Part shown: in pieces, positions 1 through 64,000 of the stretch
Position numbering within the stretch: the first letter of the stretch is position 1
Layout: every line of letters starts with the position of its first letter
Assembly (NCBI GenBank): GCA_004194705.1
Contig: SADC01001113.1
Coordinates: forward strand, 62,001-126,000
Origin: Ditylenchus dipsaci
Taxonomy: Eukaryota; Nematoda; Chromadorea; Rhabditida; Anguinidae
DNA length: 64,000 nt
Direction of reading: 5' to 3'
The notes under the pieces: model-generated
The model's database searches: none
Told to the model about the DNA's origin: nothing
What the model saw: only the letters and a program-made list of their open reading frames with translations
Made by a program: the position numbers and the translations under genes

Positions 1-55
1 GGGTTGAAAGATTAAAGTGGCTTTTATTGTTTCTACAACAAAAACAAAAATTATA

Positions 56-513
56 TACCGTATTTTCTCTAATATAACCACACCCAAAAGTCGGAAAATG
101 TACCCAAACTTCTTTTTGTCGATTTCACAATTTTTTCTTGTATTTAATTTACATGATCATCCACAACCATATACTGAAAATGACGCCAAGAAATAGGGCT
201 ACATTTTGAGTACAATGTTGCAAATGAGTATGAAAATAAAAATAACAAAAAGTGTATATTAGAGAGAGAATACGGTAGTTCTGGGACAGACTATTCGGTA
301 TTAATTTGGAAGTGAAGTTTTTGTTATTTTATTTTCATACTCATTTGCAACCTTATACTCAAAATATAGCCTTATTTCCTGGCGTCATTTTCAGTATATG
401 GTTGTGGATGATCATGTAAATTAAATACAAGAAAAAATTGTGAAATCGACAAAAAGAAGTTTGGGTACATTTTCCGACTTTTGGGGTGTGGTTATATTAG
501 AGAAAATACGGTA
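56..513. repeat. MITE with long inverted arms, TACCGTATTT family
   Basis: The two ends are near-perfect inverted copies for about 200 bp, beginning TACCGTATTTTCTCTAATAT and ending with its complement. This terminal sequence recurs at about ten other places in the window with different interiors. No coding potential is visible. The 340 bp that follow, up to 853, hold nothing I recognise. Confidence 0.85.
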
Positions 514-1224
514 AGCGCAAAATATCGCGCGCACGTACTGCTGCCTGCCAATGAAATCCTTATAATAAAACCAAAAAGTTTGCGCACTTGTTGTGACACT
601 TCCTTCCTTTTCGAGTCAAGACTAAATTTTTCTTGAACGAACATTCATCGGTAGAGTAGATTATGACCGGATAATGAAAAATCGGTAATATTCTTTTTCA
701 ACAAGCATGAAATTGCTGTATCATTGTTCTCGTTTATCTTGTAGGCACTCTTTTGATTGGTTAACTTGAAATTAAGCCCGATTTTAGAGCTCCAATTGAT
801 TATAGGCTCCAATGTCCGAGCAAACTTGCCCTGGTCTAATTCAGAGGGGCGACGGTGAATTCATCCAAAGGTGAATTCATCCAATTTTTGTCTTGACACG
901 TTTTCTTTAAATACTTTTCGTTCCGCCTGTTCTACTGACATTACAACCAATTTAAACGGCTGTACGAAGTTTCGTAACAGGACAATTTCGTAACAGCGAA
1001 TTTTCGTAACAGCGAATTTTCGTAACAGCGAACTTTCGTAACAAATTTTTTTCGTAACAAACATTTTCGTAACAAACGTTTTCGTAACAAACGTTTTTCG
1101 TAACAGCGCATTTTCGTAACGGCGAATTTTCGTAACAAACTTTTTCGTAACAGCAATTTTTCGTAAGAAACTTCTCGTATACTTTACTTATTTTTGTAAT
1201 CCACCCTCAATCTTCCCTATATGT

Positions 1225-1560
1225 TCTTAGTGGTCTTATTTACCTTAATGGTCTTTAATGGTCACGATCCGCCCTGAATGGTCCTGATCATCACTCAACA
1301 GTCTTGATCCATAATCAACTGTCCTAATCGGCAACCGGACAAAACAGGTTTTTAAAAGTATTTGTCGCGCGACAAAAACGGTTTTTTTATCGGTCAATTC
1401 GTGCGAACAGCCGAATTGACCGATAAAAAAACCGTTTTTGTCGCGCGACAAATACTTTTAAAAACCTGTTTTGTCCGGTCGCCGTCCTAATCAACTCTCA
1501 ATGCCTGATCCACGCTTAAAAGTTCTGATCTCGCCTTCAATGTCTAAAATCTTTCAGATA
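1225..1560. repeat. Degenerate tandem repeat with a perfect hairpin
   Basis: Imperfect repeats of an ATGGTCCTGATC-like unit surround a perfect hairpin at about 1331-1483, whose arms of about 70 bp contain GTCGCGCGACAAAAACGG. The repeat resumes on both sides of the hairpin, so the hairpin is a separate insertion. Open frames across it are by-products of symmetry. Confidence 0.7.
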
Positions 1561-2166
1561 TTGTCTTCGCTTATGTGGGTGTCCAGTACGTGAAAATTTT
1601 TCCTGCTCTCAAAGCTATCTGAATCTTGGATATGTTAAATAACTCTATGAATAACATATCTGAAATTTGGGTGATTTTGAGCACTGTGAATTTTTTTTGG
1701 CTTTTACACCCAAGTAAACAAGAGGAGACCCACTCGGTCGGAATATATCAATAGAAACTTATAACTTATTAAAAACCAAGCTGAAGATAACTAGGGAAGA
1801 TTCCGTCAAAACACGTCCAACAACTAACCTTCCTCATCAGATAATCTGATTTAACTTCGACTTTTCACAACACTATTTACCACGCTTACTCAAACGGAAT
1901 TCTTTATTGAAAACAAGAAAGCACTAGAGAGTGCTTTTGGAGTAACAATAACGAAAGGCGTAAACAATAGAGAGTTACGAGAAATTCTGGATTTCAGCAG
2001 CGATTCACCCATCACAGCCGTCGAGAATTCTGCCTTGGCGCTTCAGAGCATAGACCATATCCATGGCGGTGACCTAAAGTAGAGACGATGAACCAATGAG
2101 ATGAGAAACTTTGGGTGAGTAATATGCGGAAGTAACCGTTGTAATTAGCAACAGAACCTTGGAATA

Positions 2167-2597
2167 CAGTCGATTCTCGATTTAAGGACACCCCCAAAAG
2201 TTCGTTCTCCAGCTGGGTCCGACACTTTTTTTAGCTCGATTTTCGAAGCGTTTTTTTTAAATTCTGTTTTGACAGTCTAGTCGTAAATATAGCAAGGATG
2301 CCGATTTTGCCGATCGTTTTTCAAAATCCAAAAACTTTTTCTTCTAAAAAAGCAAAACCTCGATTTAAGGACAGGCTTTTTTCTAAAATCCCTGTCCTTA
2401 AATGGAGGGTTTGCTTTTTTAGAAGAAAAAGTTTTTGGATTTTGAAAACGATCGGCAAAATCGACATCATTGCGATGTTTGCGACCAGACTGTCAAAACA
2501 GAATTTTAAGAAAGCTTCGAAAATCGAGTTAAAAGAAGTGTCGGACCCAGCTGGGAAACGAACTTTTTGGGGGTGTCTTTAAATCGAGAGTCCACTG
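2167..2597. mobile_element. pogo-like MITE with TA target duplication
   Basis: Ends are CAGTCGATTCTCGATTTAAG and the complement of CAGTGGACTCTCGATTTAAA, each preceded or followed by TA, as in the pogo/Tigger group of Tc1/mariner elements. The inverted arms are about 190 bp. The same end sequence starts several other MITEs here with different interiors. It is inserted inside arrayed element 1 and is therefore younger than it. Confidence 0.8.
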
Positions 2598-2781
2598 TAT
2601 TGCCAAACTTCAGGGGTCCTGGCAATTGTGGAGGCATAACAACGTGAAATATAAGTGAAAACTGAAAAAAAGGATCTTTCAGGTCAAGAAATGCCTGAGA
2701 CCCTTAGGGTTCTGGACTGCAAAACTTCAGATTATCCTAGTTGTATTCGAAAGAGGTTATTAAATAAGGCAAATAAACATA

Positions 2782-3014
2782 CTGTCTTGCGCTTGGTGCG
2801 CTGCGAGTTTCTTCGTAGATGAAGCCAGAGATGCGCTTGACTCCAGCTCGACCGGCAAGACGACGGATAGCAGGCTTTTTGACCCCCAGAATGTTGTCGC
2901 GCAGAATCTAGAAGACAAACATCAGGATCAGTGGTGAAGAAAATGATAAGTCAATTACCTTGCGATGACGCTTGGATCGACCTTGCCGAGTCCTTTCCAC
3001 GTTGCCACTTCCTG
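2782..3014 (-). pseudogene. Histone H4 pseudogene with an intron and internal deletion
   Basis: Histone H4 packs DNA in the nucleosome core. The upstream exon (about 2959-3014) reads a degenerate N-tail ending SKRHRK at a GTAATT donor, with one base missing before it. The next exon (2782-2907) reads [20 protein letters not shown], then [15 protein letters not shown], then jumps in another frame to RTKRKT, so about twenty residues of the histone fold are deleted. A GTATGT donor follows and the C-terminal third is missing. It lies within arrayed element 1, beside that element's right array, as a captured fragment would. Canonical metazoan H4 genes lack introns, so the intron is odd. It cannot make a functional histone. 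Confidence 0.8.
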
Positions 3015-3540
3015 GAATAAGCTGTTACGGAAATTTTGTTACGAAAATTCGCTGTTACGAAAATGTTTGTTACGAAATTTCGCTGTTACGAAAATGTTTG
3101 TTACGAAATTTCGCTGTTACGAAAATGTTTGTTACGAAATTTCGCTGTTACGAAAATGTTCGTTACGAAAATGTTCGTTACGAAAATGTTTGTTACGAAA
3201 ATGTTTGTTACGAAAATGTTGTTACGAAAATGCTTGTTACGAAAATTCGCTGTTACGAAATTGTCCTGTTACGAAACTTCGTACAGCCATTTAAACATTA
3301 CAACCGGTGCCATGGCATTCGTCCAAAATTCAGTCCGTCCAAAGTCAATTCGTCCAAAAGTCAATTCGTCAAAATGCATTTCGTCCAAATGCAATTCGTC
3401 CAAAATGCAGTTCGTCCAAAATTCAATTCGTCCAAATTTTTATTTCAAGTCAAAAATTTCACGAGAGAACCATTTCAACGATGACAGCATAACTTCAACG
3501 CTCAGAAACCTGTGCCAGAGTGGCCATAGCCAAAATAAAT

Positions 3541-3835
3541 CTGGTTTGGGGTTTACTAAATGGGGACAGTCGTTTTTTGCGAAAAAAAGATATAGCGAAC
3601 CAGAATCGCAATGAGATCGGGTGAATCGCTCAGAATACTACCGAACATCCGAAGCTATCCTAAAACCACTGCTTAGGACGGTTCGCAGTAGTTTGCAATG
3701 TTCGGTGGTCAGATTCTGAGCGATTCATCCCGTCACAGTGCGATTTTGATTAGCTCGATCGTTTTTTCGCAAAAAATTGTCCACCTTCAGTAACCCCAAA
3801 ACCGTTTTCATTGGTTTTTCATCTCTGGACATGAG
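3541..3835. repeat. Hairpin core K1
   Basis: This imperfect inverted repeat starts GGTTTACTAAATGGGGAC and contains AATCGCTCAGAATACTACCG and its mirror. The same plan (GGTTTACTAAA, GATCAGAATTC-like, TCGCTCAGAATTCC, mirrored) occurs in the middle of two elements with entirely different terminal arrays, near 41555-41815 (copied at 45935-46190) and 55190-55445. It is non-coding. Confidence 0.7.
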
Positions 3836-4269
3836 GTTTTGGACTCGAGGTAAATAGATCTCAGGTGAATTGTCTCTTAATAGGTTACAGGTCCGCAGTG
3901 AAGTCCGCAGTGAGAACTGTGGACTGAACCAACTAAACTAAATCGCTTCAAATCACTCTAATGAAACTCAAATCACCCCGAACCAACCAAAATCATTTAA
4001 TGACCCCAACTACACCCTAAACAAGTCAGTTAGAATAGTTAAACTTTTTTGTGGTGATTTGAACAGGATCAAGATATTTGGGGTGGTTTGGGCTCGTTTT
4101 GGCTAATACAAAATATCTTTCTCCTTCCTTCTCGAATATTATTTGTCGGAAATCATGCATCACACCCATCTAATTTGACAGAATGTCATTTACAGTTAAA
4201 AGCACAAAACCAAACAACGAAATTTATTGCCAAATAACGAGAAACAGACAATTTAATATCATCGAGATA

Positions 4270-5018
4270 CTAGACACTAGCCTGCACAGGCGGCTCATAG
4301 GCATCTGGACAATAGGTAATCTCGCTATTTCCGGAAGTGATGGCACCAGCAGTTCGCATTAATTTCCATCAGCTTGCACATTTCGAACTTCGGCTTCTTG
4401 ATGATCTTAAGCTTGCGAATATAGACGCCTTGGAGAGGATAGATTCGGAAACACGACTCCTCAATGTCCTTGCCAATGGAATCCGGAATCAGCTTGTTGC
4501 ACATTGCCGAAGGTCACTCGAAGCAACCTAAAATGTCAAATCAGTCTTATGACGACGAAAGAAATAAAAAGACCTCTTTCTGCATGATTTCGACCATTTT
4601 GGCACGAATAGCGCGAACATGCGATGACTTAGCATAGCTGAAACAAGGGCAATACCTTCGGAAATAACTTGAGGAATACTAACCTGGTCTTCTTCACTTG
4701 GTGATCAGATGATAGCTTGAGGCTTACTCATAGATGCGCCCCTTCAGGAAGTCACTGGCGATCTCTGAACGAATCGATTAAAGGGTGAAATGGAAATGCA
4801 ATTTACTTGTTCCCTGAGACTTGTTGACGAATGTCTTCCCAATGGTGCGGTTCGTGAACATAGCCGGAGCTTTGACATCGTGCCACTCCCTAAAGAAAGC
4901 AAGAAGCATAAATAAGAAAACCTTCCTGCCGCATAAAAGATTACCTTCAGGTGAACGGATCAACCACCTTCTTCTCAAATCCCTCCTTGCTCATCTTCTT
5001 ATTTTTGCCGATAGCCAT
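4270..5018 (-). pseudogene. Ribosomal protein eS1 (RPS3A) pseudogene
   Basis: eS1 is a small-subunit ribosomal protein. The start reads [20 protein letters not shown] from 5018 on the minus strand. The next exon reads [20 protein letters not shown], and further pieces read IASDFLKGRIYE, SYAKSSHVRAIRAKMVEIMQ and [20 protein letters not shown]. The end, DAYEPPVQASV, matches the family C-terminus. Introns of about 40-50 nt with AG acceptors survive, so this is a copy of genomic DNA and not of mRNA. Several central exons are missing, an in-frame stop follows GRIYE, and the C-terminal part is shifted by an indel. It fills arrayed element 2, which implies capture and later decay. Confidence 0.88.
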
Positions 5019-5471
5019 GCTTGCTTTCAACTGCTAAAAACCAATTTATTTACCAATAGAAACTATGAATCGAAAATATGAAAGCATAAATAAAAACAAT
5101 AATCGGATGAATGTCTCAATCAAATCTTGATCAAAAGGGTGTTGAAGTCGTAGTCCAAAAGACGTGGTACTTAGGTGACTTAAGGAGAAACGGTCAGGTG
5201 ATATTATTTGGTAGTGCCTACATATCGGTACGCAGGTGGAAGTGGATCAATAGAGATACTGCCGGACTTCATCATGTTGAAATTTGGACGAATTGCATTT
5301 TGGACGAAATGCATTTTGGACGAATTGGCTTTTGGACGAACTGACTTTTGGACGAATTGAATTTTGGACGAATTGTCTTTGGACGAATTGAATTTTGGAC
5401 GAACTATATTTTGGACGAACTGACTTTGGACGAACTGAATTTTGGACGAAATGCCATGGCACCATTACAAC

Positions 5472-6248
5472 CAGTCTTGTAAATCGAAAAATTTCGCCGC
5501 CGAGCGACTCCATTTTTTTGGCCGCCGAGCGCCGACGGCGGCGAAAAACTTCGCCCGACGCCGGCATCATAATATTCAAAATTTATACGCGTTTTTGCCG
5601 CTCTGGTGCCAAAATAAGAGGTTGTTGAAAATTAATTTTTTTATTTGATGTCACATCAGCCAGGCGCGATTTGGCTGCTCCTTGGCTGCTCAGGCTGCTC
5701 CTTTCAGCCTGAGTTTCAACTCGTTCAGCTTGCTCTCTGGTTCAAGCTTTGGGATCTGCGCATTGATTGTCATCTTGATGTTTTCGAGCCATTCAGTGAA
5801 GTCTTCGTCTTCCATAAATACACATCGAATTTGAATACACTTTTTGCTGAAATTCATAAGCGCTTTTCTCTTCAATAATTTTGGGCCGGTCCTTCCTTTG
5901 TGTCCAATAGTGTTAAAGGTAAAAATGAAAATAATAAAATAAGCTTTCCACAGCAGAAGTTTCCCTGGGAATTGGTAAAAGATCCATAGCCATCTTATAG
6001 ATTTGAGGATATGCCTAAAAGTATATTTGTAGTATGTTATTAACATATCTCATTATTTTCTTCCTAAAACAGCATCGTATCCTTATTTATTTTCTTTGGA
6101 AAGTGCCGTCGGCGCCGAGCGCCGGCTTCATTTTTTTCGCCACCGGCGCCGAGCGCCGGCTATATTTTTTTCGCCGCCGCCGTCGGCGCCGAGCGCCGGG
6201 TCGGCGGCGAAAAATCGCCGTCGGGCGCCGGCGCTGTTTACAAGACTG
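5472..6248. mobile_element. Arrayed-TIR element 3, GC-rich arrays, hAT-like ends
   Basis: Ends are CAGTCTTGTAAA and its complement, immediately flanked by ATTACAAC on both sides (5464-5471 and 6249-6256). An 8-bp duplication with a CAG-type tip fits hAT transposons by established rules. Inside each end is a GC-rich array of a GGCGCCGAGCGCCGG-type unit, in strong contrast with the AT-rich surroundings. The centre holds a gag-like reading frame on the minus strand. Confidence 0.8.
5690..5815 (-). pseudogene. Retrotransposon gag-like fragment
   Basis: A 41-codon frame starts MEDEDFTEWLENIKM and ends NELKLRLKGAA before a TGA stop. The tryptophan near the start followed by a helical stretch and the L-x-L-R-L-K-G-A-A ending resembles the N-terminal core of LTR-retrotransposon Gag proteins. 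Only this piece is present; no protease or polymerase lies nearby. It is the sole coding-like sequence in the element around it, so it may be captured. Family assignment rests on this short motif. Confidence 0.4.
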
Positions 6249-6417
6249 ATTACAACCAATACAACCAAACGACCTAACGATTTTCATTAAGATAACAACA
6301 AATGTTTGGTTAATTTTTTATTTTTTAAAAAATTTGATGAATTCACCGTTGGATGAATTCACCTTGAAAGAATTCACCTTGGATGAATTCACCTTGGATG
6401 AATTCACCTAGAGCCAA

Positions 6418-6850
6418 TTCAGGGGCGTCTTGGTAGTTTTTGGAACTGTTTCAGAACTTACGTTTTACCGGTGTTCCAGTAGACATGATCATATACAAAT
6501 TCATACTCAAAATGACATCAGAAAGCAGGGATACATTTTAGTATGAGGTTGTCATATCACTATGCCTGTAAAATTTTCGAAAAAAAACAAAATTTCTCAA
6601 AAATTTTGAAAATTTCGTAAAGCCTGAAACTTTTTTATAGAAATTTTGTCTTTTTTAGCAAATTTCGCGGCTGTACACCGAAATATAAGCGCCAATTTGG
6701 TAAGAGGTCGTTTTGGTAAGAAGTCGTTTTGGTAAGAAATTTTTTCGGTGAGAGATCATTTTAATAAGAAATCATTTGGTAAGATGTCGTTTTGGTAAGA
6801 AATCTTTTGGTAAGCGGTTATTTTAGTAAAAATTTTCATGGTAACAGCGT
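6418..6850. repeat. Half MITE followed by an orphan GGTAAGAAGTCG array
   Basis: Bases 6418-6560 (GGCGTCTTGGTAGTTTTTGG onward) match one arm of the MITE near 61185-61570. From about 6695 a tandem array of TTTTGGTAAGAAGTCG units follows for 140 bp. I did not find its inverted partner, so it looks like one surviving end of an arrayed element. Confidence 0.6.
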
Positions 6851-6929
6851 AAATACACAATTAAAAAAAAAATCATGCAACTATTACGTCAGGTTCAATT
6901 CTGCCTTATATGCTACATGAAGCCTTACA

Positions 6930-7167
6930 TTAAAGGGCCATTGCCACCTGTTTTGAATCGTCCCCGCCAATTCAATTTTTTTCGCCTAATCATTGAACTT
7001 CTGAACGGATTTTTCAGCTTGGTTTCTAACAAAACAAGGCCTAGAATTTTATTTTAGGTATATTTGTGCTAGAACCCAAGTGAAAAAAACGGTACAGAAC
7101 TTCATGATTAAGAAAAAAATTTGAATTGGCGGGACAACCGTTGTCGGAGACGGCAATGGCCCTTTAA
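6930..7167. mobile_element. TTAA-flanked MITE
   Basis: TTAA borders both sides and the ends AGGGCCATTGCC / GGCAATGGCCCT are inverted. TTAA duplications are characteristic of piggyBac-type elements. The subterminal CCGCCAATTCAA is also mirrored. It is one of at least eight TTAA-bounded copies in the window that share AAGGGGC-like or AAGGGCC-like tips. Confidence 0.75.
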
Positions 7168-7506
7168 GTAAGTTCTGCCAGAATCTAATAACACAGACCC
7201 GAAAGAATAACACCAACTTATACATTTATTCCACTCACTTCTTTATTTCAACAAAACAACTCCACATCCAAACAATAATAACAAGTACAAATAAATTTCA
7301 AGCATTGCGTCTTTTTCTGCGACGAGTATTTTTTCTGCGACCGTTTTTTTTAATTTTTGCACAGGAAAAATCAAAAATTGGTGTTCTATACTGTTTTTGT
7401 TCAAAAATATGATAAAAAGCATGAAACTATTAGGTCGTCCCAAATGTCCTGTCCGTTATTTCAAATGAAATTTTTATGGCATTGTGTTTTTTCTATAAAT
7501 GTTCAA

Positions 7507-8328
7507 GGGGGGGACTGTTTCATGTCCGGAAAGGTTTCAAACGGAAAGTTGAAAATTTTGTTGAAAAGTTGAAAAGCCCAGAATCTTGGCTACATTTTGA
7601 CACTAAACTTGTAAATAAAAGGAGAGAAAAAATAAGGTCTGCAGCCAGTGGTAGTCGAACCTGTGACCTAAAGCGATGCGTATATAAAGTTTGCCCCTCC
7701 CCTTTAATCTTTTATTTTTTCTGTTCATTTATTAAAAAAGTCAGTTTTTCCTTGCTTATTGAGTACGTCATTACATCACAAAAGGGCTAGGGGAAACTTG
7801 CCAAAAACGAAATTTGCCAAACGTATGTTTTGCCAAAACGAAATTTGCCAAAACGAAATTTGCCAAATCGAAATGCGCCAAAACGAAATTTGCCAAAACG
7901 AATTTTCCCAAAACGAATTTTGCCATATCGAAATTTGCCAAACGTAAGTTTTGCCTAAAACGAAATTTGCCTACCGTTGAATGGCTACAACGTATATATT
8001 TTCATTTAAATTCATTTGAATTTCGTTTTCGGCAAAACCTGCGTTTGGCAGATTTCGATTTGGCAAATTTCGTTTCGGCAAATTTCGTTTTGCCGAATTT
8101 CGTTTCGCCAAATTTCATTTTGGCAAATTTCGTTTCGGCAAATTTCGTATTTGGCAAATTTCGTTTTTGGCAAGTTTCCCCTAGCCCACAAAAGTCCTAT
8201 AGCATAAAATTTAATAAATAAAATCAAAAATCAAGACAAAAAACGACAATTATTTTCAATTATTATTGTAAATTTCCAGCTTTCCGTTCAAAACCTTTCC
8301 GGATATAAAACAGTCCCCTCCCCCTTTC
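7507..8328. mobile_element. MITE split by an arrayed element
   Basis: GACTGTTTCATGTCCGGAAA at the left is mirrored by TTTCCGGATATAAAACAGTC at the right, and the interior symmetry is interrupted by the arrayed element at 7785-8186. About 60 bp beyond the right end is a short hairpin (ATTTTGTAGC / GCTACAATATGA) that recurs near 13160 and 57440. Confidence 0.65.
7785..8186. mobile_element. Short arrayed-TIR element (AAATTTGCCAAAACG arrays)
   Basis: Ends GGCTAGGGGAAACTTGCC and its exact complement lead into arrays of AAATTTGCCAAAACG-type units that almost meet, leaving a centre of about 70 bp. CACAAAAG flanks both ends perfectly (7777-7784 and 8187-8194), an 8-bp target duplication. Lysine/asparagine-rich open frames across it are artefacts of the repeat. 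A one-ended copy of the same family lies at 59264-59424. Confidence 0.92.
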
Positions 8329-9582
8329 AGACAACCTTTTAAAAGTTGATGCGTTATTTTGTAGCTAAGATGGTCCGCTACAATATGAGAGGTCAGCTCT
8401 AAAGAAGTTAGGCCGGATTACACTATATCTATGTGCCACAAAAGCGGTTAAAACCACTCCTTAGGCAATTTAAGACCGCATGTTGGAGCTTGGAGATTTT
8501 TTAAGATGTGATCGATTCGATAGGGTCAAAAAACAATGATACCCTCAAGGCGAAAATGGTCTTTTTGAATAAAAATGTTTTTAAGACCGCTGTTGTTGCC
8601 ATTCGTATGACCCACCACTGGAGTCATGTAATCCACAAAAAAAAACACGACAAAAAAAATAACTAAAATTTTGGAGATACAAAGACCTCAAAAATCAGCC
8701 GCCTTAGAGTGTTAAAGGAGCATGCCCGTGCGTTTAAAAAAATTGAGGCGGGGTAGATGTAGATGATCTTATACTACTTAAAAAAATAGGGAGAAAACTT
8801 AAAAATCTAAAAGAAAGCGGATGAAAAAAATTAGCAAGAAAGACAAAAACTATTGGTCCCACGCCTTCACGGCTTTTCAAAATGCCCAAAATTGTTCGGT
8901 TTGTATTTTTGGCCATGTTTGCATGGCCATACCTGCACGCTCGAAAAAATCGATGCCGGCCCGGACGCCGGATCGGGGCCGGTGCCCCTTCGAAATTCGC
9001 GCTAGCGCCGACACCATCCTGGTGCCGTCTCTTTAAAAGAGGTGGCGCCGGGGTTTATGATATGTGTTAAACTTGAAATTTTTTGTTTCATTGCTATCAC
9101 GATACAAGAAAAATACTAAAAAGCTTTAAAATGTCAACAAAATATTAAAAAAATGCAGTACTGCGGTGGTTTCTCGGAGCTGGGCTCCGGCGTCACTAAG
9201 AATAGCGGCGCCGGGCGCCGGCGCCGCTATGAAAAGGGCGCCATGCGCCGGCGCCCGAAAATGGTGAAAATTTGCCTGGCGCCCATGCAGGTATGTGCAT
9301 GGCGCATTGGTAAAACCTGTTGTCAAGAATTTCACATAGCAAATAAGGCTATTTTCTTCGATGTCACGAGCATACTTGCACGGGCGCCGGAGCCGGTGTG
9401 CGCCCGGGAAATTTTGAAAAAATTGGGGCGCCGGCGCCAGCGCCGGAGCCCGGCGCCGATTTCAAAAATTTCGTAGTCGGGCGCCCGGCGCCCTTTTTTC
9501 AGTGCTTTCTCATAACTTTTTAAATTATAGAAGTAGACTTTTTTAACTGTGTTTTGTACTGATTTTCTTGCCTTTTTCAGCT

Positions 9583-10834
9583 TACCGTATTTCCTCTAAT
9601 AAACGCCCCGGGGCGCTTATTTTTCAAAGTCGCTCTAAGGGGGGCGTTTATTAGAGCGGGGGCGTTAAATAGAACAGGGGCGCTTATTTTTAACCTCTCG
9701 GCACTGAAGGCGCTGAAGAAAATCAGACTTAACGTAGTCAAAGCAAACTAAATTTGGCTTAATTATACAATGGCTGCCATGTTTTCCTCTGGTCCTCCAA
9801 TAATTTTTTACTTTTTTTTTTTCAAAATTTTGTCATTTTTTTTTGTTTCTTCCTAATCCATAAAGCCCTCCCCAGACTGCCGCGAGACAAAAGTCGCGAG
9901 ACAAATTTCAACCGGTTTGTTGACATAATTTTTTATTTCACCTTTTAGATGTTTTTCACTCAAAATGATCAGCAGAATCTAGCGAACATTTTGGCACCAA
10001 AAGTTTTGAAATATGCTTGAAAAAAGTTTGTATTGAGACTTGTCTCGTGACTAAATTAGATGTCTCGTGACTCTGACTCACGAGAAACCCAATTTAGTCA
10101 CGAGACATGCGTCAATAACAAACTTTTTTCAAGCATACTTCAAAACTTTTGGTGCCAAAATGTTCGCTAGATTCTGCTGATCATTTTGAGTGAAAAACAT
10201 CTAAAAGGTGAAATAAAAAATTATGTCAACAAACCGGTTGAAATTTGTCTCGCGACTTTTGTCTCGCGGCAGTCTGGGGAGGGCTTAACAGAAAATATAT
10301 ATGATAAATAATTGTAACCACAAATCACTCATATATTTTTTCCTGTTTGCTGAAATAACTTTTCCAACGTTTTTTCTTTTCATCAAGGGCACGAAAGAAA
10401 AAAATGATACCAACTGTACAATATAGTCTAAAATTTATCAGAATTTCATAACAACAACCCGCGATCAATCAAACAATAGAAAATTTTGGCTAAACAGTAT
10501 TCGAATCATCGTTTTCAAACACCAAATATTTGTCTTTTCGTCCTGTTCTTTGTCATTTTCTTAAGCCATAGTCGCCGCCTGTCGAATAGAAAAGCATGCG
10601 GTCGTCAGTCTCAACTACCTCTCTACAATCGGCCAATATTGCTTGTAGTAGTGGATTTTGCAGAAAAACACATCTTTTAGCAAAAATAGCAATTTGTACT
10701 ATATAAACTGGCTTTGAGGGGGGGGGGCGTTAATTAGAGCGGGGGCGTTTATTTTATGAAGTCCACCAGAGGGGGGCGTTTATTAGAGCGGGGCGTCTAT
10801 TGGAGCAGGGGCGCCTATTAGAGGAAATACGGTA
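9583..10834. mobile_element. TACCGTATTTCCTCTAATA-family element
   Basis: Ends TACCGTATTTCCTCTAATAA and its complement enclose inverted GGGGCGTTTATTAGAGCGGG repeats at 9605-9690 and 10715-10815. The subterminal array here is a GGGGCGCTTATT-type unit, whereas other family members carry different subterminal words. It contains the separate insertion at 9864-10285. Confidence 0.75.
9864..10285. mobile_element. Near-perfect inverted-repeat MITE with TAA duplication
   Basis: The two arms of about 200 bp are almost identical and start AGCCCTCCCCAGACTGCCGC. TAA lies immediately outside both ends (9861-9863 and 10286-10288). A 3-bp TAA/TTA duplication is typical of PIF/Harbinger elements. The low divergence between arms suggests a young insertion or a hairpin-corrected one. 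Confidence 0.85.
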
Positions 10835-11911
10835 TATGACACATACAGCTTAAGTTCTCACAAAAAAATTTCAGATTTCGCAGAGTTGAATTTTACACCG
10901 GGCGCCCGGTTCGGCGCCCGGTGCCGATTTTTATACACTTCGGCGCCCTGTTCTGACACGTATTTTTAAGAAGCAAGAGCATTTTGACTAATGATAGCGA
11001 ATTGATTGACATGTCAAATATTTAAAATAAATAATTCGCATAGCTACTTTTCTTGTGTTTTTACTTGGCGCGCGGCGCCAATTTTTCACATTTTTCGTGC
11101 CGGCGCCAACTTTTTTGTCAATAGCGCCCGGCGCCGATTTTTCACATTTTTCGTGCCGGCGCCAACTTTTTTGTCAATAGCGCCCGCGCCGATTTTTCAC
11201 AAATAGGGCGCCGGCGCCGATTTTTTTGGCCGTGCAAGTATAGTCACCAGTTCAACCCGACCCGTGGACACCTCCGATTTTTCAATTTATTGCAAATTTT
11301 TTATTTCCCCATTCGACGTGAAATCGAAAAATAGACGTAGGTTAAAAAGGTCAGATTTTCAACTTTTCGTACATAAATTTGAGCACATGCTCGACAAAAG
11401 TCTAGACTTTTAGTCAAATACAAGGCGAATAATTAATAATAGTTTCCTCATATAAGAATGCGAAAATTCGTAATTTTTTAAGAGGCTTTATGTACCAAAC
11501 AAAAGCTCAGGATATACCCTTTCAACAAAATCAGGTGAAATTTTTAAAAGTCCGATTTTAGAAAATTACAAACCATTTTAAATTTGGAACATGTTTTTAT
11601 AGTCAAATTCGAGTAGTTTTTAATTTCCCGCAATTTTTTTTCTTCAAAAATCTAAAGTGAATGGCTTAAAAAACCGTGGCCTTTTCTCCGTGTAATGCAC
11701 GGGCATGCTCCTTTAAGCATTCTATAATAGCATTCATAGTCGTATTTTTAAATGAGTGCAATGCTGCATTTAATCTTTGCTGACACATCCTTGATTCATA
11801 ATAACTACAAATGGTAGCAAAAGCTATTATTTGTATGTTTACAGACATCGTATCATTATGTGTTCGTAAAATTTTCCACATACTTTTTTAATGTCAAAGA
11901 TCTGTTTAACC

Positions 11912-12578
11912 GGGAATGATAAGGACGTGCCATTTTAAATTGTGCAAATTCAATTCGTGCTTTTTTATTTTGTGTAAATTCATTTTGTGCCCTTTTAGTT
12001 TGTGCCCTTTTCAAATAATGCCAATACATTTAAATGTAAAGATCAGCCAAATCTAAAAACACACGTCAAAATCATTAAATCTTCCGTCAAATTTTTAAAA
12101 CTTTTCATTCTCGGCGTTAACTTTTCGATTTTCTCATTTTTTTGCACCAGCGTGTAGCTCCGAGTCTCTAGCTCCTAATGAGATATCAACTGGCTGAATA
12201 CAATATTGAAAAGTGGGAAAACAACTCATTTGAAAAAAATAGGTGTAGTTAAAAAAACACAATTATCCTAATTTTTCATATTGTATTCAGCCATTTGATA
12301 GCTCATTAGAAACTAGACTAAACTAAAAAAAAGAGATTCAGGGCTACATGCTGGTGCAAGAAAAAATAAAAAAATTGAAAAGTTGATACGGAGGACAAAA
12401 AGTTTTAATAATTTGACGGGATATTCAATGATTTTGACGGTCCTTATGAAAATCAGCCAAAACCGCAGCACAGCATGTATTCGGCACTATTTGAATTGAC
12501 ACAATTTGAAAAGGGCACAAACCAATAGAGCACAAATTGAAGTTGTATAATTCAAAATGGCACATCTTTCTCCTACCC
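11912..12578. mobile_element. Arrayed-TIR element (TTTTGTGCCC arrays), GAGGAGAA superfamily
   Basis: The tips GGGAATGATAAGGACGTGCC and, from the other end, GGGTAGGAGAAAGATGTGCC are inverted and continue as arrays of a TTGTGCCCTTTT-like unit. GTTTAACC flanks both sides exactly (11904-11911 and 12579-12586). The centre (12140-12350) is an imperfect hairpin containing GCTACACGCTGGTGC and its mirror, a core shared with other elements. No coding sequence is seen. Confidence 0.9.
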
Positions 12579-13069
12579 GTTTAACCACACCTTGTGAACA
12601 CCAAATGGTTTTTTCTTCACTTTAGATCTTATATAGACTTACATACTCAGATTTTCTTGTAAAATAAAAGTGATTTTAGTTGCTAAGATATTTTTTCTGA
12701 CCAAACTAACTCTGTGATTCTAGTTCCCAATCAAATGTACCCTAAAGTTTTACAATAAAGAAAACTATCAGACCTACTACACCTGCAAAATAACCCTGCA
12801 ATGAGAATAGCACCAATGCCAATTTATTTGGCGGTGCCCATTTAAATGCTGATTGTTACTTACACAATCCTAAGGTCATTATTATTTTGGCGAAGGTGAA
12901 TTTACCTGCTGACTATATTTTTATTGTGATATAAGATAGTGGAAGATGAGAATCAGGGACTGTTCCTTTCAAAATATTCCATTTTAAAAGCCGTACATTT
13001 TTGTGGTCTTTTTCGTGATCTTTTATATCAAGACTTTTTTTACAAAGAGTTTATAAAAATTGCATATAT

Positions 13070-13295
13070 TATGTTGTGTCACAAATACGTTCGTTTTTTT
13101 TCAATTTTCTTTTGTTGCATTGGGCTTTATTTCAAATTTTTTGACTATTTTTTAAAAGTTGACCTCTTATTTTGTAGCCAAGGTTTTCAGCTACAAAATG
13201 AGTCGTCCACTTTTAAAAAATTATCGGAATAATTTATATAAAAACCCAATGCCACAATAATTTATTAAAAAAAAACGAACGTATTTATGACACAA
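13070..13295. repeat. MITE-like hairpin with ATTTTGTAG core
   Basis: ATACGTTCGTTTTTTT at the left is mirrored near 13275 and the middle has ATTTTGTAGCCAAGG opposite CTACAAAATGAGTCGTCC. The same central hairpin occurs near 8355 and 57440 inside different outer arms. The DNA from 12587 to 13070 and from 13296 to 13650 shows nothing else I can name. Confidence 0.65.
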
Positions 13296-13660
13296 ATTTA
13301 TGCTTTAATTAAGTGGTGAATACAATTGGGGGAGTCGTAAAACACCTACCTCTCCAACCTAAAATAACAAATGTGAGGAATAATTGAATAAATTATTGTT
13401 TCCTCTCTTGTTTAAACCAGTTGAAAACATCAATTTTATTGGAACACACCAAACTATTGATTTATAAAAAAAACTCAAAAAGCTACAGTCAACTGTGTTA
13501 ACTGTAAAAGCAGATACCTGTTTTTCTAATTTTTCGCATAGTTGGTCGTCCCCCACAGTTGGTTGTGATAGTTAGGTACCTGTTATTTTTGTGGTTTATT
13601 GTAGCATTGCTCTTACCTTACTGCCCCTCCCCTTGTTAACTGTATCCCCCATAGTTGTGT

Positions 13661-16600
13661 ATGGCTCCTATGTATTCACCGCCATATTATAAAATAGTGT
13701 CCCCATACCATTCACTAGGTGGTCGGAGAGCCTGTTTGCGCCGTTGCAAGCACTGCTTGCATTCCAGCTTCTCATCCTGCTGTTCCATCCTGGCTGTCCT
13801 ACTCAAAGTGGGCGGCTGTTCAGCCGGTCTGTTTCTAGTGTTCATTTACATATTCTCCTCTTCCCCATCTAATGGCCCCACCACACACCATTCGACCCTG
13901 AGACCTACTACTACTGCTAAACATATGTCAGCAACAGGGACCATGCGCAAACGCATAGTACATTTGGACCTAAAGGTAATTATTAACGCCATGTTCGCTT
14001 AACATTACAGCTAGTTCACAAAATCTTGTCGTTTATCGTTCTTTTTGGGCCCGGCTTGGTTCTTACACGACTAGGTGAATTCGATATTTTAGCAAAAATA
14101 GCTTGCTTGTTATATGTGTTCGAAAATAGTTTATAAAATAATTAATTAATTCACAAAAATTTGTTACTTACGTTAATAATATGAAACATTTTCTATTATC
14201 AAAAAGACTAATCTAACAAAGAAATGTGTGTCATCTCCGGACATTCTCACATCTGTGCGTTAATTTAATTTTTTTTTTGAATTTATTAGAATATAGCTGA
14301 AAGTCAATTGACTAAGAAATTAACATTCATTAAAAATTAAGTCAATCGTAAGACGCATGAGTTAATGGATATCGGAATATTTTAATAAATAAATTAGAAA
14401 AAGGTCAAATCGACATAAATCTAGAGAATAATGAGTGGGTAAGAAGATTGGTCCATTTCAGACTGGGCCGAATTCAAACTGGGCATTCAAGGCAAAAAAT
14501 AATAAAATAAATTAGGCTAAATTCAAATAGGGCCAATTTCAAATTAGGCCATGATTTGGAGTGAAAGATCAGTAAAAAAATGGTCGACAAGTTGGCCCAG
14601 TTTGCATTGGCCTAATTTGAAATTAGCCCATTATGAAATGGTCCAATTTTCTCCTCCTCAGCAAATTAGAATAATGGCTGAATTCTAGCAACTAATTTTC
14701 AAAATTGAATTTTTTAACTTGTTTCATTGAAATGGATTTGGATTTCATACTTCTAATCAACCATCGAACTTTACTAAATAATTTCAAAAGTTAAAATATT
14801 TTCAAGTTTAAACAAAGTAAAGTTGTGGTTCAGATTTCTCCATTCTTCCTTAAGCTTTTAAAACTATTATGAGTTGAGATTCAGAGCTACATTTTGGTAT
14901 TTCAAGGACCTCACTTGTTGATGCAAATGAGAATTTGACAAATTCAAGTGCGCGCGGGACACTTCTCTTTCGTCTCTCACTCTACTCTTTTGAGTCGCTC
15001 CAAATAACTCCAAAAAGTAGAGTGCGAGACGAAAGAAAATTGTCCCGCGCGCATTTGAATTAGTCAAATTTTCATTTGCATCAACAAGTATGGTCCTTTA
15101 AAATGATTTTGTCGAAAGGTTCAAATTGAAAACACCCCTTAAATTATGTGTTTATCCCCTCAAATTTTCAAAACTCGTTGTTCTTGGGAGGCTTTGAACA
15201 GTTTTGTATTGTTTTTGTTCCATCGTGTAGCCCTACGAGTCTAGTTTCTGATGAGGTATCAACTACCTCGACACGATGTAAAAAATGGTACAACCATTGG
15301 TTTTGAAAAAAGTAGTATATTTACAAAAACCAAATTTTCCCAAAAATTTTTAGATCACACCAAGTCAGTTGATAGCTTATCAGAAACTAGAATCGCAGGG
15401 CCACACACTGGTACAAAAAAAATTAAAACTGTCGAGGGCCTCGCAAGAACAAGAATTTTTAAAAATTAGAGGGGATAAACACATAACTTAAAGGGGCATG
15501 CCCACGCCAATAAGTTTCGGTGCGTTGACGTTTCTCCGACTTTACGCAAATGCGTATTTTCGGAGAAACGTTTCTCCGACTTTACGCATTTGCGTATTTT
15601 CGGAGAAACGTTCAAAAACAACAGGGGGACCAAGGCAGTTTTTTTACGTTTTTTTCGAAAATTTTTAGATTGTGTCCGAACCATCTCAAACCACCCACAA
15701 TCACCCCAAACACCGAAATCGTATTGTATCAAATCAGTATTGATACAACTTTTGGGTTTTACCTGCCTGCCTTCGGCAGGCACCCTAATTCAATAGGAAG
15801 CCCCTTTGGGGTACATGGTCCGGGATAAGGGCTGACCCTTCAAAATGCTTAAAACCTGTTTTTGAAACAATTGGCTGTGTGATAGGATGTGTGACTCATG
15901 TGATAGGCTGCGTGACTTTTGTAAAATCAATCTAAAAATTTTCGAAAAAAACGTAAAAAAACTGCCTTGGTCCCCCCTGTTGTTTTTGAACGTTTCTCCG
16001 AAAATACGCAAATGCGTAAAGTCGGAGAAACGTCCCTTTACCTAAGTTTCATTTCAAATGTTTGAATTCCCGGGCACCAGTTTTTCAGATGAAGACAAAA
16101 TAAATTTATCAAGGAGTGTTTTCACTTACAGCCTTTGTCGAAATAAGGTAAAATATTCAATTTCAAAATTTGGTCGCTAGACTTCATTTACAGCCATTAG
16201 AAAATTGTAAAAAATTTAGGACGCTAATATACCCAGGGTTTCCAATTTTTGTGTGACAGTGACACTGACGTCATTATAGTCAATGTGTCACTGACACTTC
16301 AATGTAATTGTCAGTGACACTGTTATTTTGAAAAACGCATTTTTAAAATGACAGTGACCTTAGATGTCGCTGTCATTGTCATTATTGGAAAACCTGAATA
16401 TACCCCTCTCAAAAAAGCAGTGTAATTTACCCTCCTCAATAATTTTTAGAGGGTACCTAAAACCACCATTTTTGAAAAAAAAAGTTGTGCAAAAATCCTT
16501 GTGAATAATGAGCCATATCCCTTAATGGGTGAGTTTTTTGCCTTGGTCCTCCCTGTTGGCCAAAGCTCAAGTAAAAGTAGGCCAGCGTATGTTACGACGA

Positions 16601-17295
16601 ACTTAAACATGAGTCTAAAATACGTTTGAGTCTGAACTAACATACGCTGGTCAACCCTTGCCTAAGTCTAAAGCCTAAAAACCACAAAAAAACAACAGGG
16701 GGGACCAAAGCAAATCCCTCCCCCCCCATTGAGGATAGAACCGAATAGGGGTAGACCCTGAGCCTAAACCTAAGTTTGTGGGCCTGAGCCAAAATTATTG
16801 GTGGGGTATATTACACTAGCATTTTTTGGTGAAGGTATAATACACTACCGCCGAAATGAATCACTCCACCCACTTCCAATAACATCAAAATTAAGGGAGC
16901 ACCACCCAAGCCAGAATACTACAAGGAGTTGTTCGGTCTGTTCCAGCAACTGAAACTAACAGGAGTGTTGATTGAGTACGAAGACATGTTTCCCTACAGT
17001 GGCCGTCTGGCTAGTTTAAGTGGTCCTCTGGCTTATGAACCAATCACCATCCAGTACATCAACACTGTAAGGGGCTATTGACCAGTTCTATGAATACTAC
17101 TCAATGATTTGGTTGTAGTTAGCGGCAGAACATAACCTGGAAGTGATCCCCTTCATCCAAACATTCGGCCACATGGAGTTTGTGCTCAAGCAAGAAGGCC
17201 CGTTCACTGATCTGAGGGAGGTGCCTGAGCGAGCAGACACCATTTGCCCTTCTGATCATCGCTCCCTCAAACTTATCAAAGAGATGTTGACACAG
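13661..17295 (+). CDS. Hexosaminidase D-like glycosidase, 5' three exons only
   Basis: Exons at 13661-13975, 16896-17066 and 17119-17295 join in phase 0. Hexosaminidase D belongs to GH20 and removes terminal N-acetylhexosamines. Exon 1 starts [15 protein letters not shown], has a hydrophobic stretch near residues 58-70 suggesting a type II membrane anchor, then a Thr/Ser-rich stalk, and ends RIVHLDLK. Exon 2 continues [14 protein letters not shown] and includes [12 protein letters not shown]. Exon 3 has [20 protein letters not shown]. These are the barrel-start motifs of the family. The exon with the catalytic Asp-Glu pair is not found before 25 kb; after exon 3 comes a GTTATTAG donor and then repeats. 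The gene is either stretched by a long intron beyond recognition or broken. Intron 1 is 2.9 kb of insertions; intron 2 is 52 nt. Confidence 0.82.
14441..14661. mobile_element. Arrayed-TIR element (TTTCAAATTRGGCC arrays) in the hexosaminidase intron
   Basis: The tip GTAAGAAGATTGGTCCATTT at the left is opposed by AAATGGTCCAATTTTCTCCTCC at the right, with arrays of a TTCAAATTAGGCC-type unit between. The tip resembles those of the elements at 11912, 24959 and 28941. AGAATAATG is just outside the left end and again about 10 bp beyond the right tip, a possible displaced target duplication. Confidence 0.7.
14902..15105. mobile_element. MITE with GCGCGGGACACTTCTCTTTC core
   Basis: AAGGACCTCACTTGTTGATGC and its complement bound inverted arms containing GCGCGGGACACTTCTC and TTTCGTCTCTCACTC. 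A nearly identical copy with TTAA duplication is at 27705-27905, and the same core with other termini is at 23329, 58310 and 61905. Confidence 0.8.
15135..15497. repeat. MITE with GCTACACG-type core
   Basis: CCCCTTAAATTATGTGTTTA at the left is mirrored by TAAACACATAACTTAAAGGGG at the right. The centre holds CATCGTGTAGCCC, GAGTCTAGTTTCTGATGAG and their mirrors, closely similar to the centre of the arrayed element at 11912-12578. Confidence 0.7.
15488..16037. mobile_element. MITE with GTTTCTCCGACTTTACGC arms
   Basis: Inverted arms carry ACGTTTCTCCGACTTTACGC and CGGAGAAACGTTC, then CAACAGGGGGGACCAAGGCA, which is repeated at both inner edges. TTAA plus AGGGGCATGCCC starts the left side; the right end is simpler. 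The middle has CCTGCCTGCCTTCGGCAGGC followed by AATTCAATAGGAAGCCCC, a segment repeated at 29770-29890. Confidence 0.65.
16234..16396. mobile_element. Small hAT-like MITE with CAGTGACA arrays
   Basis: Ends CAGGGTTTCCAAT and ATTGGAAAACCTG are inverted, and AATATACC is present exactly outside both (16226-16233 and 16397-16404). An 8-bp duplication with a CAG tip is the hAT signature. Subterminally, short repeats of GTGACACTGACA occur on both sides, so the arrayed-end design also appears in a 163-bp element. Confidence 0.88.
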
Positions 17296-17552
17296 GTTAT
17301 TAGATTACCGTACTTCCTCTAATAGAAGACCCGGCCGGTGTTATATTTTTCAACCTCCCCAGGGGGTGATATATTAAAAGGGCGGTCTTGTATATTTAAA
17401 CCGAGTCGCGCCGAAGGCGCCGGAGAAAATTAAAAGAACTGTAGTGAGCAAAACATTGACATTTAAAACATAGGTTTTAAAAAGCAGCAAAACAACAAGT
17501 AGTAAGTCTACAGACAAGGACACTGTTCGAACTGTCCCCTGCGAACCCCCTA

Positions 17553-17727
17553 CAGTCGACTTTCGATTTAACATACACCCTGGGGACCGACCCAGCCGTA
17601 CGTTAAATCGGGGGGGGGGGGGGGGGAGGTAACTTGACGGAGTTTAATATTGAAGGGTTTGGAGTTTATTATTATTAAATCGAGGGTGTATGTTAAATCG
17701 ACCGCATGTTAAATCGAGAGTCGACTG
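17553..17727. mobile_element. pogo-like MITE with TA duplication
   Basis: CAGTCGACTTTCGATTTAAC and its complement form the ends, each bordered by TA. The word GTTAAATCGA recurs internally, so the ends themselves are small arrays of the terminal word. A G-homopolymer of about 16 bases lies within. Just before it, at 17314, is one end of a TACCGTACTTCCTC-family repeat. Confidence 0.78.
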
Positions 17728-17790
17728 TATTTTTAAAATCCCTCTTGACATTTTTCATGTTTTGCGATGCGCGGAAAACGAAAAACATGC

Positions 17791-17950
17791 GTATAGCCAC
17801 CTCTGGGTTCAACTACAAAAACTTCATCTTTTGGATGCCTTGGTCCTCCAATATGATTTTTTTACAACTTGGAATATTATAAAAATGAGCTTGAGAGACC
17901 AAGGCATACAAAAAGGAAATTTTCTTAGTTAAACCCAGGGATGGCTACAC
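17791..17950. mobile_element. MITE with GTATAGCCACC ends
   Basis: GTATAGCCACCTCTGGGTTC and the near complement CCCAGGGATGGCTACAC bound a 160-bp inverted repeat whose centre includes CCTTGGTCCTCC and its mirror GGACCAAGGC. It directly abuts the arrayed element at 17952. Confidence 0.75.
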
Positions 17951-17951
17951 C

Positions 17952-19058
17952 GTTGTGGGACATTTCCGAGTCGCCGTTTCCGAGTCGGCCGTTTCCGAGT
18001 CGGCCGTTTCCGAGTCGGCTGTTTCCGAGTCGGCCGTTTCCGAGTCGGCCGTTTCCGAGTCGGCTATTTCCGAGTCGGCCATTTCCGAGTCTAGCACAAA
18101 AACATTAGCAGCTTAGTTCATTTGTTCACGTTTTTTTCTTGTTTTATATACAATTTTAATATCAAAATGATCTTCATTCTGTTAGATATACAACAGCGCC
18201 ATCAGCGCATGGTTTAACCATTAAATCGGCTGAGTTTTAGTCTAAAAGACTACTTGAAACCTGCTTTTTGTCTGAAAATTTATCATTTTTGGGCTTTACC
18301 TTCATTGGTTTCATTGAAATTTTCTGACTTTTATCAAAACCGCACACCTTTTGTTTCATAGCATGTAACCGAGAGTCCAGACTTTCATAACGGCTATCAT
18401 ATGAAGAAAAAGGTATCACTTATCAGAGATAAAATTCAAAAAAATGTCCGAGTGCGTGACATCCTATCCTTCAGACATACTTTTTTGCTGCTGATTCAAA
18501 CTTTCGATATCTACCTAGCTTTCTGAGGTAAATTTGGTATGAAAATATTGCTATTTGATTCCTCACGGAATTCTGACTCTGAAAAGTTGCCATCCCCTTT
18601 TGAGAACTAAAGCGATATAAAACTAAGTAATATTATTGGATGATTTCCATTATTTTGATCGTCATTTGCTTGAAGTCGGAGAATTAAAGTATTTTCTGGC
18701 AGTTTAACAGAGTTGGTCGTGCTTGCAATTGATTCCTTAACAGTTTTGGGCTCTAGCAGTAAGTGAACTACCCAAAAGTAGAGTTTAAAAAATGTGCACC
18801 TACTGGGATTCGAACTTGAGTGTTCGAAATATTCGCATTGGGATGTGCAACCTTCGTTTAAACTTCAGCCATCGAAGGGGAAAAAGGAATTTTTGCTTAG
18901 GTTTATTCAAATTTTCTCCAGAAAAGGATTTGGTTAATTTCAAACATAGACTCGGAAATGGCCGACTCGGAAATAGCCGACTCGGAAACGGCCAACTCGG
19001 AAACGTCTGACTCGGAAACGGCCAACTCGGAAACGGCGACTCGGAAATGTCCCACAAC
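17952..19058. mobile_element. Arrayed-TIR element (GGCCGTTTCCGAGTC arrays)
   Basis: GTTGTGGGACATTTCCGAGT at the left is mirrored exactly at the right. Between lie arrays of a 15-bp GGCCGTTTCCGAGTC unit (about 17966-18093 and 18950-19048, inverted). The 850-bp centre is unique here, with no recognised gene. The right end lies within one base of the point where a pogo-like transposase frame breaks off, so this element or its relatives truncated that gene. ACCGTT is found near both tips, but there is no clean 8-bp duplication. Confidence 0.8.
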
Positions 19059-19329
19059 CGTTTGTGCTTCTCACAGCTTTGAACCACCGCAGAACTGCTT
19101 CCTCTAGATCGTTGTGCTTTGGTGTTTTGAGATGCACTCGCTTGGCTTTGTTACCTTCATCGATCGCTTCGAGAATTGTTTTTCTTTCACTCAGAATGTT
19201 TCGGATAGAAGACGCAGGAAGACTAAATTGCTTACTAAGTTCATCTGATTTCTTGCCCACAGAAGCATCAATGATTTGCTTCTTCAGCTCCAGAGAAATG
19301 ACACGTCTTTTCTTGCTTGGAGTAGCCAT
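19059..19329 (-). pseudogene. pogo/CENP-B-like transposase, N-terminal fragment
   Basis: The frame opens MATPSKKRRVISLELKKQI and continues with a Psq-type helix-turn-helix (about residues 11-56, with ASVGKKSDELSKQF and LPASSIRNILSERK). A second, CENP-B-type DNA-binding domain then begins at about residue 76 (LEEAVLRWFKAVRSTN). There the arrayed element cuts in and the frame becomes translated repeat. The DDE catalytic part is absent from both sides. Such proteins bind and move pogo-type transposons, and pogo-type MITE ends are common in this window, but this copy cannot be active. Confidence 0.75.
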
Positions 19330-19359
19330 AATTTCTGCTATAAAAACAAAAGGTCAACA

Positions 19360-20076
19360 GCAACAAAAACAATAGTTGAAGTGCCGTTGAAACAATAGTT
19401 GAAGTGAATAGTTGAAGTGCCGTTTAAGTTGAAGTGCCGGGACCTCAAATGACGACCATCCTAATTTAGGTCATATTTTTGCAATCAAGCATTTGTTTAA
19501 ATTATGCTATGTAGCTGATATTCTGAAGAAATTTTAGCTTCTGGATGAGACGAGAAAAAATAACACGTAAATGGGCATTTTCATTTTGAAAAATCAAAAG
19601 TTTAAAAAACGTTGCTAAGTGGCAGTACACCATGTGCCTTTTTGTTGACTGGTACTCTTACTTAATATTGTTTGCCTGTTTGATAAAATGAAATAAAATA
19701 CAGGAAATTCTGAAGATGGAAAGTTTCTTTAAAGAAAACTGCCAATATGAAGCTTATCAGACATGCAATATGGTTTTGTTTGACACCAAAATAAGACATT
19801 TATTTGTTTTTATGAAGTAAATCGCGCCAGGCTTTTAGTTTGTTTCCTATTTTTAACCAGTCCCCTTTGTACTACATCACTTTTTGCAAATTTTAATGGA
19901 AAAGAAGCGTTAAATGCAAACTTTTTAGCAAACAAACAACAGCCTGTTGTGTCTGAAGTAACTTGACCTGGCACCCTTCCCAACTCATTTCACTAATTAA
20001 TAATCCATTTGTCTAACATTTACAGCGTGCAATTAGTCAAAATCGTCCCTCCAGCCATTGCTGATGTTAGAATGTT
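19360..20076. other. No gene seen; short TTGAAGTGCCG repeats at the start
   Basis: Bases 19375-19430 have three copies of a TAGTTGAAGTGCCG word, possibly the terminal repeat of the pogo-like element. The rest is AT-rich with no convincing exon, RNA gene or repeat symmetry that I can see. Confidence 0.4.
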
Positions 20077-20312
20077 TACCATATTTCCTCTAATAAGCGC
20101 CCACCCCCAACTTTGAACACCTATATCTCAGACGAGAGAGAAAATTTTGCAATGCTGTTTAGTGCATTTTTTAAATCCCACGAGCTCTACCGATTCCACT
20201 TTTTACATTTTGAAATTTCACCCAAAAATCTTGAGATCGAGCTCAAAATTTTCAGACTTTTGGAGGTTTGAAAAATAAGCGCCCATGGGCTCTTATTAGA
20301 GGAAATACGGTA
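20077..20312. mobile_element. TACCGTATTTCCTC-family MITE
   Basis: ACCATATTTCCTCTAATAAG and the complement of ACCGTATTTCCTCTAATAAG bound the element, with GCGCCCA repeats next to both ends. The inner part contains CCACGAGCTCTACCGATTCC, which is nearly identical in the copy at 54019-54269 and similar near 28035. Confidence 0.8.
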
Positions 20313-21313
20313 GGACAGCTTTGTAGGTTTAGTACTAGCGAAAATATAAAAACTGCACGAAAAGTCGGGCTTTAGTGCCTTTTAATTTAAAATGTTTCCT
20401 AAACAACATTAATTAATTACTAGTCAGTAAAAATATTTTATTTTAACACTCTAAAGACGGCTGTTTTTGAGGCCGGAGAAACTTGAATAATCGTGTTTCA
20501 AATAATTTTTCTTGCAATTCTTTGATATTTCAGTTTTGTCCACGGACTAATAAAAATTTGCGGTATCGCGTATACGCGGAAAATCCAAGGGAAACCGGTA
20601 TCACGGATTTCCCCATTTTTAAATTCCCGCCTAACAAATTTGCGTAAAAGTTCAGTTTTAGTTGACCTATGCCAATTCTGAGGCCAGATTGGTGCTCAGC
20701 GTCATAGTGACCGCGTATCTCAGAATTTGGACGGCGTCCCGTCCTCGTCCTACACGTTTTTGGCCGGCCGTCCAACCGGTCGTCTGAAATTTTTTTCTTA
20801 CAGCCGGCCGTCGGCCGGCCATCCAATATTTTGCCGTCTTGCTGAAATTTTCGCCGGCCGTCCACCGGCCGTCTGCTATAAATTTTTTCATGCCGGCCGT
20901 CCACCGCCCGGCCAAAACAGTAAAAAACACATCGAATTTTAATTTTTAAACCAAATTTTTTGCTTTTACTGATTTTTAGTTAAAAAATAAGTCTTAATTT
21001 GAAAAAAATACAGCAATGGCTCTATTCACCTTTACAGGGCATCATTTTTAGCTTGGTCTCTCCTGTTGTTCTTCATTCAAAAAGTGCGTTAGTCCCCTGT
21101 CTATTATGGTTATTCTGACACTGTGCTTATGCAGATTATGGTGATTATAGTTAAGATGGCCACCTTCAAAAAAAACAGGTGGGACCAAGGCATTTTTGAA
21201 GAAAATACCACAAGGGGACCAAGCTAAAAATATTGCTCCGTAAAGGTGAATAGGGCCAGCATTTCAATACACCGATTACAAAAATATATTTTGAGTTGTA
21301 TTTTGAAAGGACG

Positions 21314-21710
21314 ATACGTAAAAATGCCACGTTTTGGAGAAAAAGTGCCACGTTTTTGTGAAAAAGTGCCACGTTTTTTCGATTCTAGTCAAGAAGGCGA
21401 AAAAGTTCCACGTTTTAGTGAAAATCTGCCACGTTTTCTGACAATAAGGTTCCTTAGACAAATCAATTATTTACACCTGAAATTTTGAAGATTACCATTA
21501 GCTTGCTATTGATATGTCCTTAGGAACAAAGCAACCAATAAAACCATGCATATCTGTGCAAAACTAGGCAAATTTGAAAAAAAAACGTGGCACTTTTTCA
21601 CAAAAACGTGGCACTTTTTCGCCTTCTTGACTAGAATCGAAAAAACGTGGCACTTTTTGACAAAAACGTGGCACTTTTTCTCCAGAACGTGGCATATTTC
21701 CGTTTTATCC
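21314..21710. mobile_element. Arrayed-TIR element (AAAGTGCCACGTTTT arrays)
   Basis: AAAAAGTGCCACGTTTT-type units in the left third are mirrored in the right third, with GATTCTAGTCAAGAAGGCG inverted inside each array. TATTTTGAAAGGACG, 15 bp, is directly repeated outside both ends (21299-21313 and 21711-21725), longer than the duplications of other elements. A diverged relative with GGGGCACTTTTTCGC units is near 32850-32980. Confidence 0.8.
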
Positions 21711-21745
21711 TATTTTGAAAGGACGGATGCTGCAGCATAGTAGTA

Positions 21746-21932
21746 CAGTCGAACCTCGATTTAATGGCACCCCGATTTAGTGGCACCCTCGATTTAGTGG
21801 CACCCTGAGAGCGATTTGGTTGGCCAGAGTTGGCCAAACTTGACCAAAGTTTACCTCCGATTTAGTGGCACCTCGATTTAGTGGCACCTAAGGCTTGGTC
21901 CCTAGGGGTGCCACTAAATCGAGGTTTGACTG
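21746..21932. mobile_element. pogo-like MITE with TA duplication
   Basis: CAGTCGAACCTCGATTTAAT and its complement are bordered by TA. Internally the word GATTTAGTGGCACC is repeated five times in two orientations, making the whole element an array of its own end. Confidence 0.82.
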
Positions 21933-22269
21933 TAATTGCCGTTAACACTACCGAATTAATAATATCTTCAACTATTGTTGTAAGACCCTTATAAAACCTT
22001 AAAAACCAAAAGGCTTAAGGGATGGTTTTCCTCTAGTACAAGACGGTTTCGGACGGGCCGGCCGTCGGCCGTCCCGTCCGAGCATGCTCTTGCCGGCCAT
22101 CCGCCGTGCTGGACGTGTTTCACCTGCCGTCCGCCGGCCGTCCGACCGTCCGGTTTTTCAGCGCCGTCCGGACGGGGACGGGACGGGCCCGGCCGGACGG
22201 GCGGTCACTATGCTCAGCATGGTCGATTAAAATATAGAAGTATGATCAGAAAAATTCTAAATAGGCTAA

Positions 22270-22674
22270 ATATGAGTATAACCACCCCACTCGATATGAG
22301 TATAACCACCCCACTAAAGTCTAATGTAACCCCTCATGTGACCCCACGATTGAAATCTAAGGATGTTAGCTACACGTTGGTGTAAAAATTCTTAGTTTAG
22401 TACACAAAAATGCTTCTATTTTAATTAAAATAGCCTTGAATCACTTTTAGTCAGTTCTAGAAAATGTTCGAAGTGGTTCAGACTATTTTAGTTAAAATAG
22501 AAACATTTTAGTGTACTAAGCTAAGAAATTTTTACACCATCATGTAGCTAACGTCCTCAGCTTTCAATCGTGAGGTCACATGATGGGGTACATTAGACTT
22601 TAGTGGGGTGGTTATACTCATATTGAGTGGGGTGGTTATACTCGTATCGAGTGGGGTGACTATACTCATATTGC
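22270..22674. mobile_element. Arrayed-TIR element with GCTACACG core
   Basis: Two copies of ATGAGTATAACCACCCCACT at the left face three inverted copies at the right. The core is a mirrored segment with GATGTTAGCTACACGTTGGT and TAAAAATTCTTAG. The same core, with quite different outer arrays, is at 60741-61142. Confidence 0.82.
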
Positions 22675-23328
22675 TCCAAATTAAACGAGGTTATCTAAAA
22701 CGCCTGGTTTTGACTTGGTCTTTCTGTGTTAAAAAAAACAACAAGTACATAACGGGTGGGGGGGGGGCGAAATCCAGATTATTCAATGACTTTTTTCTAT
22801 TTTTTGTGATCACACTTTTATAAATAAATCGACCACGCTGAGCACGTATCCGGCCTCAGAATTGGCATAGGTCAACTAAAACTGAACTTTTGAGCTAGCT
22901 GGAAGCTCTACGGTTACAATCACAGAAAATATGCATGAAAAAAAAATTAAAATTTTTCAGGAAAACCTTTATTCTCGGGTAATTTTCAAACAAATTTTGC
23001 AATTGTCTCCATGGTCGAGGTCGCGATCGATTTGTGGTCACACTCGATATTTCAACTTAATTTTTTTTTCAGACCAAAAGTCAAATAAAATTACTGATAA
23101 AATGCTAAAAAGTCAATTTAAAAGTCCAATTAACAAATTTGGGCGCTAGTAGCAAATATCCCCCCCCCAAGCATCCGACCTTTAAAAATTGCTGTAACCA
23201 CCCTTGCAAACAACAAGTTTAGGCTTAGCCCTTAGGCTTAAGGGTAGGCCAGCGAACGGAAGTTGTGACTAATGAAGAGTTTGCGCACATTTTCCGGGGT
23301 CTGGGACATAAATTTGGGTACTTTTTAC

Positions 23329-23529
23329 TTAAAGGGGCATTGCCGTCCCCGACAACGAGAATTTCAAATGTTTGAATTCGCGCGGGACAGTTCTCTTTCG
23401 TCTCGCACTTTACTCTTTCGACTTGCTTCGAATGACTCAAAAGAGTAAAATGAAATACGAAAGACAACTATCCCGCGCGAATTCAAACACTTGAAAATCT
23501 CGTTGTCGGGGACGGCAATGGCCCTTTAA
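23329..23529. mobile_element. TTAA-flanked MITE
   Basis: TTAA borders both ends; the tips are AAGGGGCATTGCCGTCCCCG and its complement. The core GCGCGGGACAGTTCTCTTTC and the CGACTTGCTTCGAATGACTC hairpin match the MITEs at 14902 and 27705, although the terminal 40 bp do not. Confidence 0.85.
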
Positions 23530-23570
23530 GTAAAATAAGTAAAAATCGTTGGGGGGGGGGGGGGTGGATT

Positions 23571-24450
23571 ACACTTTACTTGGCCCCCCCCACAGCTGAC
23601 CCACTTTCGAGGTGAATTTTTAAAAACCGATTGCATATTCGTGTTTCTCGACCCGGATTTTCACGGAAAATGATCATCAGATTCTGTGAAAATGAAAATT
23701 TTTTTTTGGGATTTGCCTTGATCCCCCAAGGTAAAATTTTAGAAAATTTTGAAAAAAAAAAATATTTTTTAAATTGGCGCCTTTTGAATTTTAAAGGGAT
23801 TAAGGGCTGTACTGGGAGGGGAAGGGAATAAAAGGGGCCACTTTCATGGCAGAACAATAGAAAAGTAAATATATGTATTCTTCGACTGCCTCACCATGTT
23901 TTTCAACTGGGCCGTGGCAAAAAGAGACTCTATACGCATTTTTTGATCAAGAGTCTTGCTCGGAATTATGTCAAGGTAAGTGAGTGCGCGCATCTCTAAC
24001 TCTCAAGCCCGCTGCGCCATCCGAAGAGGGCGCAGGGGGCTTGGGGGCTTGGAGTTGAGATGCGCACACCCACATACCTTAGACACAAATCACTCGAAAG
24101 TGACTCTGGATGCATGAAAAAGCATGCATACCAGTATTCAAAACTATGTTCAACATCTTCTTGTTAGGGGCCCTCTATGATTAGTGGCCCCCTTTTATTC
24201 CCTTCCCCTCCCTATACAACCCTTAATCCCTTTAAAATTCAAAAGGCGCCAATTTAAAAAATATTTTTTTTTTCAAAATTTTTTAAAATTTTACCTTGGG
24301 GACCAAGGCAAATCCCGAAAAATTTTTTCACACTCACAGAATCTGATGATCATTTCCCGTAAAAATCCGGGTCGAGAAACACGAATATGCAATCGGTTTT
24401 TAAAAATTCACCTCGAAAGTGGGTCAGCCGTGGGGGGGCAAGTAAAGTCT
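23571..24450. repeat. 880-bp inverted repeat with a nested MITE
   Basis: Arms of about 270 bp (CACTTTACTTGGCCCCCCCC onward) are mirrored, including TTTATTCCCTTCCCCTCC. The loop contains a shorter inverted repeat, AAGGTAAGTGAGTGCGCGCA with its mirror, which occurs again near 45120 and 62895. Confidence 0.8.
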
Positions 24451-24958
24451 AGCCTTCGCTACTAGGGTCCAAATTTGCATTAGTAAAGGTTCCCGGAAGG
24501 GACAAAATTTGCCGTAAATTTTTTTACGGGCAAAAATTTCTATCACAGATTCACTTTTTTGTCACGGATTCACTCTATATAAAAAGCGGATCATATCCAC
24601 GGATACGGATAAATCCGCGGATATTTTGATTATTATTACGAGTGCTGGAGTGAATACAGTAGAATGTTGAGATCAGTGGTGTATAACGCTCCGGCTCTAA
24701 CTATCGCTTTTAAAAGTTCAGAGCCAAATCGGAATCAAGTTTTTGCAAACAACTCGGAGCAAGGGCAGTGGCAAAAACTTGAACAAATTTAAAAAAGGCA
24801 TGTCCGTGCGTTACACGGAGGGAAGCCGTACCAGCAATCTTTTTTTCTTTCTCTATAAAATTTTGGGCAAGAGAAAACTGGTAAATTCGAATTGGGAAAA
24901 ACAAATAGGAGAATAATTCTTGGCGTTATTTAGCAAATATTTGGCAAATATAATATAC

Positions 24959-25286
24959 GGGGAGGAGAAGAATGCGCCATTTTAAATTGGGCCCATTCAA
25001 TTTGCGCCCTTTTCAAATTGGGCCCTTTCGAATTGCGCCAATGCGAATTGCGCCATTTCAAATTGCGCCAAATTCAAATTGGGCCATTTTCAAATTGGGC
25101 CACGATTTTGAATGAAATAACCGTTAAAAAATTGCCAATAAATTGGCGCAATTTGCATTGGCCCAATTTGAACTTGGCGCAATTTGAAATGGCGCAATTC
25201 GCATTGGCGCAATTCGAAAGGGCCCAATTTGAAAAGGGCGCAAATTGAATGGGCCCAATTTGAAATGGCGCATTCTTCTCCTCCCC
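24959..25286. mobile_element. Arrayed-TIR element (AATTGCGCCATTTC arrays), GAGGAGAA superfamily
   Basis: The tips GGGGAGGAGAAGAATGCGCC are exact inverted copies and run into arrays of a CAAATTGGGCC/AATTGCGCC unit that fill almost the whole element. TAATATAC flanks both ends perfectly (24951-24958 and 25287-25294). A Tc1/mariner-like tip (TACAGGGTGTCCC) begins inside the right-hand duplication. Confidence 0.93.
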
Positions 25287-26096
25287 TAATATACAGGGTG
25301 TCCCAAAAAAAAACCCTTACCCTTCAAGGGCACCGTAGGACCATTTTTAATTTTCAACTTTCTGTGCACGATATGTCATCTTGTAGCCCTGGAAATTTTC
25401 TATCAAATGGTATAAAAACATTTTATTACTGAAAAAATTTTTTTAAGATAGAGCAATTAATGTAAAATTCTGGGTGTGGAATGTTGATATCATCGTCATA
25501 TATAGGGCTAGATAAATCAATCCAGTCAGTTAGATCAATACACTTGGACCAATCCATCCAATTGGATTGATTCAGCCAACTGAACCGATACAGTCGGAAC
25601 GATCCAGCCAACTAAACTAATTCAACCATAAAACTGATCCAACACAACCGCTCACCACAGCACAAAACCTAAGAATGAATGAAATGACCGACTCTACTGG
25701 TTATATACCCCAAATGACTACGAAAAATATTTTTTTCGGTTTAGGGGGGGGGGGGGTGAGTTGGCTAAATTCTTTGGATCCTCTCTTGAGGGGGGCTAAA
25801 TTAGAGGGGGATGCTAAATTAAGGGTGGTAATTAATTTTGTCCGCTAATTGCTGAAAAATGTCCGCTAATTGCTGAAAAATGTCCGCAATTATTCTAAAT
25901 TGTTTTTAATCGCTGCAAAATGACCGGATTTTATTCGGATTCGTTGTCCTTCAAGTTGGCTAACTTTATTTCTTTTCAGCAGATGTCACTGCAACTGATT
26001 GACATTAAATTAAAGGGGGGGGGGGGTAAATTACAGGAAATACGGTAAGCGATACTTGTCTCAAAACGAAACTAACCCATTGCTTTCTGTGAAGAG

Positions 26097-26103
26097 TATA
26101 TAA
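26097..26103 (+). promoter_or_regulatory. TATA box of the 26-kb gene
   Basis: TATATAA stands about 95 bp upstream of the start codon and follows the edge of a TACCGTATTT-family repeat, so the basal promoter lies immediately beside a transposon end. Confidence 0.6.
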
Positions 26104-26194
26104 GCAACTGACTTTCACAGATAACTTCATTCTGTGTGTCGTCTTCAGTGCTGAACAGTTGCTCTCCGCTTTCCTCCGCAAAAAGAAGAAAAAA

Positions 26195-27028
26195 ATGCCG
26201 CGCTTCTCCTACGCCCAGGTGTTCCGTTTCCGAGCAGCAGACTGCAGCAGGAACAAGAGAAGGAAGCTTATCGCTCAAGCCGCAGCTCTTTCTGCCCAGC
26301 AGCATGCTATCGCTCAGATTCAAGGTAACCTTTTTAATCTAGTTTTATTCCAGTTAACTAATTTCTAGTTTTAGCCGCTCATCAGTTGCACCAGCAGCAT
26401 CAGCAGCCGCAGCTCCATGGTAATGGATATGGTGTCCGTGTGCCAATTCAGCAAGTTCCTAAGCATCTCCACGGCAAGCCAGCGTTCTATGATGCCAATC
26501 GTGGGATTCTCTATGATGGTCAGCAAGCGTTCTTCTACCAGCCTGATGCCAACAGTAACGCCACCTTCACTGCGGTTGAACTTGGTCATGGTTTGTGTCT
26601 TCAATCATTTGTCCATCTGGCTTTCTTATTCAGGTGTTCATTCTTCAGGTGGTCATCATCATCAGCAGCAGATCTTTGGTGGACAGCAAGCCTTTCACGT
26701 CGTTCCTACGCATACTGCCATCGAAGTCAGTGCTCAGCCCAGTGGACAGTCTGCCGTCAGCCATGGCTTTGTTAATCGCGTTCTGCTCTTGTCCAATGTC
26801 GCTCCGACTATGCTTGGGAAGCCAGCCTTCTACGATTCCAATCGCGGTGTGTACTATGATGGACAGCATGTCTACGCCTATCAGCCGAGTGAAGAAAGCC
26901 ATCTGGTGACTGCTATCGAGACGTCTGAACAGCAGCTCTCCGCCAATCAGCAGCAGCAGCGTGCGTTCTACCAGCAGCAAGTGCAGGATTTGAACAACAA
27001 TCGCTCAGGCTATCTCTTCAGCGCTTAG
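26195..27028 (+). CDS. Unidentified three-exon protein with a duplicated GKPAFYD repeat
   Basis: Exons 26195-26324, 26375-26590 and 26634-27028 give 246 residues; both introns are 43-50 nt with GT-AG ends and phase 1. Exon 1 is basic (MPRFSYAQVFRFRAADCSRN, then KRRK). Two copies of a roughly 25-residue module follow, HGKPAFYDANRGILYDGQQ and LGKPAFYDSNRGVYYDGQH, each continuing to a YQP. The protein is rich in Gln and His, with HHHQQQ and QQQQ runs. I do not recognise the family. There is no signal peptide or membrane segment, and the basic N-terminus could be a nuclear or nucleic-acid-binding tail. The frame is open throughout, with a TATA box upstream and a poly(A) signal downstream, making it the most intact gene in the window. 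Confidence 0.85.
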
Positions 27029-27103
27029 GAATATGGATGAAGCAATGAAGCAACAATAGAAATTCAAATATATTGTTGTGCAAGAATCCAATGGTGTATG
27101 TGA

Positions 27104-27109
27104 AATAAA
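27104..27109 (+). terminator. Poly(A) signal of the 26-kb gene
   Basis: AATAAA lies 75 bp after the stop codon, a usual distance for a short invertebrate 3' UTR. Confidence 0.6.
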
Positions 27110-27244
27110 TTTACATTTCCCTAGTACGTGCAGCTTTTCGTTTTACATGAGAATTGTCCAGGTATTAATTTTGGACATTTCCAAGAAATATGCCGCTGCC
27201 GCTTTGCCGCTGAGGCACTGATACCGTTAAAAGCTGGATACGGT

Positions 27245-27445
27245 CACAATGTCCACGGGCCAAAATATCCCCAGCCAAAATTATCCCCGCGGTTACAATA
27301 TCCCTGGGCCACTATATTCCCAACCACTACATTTGTCCGGGGATATTGTGACTGCGGGATATTGTGACTGCGGGATATTGTGGCCGCAGGACTATTGGGG
27401 CCGCGGGGCTATTGTGGCCGCCGTAATATTGTGGCCGGGGATATG
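27245..27445. mobile_element. Arrayed element (GGGGATATTGTGGCCG units)
   Basis: GGCCAAAATATCCCC-type units in the left half face inverted GGGATATTGTGGCCG-type units in the right half with almost no spacer. It begins about 135 bp beyond the poly(A) signal of the preceding gene. No target duplication is clear. Confidence 0.65.
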
Positions 27446-27704
27446 GTGTCGCGTACCGATTAAAAGCAGATCAAACTGCGAAAGTGTCCCCTGAGTGGAA
27501 AAGGATTGTTCGGAAAAGTTACTTTCTTGAAGATACGCCATTAGCCTATAAGAACATAGGAACATAAGAACCATAGAAATTCTAGGAGCCAACTCCTGAA
27601 AATAACTAAAAATTGCAAGTTGTTCAAAAAATTGCCAAATCGACTGGTGGGGCAATAGTTGAACTTAGCCAATATTTTTTATACTACCGTATATATAAGC
27701 TCTA

Positions 27705-27905
27705 TTAAAGGACCATACTTGTTGATGCAAATGAGAATTTGACAAATTCGAGTGCGCGCGGGACACTTCTCTTTCGTCTCTCACTGTACTCTTTTGAGTC
27801 GCTTGAAATAACCCCAAAGAGTAGAGTGCGAGACGAAAGAGAGGTGTCCCGCGCGCATTTTAATTTGCCAAATTCTCATTTGCATCTACAAGTATGGTCC
27901 TTTAA
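27705..27905. mobile_element. TTAA-flanked MITE
   Basis: TTAA lies at both ends and the arms AAGGACCATACTTGTTGATG are mirrored. It is almost identical to the copy in the hexosaminidase intron, so that family has moved fairly recently. Confidence 0.87.
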
Positions 27906-28321
27906 AATGATTTTGTCGAAAGGTTCAAACTGGAAAGGTTTAATGCCCCACTCTCTAATAATCCCCCACCCACGGACCTTATATCTCAGTCTAGAGCAAA
28001 CATTTCACAAATCTGTTGTTTGCGTTTTCTTAATTAGCACGAGCTCTCCTGAGTCCACTTTTCAGATTTTGATCGACTGCTTAAAAATCTCAAAATCGAC
28101 CTCAATTTTTTTATTTTCCAGGGGTTGGAAAATAATCCCCCATGGGGGATTAATAGAGAATATACGGTAATTTTAAAGAGATTCCTTTTCCTTTTACAAA
28201 GCATGATTTTCAGAAATGAAAGATGTGCTATAAACTGTTGCTAGAGCGTAAAAGAAGTATCGGGCCAGAGCCAGACTATACTACAACACTGTTCGCAACA
28301 TAAGGGATGTGCTTGCAATAT

Positions 28322-28656
28322 ATACTGTATGGACCAAATTTTCGTCACCTTTTATTTTGTTCATAGCTTTTCAAAGCCTTTTTTCAAACTTTTCGAGCAA
28401 ACACATGAAAATGTGTGAATCTCAGTGTCATGTTTTGCTCAATAGTGTAGTCCACTTTGCCTAAAATTAGAGAAAAATTACGAGGTTTTTTAACTTCAAA
28501 AATTTTTATCCGTAAACAGTGATAACAAGACGAATAAGGTGTCATTCGATTGCCTAGAATGTCAGCTTTCAAACAAAAAAAGCTTGTTTCAAAACACCAA
28601 AAATTTGAAAAGTTATGAACAAAATAAAAGGTGACGAAAATTTGGTCCATACGGTA
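28322..28656. mobile_element. MITE with TATGGACCAAATTTTCGTCA ends
   Basis: ATGGACCAAATTTTCGTCAC and its complement bound inverted arms of about 100 bp with GAACAAAATAAAAGG. TA and ACTGTA/ACGGTA words lie at the edges. It is non-coding. Confidence 0.75.
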
Positions 28657-28940
28657 TTTATTATTAATTACACACAGCTAATCTTTACAACCCTTTTTAA
28701 CGGGTTGGTAATAATTATTAAAGGGTATACGGCATTTCGAGGTTTTTAACGTATGAATTAAATTAAGTGTATCTTCCTGATTTGTGCCCTTTTATTTACT
28801 CTTACTTATTTAACAACAATTTTTATTTGACTATGTAGCCAATAACCTTGAATTATGACGGAAGATACAAAAATTTCATAACATTTTTTGTTAGTTAAAT
28901 TTTGAGCTTCACAATTTTTGAAATCAACACTTGTGTGGGG

Positions 28941-29591
28941 GGAAGGAGTAGATTGCGCCCTTTCATTTTGCGCCCTTTCAATTTGCGCCAATTCAATTTG
29001 CGCCAATTCAATTTGCGCCACTTCAATTTGCGCCCTTTTCGATTTGCGCCCCTTCAATTTGCGCCCTTTTCGATTTGCGCCCCTTCAATTTGCGCCCATT
29101 TCAAATTGCGCCCATTTAGATTGCGCCCATTTCAAATTGCGCCCATTTAGAAAATTGCGCCTTTTTGAGCGTGTTTCTGTATTGATGATTATTCCATGTT
29201 GTTTGTAAAATATAAGGAATAAGTAATAGAAAATCCTCTTTTACTTTGTTTATTATCTAAAAGGGTCGAAAGACCGACTATGATGCATTAGTCCATTACT
29301 TATCAAGCGTAGAAATTGATTATTTCAACGTGAAAACGAAAACACATGTTGGACGTATCAGTTGACATGAGAACCTATTGGAATAACAGGCGCAATCTAA
29401 ATGGGCGCAATTTGAAATGGGCGCAATCTAAATGGGCGCAATTTGAAAAGGGCGCAAATTGAAGTGGCGCAAATCGAAAAGGGCGCGAATTGAAGTGGCG
29501 CAATTTGAAGGGGCGCAAAATGAATGGGCGCAAATTAAAAGGGCGCAAATTGAATGGGCGCAAATCGAAATGGCGCAATCTACTCCTTCCC
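28941..29591. mobile_element. Arrayed-TIR element (CAATTTGCGCCC arrays), GAGGAGAA superfamily
   Basis: The tip GGAAGGAGTAGATTGCGCC is mirrored at the right. Arrays of TTCAATTTGCGCCC-type units run 28955-29165 and 29390-29580 in opposite orientation. GTGTGGGG lies directly before the left tip (28933-28940) and directly after the right tip (29592-29599). The 220-bp centre is unique AT-rich DNA. Confidence 0.9.
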
Positions 29592-29599
29592 GTGTGGGG

Positions 29600-30435
29600 T
29601 CCGCCCTGTTTCCCCTCAAAGGACGTTTCCCCTCAAGGCCGTTTCCCCTCAAAGGCCGTTTCCCCTCAAAGGACGTTTCCCCTCAAAGGACGTTTCCCCT
29701 CAAAGTTCCCCTCAAAGGCCGTTTCCCCTCAAAGAACGTTTCCTTCGAAGCTCCCTCAGATTCTTCTCTTTCTACCTGCCTGCCTTCGGCAGGCAACCTA
29801 ATTCAATAGGAAGCCCCTTTGTGGGTACATGGTCTGGGATAAGGGCTGACCCTTTGGGGGTACATGGTCCGGGATAAGGGCTAACTCTTTATATACGAGC
29901 TCTATATTAGCATCCATCAGATTGCTAAATTTATATATTTAAAGTAAATATCGATTTTCAAAAAAAACACAGAAAAATGAATAAATACAAAATCGGACTT
30001 AAAAAAATGAACAGATACAGGCGGCGAAATGACCCGACGGTGAAATGATACAGGCGGTGAAATGACCCGGCGGTGAAAATGCGTGTTAACGGTAAAATCC
30101 ACCAATATCCTCCAAAACGTTTTTGATGATGCTCATGGCTGTCGATTGCTAGCGCACCTGAACAAAAAAATATTAATAAAAACGAGAGTGCAAAAGCAGA
30201 GCGCAAAAAAGAAGAGCGAAAAAATTGACGCGCCACTTGCGCGACTCCAGATATGGGTAACTCGAAGAAAATTGCAAAAAAATTGAGGGGAACTTTGAGG
30301 GGAAACGTCCTTTGAGGGGAAACGTCCTTTGAGGGGAAACGTCCTTTGAGGGGAAACGGCCTTGAGGGGAAACGTCCTTTGAGGGGAAACGTCCTTGAGG
30401 GGAAACGTCCTTTGAGGGGAAATGGGCGTGTCCCC
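29600..30435. mobile_element. Arrayed-TIR element (TTTCCCCTCAAAGGACG arrays)
   Basis: TTTCCCCTCAAAGGACG-type units (29608-29745) are mirrored at 30284-30422. The outermost CCGCCCTG and its counterpart GGGCGTG are loosely inverted. It begins on the GTGTGGGG that ends the previous element, and TTGTGTGGGT follows its right end, so the two insertions share a target. The centre contains a copy of the TTCGGCAGGC segment also at 15760, and on the minus strand an AG acceptor (TTTTTTTGTTCAG) followed by a short exon-like stretch. Confidence 0.8.
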
Positions 30436-30678
30436 TTGTGTGGGTGTTGGGATTTAAATGGTGCTGTTTGTAAAATAAAAAGCTTTTGATTGATTTCCGC
30501 TGGTTACATTTCCTTTTAAGAGGCTCAAATGACACTATTATTGTCATGGCATATGTATTGTTTAGTTTTGGGATTGGTAAGCTAGATTTACGGAAATTCG
30601 GGTCGAATTTCTATTATTGCAAAAAGTACAAATTTTAGCAGACAGAAAAAAATAATAAAATCTTTAATCTGTCTCCAC

Positions 30679-31908
30679 TTAAAGGGGCATGCTCGCGCCC
30701 GATGGAATAATTCTTGCATTTTAAATTGGCGGGTACCAGGCACGCCAGAGATTTGAATTTCAAAATCGTTTTTGAAATCATTTCGAATGTTTTGTTTTAG
30801 TGTGCTGGTAGTTTTGCTGGCTCTTCTCTTGGTGTAATGAGGAATTGTCCCATTGACTGCTATCGTTAGAGTCGTTAGAGTCTAAAGACGTTGGTCTCTT
30901 TTTATTATTACTACGTTGACATTAGTTATTCTTACGTATTTTCAGCCTCTACTCAGATATGTGAGAATACTCGGTCTCGAATTAGATAAGTTTTTATCGC
31001 ATTTTCTGCCGTCTTGTGCTTTTTTTCTCTTGTGTATTTTAGGTGTCTGCGATAGCTGCTAGAACAGCAACAGGTGAAGCGAAATAAGTCATATGTGCTA
31101 AAGATTTCGATGAGTTCCCTGTGTGTGCCTAGGTATGTTTCGCTCTTGTTACTATGTTGACAATTGGTAATACTTCCTGATTTTCAGCTTCTATTGGGAT
31201 GGTTGAGTATTCAAGGTTTTTCATTAGATAAGTTTTTCTTATTTGTTTGGCCGCGTCTTGCTTTTCTTCTCTTTTGTTTTTAGGTGCCTTCTAATGGACG
31301 AACAAAAAGAGAAGAGGAAACGAAGTCAAATTCCATATTCTGATAATCGTGATAAGTGATTCCCTGCATTGGTTGTATTTTTGCATCAATAAATTTGAAA
31401 ATTTTTTTTGCTATCCTTTGTTTATCTTGTTTAATTAATTTCAGGAAGAAATTAATGGCCATGTTTAGGTTTTCTGTTATAGATCTTCTAACACTTCCGA
31501 ATATCTGCCAGACGTCAAAGAAATGCTGAGTGTCTGGGTTCTTCGAATTTTTTTTCGAAGTCCAGTCGACTCCTTCTACAACTTCACACTCGATATAAGG
31601 AACTTTCTATATAAAACGGACCAATTTTTTAGGTTGATCGGATTTGCCTAATCCTAATTTTTATGTAATGAACCCACGTTATAACGGACAACTGACGCTA
31701 GTCCCCAGCGGTCTGTCGTAGAGGGAGTAGACTGTGCGTGACAGCACGTGCCCCCATCGTCAGATTTTTTCCTTATCGGTCCTCCCCGTCAGATTTTTCT
31801 CAAAACGGTGAAGGTAAAATGTTCTCGAATCTCAAATCTCTGGCGTGCCTGGTACCCGCCAATTTAAAATGCAAGAATTATTCCATCGGGCGCGAGCATG
31901 CCCTTTAA
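30679..31908. mobile_element. 1.2-kb TTAA-bounded element with repeated exon-like modules
   Basis: TTAA flanks arms of about 100 bp, starting AAGGGGCATGCTCGCGCCCG, that are almost perfect complements. Inside, one module occurs twice with divergence (about 30905-31075 and 31140-31300): TTTTCAGC, a stretch with GAGAATACTCGG or TTGAGTATTC, then ATTAGATAAGTTTTT and a T-rich tract ending TTTAGGTG. The modules look like intron-exon-intron units, but no protein family is recognised. Confidence 0.75.
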
Positions 31909-33070
31909 CAAAAAAAGTTGTCCGAAAAGATGCAGTTTCAATATTTCTAAATTTTACATGTAGATGACGATTTTGGCATGGTGTTATATCAATCGGTTTT
32001 CAATAACTATGGACTGCCCCTCTTCCCCAAATTTTCAAAGGATCTAGCGGCAGCACTTGTTTTACGACTCTGGGATGCTCTACACTAATTCGTAAAAGGA
32101 GATCAGACAAAATCCGTGAAAAAACATTACTGAAAGTCATGTGCCATTCAGCAGTATAAGGTGATTACCGTAAATGCTCTAATAGGCCTACATGTCGTGT
32201 TATATTTCAATCCCCGGAAATCGGGAAATTTCAAATTCGATCTCGAGGTTTTCAGAAGAAAATCCAAAATCCATAAAGTGGAATCGGTGGAGCTCGTGGG
32301 AGTCAAGAAAATGCGAAAAATAGCTTTGCGAAAAATTTTCAGAGATATAGATTCTGAAAGTAGGGGATATCAGGTTATTAGAGACTATCGGCCTACACAG
32401 AAACTGGGGTTTGAGTTTAAATCAGGGTACGTAGCTCAAAGTTTTGATAAAAGTACACTTGGTCAAAAAAAGTACAATTTGGTCATTTTTCGTCAATAAG
32501 TGCCATTTTATACACTGCTTATTGATTTTTGAGCACCAAAAAATTTTTGACTAAAAGCTTCAAAAATAAAAAAGAATTTGGTTCCCGAAAAGGTACAAAT
32601 CTTTTTACAGATTGTGTCTCTTAACCTTACCCTATTTAAACCAGGGAACATAACTGCACTTTTTAAAAAAATTCTTTTGTGAAAAACTGCTTCCTTTCAG
32701 TGAAACAGTTTGCCCCTTTTTGTGAGAATGTTCCTTTTTTCGTAAGAAGTCGCCCTGCTTTATATCCTCTCAAATTGTATTTCTAAAAACACAGCTCGGG
32801 AGTTATAACTATTTACGTGTTTACTGAACCATAAAATTTAACGCAACAAAATATATTCATGCAAAAAGTGGCACTTTTTCGCAAAAGGGGGCACTTTTTC
32901 GCCTTTTTGACTGAAACAAAATAAAGGGGCACATTTTCACAAAAAGGGGACATCTTTTCGCCAAAAAGGGGCATTTTTCCGAATGGTCTGTAAAAGTATA
33001 CCGAATATGAAACTTAAGTTGGTTTTAAAATACCCAACTTATTGTTTCGCCGCGAACTTGTCCGACGACA
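31909..33070. other. No gene seen; diverged array pair
   Basis: From about 32490 to 32990 there are degenerate, oppositely oriented TTTTTCGCAAAAGGGGCAC-like units, probably an old relative of the element at 21314-21710. The open frame at 32161-32499 overlaps a stretch resembling the TACCGTATTT family interior and does not match a known protein. Confidence 0.4.
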
Positions 33071-33098
33071 TACCGTATTACCTATAATAGGAGACATG

Positions 33099-35391
33099 AC
33101 CCCTGAAATAACCCCCCTCAAATAACCCCCTGAAATAACCCCCCCCCCCCTGTAATAACCCGGGTTATTTCAGGGGGGTTACTTCAGGGGGGTTATTTCA
33201 GGGGGGTTATTTGGGGTATGTTTTTCAGGGTATATTTTGTCTTGAAGCGGTACGTGACATATGACCGCCGCGCCAAAACATCGCCGCGGCCAAACGTCGC
33301 CGGCCAAACCCAAACCACCTGGATTTTACCCAAACCATCTGGATAGTGTCCAAACCATTTGAATAATGCTCACATCGTCCATACAGGCTCTAACCACCTC
33401 ATGGTACCTAAACCACGTGGATATTGCTCCAACTATCTGGATGGTGCCCCAAACCTCATGTAGGCCACTACCACTACAAAGTGGACGTCCACTTGAATCA
33501 AAAAATTTTACGTTTTTCATGCTCGAAAATCTATTTCTGAACTGATTCGGGCATGCTGAAGATGGTTTGATAGTGGTAAAATGTCGTTTTGTAGGGTATT
33601 TTTCGAGTTTCGGTAAAATCACATTTTGGTAAAATTAATTATCTAGCTAAGTTAAAAAAGTACCCGAGAAAACGGCCTTTTACCACTATCAAACCATCTT
33701 CAGCATGCCTGAATTAGTCCAGAAAACGGGTTTTGGAACCTGAAAATCGTATAAAATTTGATCCAAGTGGACGACCACTTGGTTTAGTTGGTGCATGGGT
33801 TATCCAGTAGAACTGAAGTTGGATCATATTTTAAATTCCAAAAATACTTTACAAGACGAAAATACTACTACCTGAGTACCACTACACTACCTGAGTTCCC
33901 CAACGTGGGTACGACTACCCGGATACAACAAAACCAAGTGGTCGTCCACTTGGATCAAATTTTTTTTTACTTTTCGGGTCCCAAAACCTATTTTCTGGGC
34001 AGATTCGGGCATGCTGAAGATGGTTTGACGGTGGTAAAACGCCGTTTTGTTGGGTATTTTTTGAGTTATTACTAACGATTGATTTATCAAAATCAATCGT
34101 TAGCGATAACTCAAAAATTTGTCGATGAAACGTAATTTTACCACTGTCAAACCATATTCAGCATGCCCAAAACAGTTCAGAAAATGGGTTTTGGAACCCG
34201 AAAAAATGAAAAAAATTTTTTGCTCCAAGTGGTCGACCACTTGGTTTTGGTGGTCCAGCTGGCCAGGTGGTACCTACCCGGAATATTAGGATTTCGGTGC
34301 GTGAAATCGGAGTTTTGGTCTCATTTAACCCAATTCCCTACATGATTCCACATATGATAGGAAAATTTGTTTTTGAAATTTTTTATTTTATAGGCGATCC
34401 AGCTGATCCACCTGACCAGAAGATACCCATTTCCGGTTTTAAAGTCTGGGTAGGTAAAATCGGGGTTTTGGTCTTATCAAACCTAATTCACCACACGATT
34501 TTACATTCGATAGTATAGTTTCTTTTTGATTTGAAATTTTTTAAAATTCTCAGGTCACCCAGGTGGATAAAAACCTGCCCAGGAGGTACCTACTCAGGAT
34601 TTTGGGGTTTGGCTGGGTGAAAGCGCAGTTTTGGTCCCATCAAACAGGATTGGGCTTTCTTTGATTGCCAATTTAATTTGGCGATATTTCGGTCTCGGCG
34701 GTGTTATGGCTGGCGATGTTTTGTGTAGCTACCCTCGAGGTAGATGGAGGATGAGAAAGAGGTGAATTTTCGAAATAAAAGTCAATTAAATAAATAAAAA
34801 AAATTTCTTCAAAAGCAGGTTAAGCACATAGAGAAGAATTGGGTACACAAAATCCGTAGTATGCTTGGTAGCTGAGCTCAGGTCATGAGGTATATGGTGG
34901 GCCCAGAGTGGTTGGAGGCGTCCAAGAATGGTGGTTTAAATAGGCAAAGATAAATAAAGTTTATCTTGGTGAAGAGAGCTATTTATCTCGCTACCCTGAT
35001 ACTGAAATTTTGGCTAGTGAATTCGGTATTTTGATACTGTCAAACCGCGTTCAACGCATAATTTTGGGTAGGATAGCATGGTTTGATTTAATTTTTCTTA
35101 CAATTCAAAATTTTCGATTACTGGAGGTGGATACCTGTTAGGGTAGGTACCTACCTACCTTTGAGGTGGATTGAGGACGAAAACCAGGTCAAACTAACAA
35201 AATAACATGACTTCCTTTCGAGACAAAATATACCCTGAAAAACATACCCCAAATAACCCCCCTGAAATAACCCCCCTGAAGTAACCCCCCTGAAATAACC
35301 CGGGTTATTACAGGGGGGGGGGGGGTTATTTCAGGGGGGTTATTTGAGGGGGGTTATTTCAGGGGGGGGGGTTATTTCAGGGTATTTACGA
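33099..35391. mobile_element. Large arrayed element (CCCCCTGAAATAACC arrays)
   Basis: Arrays of CCCCTGAAATAACCCC at 33099-33215 are mirrored at 35238-35391, followed inward by matching GGTATGTTTTTCAGGGTATA and its complement. The 2-kb interior has several copies of a segment with ATCTTCAGCATGCC and a palindrome CCAAGTGGTCGTCCACTTGG, plus CAGGTGGTACCTACC repeats. No gene is seen. Confidence 0.72.
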
Positions 35392-35565
35392 TAATAGGAG
35401 CCCTCCCTCTAATAGTAGACGGAAAGTGGTAAAAAAGAGTTTAAATAAAAACAGCTAAGAATAATGATATATCAAATGAACTCTAAAAATCCTAACAACA
35501 CAAATACGTCAACAACAAATTTATTAAATCCTCTTAATAACAATACAGTACTTATGCAGTACTTA

Positions 35566-37343
35566 CAGGGTGTTTCAAGAAATTCGCACACTTTTAAACT
35601 GCCATAATCTTTTGTTCTGACGCGAATTGGAAATTCTGTAAACGCAGATCGTCTCACTTTTTGATGACAATTTTTTTGGTATATTTGGTTTGAGAAAAAA
35701 TTTCCGGCCAAAATTCCGAAATTTGCCTTGGTCCCCCTGTGGTCTGAAAATGTGAAATTGTGAAAATTCGAAAATTCGAAAAATCGGTTCAGATGCACTT
35801 CAGTCCGCAGGAAAAAGCTTTTTGTGTTGTTGTTTATGCCAGCCAAGGAAGTCCAAGCGTCGTTCGCCGTCAATTTCGCACTCGATTTGGAGATCCGCAC
35901 AGAAGACCTTCTCGAAAGGGTATCCTTCGATGGTATAATTAATATCTGGCGCGAAAGAAAAGAGGGAACACAAGGTTTTTCTTAGTGACTTTTTTCCCGT
36001 ATCTTTGCTTAAGGTTGTGTATTCAGATGGTTCCGCACGGAATTGAAAAAAGCATAGGTTATCGAGGCGTTTCGTTTTGAAGTGAACAAGAGTACGAGGG
36101 AGCTAGCCTTGCAGGATGGAATGCTTTCGCCTATAACTGTCTGGAGAATTCTGCACGTAAGATTTTCTGTAACTTGTTGATGTTACGTTTGCTTTTGATT
36201 TGGAGGATGCCAAATTCCACCCCTACAAGATGAATCTTCGCCATCAACTTCTGCCAGTGAATCGAGCCGCTAGAGTGGAGCATGCGATCAATCAGCTGGC
36301 GTCTTCGATTTCTCACCTCGCTTGCTTGACAACGTTATATTTCCGACGAGTGCCACTTTCACATGCACGGAGGAGTCAATCATCAGGTTTCTTCAAACTT
36401 CTCGTCGTTTCTCTTTACCTTCTCTTTAACTTTCTTTTCAGAATTTCCGTTATTGGTCGCAGACGAATCCGCATTGGTACAGGGAAAAGCCTCTTCATTC
36501 ACCTCATCTCCGCGTTTGGGCTGCGATCGGACGACGTGGTGTCATTGGGCCGTATTTCTTCGAGGAAAGCTTTTCCTTGAGTCCAGGGTATGAACATCAT
36601 TCGAGCGCTACCACTCAGCTTGATCATTGCTTTTATTTTTAGGTCTTCAAAATCTAGTTTTCATGCAGGATGGAGCGCCGCCTCACTACAGTGTTCTGGT
36701 GCGCGATTGGTTGGATGAGAATTTTCCTCTGCGTTGGATGGGTCGTGGCACGCCAGCAAAGTCTGCTCCTTTTCGTTGGCCGCCTTACAGTCCGGACTTG
36801 ACGCCTTGCGACTTCTTCTTGTGGGGATATCTGAAGAGCCGAATTTATCGAACGCAACCGGCGAATCTATATGAGCTTTTGGAAAGAATTGTCAACGAAT
36901 TTCAACTGCTTCCAGAAGCGATGGTGATCCGATAAATTGATTCCTATGCGCGCCGCCTGGAAAGATGCCTTGAAGTGGAAGGAAGGAGTGTTGAGCAAAG
37001 TTACGGGAATTGATCACTTTTGTAGCGTACCAATAGCGAAGGTAAATAAAGTTATGATCGAGTTGAAATGATTTGGATCTCTTTGATTTACCCTAAAAAT
37101 GTATTTAAACAGTGTGAATTGGTAAAAAACACCGATTTTCGAATTTTCACAATTACATTTTTCAGACCACCGGGGGGACAAGGCATATTTCGGAAATTTC
37201 GGGCGGAAATTTTTTCTCAAACAAATATACCAAAAAAAATGTCATCAAAAAGTGAGACGATCTGCGTTTACAGAATTTCCAATTCGCGTCAGAACAAAAA
37301 ATTATGGCAGTTTAAAAGTGTGCGAATTTCTTGAAACAGCCTG
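35566..37343. mobile_element. mariner-type transposon with about 200-bp terminal inverted repeats
   Basis: CAGGGTGTTTCAAGAAATTC and its near complement are bordered by TA, and the arms match for about 200 bp, including GACGCGAATTGGAAATTCTG. Between them is a transposase gene in the same element. TA duplication and the transposase place it in the Tc1/mariner superfamily. Confidence 0.93.
35793..37013 (+). pseudogene. mariner-type DDE/D transposase, multi-exon, inactivated
   Basis: The N-terminus MHFSPQEKAFCVVVYASQGS and PSRKGILRWYN form a helix-turn-helix domain. A middle exon reads VNKSTRELALQDGMLSPITV, then WRILH. The catalytic part has ISDECHFHMHGGVN (first Asp), a 48-nt GT-TTTTCAG intron, FRYWSQTNPHWYREKP, QDGAPPHYSVLVRDWLDENF (second Asp) and WPPYSPDLTPCDFFLWG (third Asp). 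Forty-one residues separate the last two Asps, as in the DD41D (rosa-like) group. TAA interrupts the frame after RWYN and again near the C-terminus (36933-36935), after which IDSYARRLERCLEVEGRSVE continues the family pattern. With two stops it is probably dead. Confidence 0.88.
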
Positions 37344-37479
37344 TACATCGTTGCTGCTGCCAGCTTGTACTACCATTTTAATTCCATTACCTAGAAACTA
37401 CCATCTAACACCACCCAAGTACCACTACCGGACACTTCACCGTAGTACCGTTACATAGTCACTGCTTTGGTACTAACAC

Positions 37480-37695
37480 CTGATTACCACTTTCTTGGTA
37501 CTACCTCCTCCATACTACCACTCAATTTACCTGGGTAACACCACCTGGGTACCACCAGCTGGAGACCACCTGAGAACCACCACCTGGGGACCACCACCTT
37601 GGTACCACCACCGGGGACCACCACCTGAGGGCCACCACCTGGAAACCACCACCTGGAAACCACCACCTGGGTACCACTACATAGGTACCTTTTAG
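37480..37695. repeat. CCACCACCTGGNNA tandem repeat
   Basis: About ten imperfect copies of a 12-15 bp unit, GGTACCACCACCTGG, form a minisatellite. Related CAGGTGG words occur inside the large arrayed element at 34.2-35.2 kb. The 580 bp that follow hold ATTGAGGATTGAAGATT-type inverted repeats and no gene. Confidence 0.7.
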
Positions 37696-38272
37696 GTCAT
37701 GTTATGAGGTGGATCCTAACATTATCAATTCACCGGGAGTAACAGAACATTTCGTGCCGAGCCAAGCTTTTCTGGCCGTTTTTCTCGAACTTAATGTCCA
37801 TTATTAGTCCAATGCTGCTATAGGCTCACTGTTAACTTTTCGGCTGTTATATGAGTTATCCTCCATTTGGCATAATTCTCGAGAGGCAGAGTCACGAGAA
37901 TAACATCCTATTCGGTAGAGAAATGTGAAGAGTGTACACTTAACCGTCCTTTTTAAACCTCAATTATTGACCTTTTCGTTCACAATGACGGTCAATCCTC
38001 AATCCTCAATTGCCAATCTTCAACCTTATCTTCATCTTTAATCCTCAACTTTCATTGTGAATGATCGAAGTTAAGGATTGAAGATTGGGAATGAAGATTA
38101 GCGATTGGAGATTGAGGATTGAGGATTTCTCGTCATTGTGCAAGAGGCAGAAAAGACTGGTCTCATTCGAAAGAGCTTTTCTTGGGATAAGCGTTGGTTT
38201 ATGAGAAAGCGAGCATGAGTCGGATACCAAAATAACTTGTTAATATTTAGTGAATTCTCGCTGGTCTTATTA

Positions 38273-41200
38273 GTAGTGCCACTTGTGTCATCTACTTCCT
38301 GAAAAATTCAATATACAGTCGACTCTCGATTTTAAGTCCCCCTAAAAGTTCATTCCCAAGCTGGGTCCGACACGATTAGCCCAGTTTTTAAAGTGTTTCA
38401 TCAGTTTTTTTCTAACCCTCATTTGAGCACCCTCATTCGGGTACCAATTTCCAATATGCTAATTTTCAAACGCAAAGGTGTGCCTCTTCAGATTTTGTTC
38501 GTAAAACAGTTTTTAAAGAATTATTAGGTCTCAGAGCGGGCCTGTGCGAGGGCCGCTACGGCCCGGGCCGTGAAGCCCCATAAACAATCTTAATCATTCA
38601 TGATCGATCATTAAAGCCCGGATGGGGCCCAAAAAAGTTAAGCTCTGGGCTGGCCGGGCCCAAAAAATATATCCGTGCCGGGCCGTAAAAAAGTGGGCCA
38701 CTGCACAGGCTTGCTTCAGGGGGGATAGAAAAAGCACTATGTTGCAATATGTAAGGTGTTTTGAGGAAGCGTACCAGCCCGTTCCAGAAAATAAGGGCAG
38801 GGACCATCATTTTTCGAATACTCCTATTTTTCATTCGCCCTGCATCAAATCTTTGTCCTTATACTACTTTTGAAAACTAGGCAGAAAACTGAAAAAATAT
38901 ATATCAGAACGCTGGTTACAGACTTTTTTCTTGACTACTTATAACGGTAAAACATTTTTAAAGAATTAGTAAAGTTTAGGGTGAGTACGAATACCGCTGG
39001 TATCCAGCTTTAACCTAAGTGCCCAATGGTAGCCGCACCTCCGCACTCCGCACACCCGCGCAAATCTTCACTCTCGAATCTCGACCACAAACTTAATTCG
39101 AGAGAGCCGACTTCTCGTCACACTTCAAAAAGTACTAATAACGACTCTCACTACCAAAGACTCGAGAAAAAAAATTACTTTTTATTCTTATCTCGAGACA
39201 AAACATTTTGTGGCATTCAAAATTTCGCGATGACTGACATACAGACAACTCTTTTTTCGCTTATATATAAGATTACGAAAAAAAATTAATGATTCTTAAA
39301 TGATTCTCGCGTAGGATTTAGTATACAAAAGCCATTTAGTTCTCGGTTTAAACATGCTACATGATCATGACACATAAGACATTGAACATGAGACATATAG
39401 AAAAACATGTACGACGCGACATAGGAGACATTTGACATCTCACATTATACGATCCACATCACGCAGGTGCACAGGACACACAGACAATACAGACGTATAT
39501 TTGAGACGTTTTTTTGCATATTTGAGACACAACCATGAATCACAGTATCGTCCAAGCACTTTGGACTGAACTATGATCCATACTTGTATTTAAGAAGTTT
39601 TAAGTTAAGATATTTTAAGTTAAGAAATTTTCCAAAAAAACCGAAAGACTCAAGTCCAAAAGATTCAATCCGAAATTGAAATTCAATCTAAGTACTTAGA
39701 TGATTCACAATAAGTCGAGAAAAAATGAGAGTCTTACTGATATTATTGATTCAGAGTTTCATTCGGATTCTTGGATGATTTACAAAGTCAGAAGTAATAC
39801 ATGAATTCAATCATGAAGATTTTTCGAAAGAGTCAACTGCTCATATTTCCTTGAGAAAAAAATAGAAAAACATTTAGACAGTGGTTTATCTATTTCCACG
39901 TGAAATTTGCCGAAAAATGTATTTTTTTCTGAGTTGACTGACGTTTATCGAATTTCGGAATTCATCCTAGAAAAAACTTATGGCCCTCAAAATGTATAAA
40001 TTTCTCGACCCTACTTGGATATGGGTGATTTTGGTGGTCCCAAAACTCAATTTTTTTATTTACTAGAACTCAAAAATAATGTCTTTTTCGAGCTTCTAAG
40101 GGGATTTTAGGTCGACATAGGGTGTTTGGAAACACTTTGAAAAAAGTTGATTTGGGGGGGGGGGTGGTATATCTAAGTAGCGCCAATTTCTCGATACATC
40201 CAGTACTAGAGCTGACAATTGTGCTTCAGGGTGGGTGTTATGCTAAAGGCACATTTGCTAAAAAAAAATTTTGCTAAAGGCACAAAAGCTTTGTATGGTT
40301 TTGTTCTGGTGAAATTCTTCTCAGTGATGCTCATAGGCGTTACACCCTCAGTAGTTACACTATCAGTGATCTTCATCGAACCTCAGTGGTCCCAATCAGG
40401 GGTATAGACATTTCCCCAAACTGAAACTTTTTTGAAACAGATTTTTAAGTTTTTTTTTCGAAATTTTTTAGATTGTGTCTGAACCATCCTAAACCATCCC
40501 AGATTTTTTAGGCCATCCGTGAATTACATCATACCATCCCGACTGCTGAAACCACCCTGAGAAAAACCCAAGACCATGAATCGAGGTAAATTTTCCATGG
40601 AAAGTGGAAAATTTTCCATGAAATAATTTTTACATGAAAAGTCGATTTAAGTCAATTTTTCTGTGCCGCGACCTCAGTAATCAGACTACAAATACGTAAT
40701 CGGTGAAAATAAGTATGAATAAAAAATCCTATACAGTCGACTCTCCCAATAACGAACCCCCTGAATAACGAACTCTCTCAATAACGAACACCTGGAGCCG
40801 GTCCGCAGGGGGTTCGTTATTGGGAGAGTCGACTTGTATACTAAAAGAGAGTTTGTGTCCGTCCGATTTTGTCTCAAAAATGTCTCGAAATTGTCGTTTA
40901 AAAGTTGGTCTCAAGAGGATTTCATTGCAGCGAGAGTTTTGTCGCATACTCATTATTATTTCTTGCGCATGTTGAGCAGTTGGCTCTCTGAGATAATTTC
41001 GTGATCGAGTCTCATGTTTTTCATGGTTGTTTTATGAATCATCCAGATGCTTGGATTAAATTTTTATTTTTCAAAGAATTTTTTGTTCTCGAGCCTTTTT
41101 AAATACTTTTGAAAATTTCTTGATTCAAATATGATTCATACTACAGTCCAAGTGCTTTAATAATGGTAAATACTTGAAGTACTTGGACTGTTCTATGGTT

Positions 41201-42059
41201 CATAATTAAGTCTCAAATTGAAGAGTAAATAATTAAAGATATTTGAGGGTAAGACTGATCATGATGTGGTCTCATTGTTGTTTTCATTTTTTCCTAATTT
41301 TTACTGGACAATACTTTTTTCTCCGCCTAATTTACTTTTTTTTCCGCCTAAAACACTTTTTTCTCCGCCTAATTTTTTTTCCGCCTAATTCACTTCTTTT
41401 TCCGCCTAATTTACTTCTTTTTCCGCCTAATTTACTCTTTTTTCCGCCTAATTTTGATTTTCTACACGAAATCAACCATTTTTAAAAAATTTTGTGTGAA
41501 ATTCAAGGGCGGGCAAAGACCAGATGGCTGGAGACCCACCCCGGAATGGCCAAAAGGCCAAAATTATTGGTTTTTGGGGGTTTACTGAAGGGGGAGTAAA
41601 CTTTTTGAGAAAAATCGATTAAGCGGATCATATTTCGGGTCCGATGGGCTTAATCGCTCAGAATTCCAGGTTTATGGTGGTTTCGAGTGGTTCAGGGTGG
41701 AGTTGTGGGCGATTAAGCCGATCGGATCCGAAATCTGATCCGCTCAATCGATTTTTCTCAAAAAGTTTACTCCCCCTTTAGTAAACCCCCAAAAAACCAA
41801 TAATTTTGGCCTTTTGGCCATTACAGAGTGGGTTTCCAGCCATCTGGTCTTTGCCCACCCTTGAATTTCACACAAAATTTTTTAAAAATGGTTGATTTCG
41901 TGCCGATAATCAAAATTAGTCGGAAAAAAGAGTAAATTAGGCGGAAAAAAAGTATTTTAGTCGGAGAAAAAAGTGTTTTAGTCGGAAATGAAATTAGTCG
42001 GAAAAAAAAAATTTTAGTCGGAAAAAAAAGTGTTTTAGTCGGAGAAAAAAGTATTGTCC
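38273..42059. repeat. Left arm of giant inverted repeat
   Basis: This arm is an almost base-for-base inverted copy of 45708-50904, apart from a segment of about 1.4 kb present only in the other arm. It starts GTAGTGCCACTTGTGTCATC. Inside are a pogo-like tip (TACAGTCGACTCTCG), GC-rich CGGGCC words near 38540-38720, a small TAACGAAC hairpin at 40735-40845 and an arrayed element at its inner end. Arm identity far exceeds that of other repeats here, so it is recent or kept alike by gene conversion. Confidence 0.93.
41306..42059. mobile_element. Arrayed-TIR element (TTTTTCCGCCTAA arrays), left-arm copy
   Basis: GGACAATAC tips face each other and lead into arrays of TTTTTTCCGCCTAATTTACT (outer) and its inverse (inner). 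The middle is hairpin core K1. In this copy the inner array has mostly CCGACTAA units where the partner has CCGCCTAA. ATTTTTACT precedes the outer tip, but no matching duplication follows the inner tip, which joins directly to unrelated DNA. Confidence 0.88.
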
Positions 42060-42245
42060 TTAAAAAATACTCGAGAAAATGGCATTTTACCACTATCAAA
42101 AAAAAAAAAAAAGATCAAAAAAAGATTAATTTGAAAATAATTTTGTGGAGCAATTGACCTGTGGAGCAATTGACCTGTGGACCAATTGACCGTGGATCAA
42201 TTGACCGTGGACCAATTGACCTAGAGCCCCGGGCACCACCTCTTA

Positions 42246-42401
42246 TTAGCGTGGGCATGCCCCTTTAAAGGTGTTCACAATGACAACTTACTCTCACTCC
42301 CACTCTCAGTATGTGAACAAGCCATGTATTTTTTCAATCATCTCATTCACCCTTTTTTTAATCGGTCGATTTTCTGTTTTAAGACGCTTGCTTCAGCTAA
42401 A
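42246..42401. other. Spacer DNA upstream of the isocitrate dehydrogenase gene
   Basis: A GTGTGGACCAATTGACC array (42148-42222, ending CCTAGAGCC) and one GGGCATGCCCCTTTAA tip lie just upstream. The putative 5' UTR has TTTTAAG and CTTCAG before the ATG, either of which could be a splice acceptor. No TATA box is evident. Confidence 0.4.
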
Positions 42402-43976
42402 ATGAGTGGATCCGGCAAAATCAAAGGAGGAGATATTGTCGAAATGCAGGGCGATGAAATGACGCGGTAAATAATATACCGTATTTCCTCTAATAAGCGC
42501 CCTCCCCAAAATCCGCTATTTTTCAAATTCATTCTCCTCCTTTTATACCGGGTTTTTGTTTTCGAACGCCACATATATTATATACCAAAATGTAGCTGGG
42601 AACCTGCGCTACATTTTGGTATATAACATATGTGGCGTTCGAAAACAAAAACCCGGTATAAAAGGAGGAGAATGAATTTAAAAAATAGCGGATTTTGGGG
42701 AGGGCGCTTATTAGAGGAAATACGGTAAGTGATTCTATTTTAGTGAAATTCATGTTAAGGATTATTTGGGATTCGATCAAGGAGAAACTGATTCTTCCTT
42801 ACATCGACCTGAATCTGCATTACTACGATTTGGGTATGGAGAATCGAGACAAAACAGAGGATCAAGGTAAATTAGCTGTTATTTTGGCTTCTATGTTTAT
42901 TACCTGATTTAGTGACAATTGACGCTGCTGAAGCCACGAAGAAGTTCAATGTCGCCATCAAATGTGCTACTATCACTCCAGATGAAGCTCGTGTTAAGGG
43001 TATTTGATTATTATACGTAGATCTGACGGTTAAACTGTTTTCTCAGAATTCAATCTGAAGAAGATGTGGCCTTCTCCTAACGGGACTATTCGCAACATAC
43101 TTGGTGGAACGGTAAATTTCGAGACAATCCATGCTTACTTGTAGCCCCTTTCCAAATTCAGGTGTTTCGTGAACCAATAGTCGTCAAGAATATTCCTCGT
43201 CTTGTGCCTGGTTGGAAGAAGCCCATAATCATCGGTCGACATGCCAATGCGGATCAGTACAAAGCCACTGACTTCATAGTACCAGGCAAGGGAACTTTGC
43301 ATCTCGTCTTCAAGCCAGAAGTTGGGCAAGAAATCTCTCGCGTCGTTCACAATTTCGAAAGTCCAGGAATCGCTCTGAGTATGTACAATGTGGATCAGAG
43401 CATTAGTGACTTCGCGCGTTCTTGCTTCGAATATGCTCTGGTGAAGAAACTACCTTTGTATTTGAGGTATATATTTGATCTGAGATCCATGGGTTGATGG
43501 TGATTCATCGACTTATTTCAGTACAAAGAATACCATACTGAAGGTCTATGACGGCCGCTTTAAGAACATATTCGAGGAGATCTACCAAGAAAGCTACAAG
43601 GTCAGGTTTGAGGCCGAGAATATTCGGTACGAGCATCGTCTTATTGATGGTAACTTATTCTACCACTCATTCCTCTCACTCATAATATTCTCAATTTAGA
43701 CATGGTGGCTTATGTGATGAAGTCTGAAGGAGGATACATGTGGGCCTGCAAGAACTATGACGGTGATGTCCAGTCCGACACAGTTGCTCAAGGTGATCAC
43801 TTTGTCTATCTTCACATTTGATTTTTCCTTTGTAGGCTATGGATCATTGGGACTCATGGCTAGTGTGCTTGTGTGCCCAGATGGGAAAACGATTGAAGCA
43901 GAAGCTGCGCATGGAACAGTCACTCGTCACTTTCGACAGCATCAAAGAGGTAAAGAGACATCGACAAATCCTATCG
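42402..43976 (+). CDS. NADP-dependent isocitrate dehydrogenase, cytosolic type, C-terminally truncated
   Basis: It would oxidise isocitrate to 2-oxoglutarate with NADP. Exons: 42402-42466, 42760-42866, 42913-42999, 43047-43111, 43162-43466, 43522-43649, 43700-43792, 43836-43976. The protein starts [20 protein letters not shown] and keeps the hallmarks [68 protein letters not shown] and [11 protein letters not shown]. After KETSTNPI the similarity stops exactly at a phase-1 GTGAAG donor; the last quarter of the family's roughly 410 residues is not found downstream. Intron 1 contains a MITE and uses a TTAAG acceptor. Codons look conserved, with no stop or frameshift. It sits alone in the spacer of the giant inverted repeat. 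It could be a truncated duplicate or a gene cut by rearrangement. Confidence 0.93.
42477..42727. mobile_element. TACCGTATTTCCTC-family MITE in intron 1
   Basis: TACCGTATTTCCTCTAATAA and its complement are perfect, and arms of about 120 bp are nearly identical, so it is young. It makes up most of the 293-nt intron, which without it would be about 40 nt like its neighbours. Confidence 0.9.
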
Positions 43977-44517
43977 GTGAAGTGATGATTCAGCGTTCAG
44001 ATAAGGCGAATAGAAATCAAGGAATGAGAACAGTCATGGCAGGTCGGACTTTTAATTTTTTCTATGGAGTCATGATAAATATTACGTTCAGGCAATGACA
44101 TCGGTAATCAGTGTTCGACGCCAACATTGACAATGTATGACAAAGTCTACGTAGCTTTACTTTTTTTAATCCAACCAATCTCTGATACTGTTGTCAAGGC
44201 ATTGGTAGCTGTTTGTATTTTTTAAATAACCATTCTGAACAAGGCAAATTTTAGAACGCATTTGTCTGGACTTTGTTATGTCGGCTCTTTGATTGGCTCG
44301 CCCGGCTGCTTCTTCCAAACAGTTGTTGTGAGAGGGATAACGCCGTGCTGGTGCACGTAACTCTGCTTTCTCACGAACGCACTATTCTCCAGCATTGTAA
44401 GCTCTCAGTACGCCGTAAAGGAATGGCCATGATGGAAGTAGCAAACCTTCTCAAAATTCAATTTGTGTTCGTATTTTTCATACTCGAGTTTCGGTTATAA
44501 ATTTTTTTCTATCCCAG

Positions 44518-44974
44518 GACAGCCATCAGCTATCATAAAGCTCAGTTTTTCAAACTGGAACATCCGTCGTCCACTCATCCTGGTTTAGTGGAAGATGTGC
44601 GCACTTTTGATGACTTTCAACAAAGCTGGGACCGCCTTGTCATGATATTCGTGAAGGAGGCGAGAGCGACGGTTAATTTTTTTGCTTTTGTTCTGTGCGA
44701 CATTTTGTAAAGTCGCTTTTCTATTTAGCCGATTGAAAATCTCTTCTATGTCTTAGTTTTCGCAGAATCTGAACCGATTGCCGAGGGAGGGTCCTTACGT
44801 TTAATTCAGGTTGGTGTTTTTTTTGTCTAGAGACTTAAGTCTGTTTTTTTCGAAACGAACAGATTTTTCAAGAACTAAGTTCAGGCAGTCTTTGAATCTC
44901 GCTTTGCTTATTCAACTCAGATCAAGAAAATTCAGAAGAGAGCAGTATGTGGGCCAAAACGCAAAAGAGAGTAA
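44518..44974 (+). CDS. Three 3' exons of an unidentified protein
   Basis: Exons 44518-44671, 44729-44809 and 44885-44974 are bounded by clean acceptors (CCCAG, TTTAG, TTCAG) and keep one frame for 107 codons to a TAA. They read TAISYHKAQFFKLEHPSSTH, then VEDVRTFDDFQQSWDRLVMI, then IENLFYVLVFAESEPIAEGG, and end with a basic tail KKIQKRAVCGPKRKRE that could be a nuclear localisation signal. I do not recognise the family. Upstream coding between 44250 and 44460 (frame with NAVLVHVTLLSHERTILQHC) may be an earlier exon, but its join is unclear. The gene shares the palindrome spacer with the isocitrate dehydrogenase exons and runs in the same direction. Confidence 0.55.
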
Positions 44975-45074
44975 TTATAGTTCTGTTTGTTCTCCTGATT
45001 GTCGCAGTAAGTTATTTTCGTTATTGAAGAATAAATAGAGTATATGGTGAGTTATTCTAACGTTCCCTGTTTTG

Positions 45075-45700
45075 TCCGTTGATATGCATTTGGGCTCCAC
45101 CGGATTTGGGCCCCCGCATTTTGCGCGTAGAGATGCGCGCACTCACTTACCTTAGACAATTATTCCGAGCAAGACTCATGATAAAAAATTTGTAAAGAGG
45201 CTCTTTTTGCTCAGCTCCAGTGACCGAAACATGCGACAAACATGCGACGCACTCACTTACCTCAGACATGATTCCGAGATGTACTCTTGATCATAAAATG
45301 CATATCAAGAGTCTTTTTGCCCAGATCCAGTAACCAAAATGCGGTAGAAATAATCCTGTGGTTTCCCTATCCTTTCAAACCCTTTAAAGCTAGGAACCCA
45401 ATGAGGGGGTGAGGGTGCAGATCTGAGGGTGCAGAGCTCATTGGGTACACACTGGATCCGCACCTCCGCACTCCCGCACTAAGAGCGGCACCACCGCAGT
45501 GCGGCACTTGACTGTACCTAATGAGAATTTGCCTCCTCGTCGGGGGAGTGAGAAAGTGAGGAGTTCGAGTGCGGGTGCAAATACGCACCGCCGCACTCAA
45601 TTTTGTAATGCATTTTTTGCAATTTCAGAATTTAGTTAAAACGAAATTAGACAAAAAAAAAAAACATGCTTGAAATTCACAAAAACAAAACATGCTTGAG
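45075..45700. other. Repeat remnants in the palindrome spacer
   Basis: The stretch holds one CATTTGGGCCCCCGCATTT fragment of the arrayed family at 56233-57303, two copies of a CACTCACTTACCTTAGACA segment (45135 and 45250) and a GCGGTGCGGAGTGCGG-type GC-rich patch at 45410-45600. No gene is seen. Confidence 0.55.
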
Positions 45701-45707
45701 TAAAAAT

Positions 45708-46444
45708 GGACAATACTTTTTTCTCCGCCTAATTCATTTCTTTTTCCGCCTAAAACACTTTTTTTCTCCGCCTAATTTTTTTTTCGCCTAATTTACTTCT
45801 TTTTCCGCCTAATTTACTCTTTTTTCCGACTAATTTTGATTATCGGCACGAAATCAACCATTTTTAAAAAATTTTGTGTGAAATTCAAGGGTGGGCAAAG
45901 ACCAGATGGCTGGAAACCCACTCTGTAATGGCCAAAAGGCCAAAATTATTGGTTTTTTGGGGGTTTACTAAAGGGGGAGTAAACTTTTTGAGAAAAATCG
46001 ATTGAGCGGATCAGATTTCGGATCCGATCGGCTTAATCGCCCACAACTCCACCCTGAACCACTCGAAACCACCATAAACCTGGAATTCTGAGCGATTAAG
46101 CCCATCGGACCCGAAATATGATCCGCTTAATCGATTTTTCTCAAAAAGTTTACTCCCCCTTCAGTAAACCCCCAAAAAACCAATAATTTTGGCCTTTTGG
46201 CCATTCCGGGGTGGGTCTCCAGCCATCTGGTCTTTGCCCGCCCTTGAATTTCACACAAAATTTTTTAAAAATGGTTGATTTCGTGTAGAAAATCAAAATT
46301 AGGCGGAAAAAAGAGTAAATTAGGCGGAAAAAGAAGTAAATTAGGCGGAAAAAGAAGTGAATTAGGCGGAAAAAAAATTAGGCGGAGAAAAAAGTGTTTT
46401 AGGCGGAAAAAAAAGTAAATTAGGCGGAGAAAAAAGTATTGTCC
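45708..46444. mobile_element. Arrayed-TIR element (TTTTTCCGCCTAA arrays), right-arm copy
   Basis: GGACAATAC and GTATTGTCC tips are flanked by AGTAAAAAT on both sides (45699-45707 and 46445-46453), a perfect 9-bp duplication. This copy is therefore at its original insertion site. Core K1 is at the centre. Confidence 0.93.
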
Positions 46445-49400
46445 AGTAAAAATTAGGAAAAAATGAAAACAACAATGAGACCACATCATGATCAGTCTTA
46501 CCCTCAAATATCTTTAATTATTTACTCTTCAATTTGAGACTTAATTATGAACCATAGAACAGTCCAAGTACTTCAAGTATTTACCATTATTAAAGCACTT
46601 GGACTGTAGTATGAATCATATTTGAATCAAGAAATTTTCAAAAGTATTTAAAAAGGCTCGAGAACAAAAAATTCTTTGAAAAATAAAAATTTAATCCAAG
46701 CATCTGGATGATTCATAAAACAACCATGAAAAACATGAGACTCGATCACGAAATTATCTCAGAGAGCCAACTGCTCAACATGCGCAAGAAATAATAATGA
46801 GTATGCGACAAAACTCTCGCTGCAATGAAATCCTCTTGAGACCAACTTTTAAACGACAATTTCGAGACATTTTTGAGACAAAATCGGACGGACACAAACT
46901 CTCTTTTAGTATACAAGTCGACTCTCCCAATAACGAACCCCCTGCGGACCGGCTCCAGGTGTTCGTTATTGAGAGAGTTCGTTATTCAGGGGGTTCGTTA
47001 TTGGGAGAGTCGACTGTATAGGATTTTTTATTCATACTTATTTTCACCGATTACGTATTTGTAGTCTGATTACTGAGGTCGCGGCACAGAAAAATTGACT
47101 TAAATCGACTTTTCATGTAAAAATTATTTCATGGAAAATTTTCCACTTTCCATGGAAAATTTACCTCGATTCATGGTCTTGGGTTTTTCTCAGGGTGGTT
47201 TCAGCAGTCGGGATGGTATGATGTAATTCACGGATGGCCTAAAAAATCTGGGATGGTTTAGGATGGTTCAGACACAATCTAAAAAATTTCGAAAAAAAAA
47301 CTTAAAAATCTGTTTCAAAAAAGTTTCAGTTTGGGGAAATGTCTATACCCCTGATTGGGACCACTGAGGTTCGATGAAGATCACTGATAGTGTAACTACT
47401 GAGGGTGTAACGCCTATGAGCATCACTGAGAAGAATTTCACCAGAACAAAACCATACAAAGCTTTTGTGCCTTTAGCAAAATTTTTTTTAGCAAATGTGC
47501 CTTTAGCATAACACCCACCCTGAAGCACAATTGTCAGCTCTAGTACTGGATGTATCGAGAAATTGGCGCTACTTAGATATACCACCCCCCCCCCAAATCA
47601 ACTTTTTTCAAAGTGTTTCCAAACACCCTATGTCGACCTAAAATCCCCTTAGAAGCTCGAAAAAGACATTATTTTTGAGTTCTAGTAAATAAAAAAATTG
47701 AGTTTTGGGACCACCCAAAATCACCCATATCCAAGTAGGGTCGAGAAATTTATACATTTTGAGGGGCCATAAGTTTTTTCTAGGATGAATTCCGAAATTC
47801 GATAAACGTCAGTCAACTCAGAAAAAAATACATTTTTCGGCAAATTTCACGTGGAAATAGATAAACCACTGTCTAAATGTTTTTCTATTTTTTTCTCAAG
47901 GAAATATGAGCAGTTGACTCTTTCGAAAAATCTTCATGATTGAATTCATGTATTACTTCTGACTTTGTAAATCATCCAAGAATCCGAATGAAACTCTGAA
48001 TCAATAATATCAGTAAGACTCTCATTTTTTCTCGACTTATTGTGAATCATCTAAGTACTTAGATTGAATTTCAATTTCGGATTGAATCTTTTGGACTTGA
48101 GTCTTTCGGTTTTTTTGGAAAATTTCTTAACTTAAAATATCTTAACTTAAAACTTCTTAAATACAAGTATGGATCATAGTTCAGTCCAAAGTGCTTGGAC
48201 GATACTGTGATTCATGGTTGTGTCTCAAATATGCAAAAAAACGTCTCAAATATACGTCTGTATTGTCTGTGTGTCCTGTGCACCTGCGTGATGTGGATCG
48301 TATAATGTGAGATGTCAAATGTCTCCTATGTCGCGTCGTACATGTTTTTCTATATGTCTCATGTTCAATGTCTTATGTGTCATGATCATGTAGCATGTTT
48401 AAACCGAGAACTAAATGGCTTTTGTATACTAAATCCTACGCGAGAATCATTTAAGAATCATTAATTTTTTTTCGTAATCTTATATATAAGCGAAAAAAGA
48501 GTTGTCTGTATGTCAGTCATCGCGAAATTTTGAATGCCACAAAATGTTTTGTCTCGAGATAAGAATAAAAAGTAATTTTTTTTCTCGAGTCTTTGGTAGT
48601 GAGAGTCGTTATTAGTACTTTTTGAAGTGTGACGAGAAGTCGGCTCTCTCGAATTAAGTTTGTGGTCGAGATTCAGTAAGACGGTCATGCTTTTTTCTCG
48701 AATTTTTGTGAATTATCCAAGTACTTGGATTGAGTTTCAATATTATATTGAATATTTTGAACTCGAGTCTTTTGATTTTTTTGAAATTGTCTTAACTTTA
48801 GTATGAATCATAGTTTTTGTTTCGTGTGTAGTATTCGTGTGTAGTGCGTATCTTACGTTATATTTGCTCATTTTTAAATCATAGGAAATTCATTAATTAT
48901 GTCTTGAGAATATGTTTGAAATTGAATCTTTTCGCGAGTCTTCTTCATAGAGAATTTTCGTGGTATTCTCATTATCGCTTCTTGAGTATCTGGAGCAGTT
49001 CAGAAGACGCTGTTACAAGTTTCGCCACAGGAAAAAAGACAAACGCATTTTTAAATCATGCACAACATAAATATGCCTTTATCAATCTCCACACTCACGT
49101 CTTGAAAAGTTAGCAAATGGAGTAATTCTGTGAGTCTCGGAAAGGACCTCATAGCTCACGGCTCATGTTTCGGTTATGTGTGTTTATGAATCCCGTAACA
49201 CAAAAAGACGCTTTTATGAATGTCACCAGAGAGTACAAAGCGAACGCTTTTGTGAATCTCGCGCCAGAAATAGATGCTTTGTCAGCTGTGTGAAGAGTGG
49301 ATAAGTAATTGAGAGTGACGGTATGTGATTTTAGTTATCTCAGATTTGATTTCATAGATCTTAAGACCTTAAAATTTTTTTGAAGGTGAAATAATCGAAA

Positions 49401-49725
49401 AACTACAAAAAATTGACTAAATTTTTTTTAGGCCATCCTGCTTGATATCCACCTGAACCATGGGTTCCTATCCTAGGTTTCATAGTTTGAGTCACCAAAA
49501 TTACAGTTTTGGTATTGTCAAACCATGTTCAGCGTAAAATTTTGGATTAGAAATCAGGGTTTACAATACCATATGAAAAACTGATATTTTCGAGATTTCT
49601 AGGCAAATGCTCCCTTAGAATAAGTATCGACCCCATTATAGGTGTTTTGGCTAGTGAAATCACTATCTTGGTATTAACAAACTGTGTTCAGCACATGTTT
49701 TTAGGTGAGATAGGGTTGTTTTTTG

Positions 49726-49897
49726 TAGGCTTGGCAACGGGACGGGAATCCCATGGGAATCCCGCAATCCCAATCCCGAAAATTTTGAAATCCCGATCCC
49801 GAATCGCGCTCGTCCAAAAGCCAAATCCCGAATCCCGATGCCGAAAATTTTGAAAATCCCAATCTCGAATACTCCGGAATACAATCTGCCAAGCCTA
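49726..49897. mobile_element. Small hAT-like MITE (AATCCCGAATCCCG array)
   Basis: TAGGCTTGGCA and TGCCAAGCCTA are inverted, flanked by GTTTTTTG and GTTTTCTG (7 of 8 identical). The interior is an array of ATCCCGAATCCCGA words. It lies in the segment unique to the right palindrome arm. Confidence 0.8.
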
Positions 49898-51016
49898 GTT
49901 TTCTGTCTTACTTTGAAAAATTTTCAATTTTCCGAAAATTTTTGATCGTAGCCTTAGTCTTAAAAAGTTTCAGTTAGGATCCACAAGCGGAAAGTTGTAC
50001 TTAAAAATAATTTGAGCGCCGAAAAGAGCATAAGAAAATGAAACAACGATGATGCGCTGCACTCCGAATGAAAAAAGGCGCTCCGAAGGCGCCGCACCGC
50101 GGGAGTGAAGATTTGCGCGGGTGTGCGGAGTGCGGAGGTGCGGCTACCATTGGGCACTTAGGTTAAAGCTGGATACCAGCGGTATTCGTACTCACCCTAA
50201 ACTTTACTAATTCTTTAAAAAATGTTTTACCGTTATAAGTAGTCAAGAAAAAAGTCTGTAACCAGCGTTCTGATATATATTTTTTCAGTTTCTGCCTAGT
50301 TTTCAAAAGTAGTATAAGGACAAAGATTTGATGCAGGGCGAATGAAAAATAGGAGTATTCGAAAAATGATGGTCCCTGCCCTTATTTTCTGGAACGGGCT
50401 GGTACGCTTCCTCAAAACACCTTACATATTGCAACATAGTGCTTTTTCTATCCCCCCTGAAGCAAGCCTGTGCAGTGGCCCACTTTTTTACGGCCCGGCA
50501 CGGATATATTTTTTGGGCCCGGCCCAGCCCAGAGCTTAACTTTTTTTGGGCCCCATCCGGGCTTTAATGATCGATCATGAATGATTAAGATTGTTTATGG
50601 GGCTTCACGGCCCGGGCCGTAGCGGCCCTCGCACAGGCCCGCTCTGAGACCTAATAATTCTTTAAAAACTGTTTTACGAACAAAATCTGAAGAGGCACAC
50701 CTTTGCGTTTGAAAATTAGCATATTGGAAATTGGTACCCGAATGAGGGTGCTCAAATGAGGGTTAGAAAAAACTGATGAAACACTTTAAAAACTGGGCTA
50801 ATCGTGTCGGACCCAGCTTGGGAATGAACTTTTAGGGGGACTTAAAATCGAGAGTCGACTGTATATTGAATTTTTCAGGAAGTAGATGACACAAGTGGCA
50901 CTACAGTCAAGTCTCGATTTAACGAAACCCCGATTTAACGAAACTCTTGATTTAACGAACCTTTTTTTGGTGGCTATTTGGCCACCGATTAAATAAAATG
51001 ACTAAAATAAGCATAA

Positions 51017-51260
51017 ATATCATTTGGTTCTGGCTGGCAAGGCGAAGACGACGAATTCTCTGGAGGCTTGGCATCGATCTCTCCAAGGCGCAATAAAAAC
51101 TGAAGATGGAAGAAGCCAAAGTTCTGGAAGTGGTTAGGACAGCTGAAAAAGGAGTGCAGCCTTCAGCACGTCAAACTTATCTCTCTTCGAACAGGGATTC
51201 AGCCAAAGCTAAACAGCAGCGATAAGAAGCAAACCGCCAGAAGACAAGAAAAGGCCTTGA
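51017..51260 (+). pseudogene. Truncated duplicate of the MULE transposase 3' part
   Basis: It matches 52195-52440 almost exactly, beginning TATCATTTGGTTCTGGCTGG, with one G lost in a GATGGGAAG run that shifts the frame. It ends abruptly at GGCCTTGAC, where the flanking duplicate starts. Confidence 0.85.
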
Positions 51261-51851
51261 CGCAATTTGATGAAACCCTTATTTGATGAAATGTCTTTTT
51301 GTTCAAATAGTTGATTGTTGAGTTCTCCAATTGATGAGTTATAGGCAAGCCTAAAATTTGACCCAAAAAAAAGTCTATTTTCTCCAGAAAAAAGCTTTGT
51401 CCTTTGACAACCCTAGTTAAATACCAAAAAAAATTGTTAGAAAGAAATCGTGCCAAGGTGAATTGTTTCTCATTTGAATTTGATGTCCAATGACTTTAAA
51501 AAAATTGGCTGTATCACTCCCCCCCCAGAATCCGACCTTTTAAAATTGCTGTAACTACCCTTGCAAACAACAAGTTCAGGATTAGCCCTTAGGCTTGGGG
51601 TAGGTCAGCGTACGGAAGTTGTGACTAATAAGGAGTTTGCGCACATTTTCTGGGGTCTGGGACATAAATTTAGGTACTTTTTACTAAAGTAAAAGAAGTG
51701 AAAATCGTTGGGGGGGGGGCGGTATTCTACTAGGGTCAAAATTTCAAATTTTGGAATCCCAAAGAAAATCCCAAATTTTGAGAAATCAATCAGATTGGTA
51801 ATAGAAATAGTTTTATCTTGCCTGAAACAGTGCCCTGAGTAAGCAATAAAA
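51261..51851. repeat. Direct duplicate of 53125-53716
   Basis: The 590-bp block, starting GCAATTTGATGAAACCC, is nearly identical to the later block and in the same orientation. Differences are mainly homopolymer lengths (for example G-runs near 51712 and 53575). It separates the truncated and the longer MULE copies. Confidence 0.9.
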
Positions 51852-52510
51852 AATTCGCACAGTGTCTCCTTCGCAAGCTCAGCTCGAAAAGAATTGGTCT
51901 TCTTAAGCTCTACAAGACTGGCGGAATCTTCAACCATGTTGTCAAGAAGCTGAAGTGCTTAGTCTATGTTCCCGTGAATGACGTTGAAGATGGATTCCAA
52001 GCAATTGTGGGCGAAGCTCAGGATTATTTTCCATTGCAATCAAAAGAGTTAGAATTTATAGAATACTTTGAAAAAGTTGAGTTGTTTCGTTCGAAATTTA
52101 TGGTTAATATTACTTTTAAGACATGGATTGGCGTGTTTGATGTGAATACGGGCACCCGAGGGCGACCACTCTTCCCGAAAGAGCTCTGGAATTGCTATCA
52201 TTTGGTTCTGGCTGGCAAGGCGAAGACGACGAATTCTCTGGAGGCTTGGCATCGATCTCTCCAAGGCGCAATAAAAACTGAAGATGGGAAGAAGCCAAAG
52301 TTCTGGAAGTGGTTAGGACAGCTGAAAAAGGAGTGCAGCCTTCAGCACGTCAAACTTATCTCTCTTCGAACAGGGATTCAGCCAAAGCTAAACAGCAGCG
52401 ATAAGAAGCAAACCGCCAGAAGACAAGAAAAGGCCTTGACCTATAACAAAAACACAATTTTACGATATTTGTCTGATCATGCCCTGTTCACCCGCTTAGA
52501 AGACTGTTAA
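51852..52510 (+). pseudogene. Mutator-like (MULE) transposase, C-terminal fragment
   Basis: The frame runs without a stop from the junction: FAQCLLRKLSSKRIGLLKLY, then KCLVYVPVNDVEDGFQAIV, then KTWIGVFDVNTGTRGRPLFP and ELWNCY, ending at TAA. The motifs C-x-x-R-K...GLLKLYK, TWIG and PLFP-ELWN, followed by TNSLEAWH, are typical of MULE transposases associated with FLYWCH domains in invertebrates. The N-terminal half with the first two catalytic acids is missing, cut by the duplication boundary. Mutator transposases generate 9-bp duplications, so a relative of this gene could mobilise some of the arrayed elements; that is inference. Confidence 0.8.
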
Positions 52511-53124
52511 TTTTGTGCTTGTTTATCGTTCCAAATAAAATTTGAATTCAGACTATGTAGGGACTTGCGCAAAGAATCTAGATTAAAATAACCGATGGAA
52601 TAGGACTAAAGAGAAAAAGAAATCAATTATTGCCCAATACTCAAAAAATACCCGAGAAAACGGCATTCCACCATTATCAAACCATCTTTAGCATGCTCGA
52701 ATCAGTTCAGAAAACAGCTTTTGGAACCCAAAAAGTGAAAAAAATTGATCCAAGTGGACGACCACTTGGTTTTGTAGGTTCAGACTAAAATTTTAAATTC
52801 CGGTAAAATTTTTGTTTGGAGTGGCGACTCCGACTCCAAAATATCTAACCGTGAGCTATTATAATAACACCCTAAGCCAAAATTGGCAAATATGGAAATT
52901 ATAGCTGGAAAGCAGCCAAAAGGCAGGATGGTGAAGTAAAGATAGGTGAGATTCCCAATCCAGCTTGAGAATAATTGGTACCTGGCTTTCTAGCCGGCTC
53001 GTCAAAAGGTCTATTATGGACCAAAACAGTGATTTGACCAAATGTTCTTTGATAAAATAAGTAACAGACCAAATATACGATTGGCCAAACAATTTAAAAT
53101 TCAAACAAGTGATTGTTGAAATAC

Positions 53125-53716
53125 GCAATTTGATGAAACCCTTATTTGATGAAATGTCTTTTTGTTCAAATAGTTGATTGTTGAGTTCTCCAATTGATGA
53201 GTTATAGGCAAGCCTAAAATTTGACCCAAAAAAAAGTCTATTTTCTCCAGAAAAAAGCTTTGTCCTTTGACAACCCTAGTTAAATACCAAAAAAAATTGT
53301 TAGAAAGAAATCGTGCCAAGGTGAATTGTTTCTCATTTGAATTTGATGTCCAATGACTTTAAAAAAATTGGCTGTATCACTCCCCCCCCCAGAATCCGAC
53401 CTTTTAAAATTGCTGTAACTACCCTTGCAAACAACAAGTTCAGGATTAGCCCTTAGGCTTGGGGGTAGGTCAGCGTACGGAAGTTGTGACTAATAAGGAG
53501 TTTGCGCACATTTTCTGGGGTCTGGGACATAAATTTAGGTACTTTTTACTAAAGTAAAAGAAGTGAAAATCGTTGGGGGGGGGGGGGGTATTCTACTAGG
53601 GTCAAAATTTCAAATTTTGGAATCCCAAAGGAAATCCCAAATTTTGAGAAATCAATCAGATTGGTAATAGAAATAGTTTTATCTTGCCTGAAACAGTGCC
53701 CTGAGTAAGCAATAAA
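53125..53716. repeat. Second copy of the 590-bp duplicated block
   Basis: It has the same sequence and orientation as 51261-51851. Between it and the MULE frame are about 610 bp with one copy of the ATCTTCAGCATGC / CCAAGTGGACGACCACTTGG segment and no gene. Confidence 0.9.
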
Positions 53717-54018
53717 AAATTGAAATTTGGTTTCTGGAATGGCCCCCCAAAACTTGGGGTCGACCACCTTGGAAAACTTGGGATTTTCAAATTATGATTT
53801 TCGATGTTACAGTTTTGCTGGATGTCTCATGTACCAAAAAAATCAAGTGGTCGTCCACTTGGGCCAGAGAATTTTTTTTACGTTTTCGGATTTCAAAACA
53901 ATTATTCTGCACTAATTCGAGCGTGCTGAAGATGGTTTGACAGTGGTAAAATCATGTTTTATCAAGAAATTTTTGAGTTATTGTGAACTCTTGATTTATC
54001 AAAATCAAGAATTAATGA

Positions 54019-54269
54019 TACCGTATTTCCTCTAAAATAGCCCTCCTTCCAAAATAGCCCCCCCTCTACTTTGAGGGTCTGTATCTCGGAGCAGAGTAAA
54101 TATTTTGCAAAGCTGTTTTATACGTTTTCTTAACTCCCACGAGCTCTACCGATTCCACTTTTTATATTCTTAATTTTCACCCAAAAATCTCGAAATCGAA
54201 TTCAAATTTTTCTGAAAATTGGAGGTTTGAATAAAATAGCCCCGGGGCTATTTTAGAGGAAATACGGTA
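54019..54269. mobile_element. TACCGTATTTCCTC-family MITE
   Basis: TACCGTATTTCCTCTAAAAT and its complement bound it; the subterminal word is AATAGCCCCCC instead of GCGCCC. Internal CCCACGAGCTCTACCGATTC matches the copy at 20077-20312. Around it, from 53.7 to 54.9 kb, are further CCACTTGG and CCAGGTGG repeat pieces. Confidence 0.85.
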
Positions 54270-54929
54270 ACTCGAAAATTTCTCGATAAAACATCATTTG
54301 ACCACTGTAAAACCATCTTCAGCATTCTCTAAAAAATTGTTTTGGGATCCGAAAACGTAAAAAAATATTTGGCCCAAGTGAATGACCATTTGGTCTAAAT
54401 TGGAGAGGGGCTGCTATAGATCTCCATATAAACGCCACCGGGGTTGCTGGTTCGAGCCCCCTGAGCGTAAACTTTTTTTTACCTCCAATTTTAGGCCATC
54501 CAGGTTGACATTCCCTTGACCAGGAGGTAGGCACCCCGGGTATCAGAGTGGGGATGGGTAAAATCGCAATTCCGGTCCTAACAAACCTAACTCCCTACAC
54601 AACTTTAGGTAAGGGAAATGGTTATTTTTAGTTTTTAGGACATTTTAATTTTTTAGGTCATCCAGGTGGTACCTACCCCAGGTACTGGTGTTCAGGTGGT
54701 TGAAATCGCATTTTCGATCCTGTCAAACAAGATTCATCACACTTTTTTACAAAGGATATAGCATACTTTATTTTCGATTTTGAAAAAAAAATTTTTAGGT
54801 CATCCAGGTGGATATCCACCTGGCCAGGAGGTACCTACCCCAAGAATTCGGGGTTAGGGTGGGTCGATTTTAGCAAAATTCAAAATAACATAAGTTCTTC
54901 ACAAGACGAAAAAGATTAATTTGAAAATA

Positions 54930-55695
54930 ATTTTGTGGACGAATTGACCATCGACGAATTGACCTCTGGACGAATTGACCTGGGGACGAATTGACCTAAA
55001 GCCAAATCCCCGCTCAAATTTATTTTTTACCCACTCAAATCTGAATTTCGCACAAAATGTGTAAATCCCCCCTCAAATTTGCATTTTTAGTGAAATACTG
55101 CAGTAAATTTTGCGGGAATCCGAATTTTATAGCCAAATAGGACTTGGATCGTTCCGAATTCCACCCTGGAGCGGCCAGAAGCCCTTGAAAGTTGGTTTTT
55201 TGAGGTTTACTAAACGGGGGGGGGGCGGTGAACTTTTCGCGAAAATTCGATTGGGCGGATCAGAATTCTAGTCCAATCGGCTTTATCGCTCAGAATTCCA
55301 CCCTGAACCACTCAAAACCACCGAAAGCCTAAAATTCTAAACGATTAAGCCCATCGGACTGAAATTATGATCCGCCCAATCGAATTTTGCGCAAAAAGTT
55401 TACCCCTCTTTAGTGAATCCGAAAAAACCAACTTTCAGGGGCTTCTGGCCGCTCCAGGGTGGAATTCTGAGCGATCCAAGTTCTTTTTTGACTATAAAAT
55501 TCGGATTCCACAAAATTTACTGCAGTATTTCACTAAAAATGCAAATTTGAGGGGGTGAATTTGAAATTTGAGGGGTAAATTTGAAATTTGAGGGGAGGTT
55601 TACACATTTTGAGCAAAATTCGAATTCGAGGGGGTAAAAAATAAATTTGAAGGAGGATTTACATATTTTGAGGGGTGTTTTCAATTTGAGTCGAA
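54930..55695. mobile_element. Arrayed element (CCCTCAAATTTG arrays) with core K1
   Basis: A one-sided GTGGACGAATTGACC array (54935-54990) precedes inverted arrays of CCCCTCAAATTTG (55010-55095) and CAAATTTGAGGGG (55540-55690). Next inward are mirrored ACTGCAGTAAATTTTG stretches and, at the centre, hairpin K1 (55190-55445). No clear target duplication is present. Confidence 0.7.
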
Positions 55696-55699
55696 AAAA

Positions 55700-55797
55700 T
55701 TGGGGTAGACCAGAACTGGCGACTTTCAAGAAAATACCCTTTTATTAAATGAAATCTTATAACAAAAAGCTTAACCACTGCGCCACCTAGCACTGTT
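55700..55797 (-). repeat. tRNA-derived, SINE-like sequence
   Basis: On the minus strand TAGGTGGCGCAGTGGTTAAG is an excellent tRNA A box, followed 60-70 nt later by a weak B box (GCCAGTTCTGGTCTACCCC). Stems do not fold as a tRNA, so it is a pseudogene or SINE head. Confidence 0.5.
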
Positions 55798-56232
55798 CAA
55801 AATGTAGAAAGATACAGTCTGGGATTTGAAAAAGTAGCGAACACATGCCTCTCCGTAATGGTCCTGTTATGAAGGATGACAAAGGGTGTTGAAATTGGGT
55901 CAATGCGAGATAAATTTCTAGTTTTACTTGCAACAACATCGACAATAACAACAGAGAACTCGCGATATTATATCAATCCAGCCAGATATATATAACTGCA
56001 TCTTCGATACCACTTCTAGTATGCGCTGGCATTATGCTTCGACACAAAGAGGAAACCTGAACTCATAAGTACGAACTATATCTAAAGAAAAAGGTTAAAT
56101 AAAAACCTTCCGGTGTTGGACCAAGAAACATTGCTGAAATCTTTATCCACGAACAGCTAGCTGGAGATGAGAGTAACGTTTCCAAGTCGCTTCTTCTGCA
56201 AAGATGGTCAAATAAAAAAATTGGCGCTGGTG

Positions 56233-57303
56233 GCATACACGTTTACTATGCGTTTGGGCCCCACCGCATTTGGGCCCCCGCATTTGGGAATCCCACATTT
56301 GAGCCCCAGCATTTGGGCCCCAATTCAAAAATTTCGATATCCTTGGCAAATCCTCAGTAAATTCATTGTATCCTCGGTAAATTCATACTACGGTAAATAG
56401 ATCCTGCAATAAGCATATCCTCAAGTGAATTAATCATCGAAATTTCCGAGGTCACAGGTTCGAATCCTGCTGATTGCAGACTTATCTTCTTGACCATTTA
56501 TTAAAGTGAAATTTTTTAAAGGAATAGTAAACTTTAGGCTAACGGGCTGTTTACAACGCATCCGTATCCGTGTCCGCGTCCGTAATATGGACTGTGTTTT
56601 CGCACACAATGGACCGTGTCCGTTAACGTGCTTTTTGTTTGGAAATACACGGACCGTTTTACGGCCGCGTTTACGGACACGGATACGGATCCATTGTTTA
56701 CAGCCCATAAGTGAAAAAAGCTAAGCTAAGTAAACGAAAACCACTTGTATTCAGCATTAAAGGGTATGAAAGGGTAAGGAAACTGTCAGTGTCCACCCTG
56801 GAAGAGCAAACCTCTATAAGAATCTGAAAATAATAAAACTATAGTCTTCTACTTTAAAACATGCGCTAAAGATGATTTGACAATTACGAAAAAGTGATTT
56901 TATCAACAATAACGGCAGTAACTAGTGAGGTAGTCCTCTAGCCGCCTGGGGGTTGCTATAACCACGTAACTATTAGGTAGCTTTCCCAACTAATCAGGTA
57001 CCAGTACTTAAATAGCCTCATCTCAGCGCTACCGCTTGACTAATAGTACCTTGACACCTTAATTTCACCTTTCGGATGCTTTGGATACCAGAGTTTCTTA
57101 GTGCGAAAGGACCAATTATCAAAACTTTGTTCGATCCTTTACGAACATGAGTAATAATAGCCCGCGAAGTGTAGCGAAATAAATAAGACAATAAAATTTA
57201 AAGTAATTTCAATTTAGAATATAAAAATATTGTATTTTCGAATTGGGGGCCAAATGCGGGATGCCCAAATGCGGTGACCCAAATGCGGTGAAGCCCAAAT
57301 GCG
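56233..57303. mobile_element. Arrayed element (CGCATTTGGGCCCC arrays)
   Basis: CACCGCATTTGGGCCCCCGC units at the left (56240-56322) face inverted GCCCAAATGCGGTGACCC units at the right (57245-57303). The interior contains a nested inverted element and, near 56440, GGTTCGAATCCTGC, a B-box-like word with no matching A box. No gene is seen. Confidence 0.72.
56544..56706. mobile_element. Small MITE (TCCGTATCCGTGTCCG array)
   Basis: GGGCTGTTTACAA and TTGTTTACAGCCC are inverted, with CATCCGTATCCGTGTCCGCG and its complement next inward. The element is almost all array. Confidence 0.75.
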
Positions 57304-57342
57304 TGTCCACGAGCATACACCTTCCCCGAGAGAGGCTTTGTA

Positions 57343-57572
57343 TACCGTATAACCTCTGTTAAACGGGCACCCCTACAGTTAAAGTTTTTCAAATTCGCTT
57401 TGCTTTTTTAACCCCAATATTGTTTATTTTTCGAAACGGATGACCACTCATTTTGTAGAGTTTGTGAAGCTCTACAAAATGAGTGGTCGTCCGTTTCGAA
57501 AAATAAACCATATTGGGGTTAAAAAAGCAAAGCAAATTGGAGGGGTGCCCGTTTAATAGAGATTATACGGTA
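57343..57572. mobile_element. TACCGTATAACCTC-family MITE
   Basis: TACCGTATAACCTCTGTTAA and the mirrored TAATAGAGATTATACGGTA bound it. The centre is GACCACTCATTTTGTAGAG with its complement, the hairpin core also seen near 8355 and 13160. It sits just past the end of the dihydrouridine synthase exon. Confidence 0.85.
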
Positions 57573-57610
57573 CGCTTTAAAGGTCAAAATTTTTTACTAT
57601 ACCCTTGATA

Positions 57611-58288
57611 GTAGGAGAACTTCGCCACGGCATTCATACACTTTAGAAAATCCAGTAGACGATTAGATCGGTTGGCGAGAACACAGCCTGCCCGCTTGTG
57701 ATTGATTAGATCCAAAGAGCACCCCAGGTTGAAGTCAACGAAGTCAACCTCACCTTCTTTAACCACCATTTGAGTAGCACGAGTCATTGTATGAGAGCAG
57801 CCACCCGCCAACTGAACACCAAAGATTTTTTCACATGGGTGACGTTTTACCAGAGACCTGAAATTTCGAAAAACTTCAATTCTTCAGCAAGGCAAATATA
57901 CCATTCTTGCAAATTCCCCTGAAAATTATAGGGTGAAATATTAACCAATAACGCCATATAGTTCACATACTTGAAGCAGACCAGTAGCCACAGCAATCTC
58001 AACTAAATTTTCAAACTCAAATTAATCAGAAATCCGCCGAAGACTTTAAGCACCGAGACCAACAGAGAGACGTCTGAATGAAAAGTACCTAACAGTCGTA
58101 AGTGATGTCAAATAGGTTTTACCTGAGATTTAATAGAGATTAACCGAAATTTTTGTGGTAGTACCAACCTTTTAATGAATTCATATCTATTTTTGGCTCT
58201 TTCCGAATGACCATGTAACCAGTTAGCTGTTTAGACTCCTCTGATTTGTTCCTGATAGGATCAACGGCAGTTAGCTCTTTAACGATCT
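57611..58288 (-). pseudogene. tRNA-dihydrouridine synthase 3-like locus, decayed
   Basis: Dus3 reduces uridine in the tRNA variable loop using FMN. The clearest exon (57611-57857) reads RHPCEKIFGVQLAGGCSHTM and VDFVDFNLGCSLDLINHKRA, with the GCP signature changed to GCS and the following glycines lost. Upstream on the minus strand are FRRLSVGLGA (near 58050-58072) and EIAVATGLLQ (57970-57999), both Dus3 motifs, but separated by in-frame TAA codons. A farther exon-like piece (about 58165-58288) reads KQLTGYMVIRKEPKIDMNSL. Downstream exons are absent. It could be a diverged gene with unusual splicing, but the stops make a pseudogene more likely. Confidence 0.7.
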
Positions 58289-58309
58289 AAATGCAACAGA
58301 AGGATACAT

Positions 58310-58492
58310 TACAAAGGACCATGGTTTTTGCGTGCAGCGGCGCACGCGAAATTCGAATTGGCGGGGGACACTTCTCTTTTATCTATCAGCGTACTCTTTC
58401 GAGTCGTTTCGAATGACTCGAAAGAGAAGTGTCCCCGCCAATTCAAATTTTGCGTGAGCCTCTGCGCGCAATAACCATGGTCCTATAAAAAC
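58310..58492. mobile_element. MITE with GGGGGACACTTCTCTTTT core
   Basis: AAAGGACCATGGTTTTTGCG at the left is mirrored by the ATAACCATGGTCC end at the right. The core GACACTTCTCTTTT and the CTCTTTCGAGTCG hairpin match the TTAA MITEs at 23329 and 27705, but the terminal 30 bp are of another type, shared with 61905-62080. Confidence 0.75.
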
Positions 58493-58704
58493 CTCTTACC
58501 CGTATGCATAATCACTTCGATAGTATCCGATAGGATATTATCCGGATAGTATCGATAATTATCCGATAGACTATCCGGATAATTATCCGATACCGGATAA
58601 TTTATTATTTTGAATTGAATTTGTTGAAATTATTGTCCTCGTTTACTTATTTGTGATTTTTTGCTGCTTTTGTTCGTCAATTGTAACTGATATTGTCATG
58701 TTAA

Positions 58705-58872
58705 ATGGATCACCTATCCATTCTTGCATACTTCAGATGCCGTCCGTGGGGGCTTTTTCTACAATTACGCAAGCCAAAAAATTACCGAGTTCGACGAGAA
58801 TATGAACTATTGAATACATTCAGTGATAGCGAACTTCATCAGCGTTTTCGTTTTCGACGATCGTCCATCATA
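58705..58872 (+). CDS. Harbinger-like transposase, first exon
   Basis: An ATG-initiated frame of 56 codons ends at a strong GTGAGT donor. It reads MDHLSILAYFRCRPWGLFLQ, then NYRVRREYELLNTFSDSELH and QRFRFRRSSII. The pattern R-x-x-Y-x-x-L-x-x-x-S-D-x-E-L-x-x-R-F-R-F-x-R is the N-terminal signature of PIF/Harbinger (HARBI1-like) transposases. The catalytic DDE exons do not follow within the element, so it is a fragment, perhaps captured or left by deletion. Confidence 0.55.
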
Positions 58873-59263
58873 GTGAGTTGAAAAGGTCAATCTTTTACTT
58901 GTTATCTTTTTCTGCTTTAGAAGATATGCAAACTTTTAAGTCCATGAAAAAGTCCAGAAAATAGGATTTGGAATCCAAAACGTAAAAAAAATTTTCGATC
59001 CAAGTCGACGACCACTTGGTTTGGTTGGTTCAGACTAAAAATTTAAATTAAATTTATAAATTTTAATTTTTGTTTGGTGAAGTTTTGAATGGTTTCTGGT
59101 GGTTTTTGGTGCTCTGGGTGTTTTGTATGATTTTGGTGGTTTTGGGTGATTTTGGATGGTTTTCGCTGGTTTGGGGTGATTTTAGGTGGTTAGGACAGTT
59201 AGGACAGAATTCCGAAAATTTTGAAAAATACGTAAAAACTGCCTTGGTCCCCCCTGTTGGTTC

Positions 59264-59424
59264 GTTGGCCAAATTTCGTTTCGGCAAATTTCGTTTTGGC
59301 ATATTTCGTTTTGGCGCATTTCGATTTGGCAAATTTCGATTTGGCAAATTTCGTTTTGGCAAATTTCGTTTGGCAAAACATACGTTTGGCAAATTTCGTT
59401 TTTGGCAAGTTTCCCCTAGCCATT
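59264..59424. repeat. One-ended TTTGGCAAATTTCG array
   Basis: Seven units of TTTTGGCAAATTTCG end in GGCAAGTTTCCCCTAGCC, the tip of the element family at 7785-8186. The partner end is missing. CTTGGTCCCCCCTGTTGG directly precedes it. Confidence 0.8.
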
Positions 59425-59691
59425 ATATCGAGGTTTGACTTTAGTGGGAGTTTAGGGAGTAGGAAGAGGAGGATGTCTAGACGTTGGCCCAATATGACTC
59501 TATTTTATGGCGATATCCTGCCTATCCAATAATTGTACAAGGTAAACATGTGCCTTGTAAAAAATAGTATCGTTATTATGAATAAAGCTATAATTCGATT
59601 GAGTTTGTTCTTTTTGCTCAATTAAGCGGTGTCTTCTATGAAAAAGACGAGATGAACCATTTAATATACAAATAACTCTATCATTGATAAT

Positions 59692-59770
59692 GGACCGATT
59701 GACCTAGTGGTTAGTGGTCTATGGGTTAGACAATATTGGTCAAAGGTCGAGGGTTCGATTCCCAGTGGGA
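59692..59770 (+). repeat. tRNA-like sequence
   Basis: TGACCTAGTGGTTAGTGGTC fits a tRNA A box and GAGGGTTCGATTCCCAGTG a B box, spaced about 45 nt apart as in tRNA genes. The acceptor ends do not pair and the T stem has two mismatches, so it is more likely a tRNA pseudogene or SINE head. Confidence 0.5.
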
Positions 59771-59987
59771 AATCGAGTTTTCGATACTATCCTGATAATT
59801 ATCCGAGCTATCGGATAATTATCCGGATGGTATCGATAAAAATTATATCCGATAGTGATTATGCATACGGGGGCTGCTTCTAGCTGAAAAGTCTTCGCTT
59901 TTTGATAAAGTTTCTCACCTTTTTCAAATTTCAAATTGAAAAGATGAATTGTCTCCGCTCTTGCTTTTCTGAATGTCAGTCATTACC

Positions 59988-60096
59988 AGTGTTGTAAATC
60001 TCAGAATAACGGCACCAGCTCCAGCTGAGCCACCGACTCCAAAATTTGTGGCACCGGTGCGGTACCGTGAGCTGCCGGCGCCACTTACAACACCGG
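59988..60096. mobile_element. Small hAT-like MITE
   Basis: CAGTGTTGTAAATC opposes ACTTACAACACCG; inside are GGCACC/GGTGCC and GAGCTCC/GGAGC words. GTCATTAC and GTCCTTAA outside the tips agree at 6 of 8 positions, a possible old duplication. Confidence 0.5.
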
Positions 60097-60507
60097 TCCT
60101 TAAACTAAAATATCTTCCTGAATCCGAATCCCTTGACATCTGATCCAAAAAATTTCCATGGGTTGAAATATTACTATTTTGAGTGTATTAGACAGATGTG
60201 CATCACTTAATCACTCAATCCATCACTCAATAGATATCTCATGAGCTCATAAAAAAAAATTTCGATCAAATCTCAACGGATTCGGATTCAGGCAGATATT
60301 TTAGTGTAAGGTGACTTTCCGAAAAGCAACAGCCGAGTCACTTCAGCTTTTTAAGGCAAAATTTCATAAGGCAGAGACTTCAACAAAAAGCGAATTTTTT
60401 TTAGCTAGGAGCGGAGAGACTTAATTTCCTCCCGCAACATAATAACTTTCCTAATAGTGATAAACATATAACGAACCTGATCAAGTTGAAATAGGTATGG
60501 TGAATAC

Positions 60508-60643
60508 CTATTTCTCATACAAGGATTGACGACGTGCGTATGACGGTTTCTTTTGGTTTCTTTCAACACTTTGAGCCCGCCTAAGCTCCTGCTGTCTAGC
60601 AACATGAGCTGCTGTTGCGTTGGCCATTTGTTGAGCCCGGAAC
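60508..60643 (-). CDS. Last exon of an unidentified gene
   Basis: After an ATTTTAG acceptor the exon reads FRAQQMANATAAHVARQQEL, then RRAQSVERNQKKPSYARRQS and LYEK before TAG. The composition (Ala, Gln, Arg) suggests a basic helix. The preceding exon is not visible because an arrayed element begins at 60741. I cannot name the protein. Confidence 0.45.
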
Positions 60644-60740
60644 CTAAAATTATTGAATAAAAAGAGTTGAAATCGATATTAATATGAATCCACCCGACAA
60701 AAAAACACATCCGACCAAAATTCAGAAATAATTTCGGCTA

Positions 60741-61142
60741 AATTCTGGTATTCCCCAGCACTCAATTCTGGTATACCCCAGCACTCAATTCTGGTATACC
60801 CCCAGCACTTAATTTGGAACACACTTCTCATGTTACCCCACAATTGAAAGCTGAGGATGTTAGCTACACGATGGTGTAAAAATTTCTTGTTTTAGTTCAC
60901 AAAAATGTACATCTTCTAATTAAAATAGAATTGAATCATTTCGAATGAAAATTGAATACTCAAAGATGATTCAGTTCTATTTTAATTGAAAGATATGCAT
61001 TTTTGCAAACTAAACTAATAAATTTTTACACCATCGTGTAGCTAACATCCTCAGCTTTCAATCGTGGGGTAACATGAGGAGTGTGTTCCACATTAAGTGC
61101 TGAGGGTATATCAGAATTGAGTGCTGGGGGTATACCAGAATT
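60741..61142. mobile_element. Arrayed-TIR element with GCTACACG core
   Basis: Three AATTCTGGTATACCCCAGCA units face three inverted ones. The core (60837-61078) includes GAAAGCTGAGGATGTTAGC, CTACACGATGGTGTAAAAAT and a mirrored arm, closely similar to the core of 22270-22674 although the arrays are unrelated. Confidence 0.85.
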
Positions 61143-61184
61143 GTACCATAACTTTTTTTCAAAAAATTGCTCTGGTCTTATTCA

Positions 61185-62080
61185 TGGGCGTCCTGGTAGT
61201 TTTCGGAACTGTTTCAGAACTTAAGTTTTTCAAGGTGCCTTGGTAGACTAGATTATATACAAGTTTATACTCAAAATGACGACAAAAAGCAGAGCTAAAT
61301 GTTGAATATAAGTTTATATAACGACGATTGCACAATTTGTGAAAAAGAATTTTAAAAAATTCAGTCTTTCATAATTTTTTGGAATTTCTCAAGAACTTTG
61401 AATTTTTTCGCGAATTTCGCAGACACAACCATATACAACCTTATACTCAAAATGTAGCGCTGCTTTCTATCGTCATTTTAAGTATAATCTTGTGAATAAC
61501 CATGCCTACTAGAGCACCGATAAAAATGTAAGCTTTGAAACAGTTCCGAAAGCTACCAAGATGCCTCTAATTGGATTAGGTCAAACTCTTCTAAATTTTC
61601 ATCTGATGTGTTTTCGTTGGGTGGATTGATAATACAGCCAAATCTCTCTATAATTGCACTCAAGGGACCGGGCAAAACCGGGTCGTAAGATAGAGAGTCT
61701 TTATAAAGAAATTGATTTTACGTAAATGAGATCATTTGAGACGAAACAGTTCTTTTTTTCCGGTCGATATAGAGAGCGGGTCATTATGAAGAGAATCGTT
61801 TTAGAGAGATTCGGCTATAATATCGATTATTGTGAAAAAATGAAGGGGTTAAAATAAAATTAAATTAAGTTAAGCCTGCAAAACTCCATTTTCTAGTCCT
61901 CTTTAAAGGGCCATGGTTTTTGCGCGCAGCCGCATGTGCGAAATTTGTATTAGCGGGAGACACTTCTCTTTTGATTGGGACTGTACTCTTTGGAGTAATG
62001 TCGAACGACTCCGAAAAGTTAAGTTTGAGACGAAAGAGTAGTGTCCTCCGCCAATCGATTTTTCTCGACGACAATATTTT
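61185..62080. repeat. Cluster of three MITEs
   Basis: First, 61185-61570 has inverted TGGTAGTTTTCGGAACTGTT arms and TATACTCAAAATGACG words. Second, 61640-61832 has CAGCCAAATCTCTCTATAAT and a mirrored end of pogo type. Third, 61905-62080 carries TTAAAGGGCCATGGTTTTTG and a GACACTTCTCTTTTG core. No gene is recognised among them. Confidence 0.6.
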
Positions 62081-62344
62081 TCGGTGTATAATGTCAAAAA
62101 TACGATTTATGCTTGGAACCTGCTGTGGTGTGGGTCTTACCCATTCAAGAGCCATCCAGAGACCAAGACGTATACCACAGGGGGACTAAGAAAAAATCAT
62201 GTTTTTAACGTCATGCATCAAGAAATTATTGCCGGCGAGAAAAAACAATTAGCGAAAACAGAATACTGAAAATCTCTTTTTGATAATAGCTATGGCGATT
62301 TTAAAACTCTAAAATTTATTGACACACCCTGTAGAAGCTAGGGA

Positions 62345-62520
62345 TTATATATAAGTGAGTCAAACTTCCTTATAAGCTACACACCATAAAAGCTACACCT
62401 GAGTCCGGTCCTAAATGGGGCATGTTCCTTATAATAAACCCCTATATAAGCTAAACCTCTCTATAAGCTATATATAGTATCGGTACCGAGGTGTAGCTTA
62501 TAGAGAAGCTTGACTGTAGT
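62345..62520. repeat. Array of ATAAGCTACACC words ending in a pogo-like tip
   Basis: CCTTATAAGCTACAC, TATAAGCTAAACCTCTC and the inverted AGCTTATAGAGAAGCTTGAC, followed by TGTAG, form a short symmetrical array. It resembles the pogo-like MITEs whose interiors repeat the terminal word. Confidence 0.55.
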
Positions 62521-62536
62521 TTATACTAGAGAAGTC

Positions 62537-62745
62537 TTACTTCCTTTCCAATTCTTCTGGCTTGACTTCAGTAGCCCAGTCGAATTTTTTCTTGAATTGC
62601 TCATATTTCTTTTCGAGAGAATCGAAAATCTGGTGCGCACGACTTGTCCTAAATCGGCACTTATTGACTTAATTAAGGCAATAAAATTACGCATAATGGA
62701 CGAGATCATCCAAATTCGCAATACTCGCATCCTTCTTCTGCATAT
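62537..62745 (-). CDS. Two terminal exons of an unidentified protein
   Basis: After a GTTTTCTAG acceptor at 62745 the frame reads MQKKDASIANLDDL. A second exon (62629-62537) begins at a CACCAG acceptor and reads IFDSLEKKYEQFKKKFDWAT, then EVKPEELERK before TAA. The second is strongly charged and helical, as real coding sequence would be. The donor joining them is uncertain (CTC followed by GTCCAT would keep the phase). No family is recognised. Confidence 0.4.
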
Positions 62746-62879
62746 CTAGAAAACATTAAAGAGTCATGACCAATAGTCAACCATGATTCTGATGGAGATA
62801 GACAGAGATATTTTTCGCTATTTGATCACTGCAGCTGAGCGAATAGAGCCTATCTATCTTTTTTATGATCAAAAGTACT

Positions 62880-63035
62880 TATCGGAATTATGTCTAAGGT
62901 AAGTGAGTACGCGCATCGTTAACCCATCAAGCCCCCTGCGCCCCCGAAGTTGGTTGCTTGGGGTCGAGATGCGCACACCCACATATCTTAGACACAAATC
63001 ACTCGAAAGTAACTCTGGATGCATAATAATGGGTA
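62880..63035. repeat. AAGGTAAGTGAGTRCGCGCATC inverted repeat
   Basis: The segment matches that nested at 23970-24115, with CAAGCCCCCTGCGCC and its mirror at the centre and ACACAAATCACTCGAAAGT at the right. A third, partial copy is at 45120-45270. Confidence 0.65.
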
Positions 63036-63481
63036 CTTATGCACATTATAGACCCCCAAATATTTGCTGTTCTATTAGTGTTTTCTTTTTCAAAACCTTA
63101 TTATAAATTCCGTATAAAATTCGTTTATTCCTCGAACACATCATTATTCTACTCGGAGTCATTTACAGAACGAACAGTGATCTCACCATTTACACATACA
63201 AACACTTCAGAGACATAGGGCAAATATTTTGGGGCCTATAATGTGCATAAGTACCTAATAATGTATGCATAACAGAGTTTCTTCATGCGGTAGGACGTAG
63301 TTAACAAAAAAAATTTCACTGTCTCTCTTCTTTATTTATTTTTGGAGGCATCCAAATGCATGTATAACCTTTTTTTGCTCAGTCAAACGGACCGAAACGC
63401 TAAAAAAGTGTCGCGAAATGGCCGTCGCAAACTAGCCGTGAAACAAAGCGTCACAAACTGGCCAAATTAAAGGATCGAAAA

Positions 63482-63706
63482 TTAAAAGGGCATGCCTTTG
63501 CATTACACGGAGAAAACGCGGGGACCAGTAGTTTTTTTATTTCTCGCTAATTTTTTTCATGCGTTTTCTTCTAGATTTTTTAAGTTTTCTGCCTAGTTTT
63601 AAAAGCATAATATTAGATCAAACGCGAAACGAACGCAAAACGGACTGATTAAAAAAACATTTGCTGGTCTCCTCAACTTTTGAAAAACACGGGCATGCTC
63701 CTTTAA
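63482..63706. mobile_element. TTAA-flanked MITE
   Basis: TTAA borders AAGGGCATGCC and GGGCATGCTCC, which are inverted. The arm CATTACACGGAGAAAACGCG resembles single ends at 11670 and 24800. Before it, 63414-63470 holds AAACTGGCC-type words. After it, to the end of the window, I see no gene. Confidence 0.75.
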
Positions 63707-64000
63707 GTAATGCTTTTAATCATCCTTTTAAATCGGCGTTTTTTTCGTTTTTTTCGGCACAGGCAGCCATATAATCCGATCAAATTTGCCGAGCAAATAT
63801 GAATGATACATCTTTTTGTAGAAAAATCTCTGCGTTACAAAACAATGCTACCAGATTTGGCATATGAGCATGTTTTATGGTATTTAAGTGTCGATATATG
63901 GATAAAATTTCGAATTTAGGGGCACGGTGGGGCACCGGTGATGATGCTTTTTTCTACACCGGGCGCCAAGCGCAACACTTACACTAAAAAGGTTTGTCAT

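Follow-up and report, generated by a model that had tools for sequence, protein, structure and literature searches.

Three unrelated transposon-like elements nested in one short arrayed element of Ditylenchus dipsaci, two of them on a shared target

Tm1 is a Mutator/Foldback family of root-knot nematodes. The cited passages on it describe composite terminal inverted repeats with a variable number of ~14-bp tandem units, target site duplications (TSDs) of 8-10 bp, mostly 9 bp, with no clear consensus (45 of 53 elements), one class with a histone-hairpin sequence, and a nested element (PMC3169594). The Foldback element Tetris is described in the cited excerpt as having tandem repeats in long inverted ends, 8-10 bp duplications and a variable middle (PMC4079207), and the passages cited name Galileo and FARE as further foldback elements. 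In C. elegans, Turmoil-1 is given in the cited passage as an example of a Pack-MULE, or transduplication (PMC2572040). A passage on same-type elements states that a second element can use the duplication of the first (PMC12628747). The parts of the literature considered here held no account of three unrelated elements at one target, which is not proof of absence. Double insertion into one target duplication is reportedly a subject of McGurk and Barbash 2018.

In this study, we analysed a 64,000-nt stretch of Ditylenchus dipsaci DNA (the window; contig SADC01001113.1, positions 62,001 to 126,000), in which three elements (E1, E2 and E3) lie in series inside a fourth (E0). The features are as follows, with the strand where one was assigned:

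838..846: probable left target duplication of E0, AATTCAGAG, placed by coordinates from the window copy
847..6415: E0, with GGTGAATTCATCC arrays, recognised from the arrays here and from empty relatives elsewhere; outer ends tentative
940..948: first native ATTACAACC of E0 rather than a TSD of E1, given the double word in the E0 copies L074, L075 and L076
950..957: left target duplication of E1, ATTTAAAC, 8 bp
958..3288: E1, whose terminal inverted repeats consist of TTCGTAACAGCG arrays and which carries a histone H4 fragment, from its termini, family TSDs and H4 match
1330..1483: palindromic insertion within E1, missing from siblings (match gap at 10 loci, 8 distinct places)
2803..2907, minus strand: captured histone H4 fragment in E1, from a PDB sequence search
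3289..3296: right target duplication of E1, ATTTAAAC, 8 bp
3297..3305: second native ATTACAACC of E0 and left copy of the E2 target, from empty E0 copies and E2 family TSDs
3306..5463: E2, with TTTGGACGAA arrays and S3a gene fragments, from family copies, TSDs and protein matches
4328..4990, minus strand: captured ribosomal protein S3a (eS1) gene fragments in E2, from Pfam PF01015 and PDB chains
5464..5472: ATTACAACC, 9-bp right duplication of E2, whose first 8 bases double as the left duplication of E3
5472..6248: E3, putatively hAT-like; its ends read CAGTCTTGTAAA, its subterminal repeats are GC-rich and it makes 8-bp target duplications
6249..6256: right target duplication of E3, ATTACAAC; the next base, C at 6257, belongs to E0 itself
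6416-6424: right duplication partner of E0, AATTCAGGG, with 1 mismatch to AATTCAGAG

We searched both strands of the window for ATTACAACC. The results showed four matches, all on the plus strand, starting at 940, 3297, 5464 and 6249, the same four that an earlier sequence-only reading had listed; shuffled controls gave a mean of 0.60 matches, and 1 of 100 shuffles reached 4. Comparison of the arrays confirmed two further statements of that reading, namely that the end arrays of E1, E2 and E3 are unrelated and that a fourth arrayed element, E0 with its GGTGAATTCATCC units, encloses all three. Its placement of the words exactly at the outer ends and junctions was correct for E2, but not for E1, which is 8-9 bp off, or for E3, which has an 8-bp TSD.

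Without its insertions, E0 is about 278 bp long. The native double word was directly seen in three of the five fetched uninterrupted E0 copies (L074, L075 and L076), which read ATTACAACC-AATTTAAAC (or AATTAAAAC)-ATTACAACC, with the second ATTACAACC 18 bp after the first; the native continuation after the word was CAATACAACC in L075 and L076. Two of the four ATTACAACC copies in the window predate all insertions, and therefore no strong site-targeting system is required. Elsewhere, 14 of 40 E0 matches were continuous across the insertion site, including all 11 other copies from a pattern search that would miss copies interrupted within the first ATTACAACC. A search with the right half of E0 revealed no other copy broken at ATTACAACC among the 40 of 270 candidates that were scored. 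Another 24 of the 40 matches ended at query position ~78. These were considered as further insertions at the same word and rejected, as the 11 of 24 that were read (L062-L072) share a different continuation beginning with ATTACAACCAACCAATTTATACAA; judged by that continuation, they look like longer E0 relatives rather than interrupted copies.

The inverted terminus of E1, GGCTGTACGAAG, starts at 958, 9 bp past the first ATTACAACC, and E1 ends at 3288, 8 bp ahead of the second. Its duplication lies in the intervening AATTTAAAC on the left and ATTTAAAC on the right; E1 inserted in the E0 spacer between the native words, duplicating ATTTAAAC. The TSD length of the family was read directly from nine two-ended loci including the window: five had exact 8-bp TSDs, one had an 8-bp TSD with 1 mismatch, one had an exact 9-bp TSD and two had none. 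With mostly 8-bp TSDs (5/9 exact 8 bp, 1/9 exact 9 bp), the family may differ from Tm1 as described in the cited passages. The H4 piece gave no Pfam match and was identified by the PDB sequence search instead; it was also present at 15 further loci, representing 11 distinct places. The palindromic insertion at 1330..1483 likewise has further copies elsewhere.

E2 termini numbered 328 genome-wide, which corresponds to about 160 copies if most are two-ended. Among 20 two-ended copies, 13 had exact 9-bp TSDs, 3 had 8-bp TSDs, 1 had a TSD with 1 mismatch and 3 had none. The TSD sequences vary from copy to copy, indicating that the ATTACAACC beside E2 is duplicated target sequence rather than a piece of the element's end. 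A search with a 23-base pattern that spanned target and terminus revealed no other E2 end whose target was within 2 mismatches of ATTACAACC; the next closest targets found differed at 3 positions and occurred at 4 places. The S3a pieces, one over and one under the curated PF01015 cut-off, were present in all 20 fetched E2 copies and in L099, and absent from L098. For L098, at 5 kb the longest fetched E2 relative, the three of six open frames of at least 80 residues that were searched gave no Pfam match.

As far as the cited passages on Tm1 go, E1 and E2 resemble it in having terminal inverted repeats of short tandem units (arrays, inverted arms), and E2 also in having 8-10 bp, mostly 9-bp TSDs without consensus (exact TSDs of 9 bp in 13/20 copies and of 8 bp in 3). 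They differ in array units of 15-16 bp versus ~14 bp, and no MULE/Phantom transposase was found here in the three L098 frames searched with Pfam. Tm1 has the ends CGGTTAA/CCTACCC, GGA and the unit CGATTCAGTATCGC, and the E1 and E2 termini and arrays, compared by eye, differ from these. Assignment of E1 and E2 to Tm1 proper was rejected, as neither the end motifs CGGTTAA/CCTACCC nor the unit CGATTCAGTATCGC was present. Like E1 and E2, foldback elements as described in the excerpts have long inverted ends filled with tandem repeats, duplications of 8-10 bp and a variable middle; the Tetris repeats, at about 220 bp, are unlike those of E1 and E2. By the cited account of Pack-type elements, E1 and E2 are also similar to these in carrying host gene pieces between inverted ends, multiplied with the element, a likeness that is qualified by their putative superfamily.

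hAT-like miniature elements have 8-bp duplications, a terminus CAG..., and targets with T at position 2 and A at position 7. E3 would fit this type by its 8-bp TSDs, its CAG... terminus and a T2/A7 target bias. Base 5472, the last C of the third ATTACAACC, is the first base of the E3 terminus CAGTCTTGTAAA; since this C is E3's own, its duplication is 8 bp (ATTACAAC) and not 9. The TSD length was again directly observed in the family: of 14 copies with both ends, 9 had exact 8-bp TSDs, 3 had 1 mismatch and look like one duplicated locus, 1 (L097) had none, and 1 (L092) was uninformative, its left flank lying outside the fetched sequence. The exact TSDs had T at position 2 in 8/9 and A at position 7 in 6/9. 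Two of 15 other E3 loci were within 1 mismatch of ATTACAAC, compared with 0.8% among the 8-mers in the window that fit nTnnnnAn; E3 shows a mild preference for ATTACAAC-like words. The E3 open frame gave no Pfam match.

All three insertion points lie at most 17 bases apart inside E0. The same duplicated word does not stand beside each element, as E1 is flanked by ATTTAAAC. The sequence-only reading had proposed that strong sequence-specific targeting brought three elements one after another to the 9-bp ATTACAACC, and four exact words in nearly the right places are consistent with this. However, two of the words are native to E0, the TSD of E1 is ATTTAAAC and that of E3 is 8 bp, and the E2 family targets differ from one another, the next nearest being 3 positions from ATTACAACC. 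The duplication of E1 and the empty sites already refute this proposal for E1, and overall we regard it as very improbable; of the serial use of one target, what stands is that E2 and E3 share theirs. The series could also be an assembly artefact of mis-joined repeats, as the region is repeat-rich and its junctions were found only once. This is extremely improbable, given that every junction was seen exactly, showing the terminus of the family next to an intact target duplication, and that the outer E0 halves rejoin to a sequence continuous elsewhere.

We then considered whether one site is targeted repeatedly. By exact pattern with no mismatch allowed, over the 328 E2 termini, the E2-E3 junction was found once genome-wide and an E2-E2 junction not at all. 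The genome search for serial intermediates yielded a single E2-E3 series, and the 14 E0 matches noted above are continuous across the site; no recurrence was seen that would speak for the suggested strong targeting, whether of a sequence or of the flank of an element. An extra in-line TSD copy was present near 3 of 15 other E2 copies, the expectations listed for them adding up to about 0.7; of the three, L017 belongs to a local tandem repeat, whereas L024 and L027 have, by eye, no element end there. The E2 copy of L027 is itself inserted in the end of a short palindromic element. In flanks of 0.9-3.4 kb around the 15 other E2 copies, we recognised no third TSD copy at the far end of a neighbour. 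Under uniform insertion, scaling up the 23 inverted-repeat pairs in the window, a count by our own selection, gave about 29 expected exact target re-uses genome-wide, and only about 0.008 per single 64-kb window. Three random insertions within 9 bp in the 278-bp E0 have a probability of about 0.003; the clustering is mildly unusual unless the site was picked after the fact.

Such clustering could mean that several transposases favour the E0 centre, or the newly duplicated target next to an element end, as a palindrome or as bent or nucleosome-free AT-rich DNA, and that the series arose by attraction. Three insertions in 17 bp of the 278-bp E0 (P about 0.003 if random) and two of 15 other E3 loci close to ATTACAAC are consistent with this, as is a passage of a 2025 review stating that the TSD left by a transposable element can itself be entered later, so that double or multiple insertions result (PMC12628747). 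That passage concerns same-type elements, whereas E2 and E3 are two unrelated families on one target. The 14 of 40 continuous E0 matches, with the 11 other pattern-found copies among them, the right-half search, the neighbours' far ends and the lack of an E2-E2 series by exact pattern all argue against attraction, and we consider it unlikely. It is unlikely, too, that fresh TSDs beside ends, or the AT-rich mid repeat of E0, attract unrelated superfamilies, with more stacking than density and preference predict. The mild preference of E3 very slightly raised our estimate for both of these possibilities and very slightly lowered that for the explanation given below.

We consider it highly probable that foldback/MULE-like and hAT-like elements have nested densely at this locus in the ordinary way, and that E2 and E3 came to the same target by coincidence. 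A small foldback-type E0 would have carried the native ATTACAACC-AATTTAAAC-ATTACAACC-AATACAACC near its middle, and three unrelated non-autonomous DNA transposons would have entered it later by ordinary cut-and-paste. Insertion of E1 would have doubled ATTTAAAC in the spacer, that of E2 the second ATTACAACC (9 bp), and that of E3 ATTACAAC (8 bp) within one ATTACAACC copy beside E2. This order is presumptive: E2 may instead have entered the copy beside E3, with an identical final sequence either way. The shared target is probably a coincidence in a very transposon-dense genome, aided by the mild preference of E3. E1 and E2 are probably foldback/MULE-like and E3 probably hAT-like; a transposase was identified for none of the three, which counts against this explanation.

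These results indicate that the striking pattern of one target used three times dissolves when empty sites and family TSD lengths are checked. In this transposon-dense eukaryotic genome, fragments of host genes (H4, S3a) are multiplied along with foldback-type families, and two unrelated families have come to share one target.

We searched the window (G000:C1106:62001-126000, in an assembly of 227 Mb and 1359 contigs) for the 9-bp word ATTACAACC, which the sequence-only reading had placed at four positions. The results confirmed occurrences at 940, 3297, 5464 and 6249, the only ones in the window, and four matches were reached in 1 of 100 shuffles. The elements around these words, of which the inner three have unrelated end arrays, are as follows.

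847..6415 (tentative outer ends): E0, the outer arrayed element enclosing the other three, about 278 bp when empty
958..3288: E1, with ends GGCTGTACGAAG at 958 and 3288
3306..5463: E2, with inverted ends GGTGCCATGGCATT(T)CGTCC at 3306 and 5463
5472..6248: E3, with ends CAGTCTTGTAAA at 5472 and 6248

The window abounds in inverted-repeat elements with tandem-array ends (119 array rows were listed, including overlapping rows, as were inverted pairs). It also holds a very large inverted repeat (38273-41972 and 45776-50904; arms of 0.8 and 2.9 kb, identity 99.3 and 99.6%).

We joined the two halves of E0 and searched the genome for uninterrupted copies. Fourteen of 40 matches ran continuously across the site, including one ending at query position 115 (contig C931) and two ending at 136. 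The five best were fetched (L073-L077). In L074, L075 and L076 two ATTACAACC words are separated by AATTTAAAC or AATTAAAAC; L073 read ATTACAACC followed by AATACAACC, and L077 had a single ATTACAACC. L075 went on with AATACAACCAAACGACC, the same as the window after E3. Since three of these five uninterrupted copies carry ATTACAACC doubled, E0 held the word twice before any insertion. A pattern for the E0 site, blind to copies interrupted within the first word, found 12 copies including that of the window, and the other 11 all matched continuously across the site. No other E0 copy broken at the word was found by a search from the right half, in which 40 of 270 candidates were scored. Longer relatives (L062-L072) share the left half of E0 and differ in the middle.

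We then compared target duplications within each family. A pattern search allowing up to 2 mismatches found 328 E2 termini genome-wide (161 forward, 167 reverse). The E2 sample comprised the window and the best-scoring 20 of 39 other places listed, from a listing that scored 40 of 417 candidates; both ends were seen in 20 of these 21 copies, window included. Thirteen had exact 9-bp duplications, 3 exact 8-bp, 1 a duplication with a one-base mismatch, and 3 none. Because the duplicated words vary between copies, ATTACAACC is a true target duplication of E2 lying outside its terminus, as had been proposed; the observation named in advance as fatal to that proposal, a word belonging to the terminus of every copy, is not what E2 shows. 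One E2 copy (L027, about 5610-5720), read by eye, has as its insertion site the terminal region of a small palindromic element.

For E3, 20 fetched stretches and the window gave 14 rows with both ends; seven stretches (L084, L085, L088, L090, L091, L093, L094) had fewer than two. Nine rows were exact 8-bp duplications, three (L081-L083, with identical flanks and apparently a single duplicated locus) had an 8-bp duplication with one mismatch, L097 had none, and L092, whose left flank lay outside the fetched stretch, was uninformative. The E3 family duplicates 8 bp, which makes ATTACAAC its duplication in the window; position nine of the 5464 word is the first base of E3 itself, and position nine of the 6249 word is native sequence.

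E1 loci were drawn from 30 of 45 matches, and L048, L050 and L057 were dropped as second views of L033, L045 and L035. Of the 9 distinct two-ended loci (window included), 5 had exact 8-bp duplications and 1 had a 9-bp one; at another the two 8-bp copies differed at one base, and 2 loci lacked a duplication. In the window the left flank of E1 is AATTTAAAC and the right flank is ATTTAAAC, which gives ATTTAAAC as its duplication. A palindromic element of about 155 bp lies inside E1 at 1330-1483; it has copies elsewhere, and the E1 relatives at 10 fetched loci, representing 8 distinct places, lack it.

The four words are thus two native words, one duplication from E2 and one from E3, with none contributed by E1. 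The proposal that three insertions each duplicated the same 9-bp target fails on the E1 duplication, the 8-bp duplication of E3 and the native double word in E0. We propose three cut-and-paste insertions, each of which would have duplicated a target of its family's usual length (8 bp for E1 and E3, 9 bp for E2). Either E2 or E3 may have come first, since both orders yield identical letters.

Three random insertions in a 278-bp E0 would land within 9 bp of one another at P ~0.003, and only ~0.008 exact target re-uses are expected per window, which favors targeting. Against this, and for coincidence, the same insertion density (from 23 hand-picked inverted pairs, some possibly not single elements) predicts ~29 exact re-uses when scaled genome-wide, and the window was chosen because the pattern had been noticed. 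Genome-wide searches with no-mismatch patterns found the E2-E3 junction once and no E2-E2 junction. The E1-E2 junction of the window, target letters included, also occurred once. The nearest other E2 targets, at 4 places, differed from ATTACAACC at 3 positions (23-base pattern, 3 mismatches allowed overall).

Targeting gains some support from E3. A target could be read at 15 other E3 loci (L081-L083 and L090/L091 each counted once), and 2 of these were within one mismatch of ATTACAAC on either strand: GTTGTAAC, on the other strand, on both sides of L090/L091 (apparently two ends of one copy fetched separately), and ATTACAAG at L094, at one end only. The baseline was 0.09% of all window 8-mers, rising to 0.8% when T was required at position 2 and A at position 7. 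The E3 family therefore has a mild target preference, which partly explains its choice of one ATTACAACC word. Among the 9 exact E3 duplications, position 2 was T in 8 and position 7 was A in 6, which fits the hAT pattern.

In having arrayed ends, E1 and E2 are similar to foldback/Mutator-like elements, among them the root-knot nematode element Tm1, and E2 also shares with Tm1 mostly 9-bp duplications without consensus; the quoted end motifs of Tm1 differ from those of E1 and E2 (PMC3169594). A 5-kb element with E2 ends (L098, G000:C95:49860-54940) had no S3a piece found in it. No transposase was found in the three frames tested there, which had no Pfam match; L098 might hold remnants of an autonomous copy.

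Pieces of ribosomal protein S3a lie in E2 at 4328-4990 (minus strand). They match PF01015 at 1e-08, which passes the curated cut-off, and at 4.3e-05, which does not; they match 40S S3a/eS1 chains down to 2.3e-18, and, by eye, intron-like GT...AG sequence separates them. At least one S3a piece was present in all 20 E2 stretches fetched (the best-scoring places) and in L099, probably reflecting one capture followed by amplification. E1 carries a histone H4 piece on the minus strand at 2803-2907 (6.3e-13); another 15 loci, at 11 distinct places, hold it too. Together with the size of the assembly, the H4 and S3a pieces indicate a eukaryotic genome. Gene-piece capture by a nematode transposon is described for Turmoil-1 (PMC2572040). 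The S3a and H4 pieces are captured and multiplied gene fragments.
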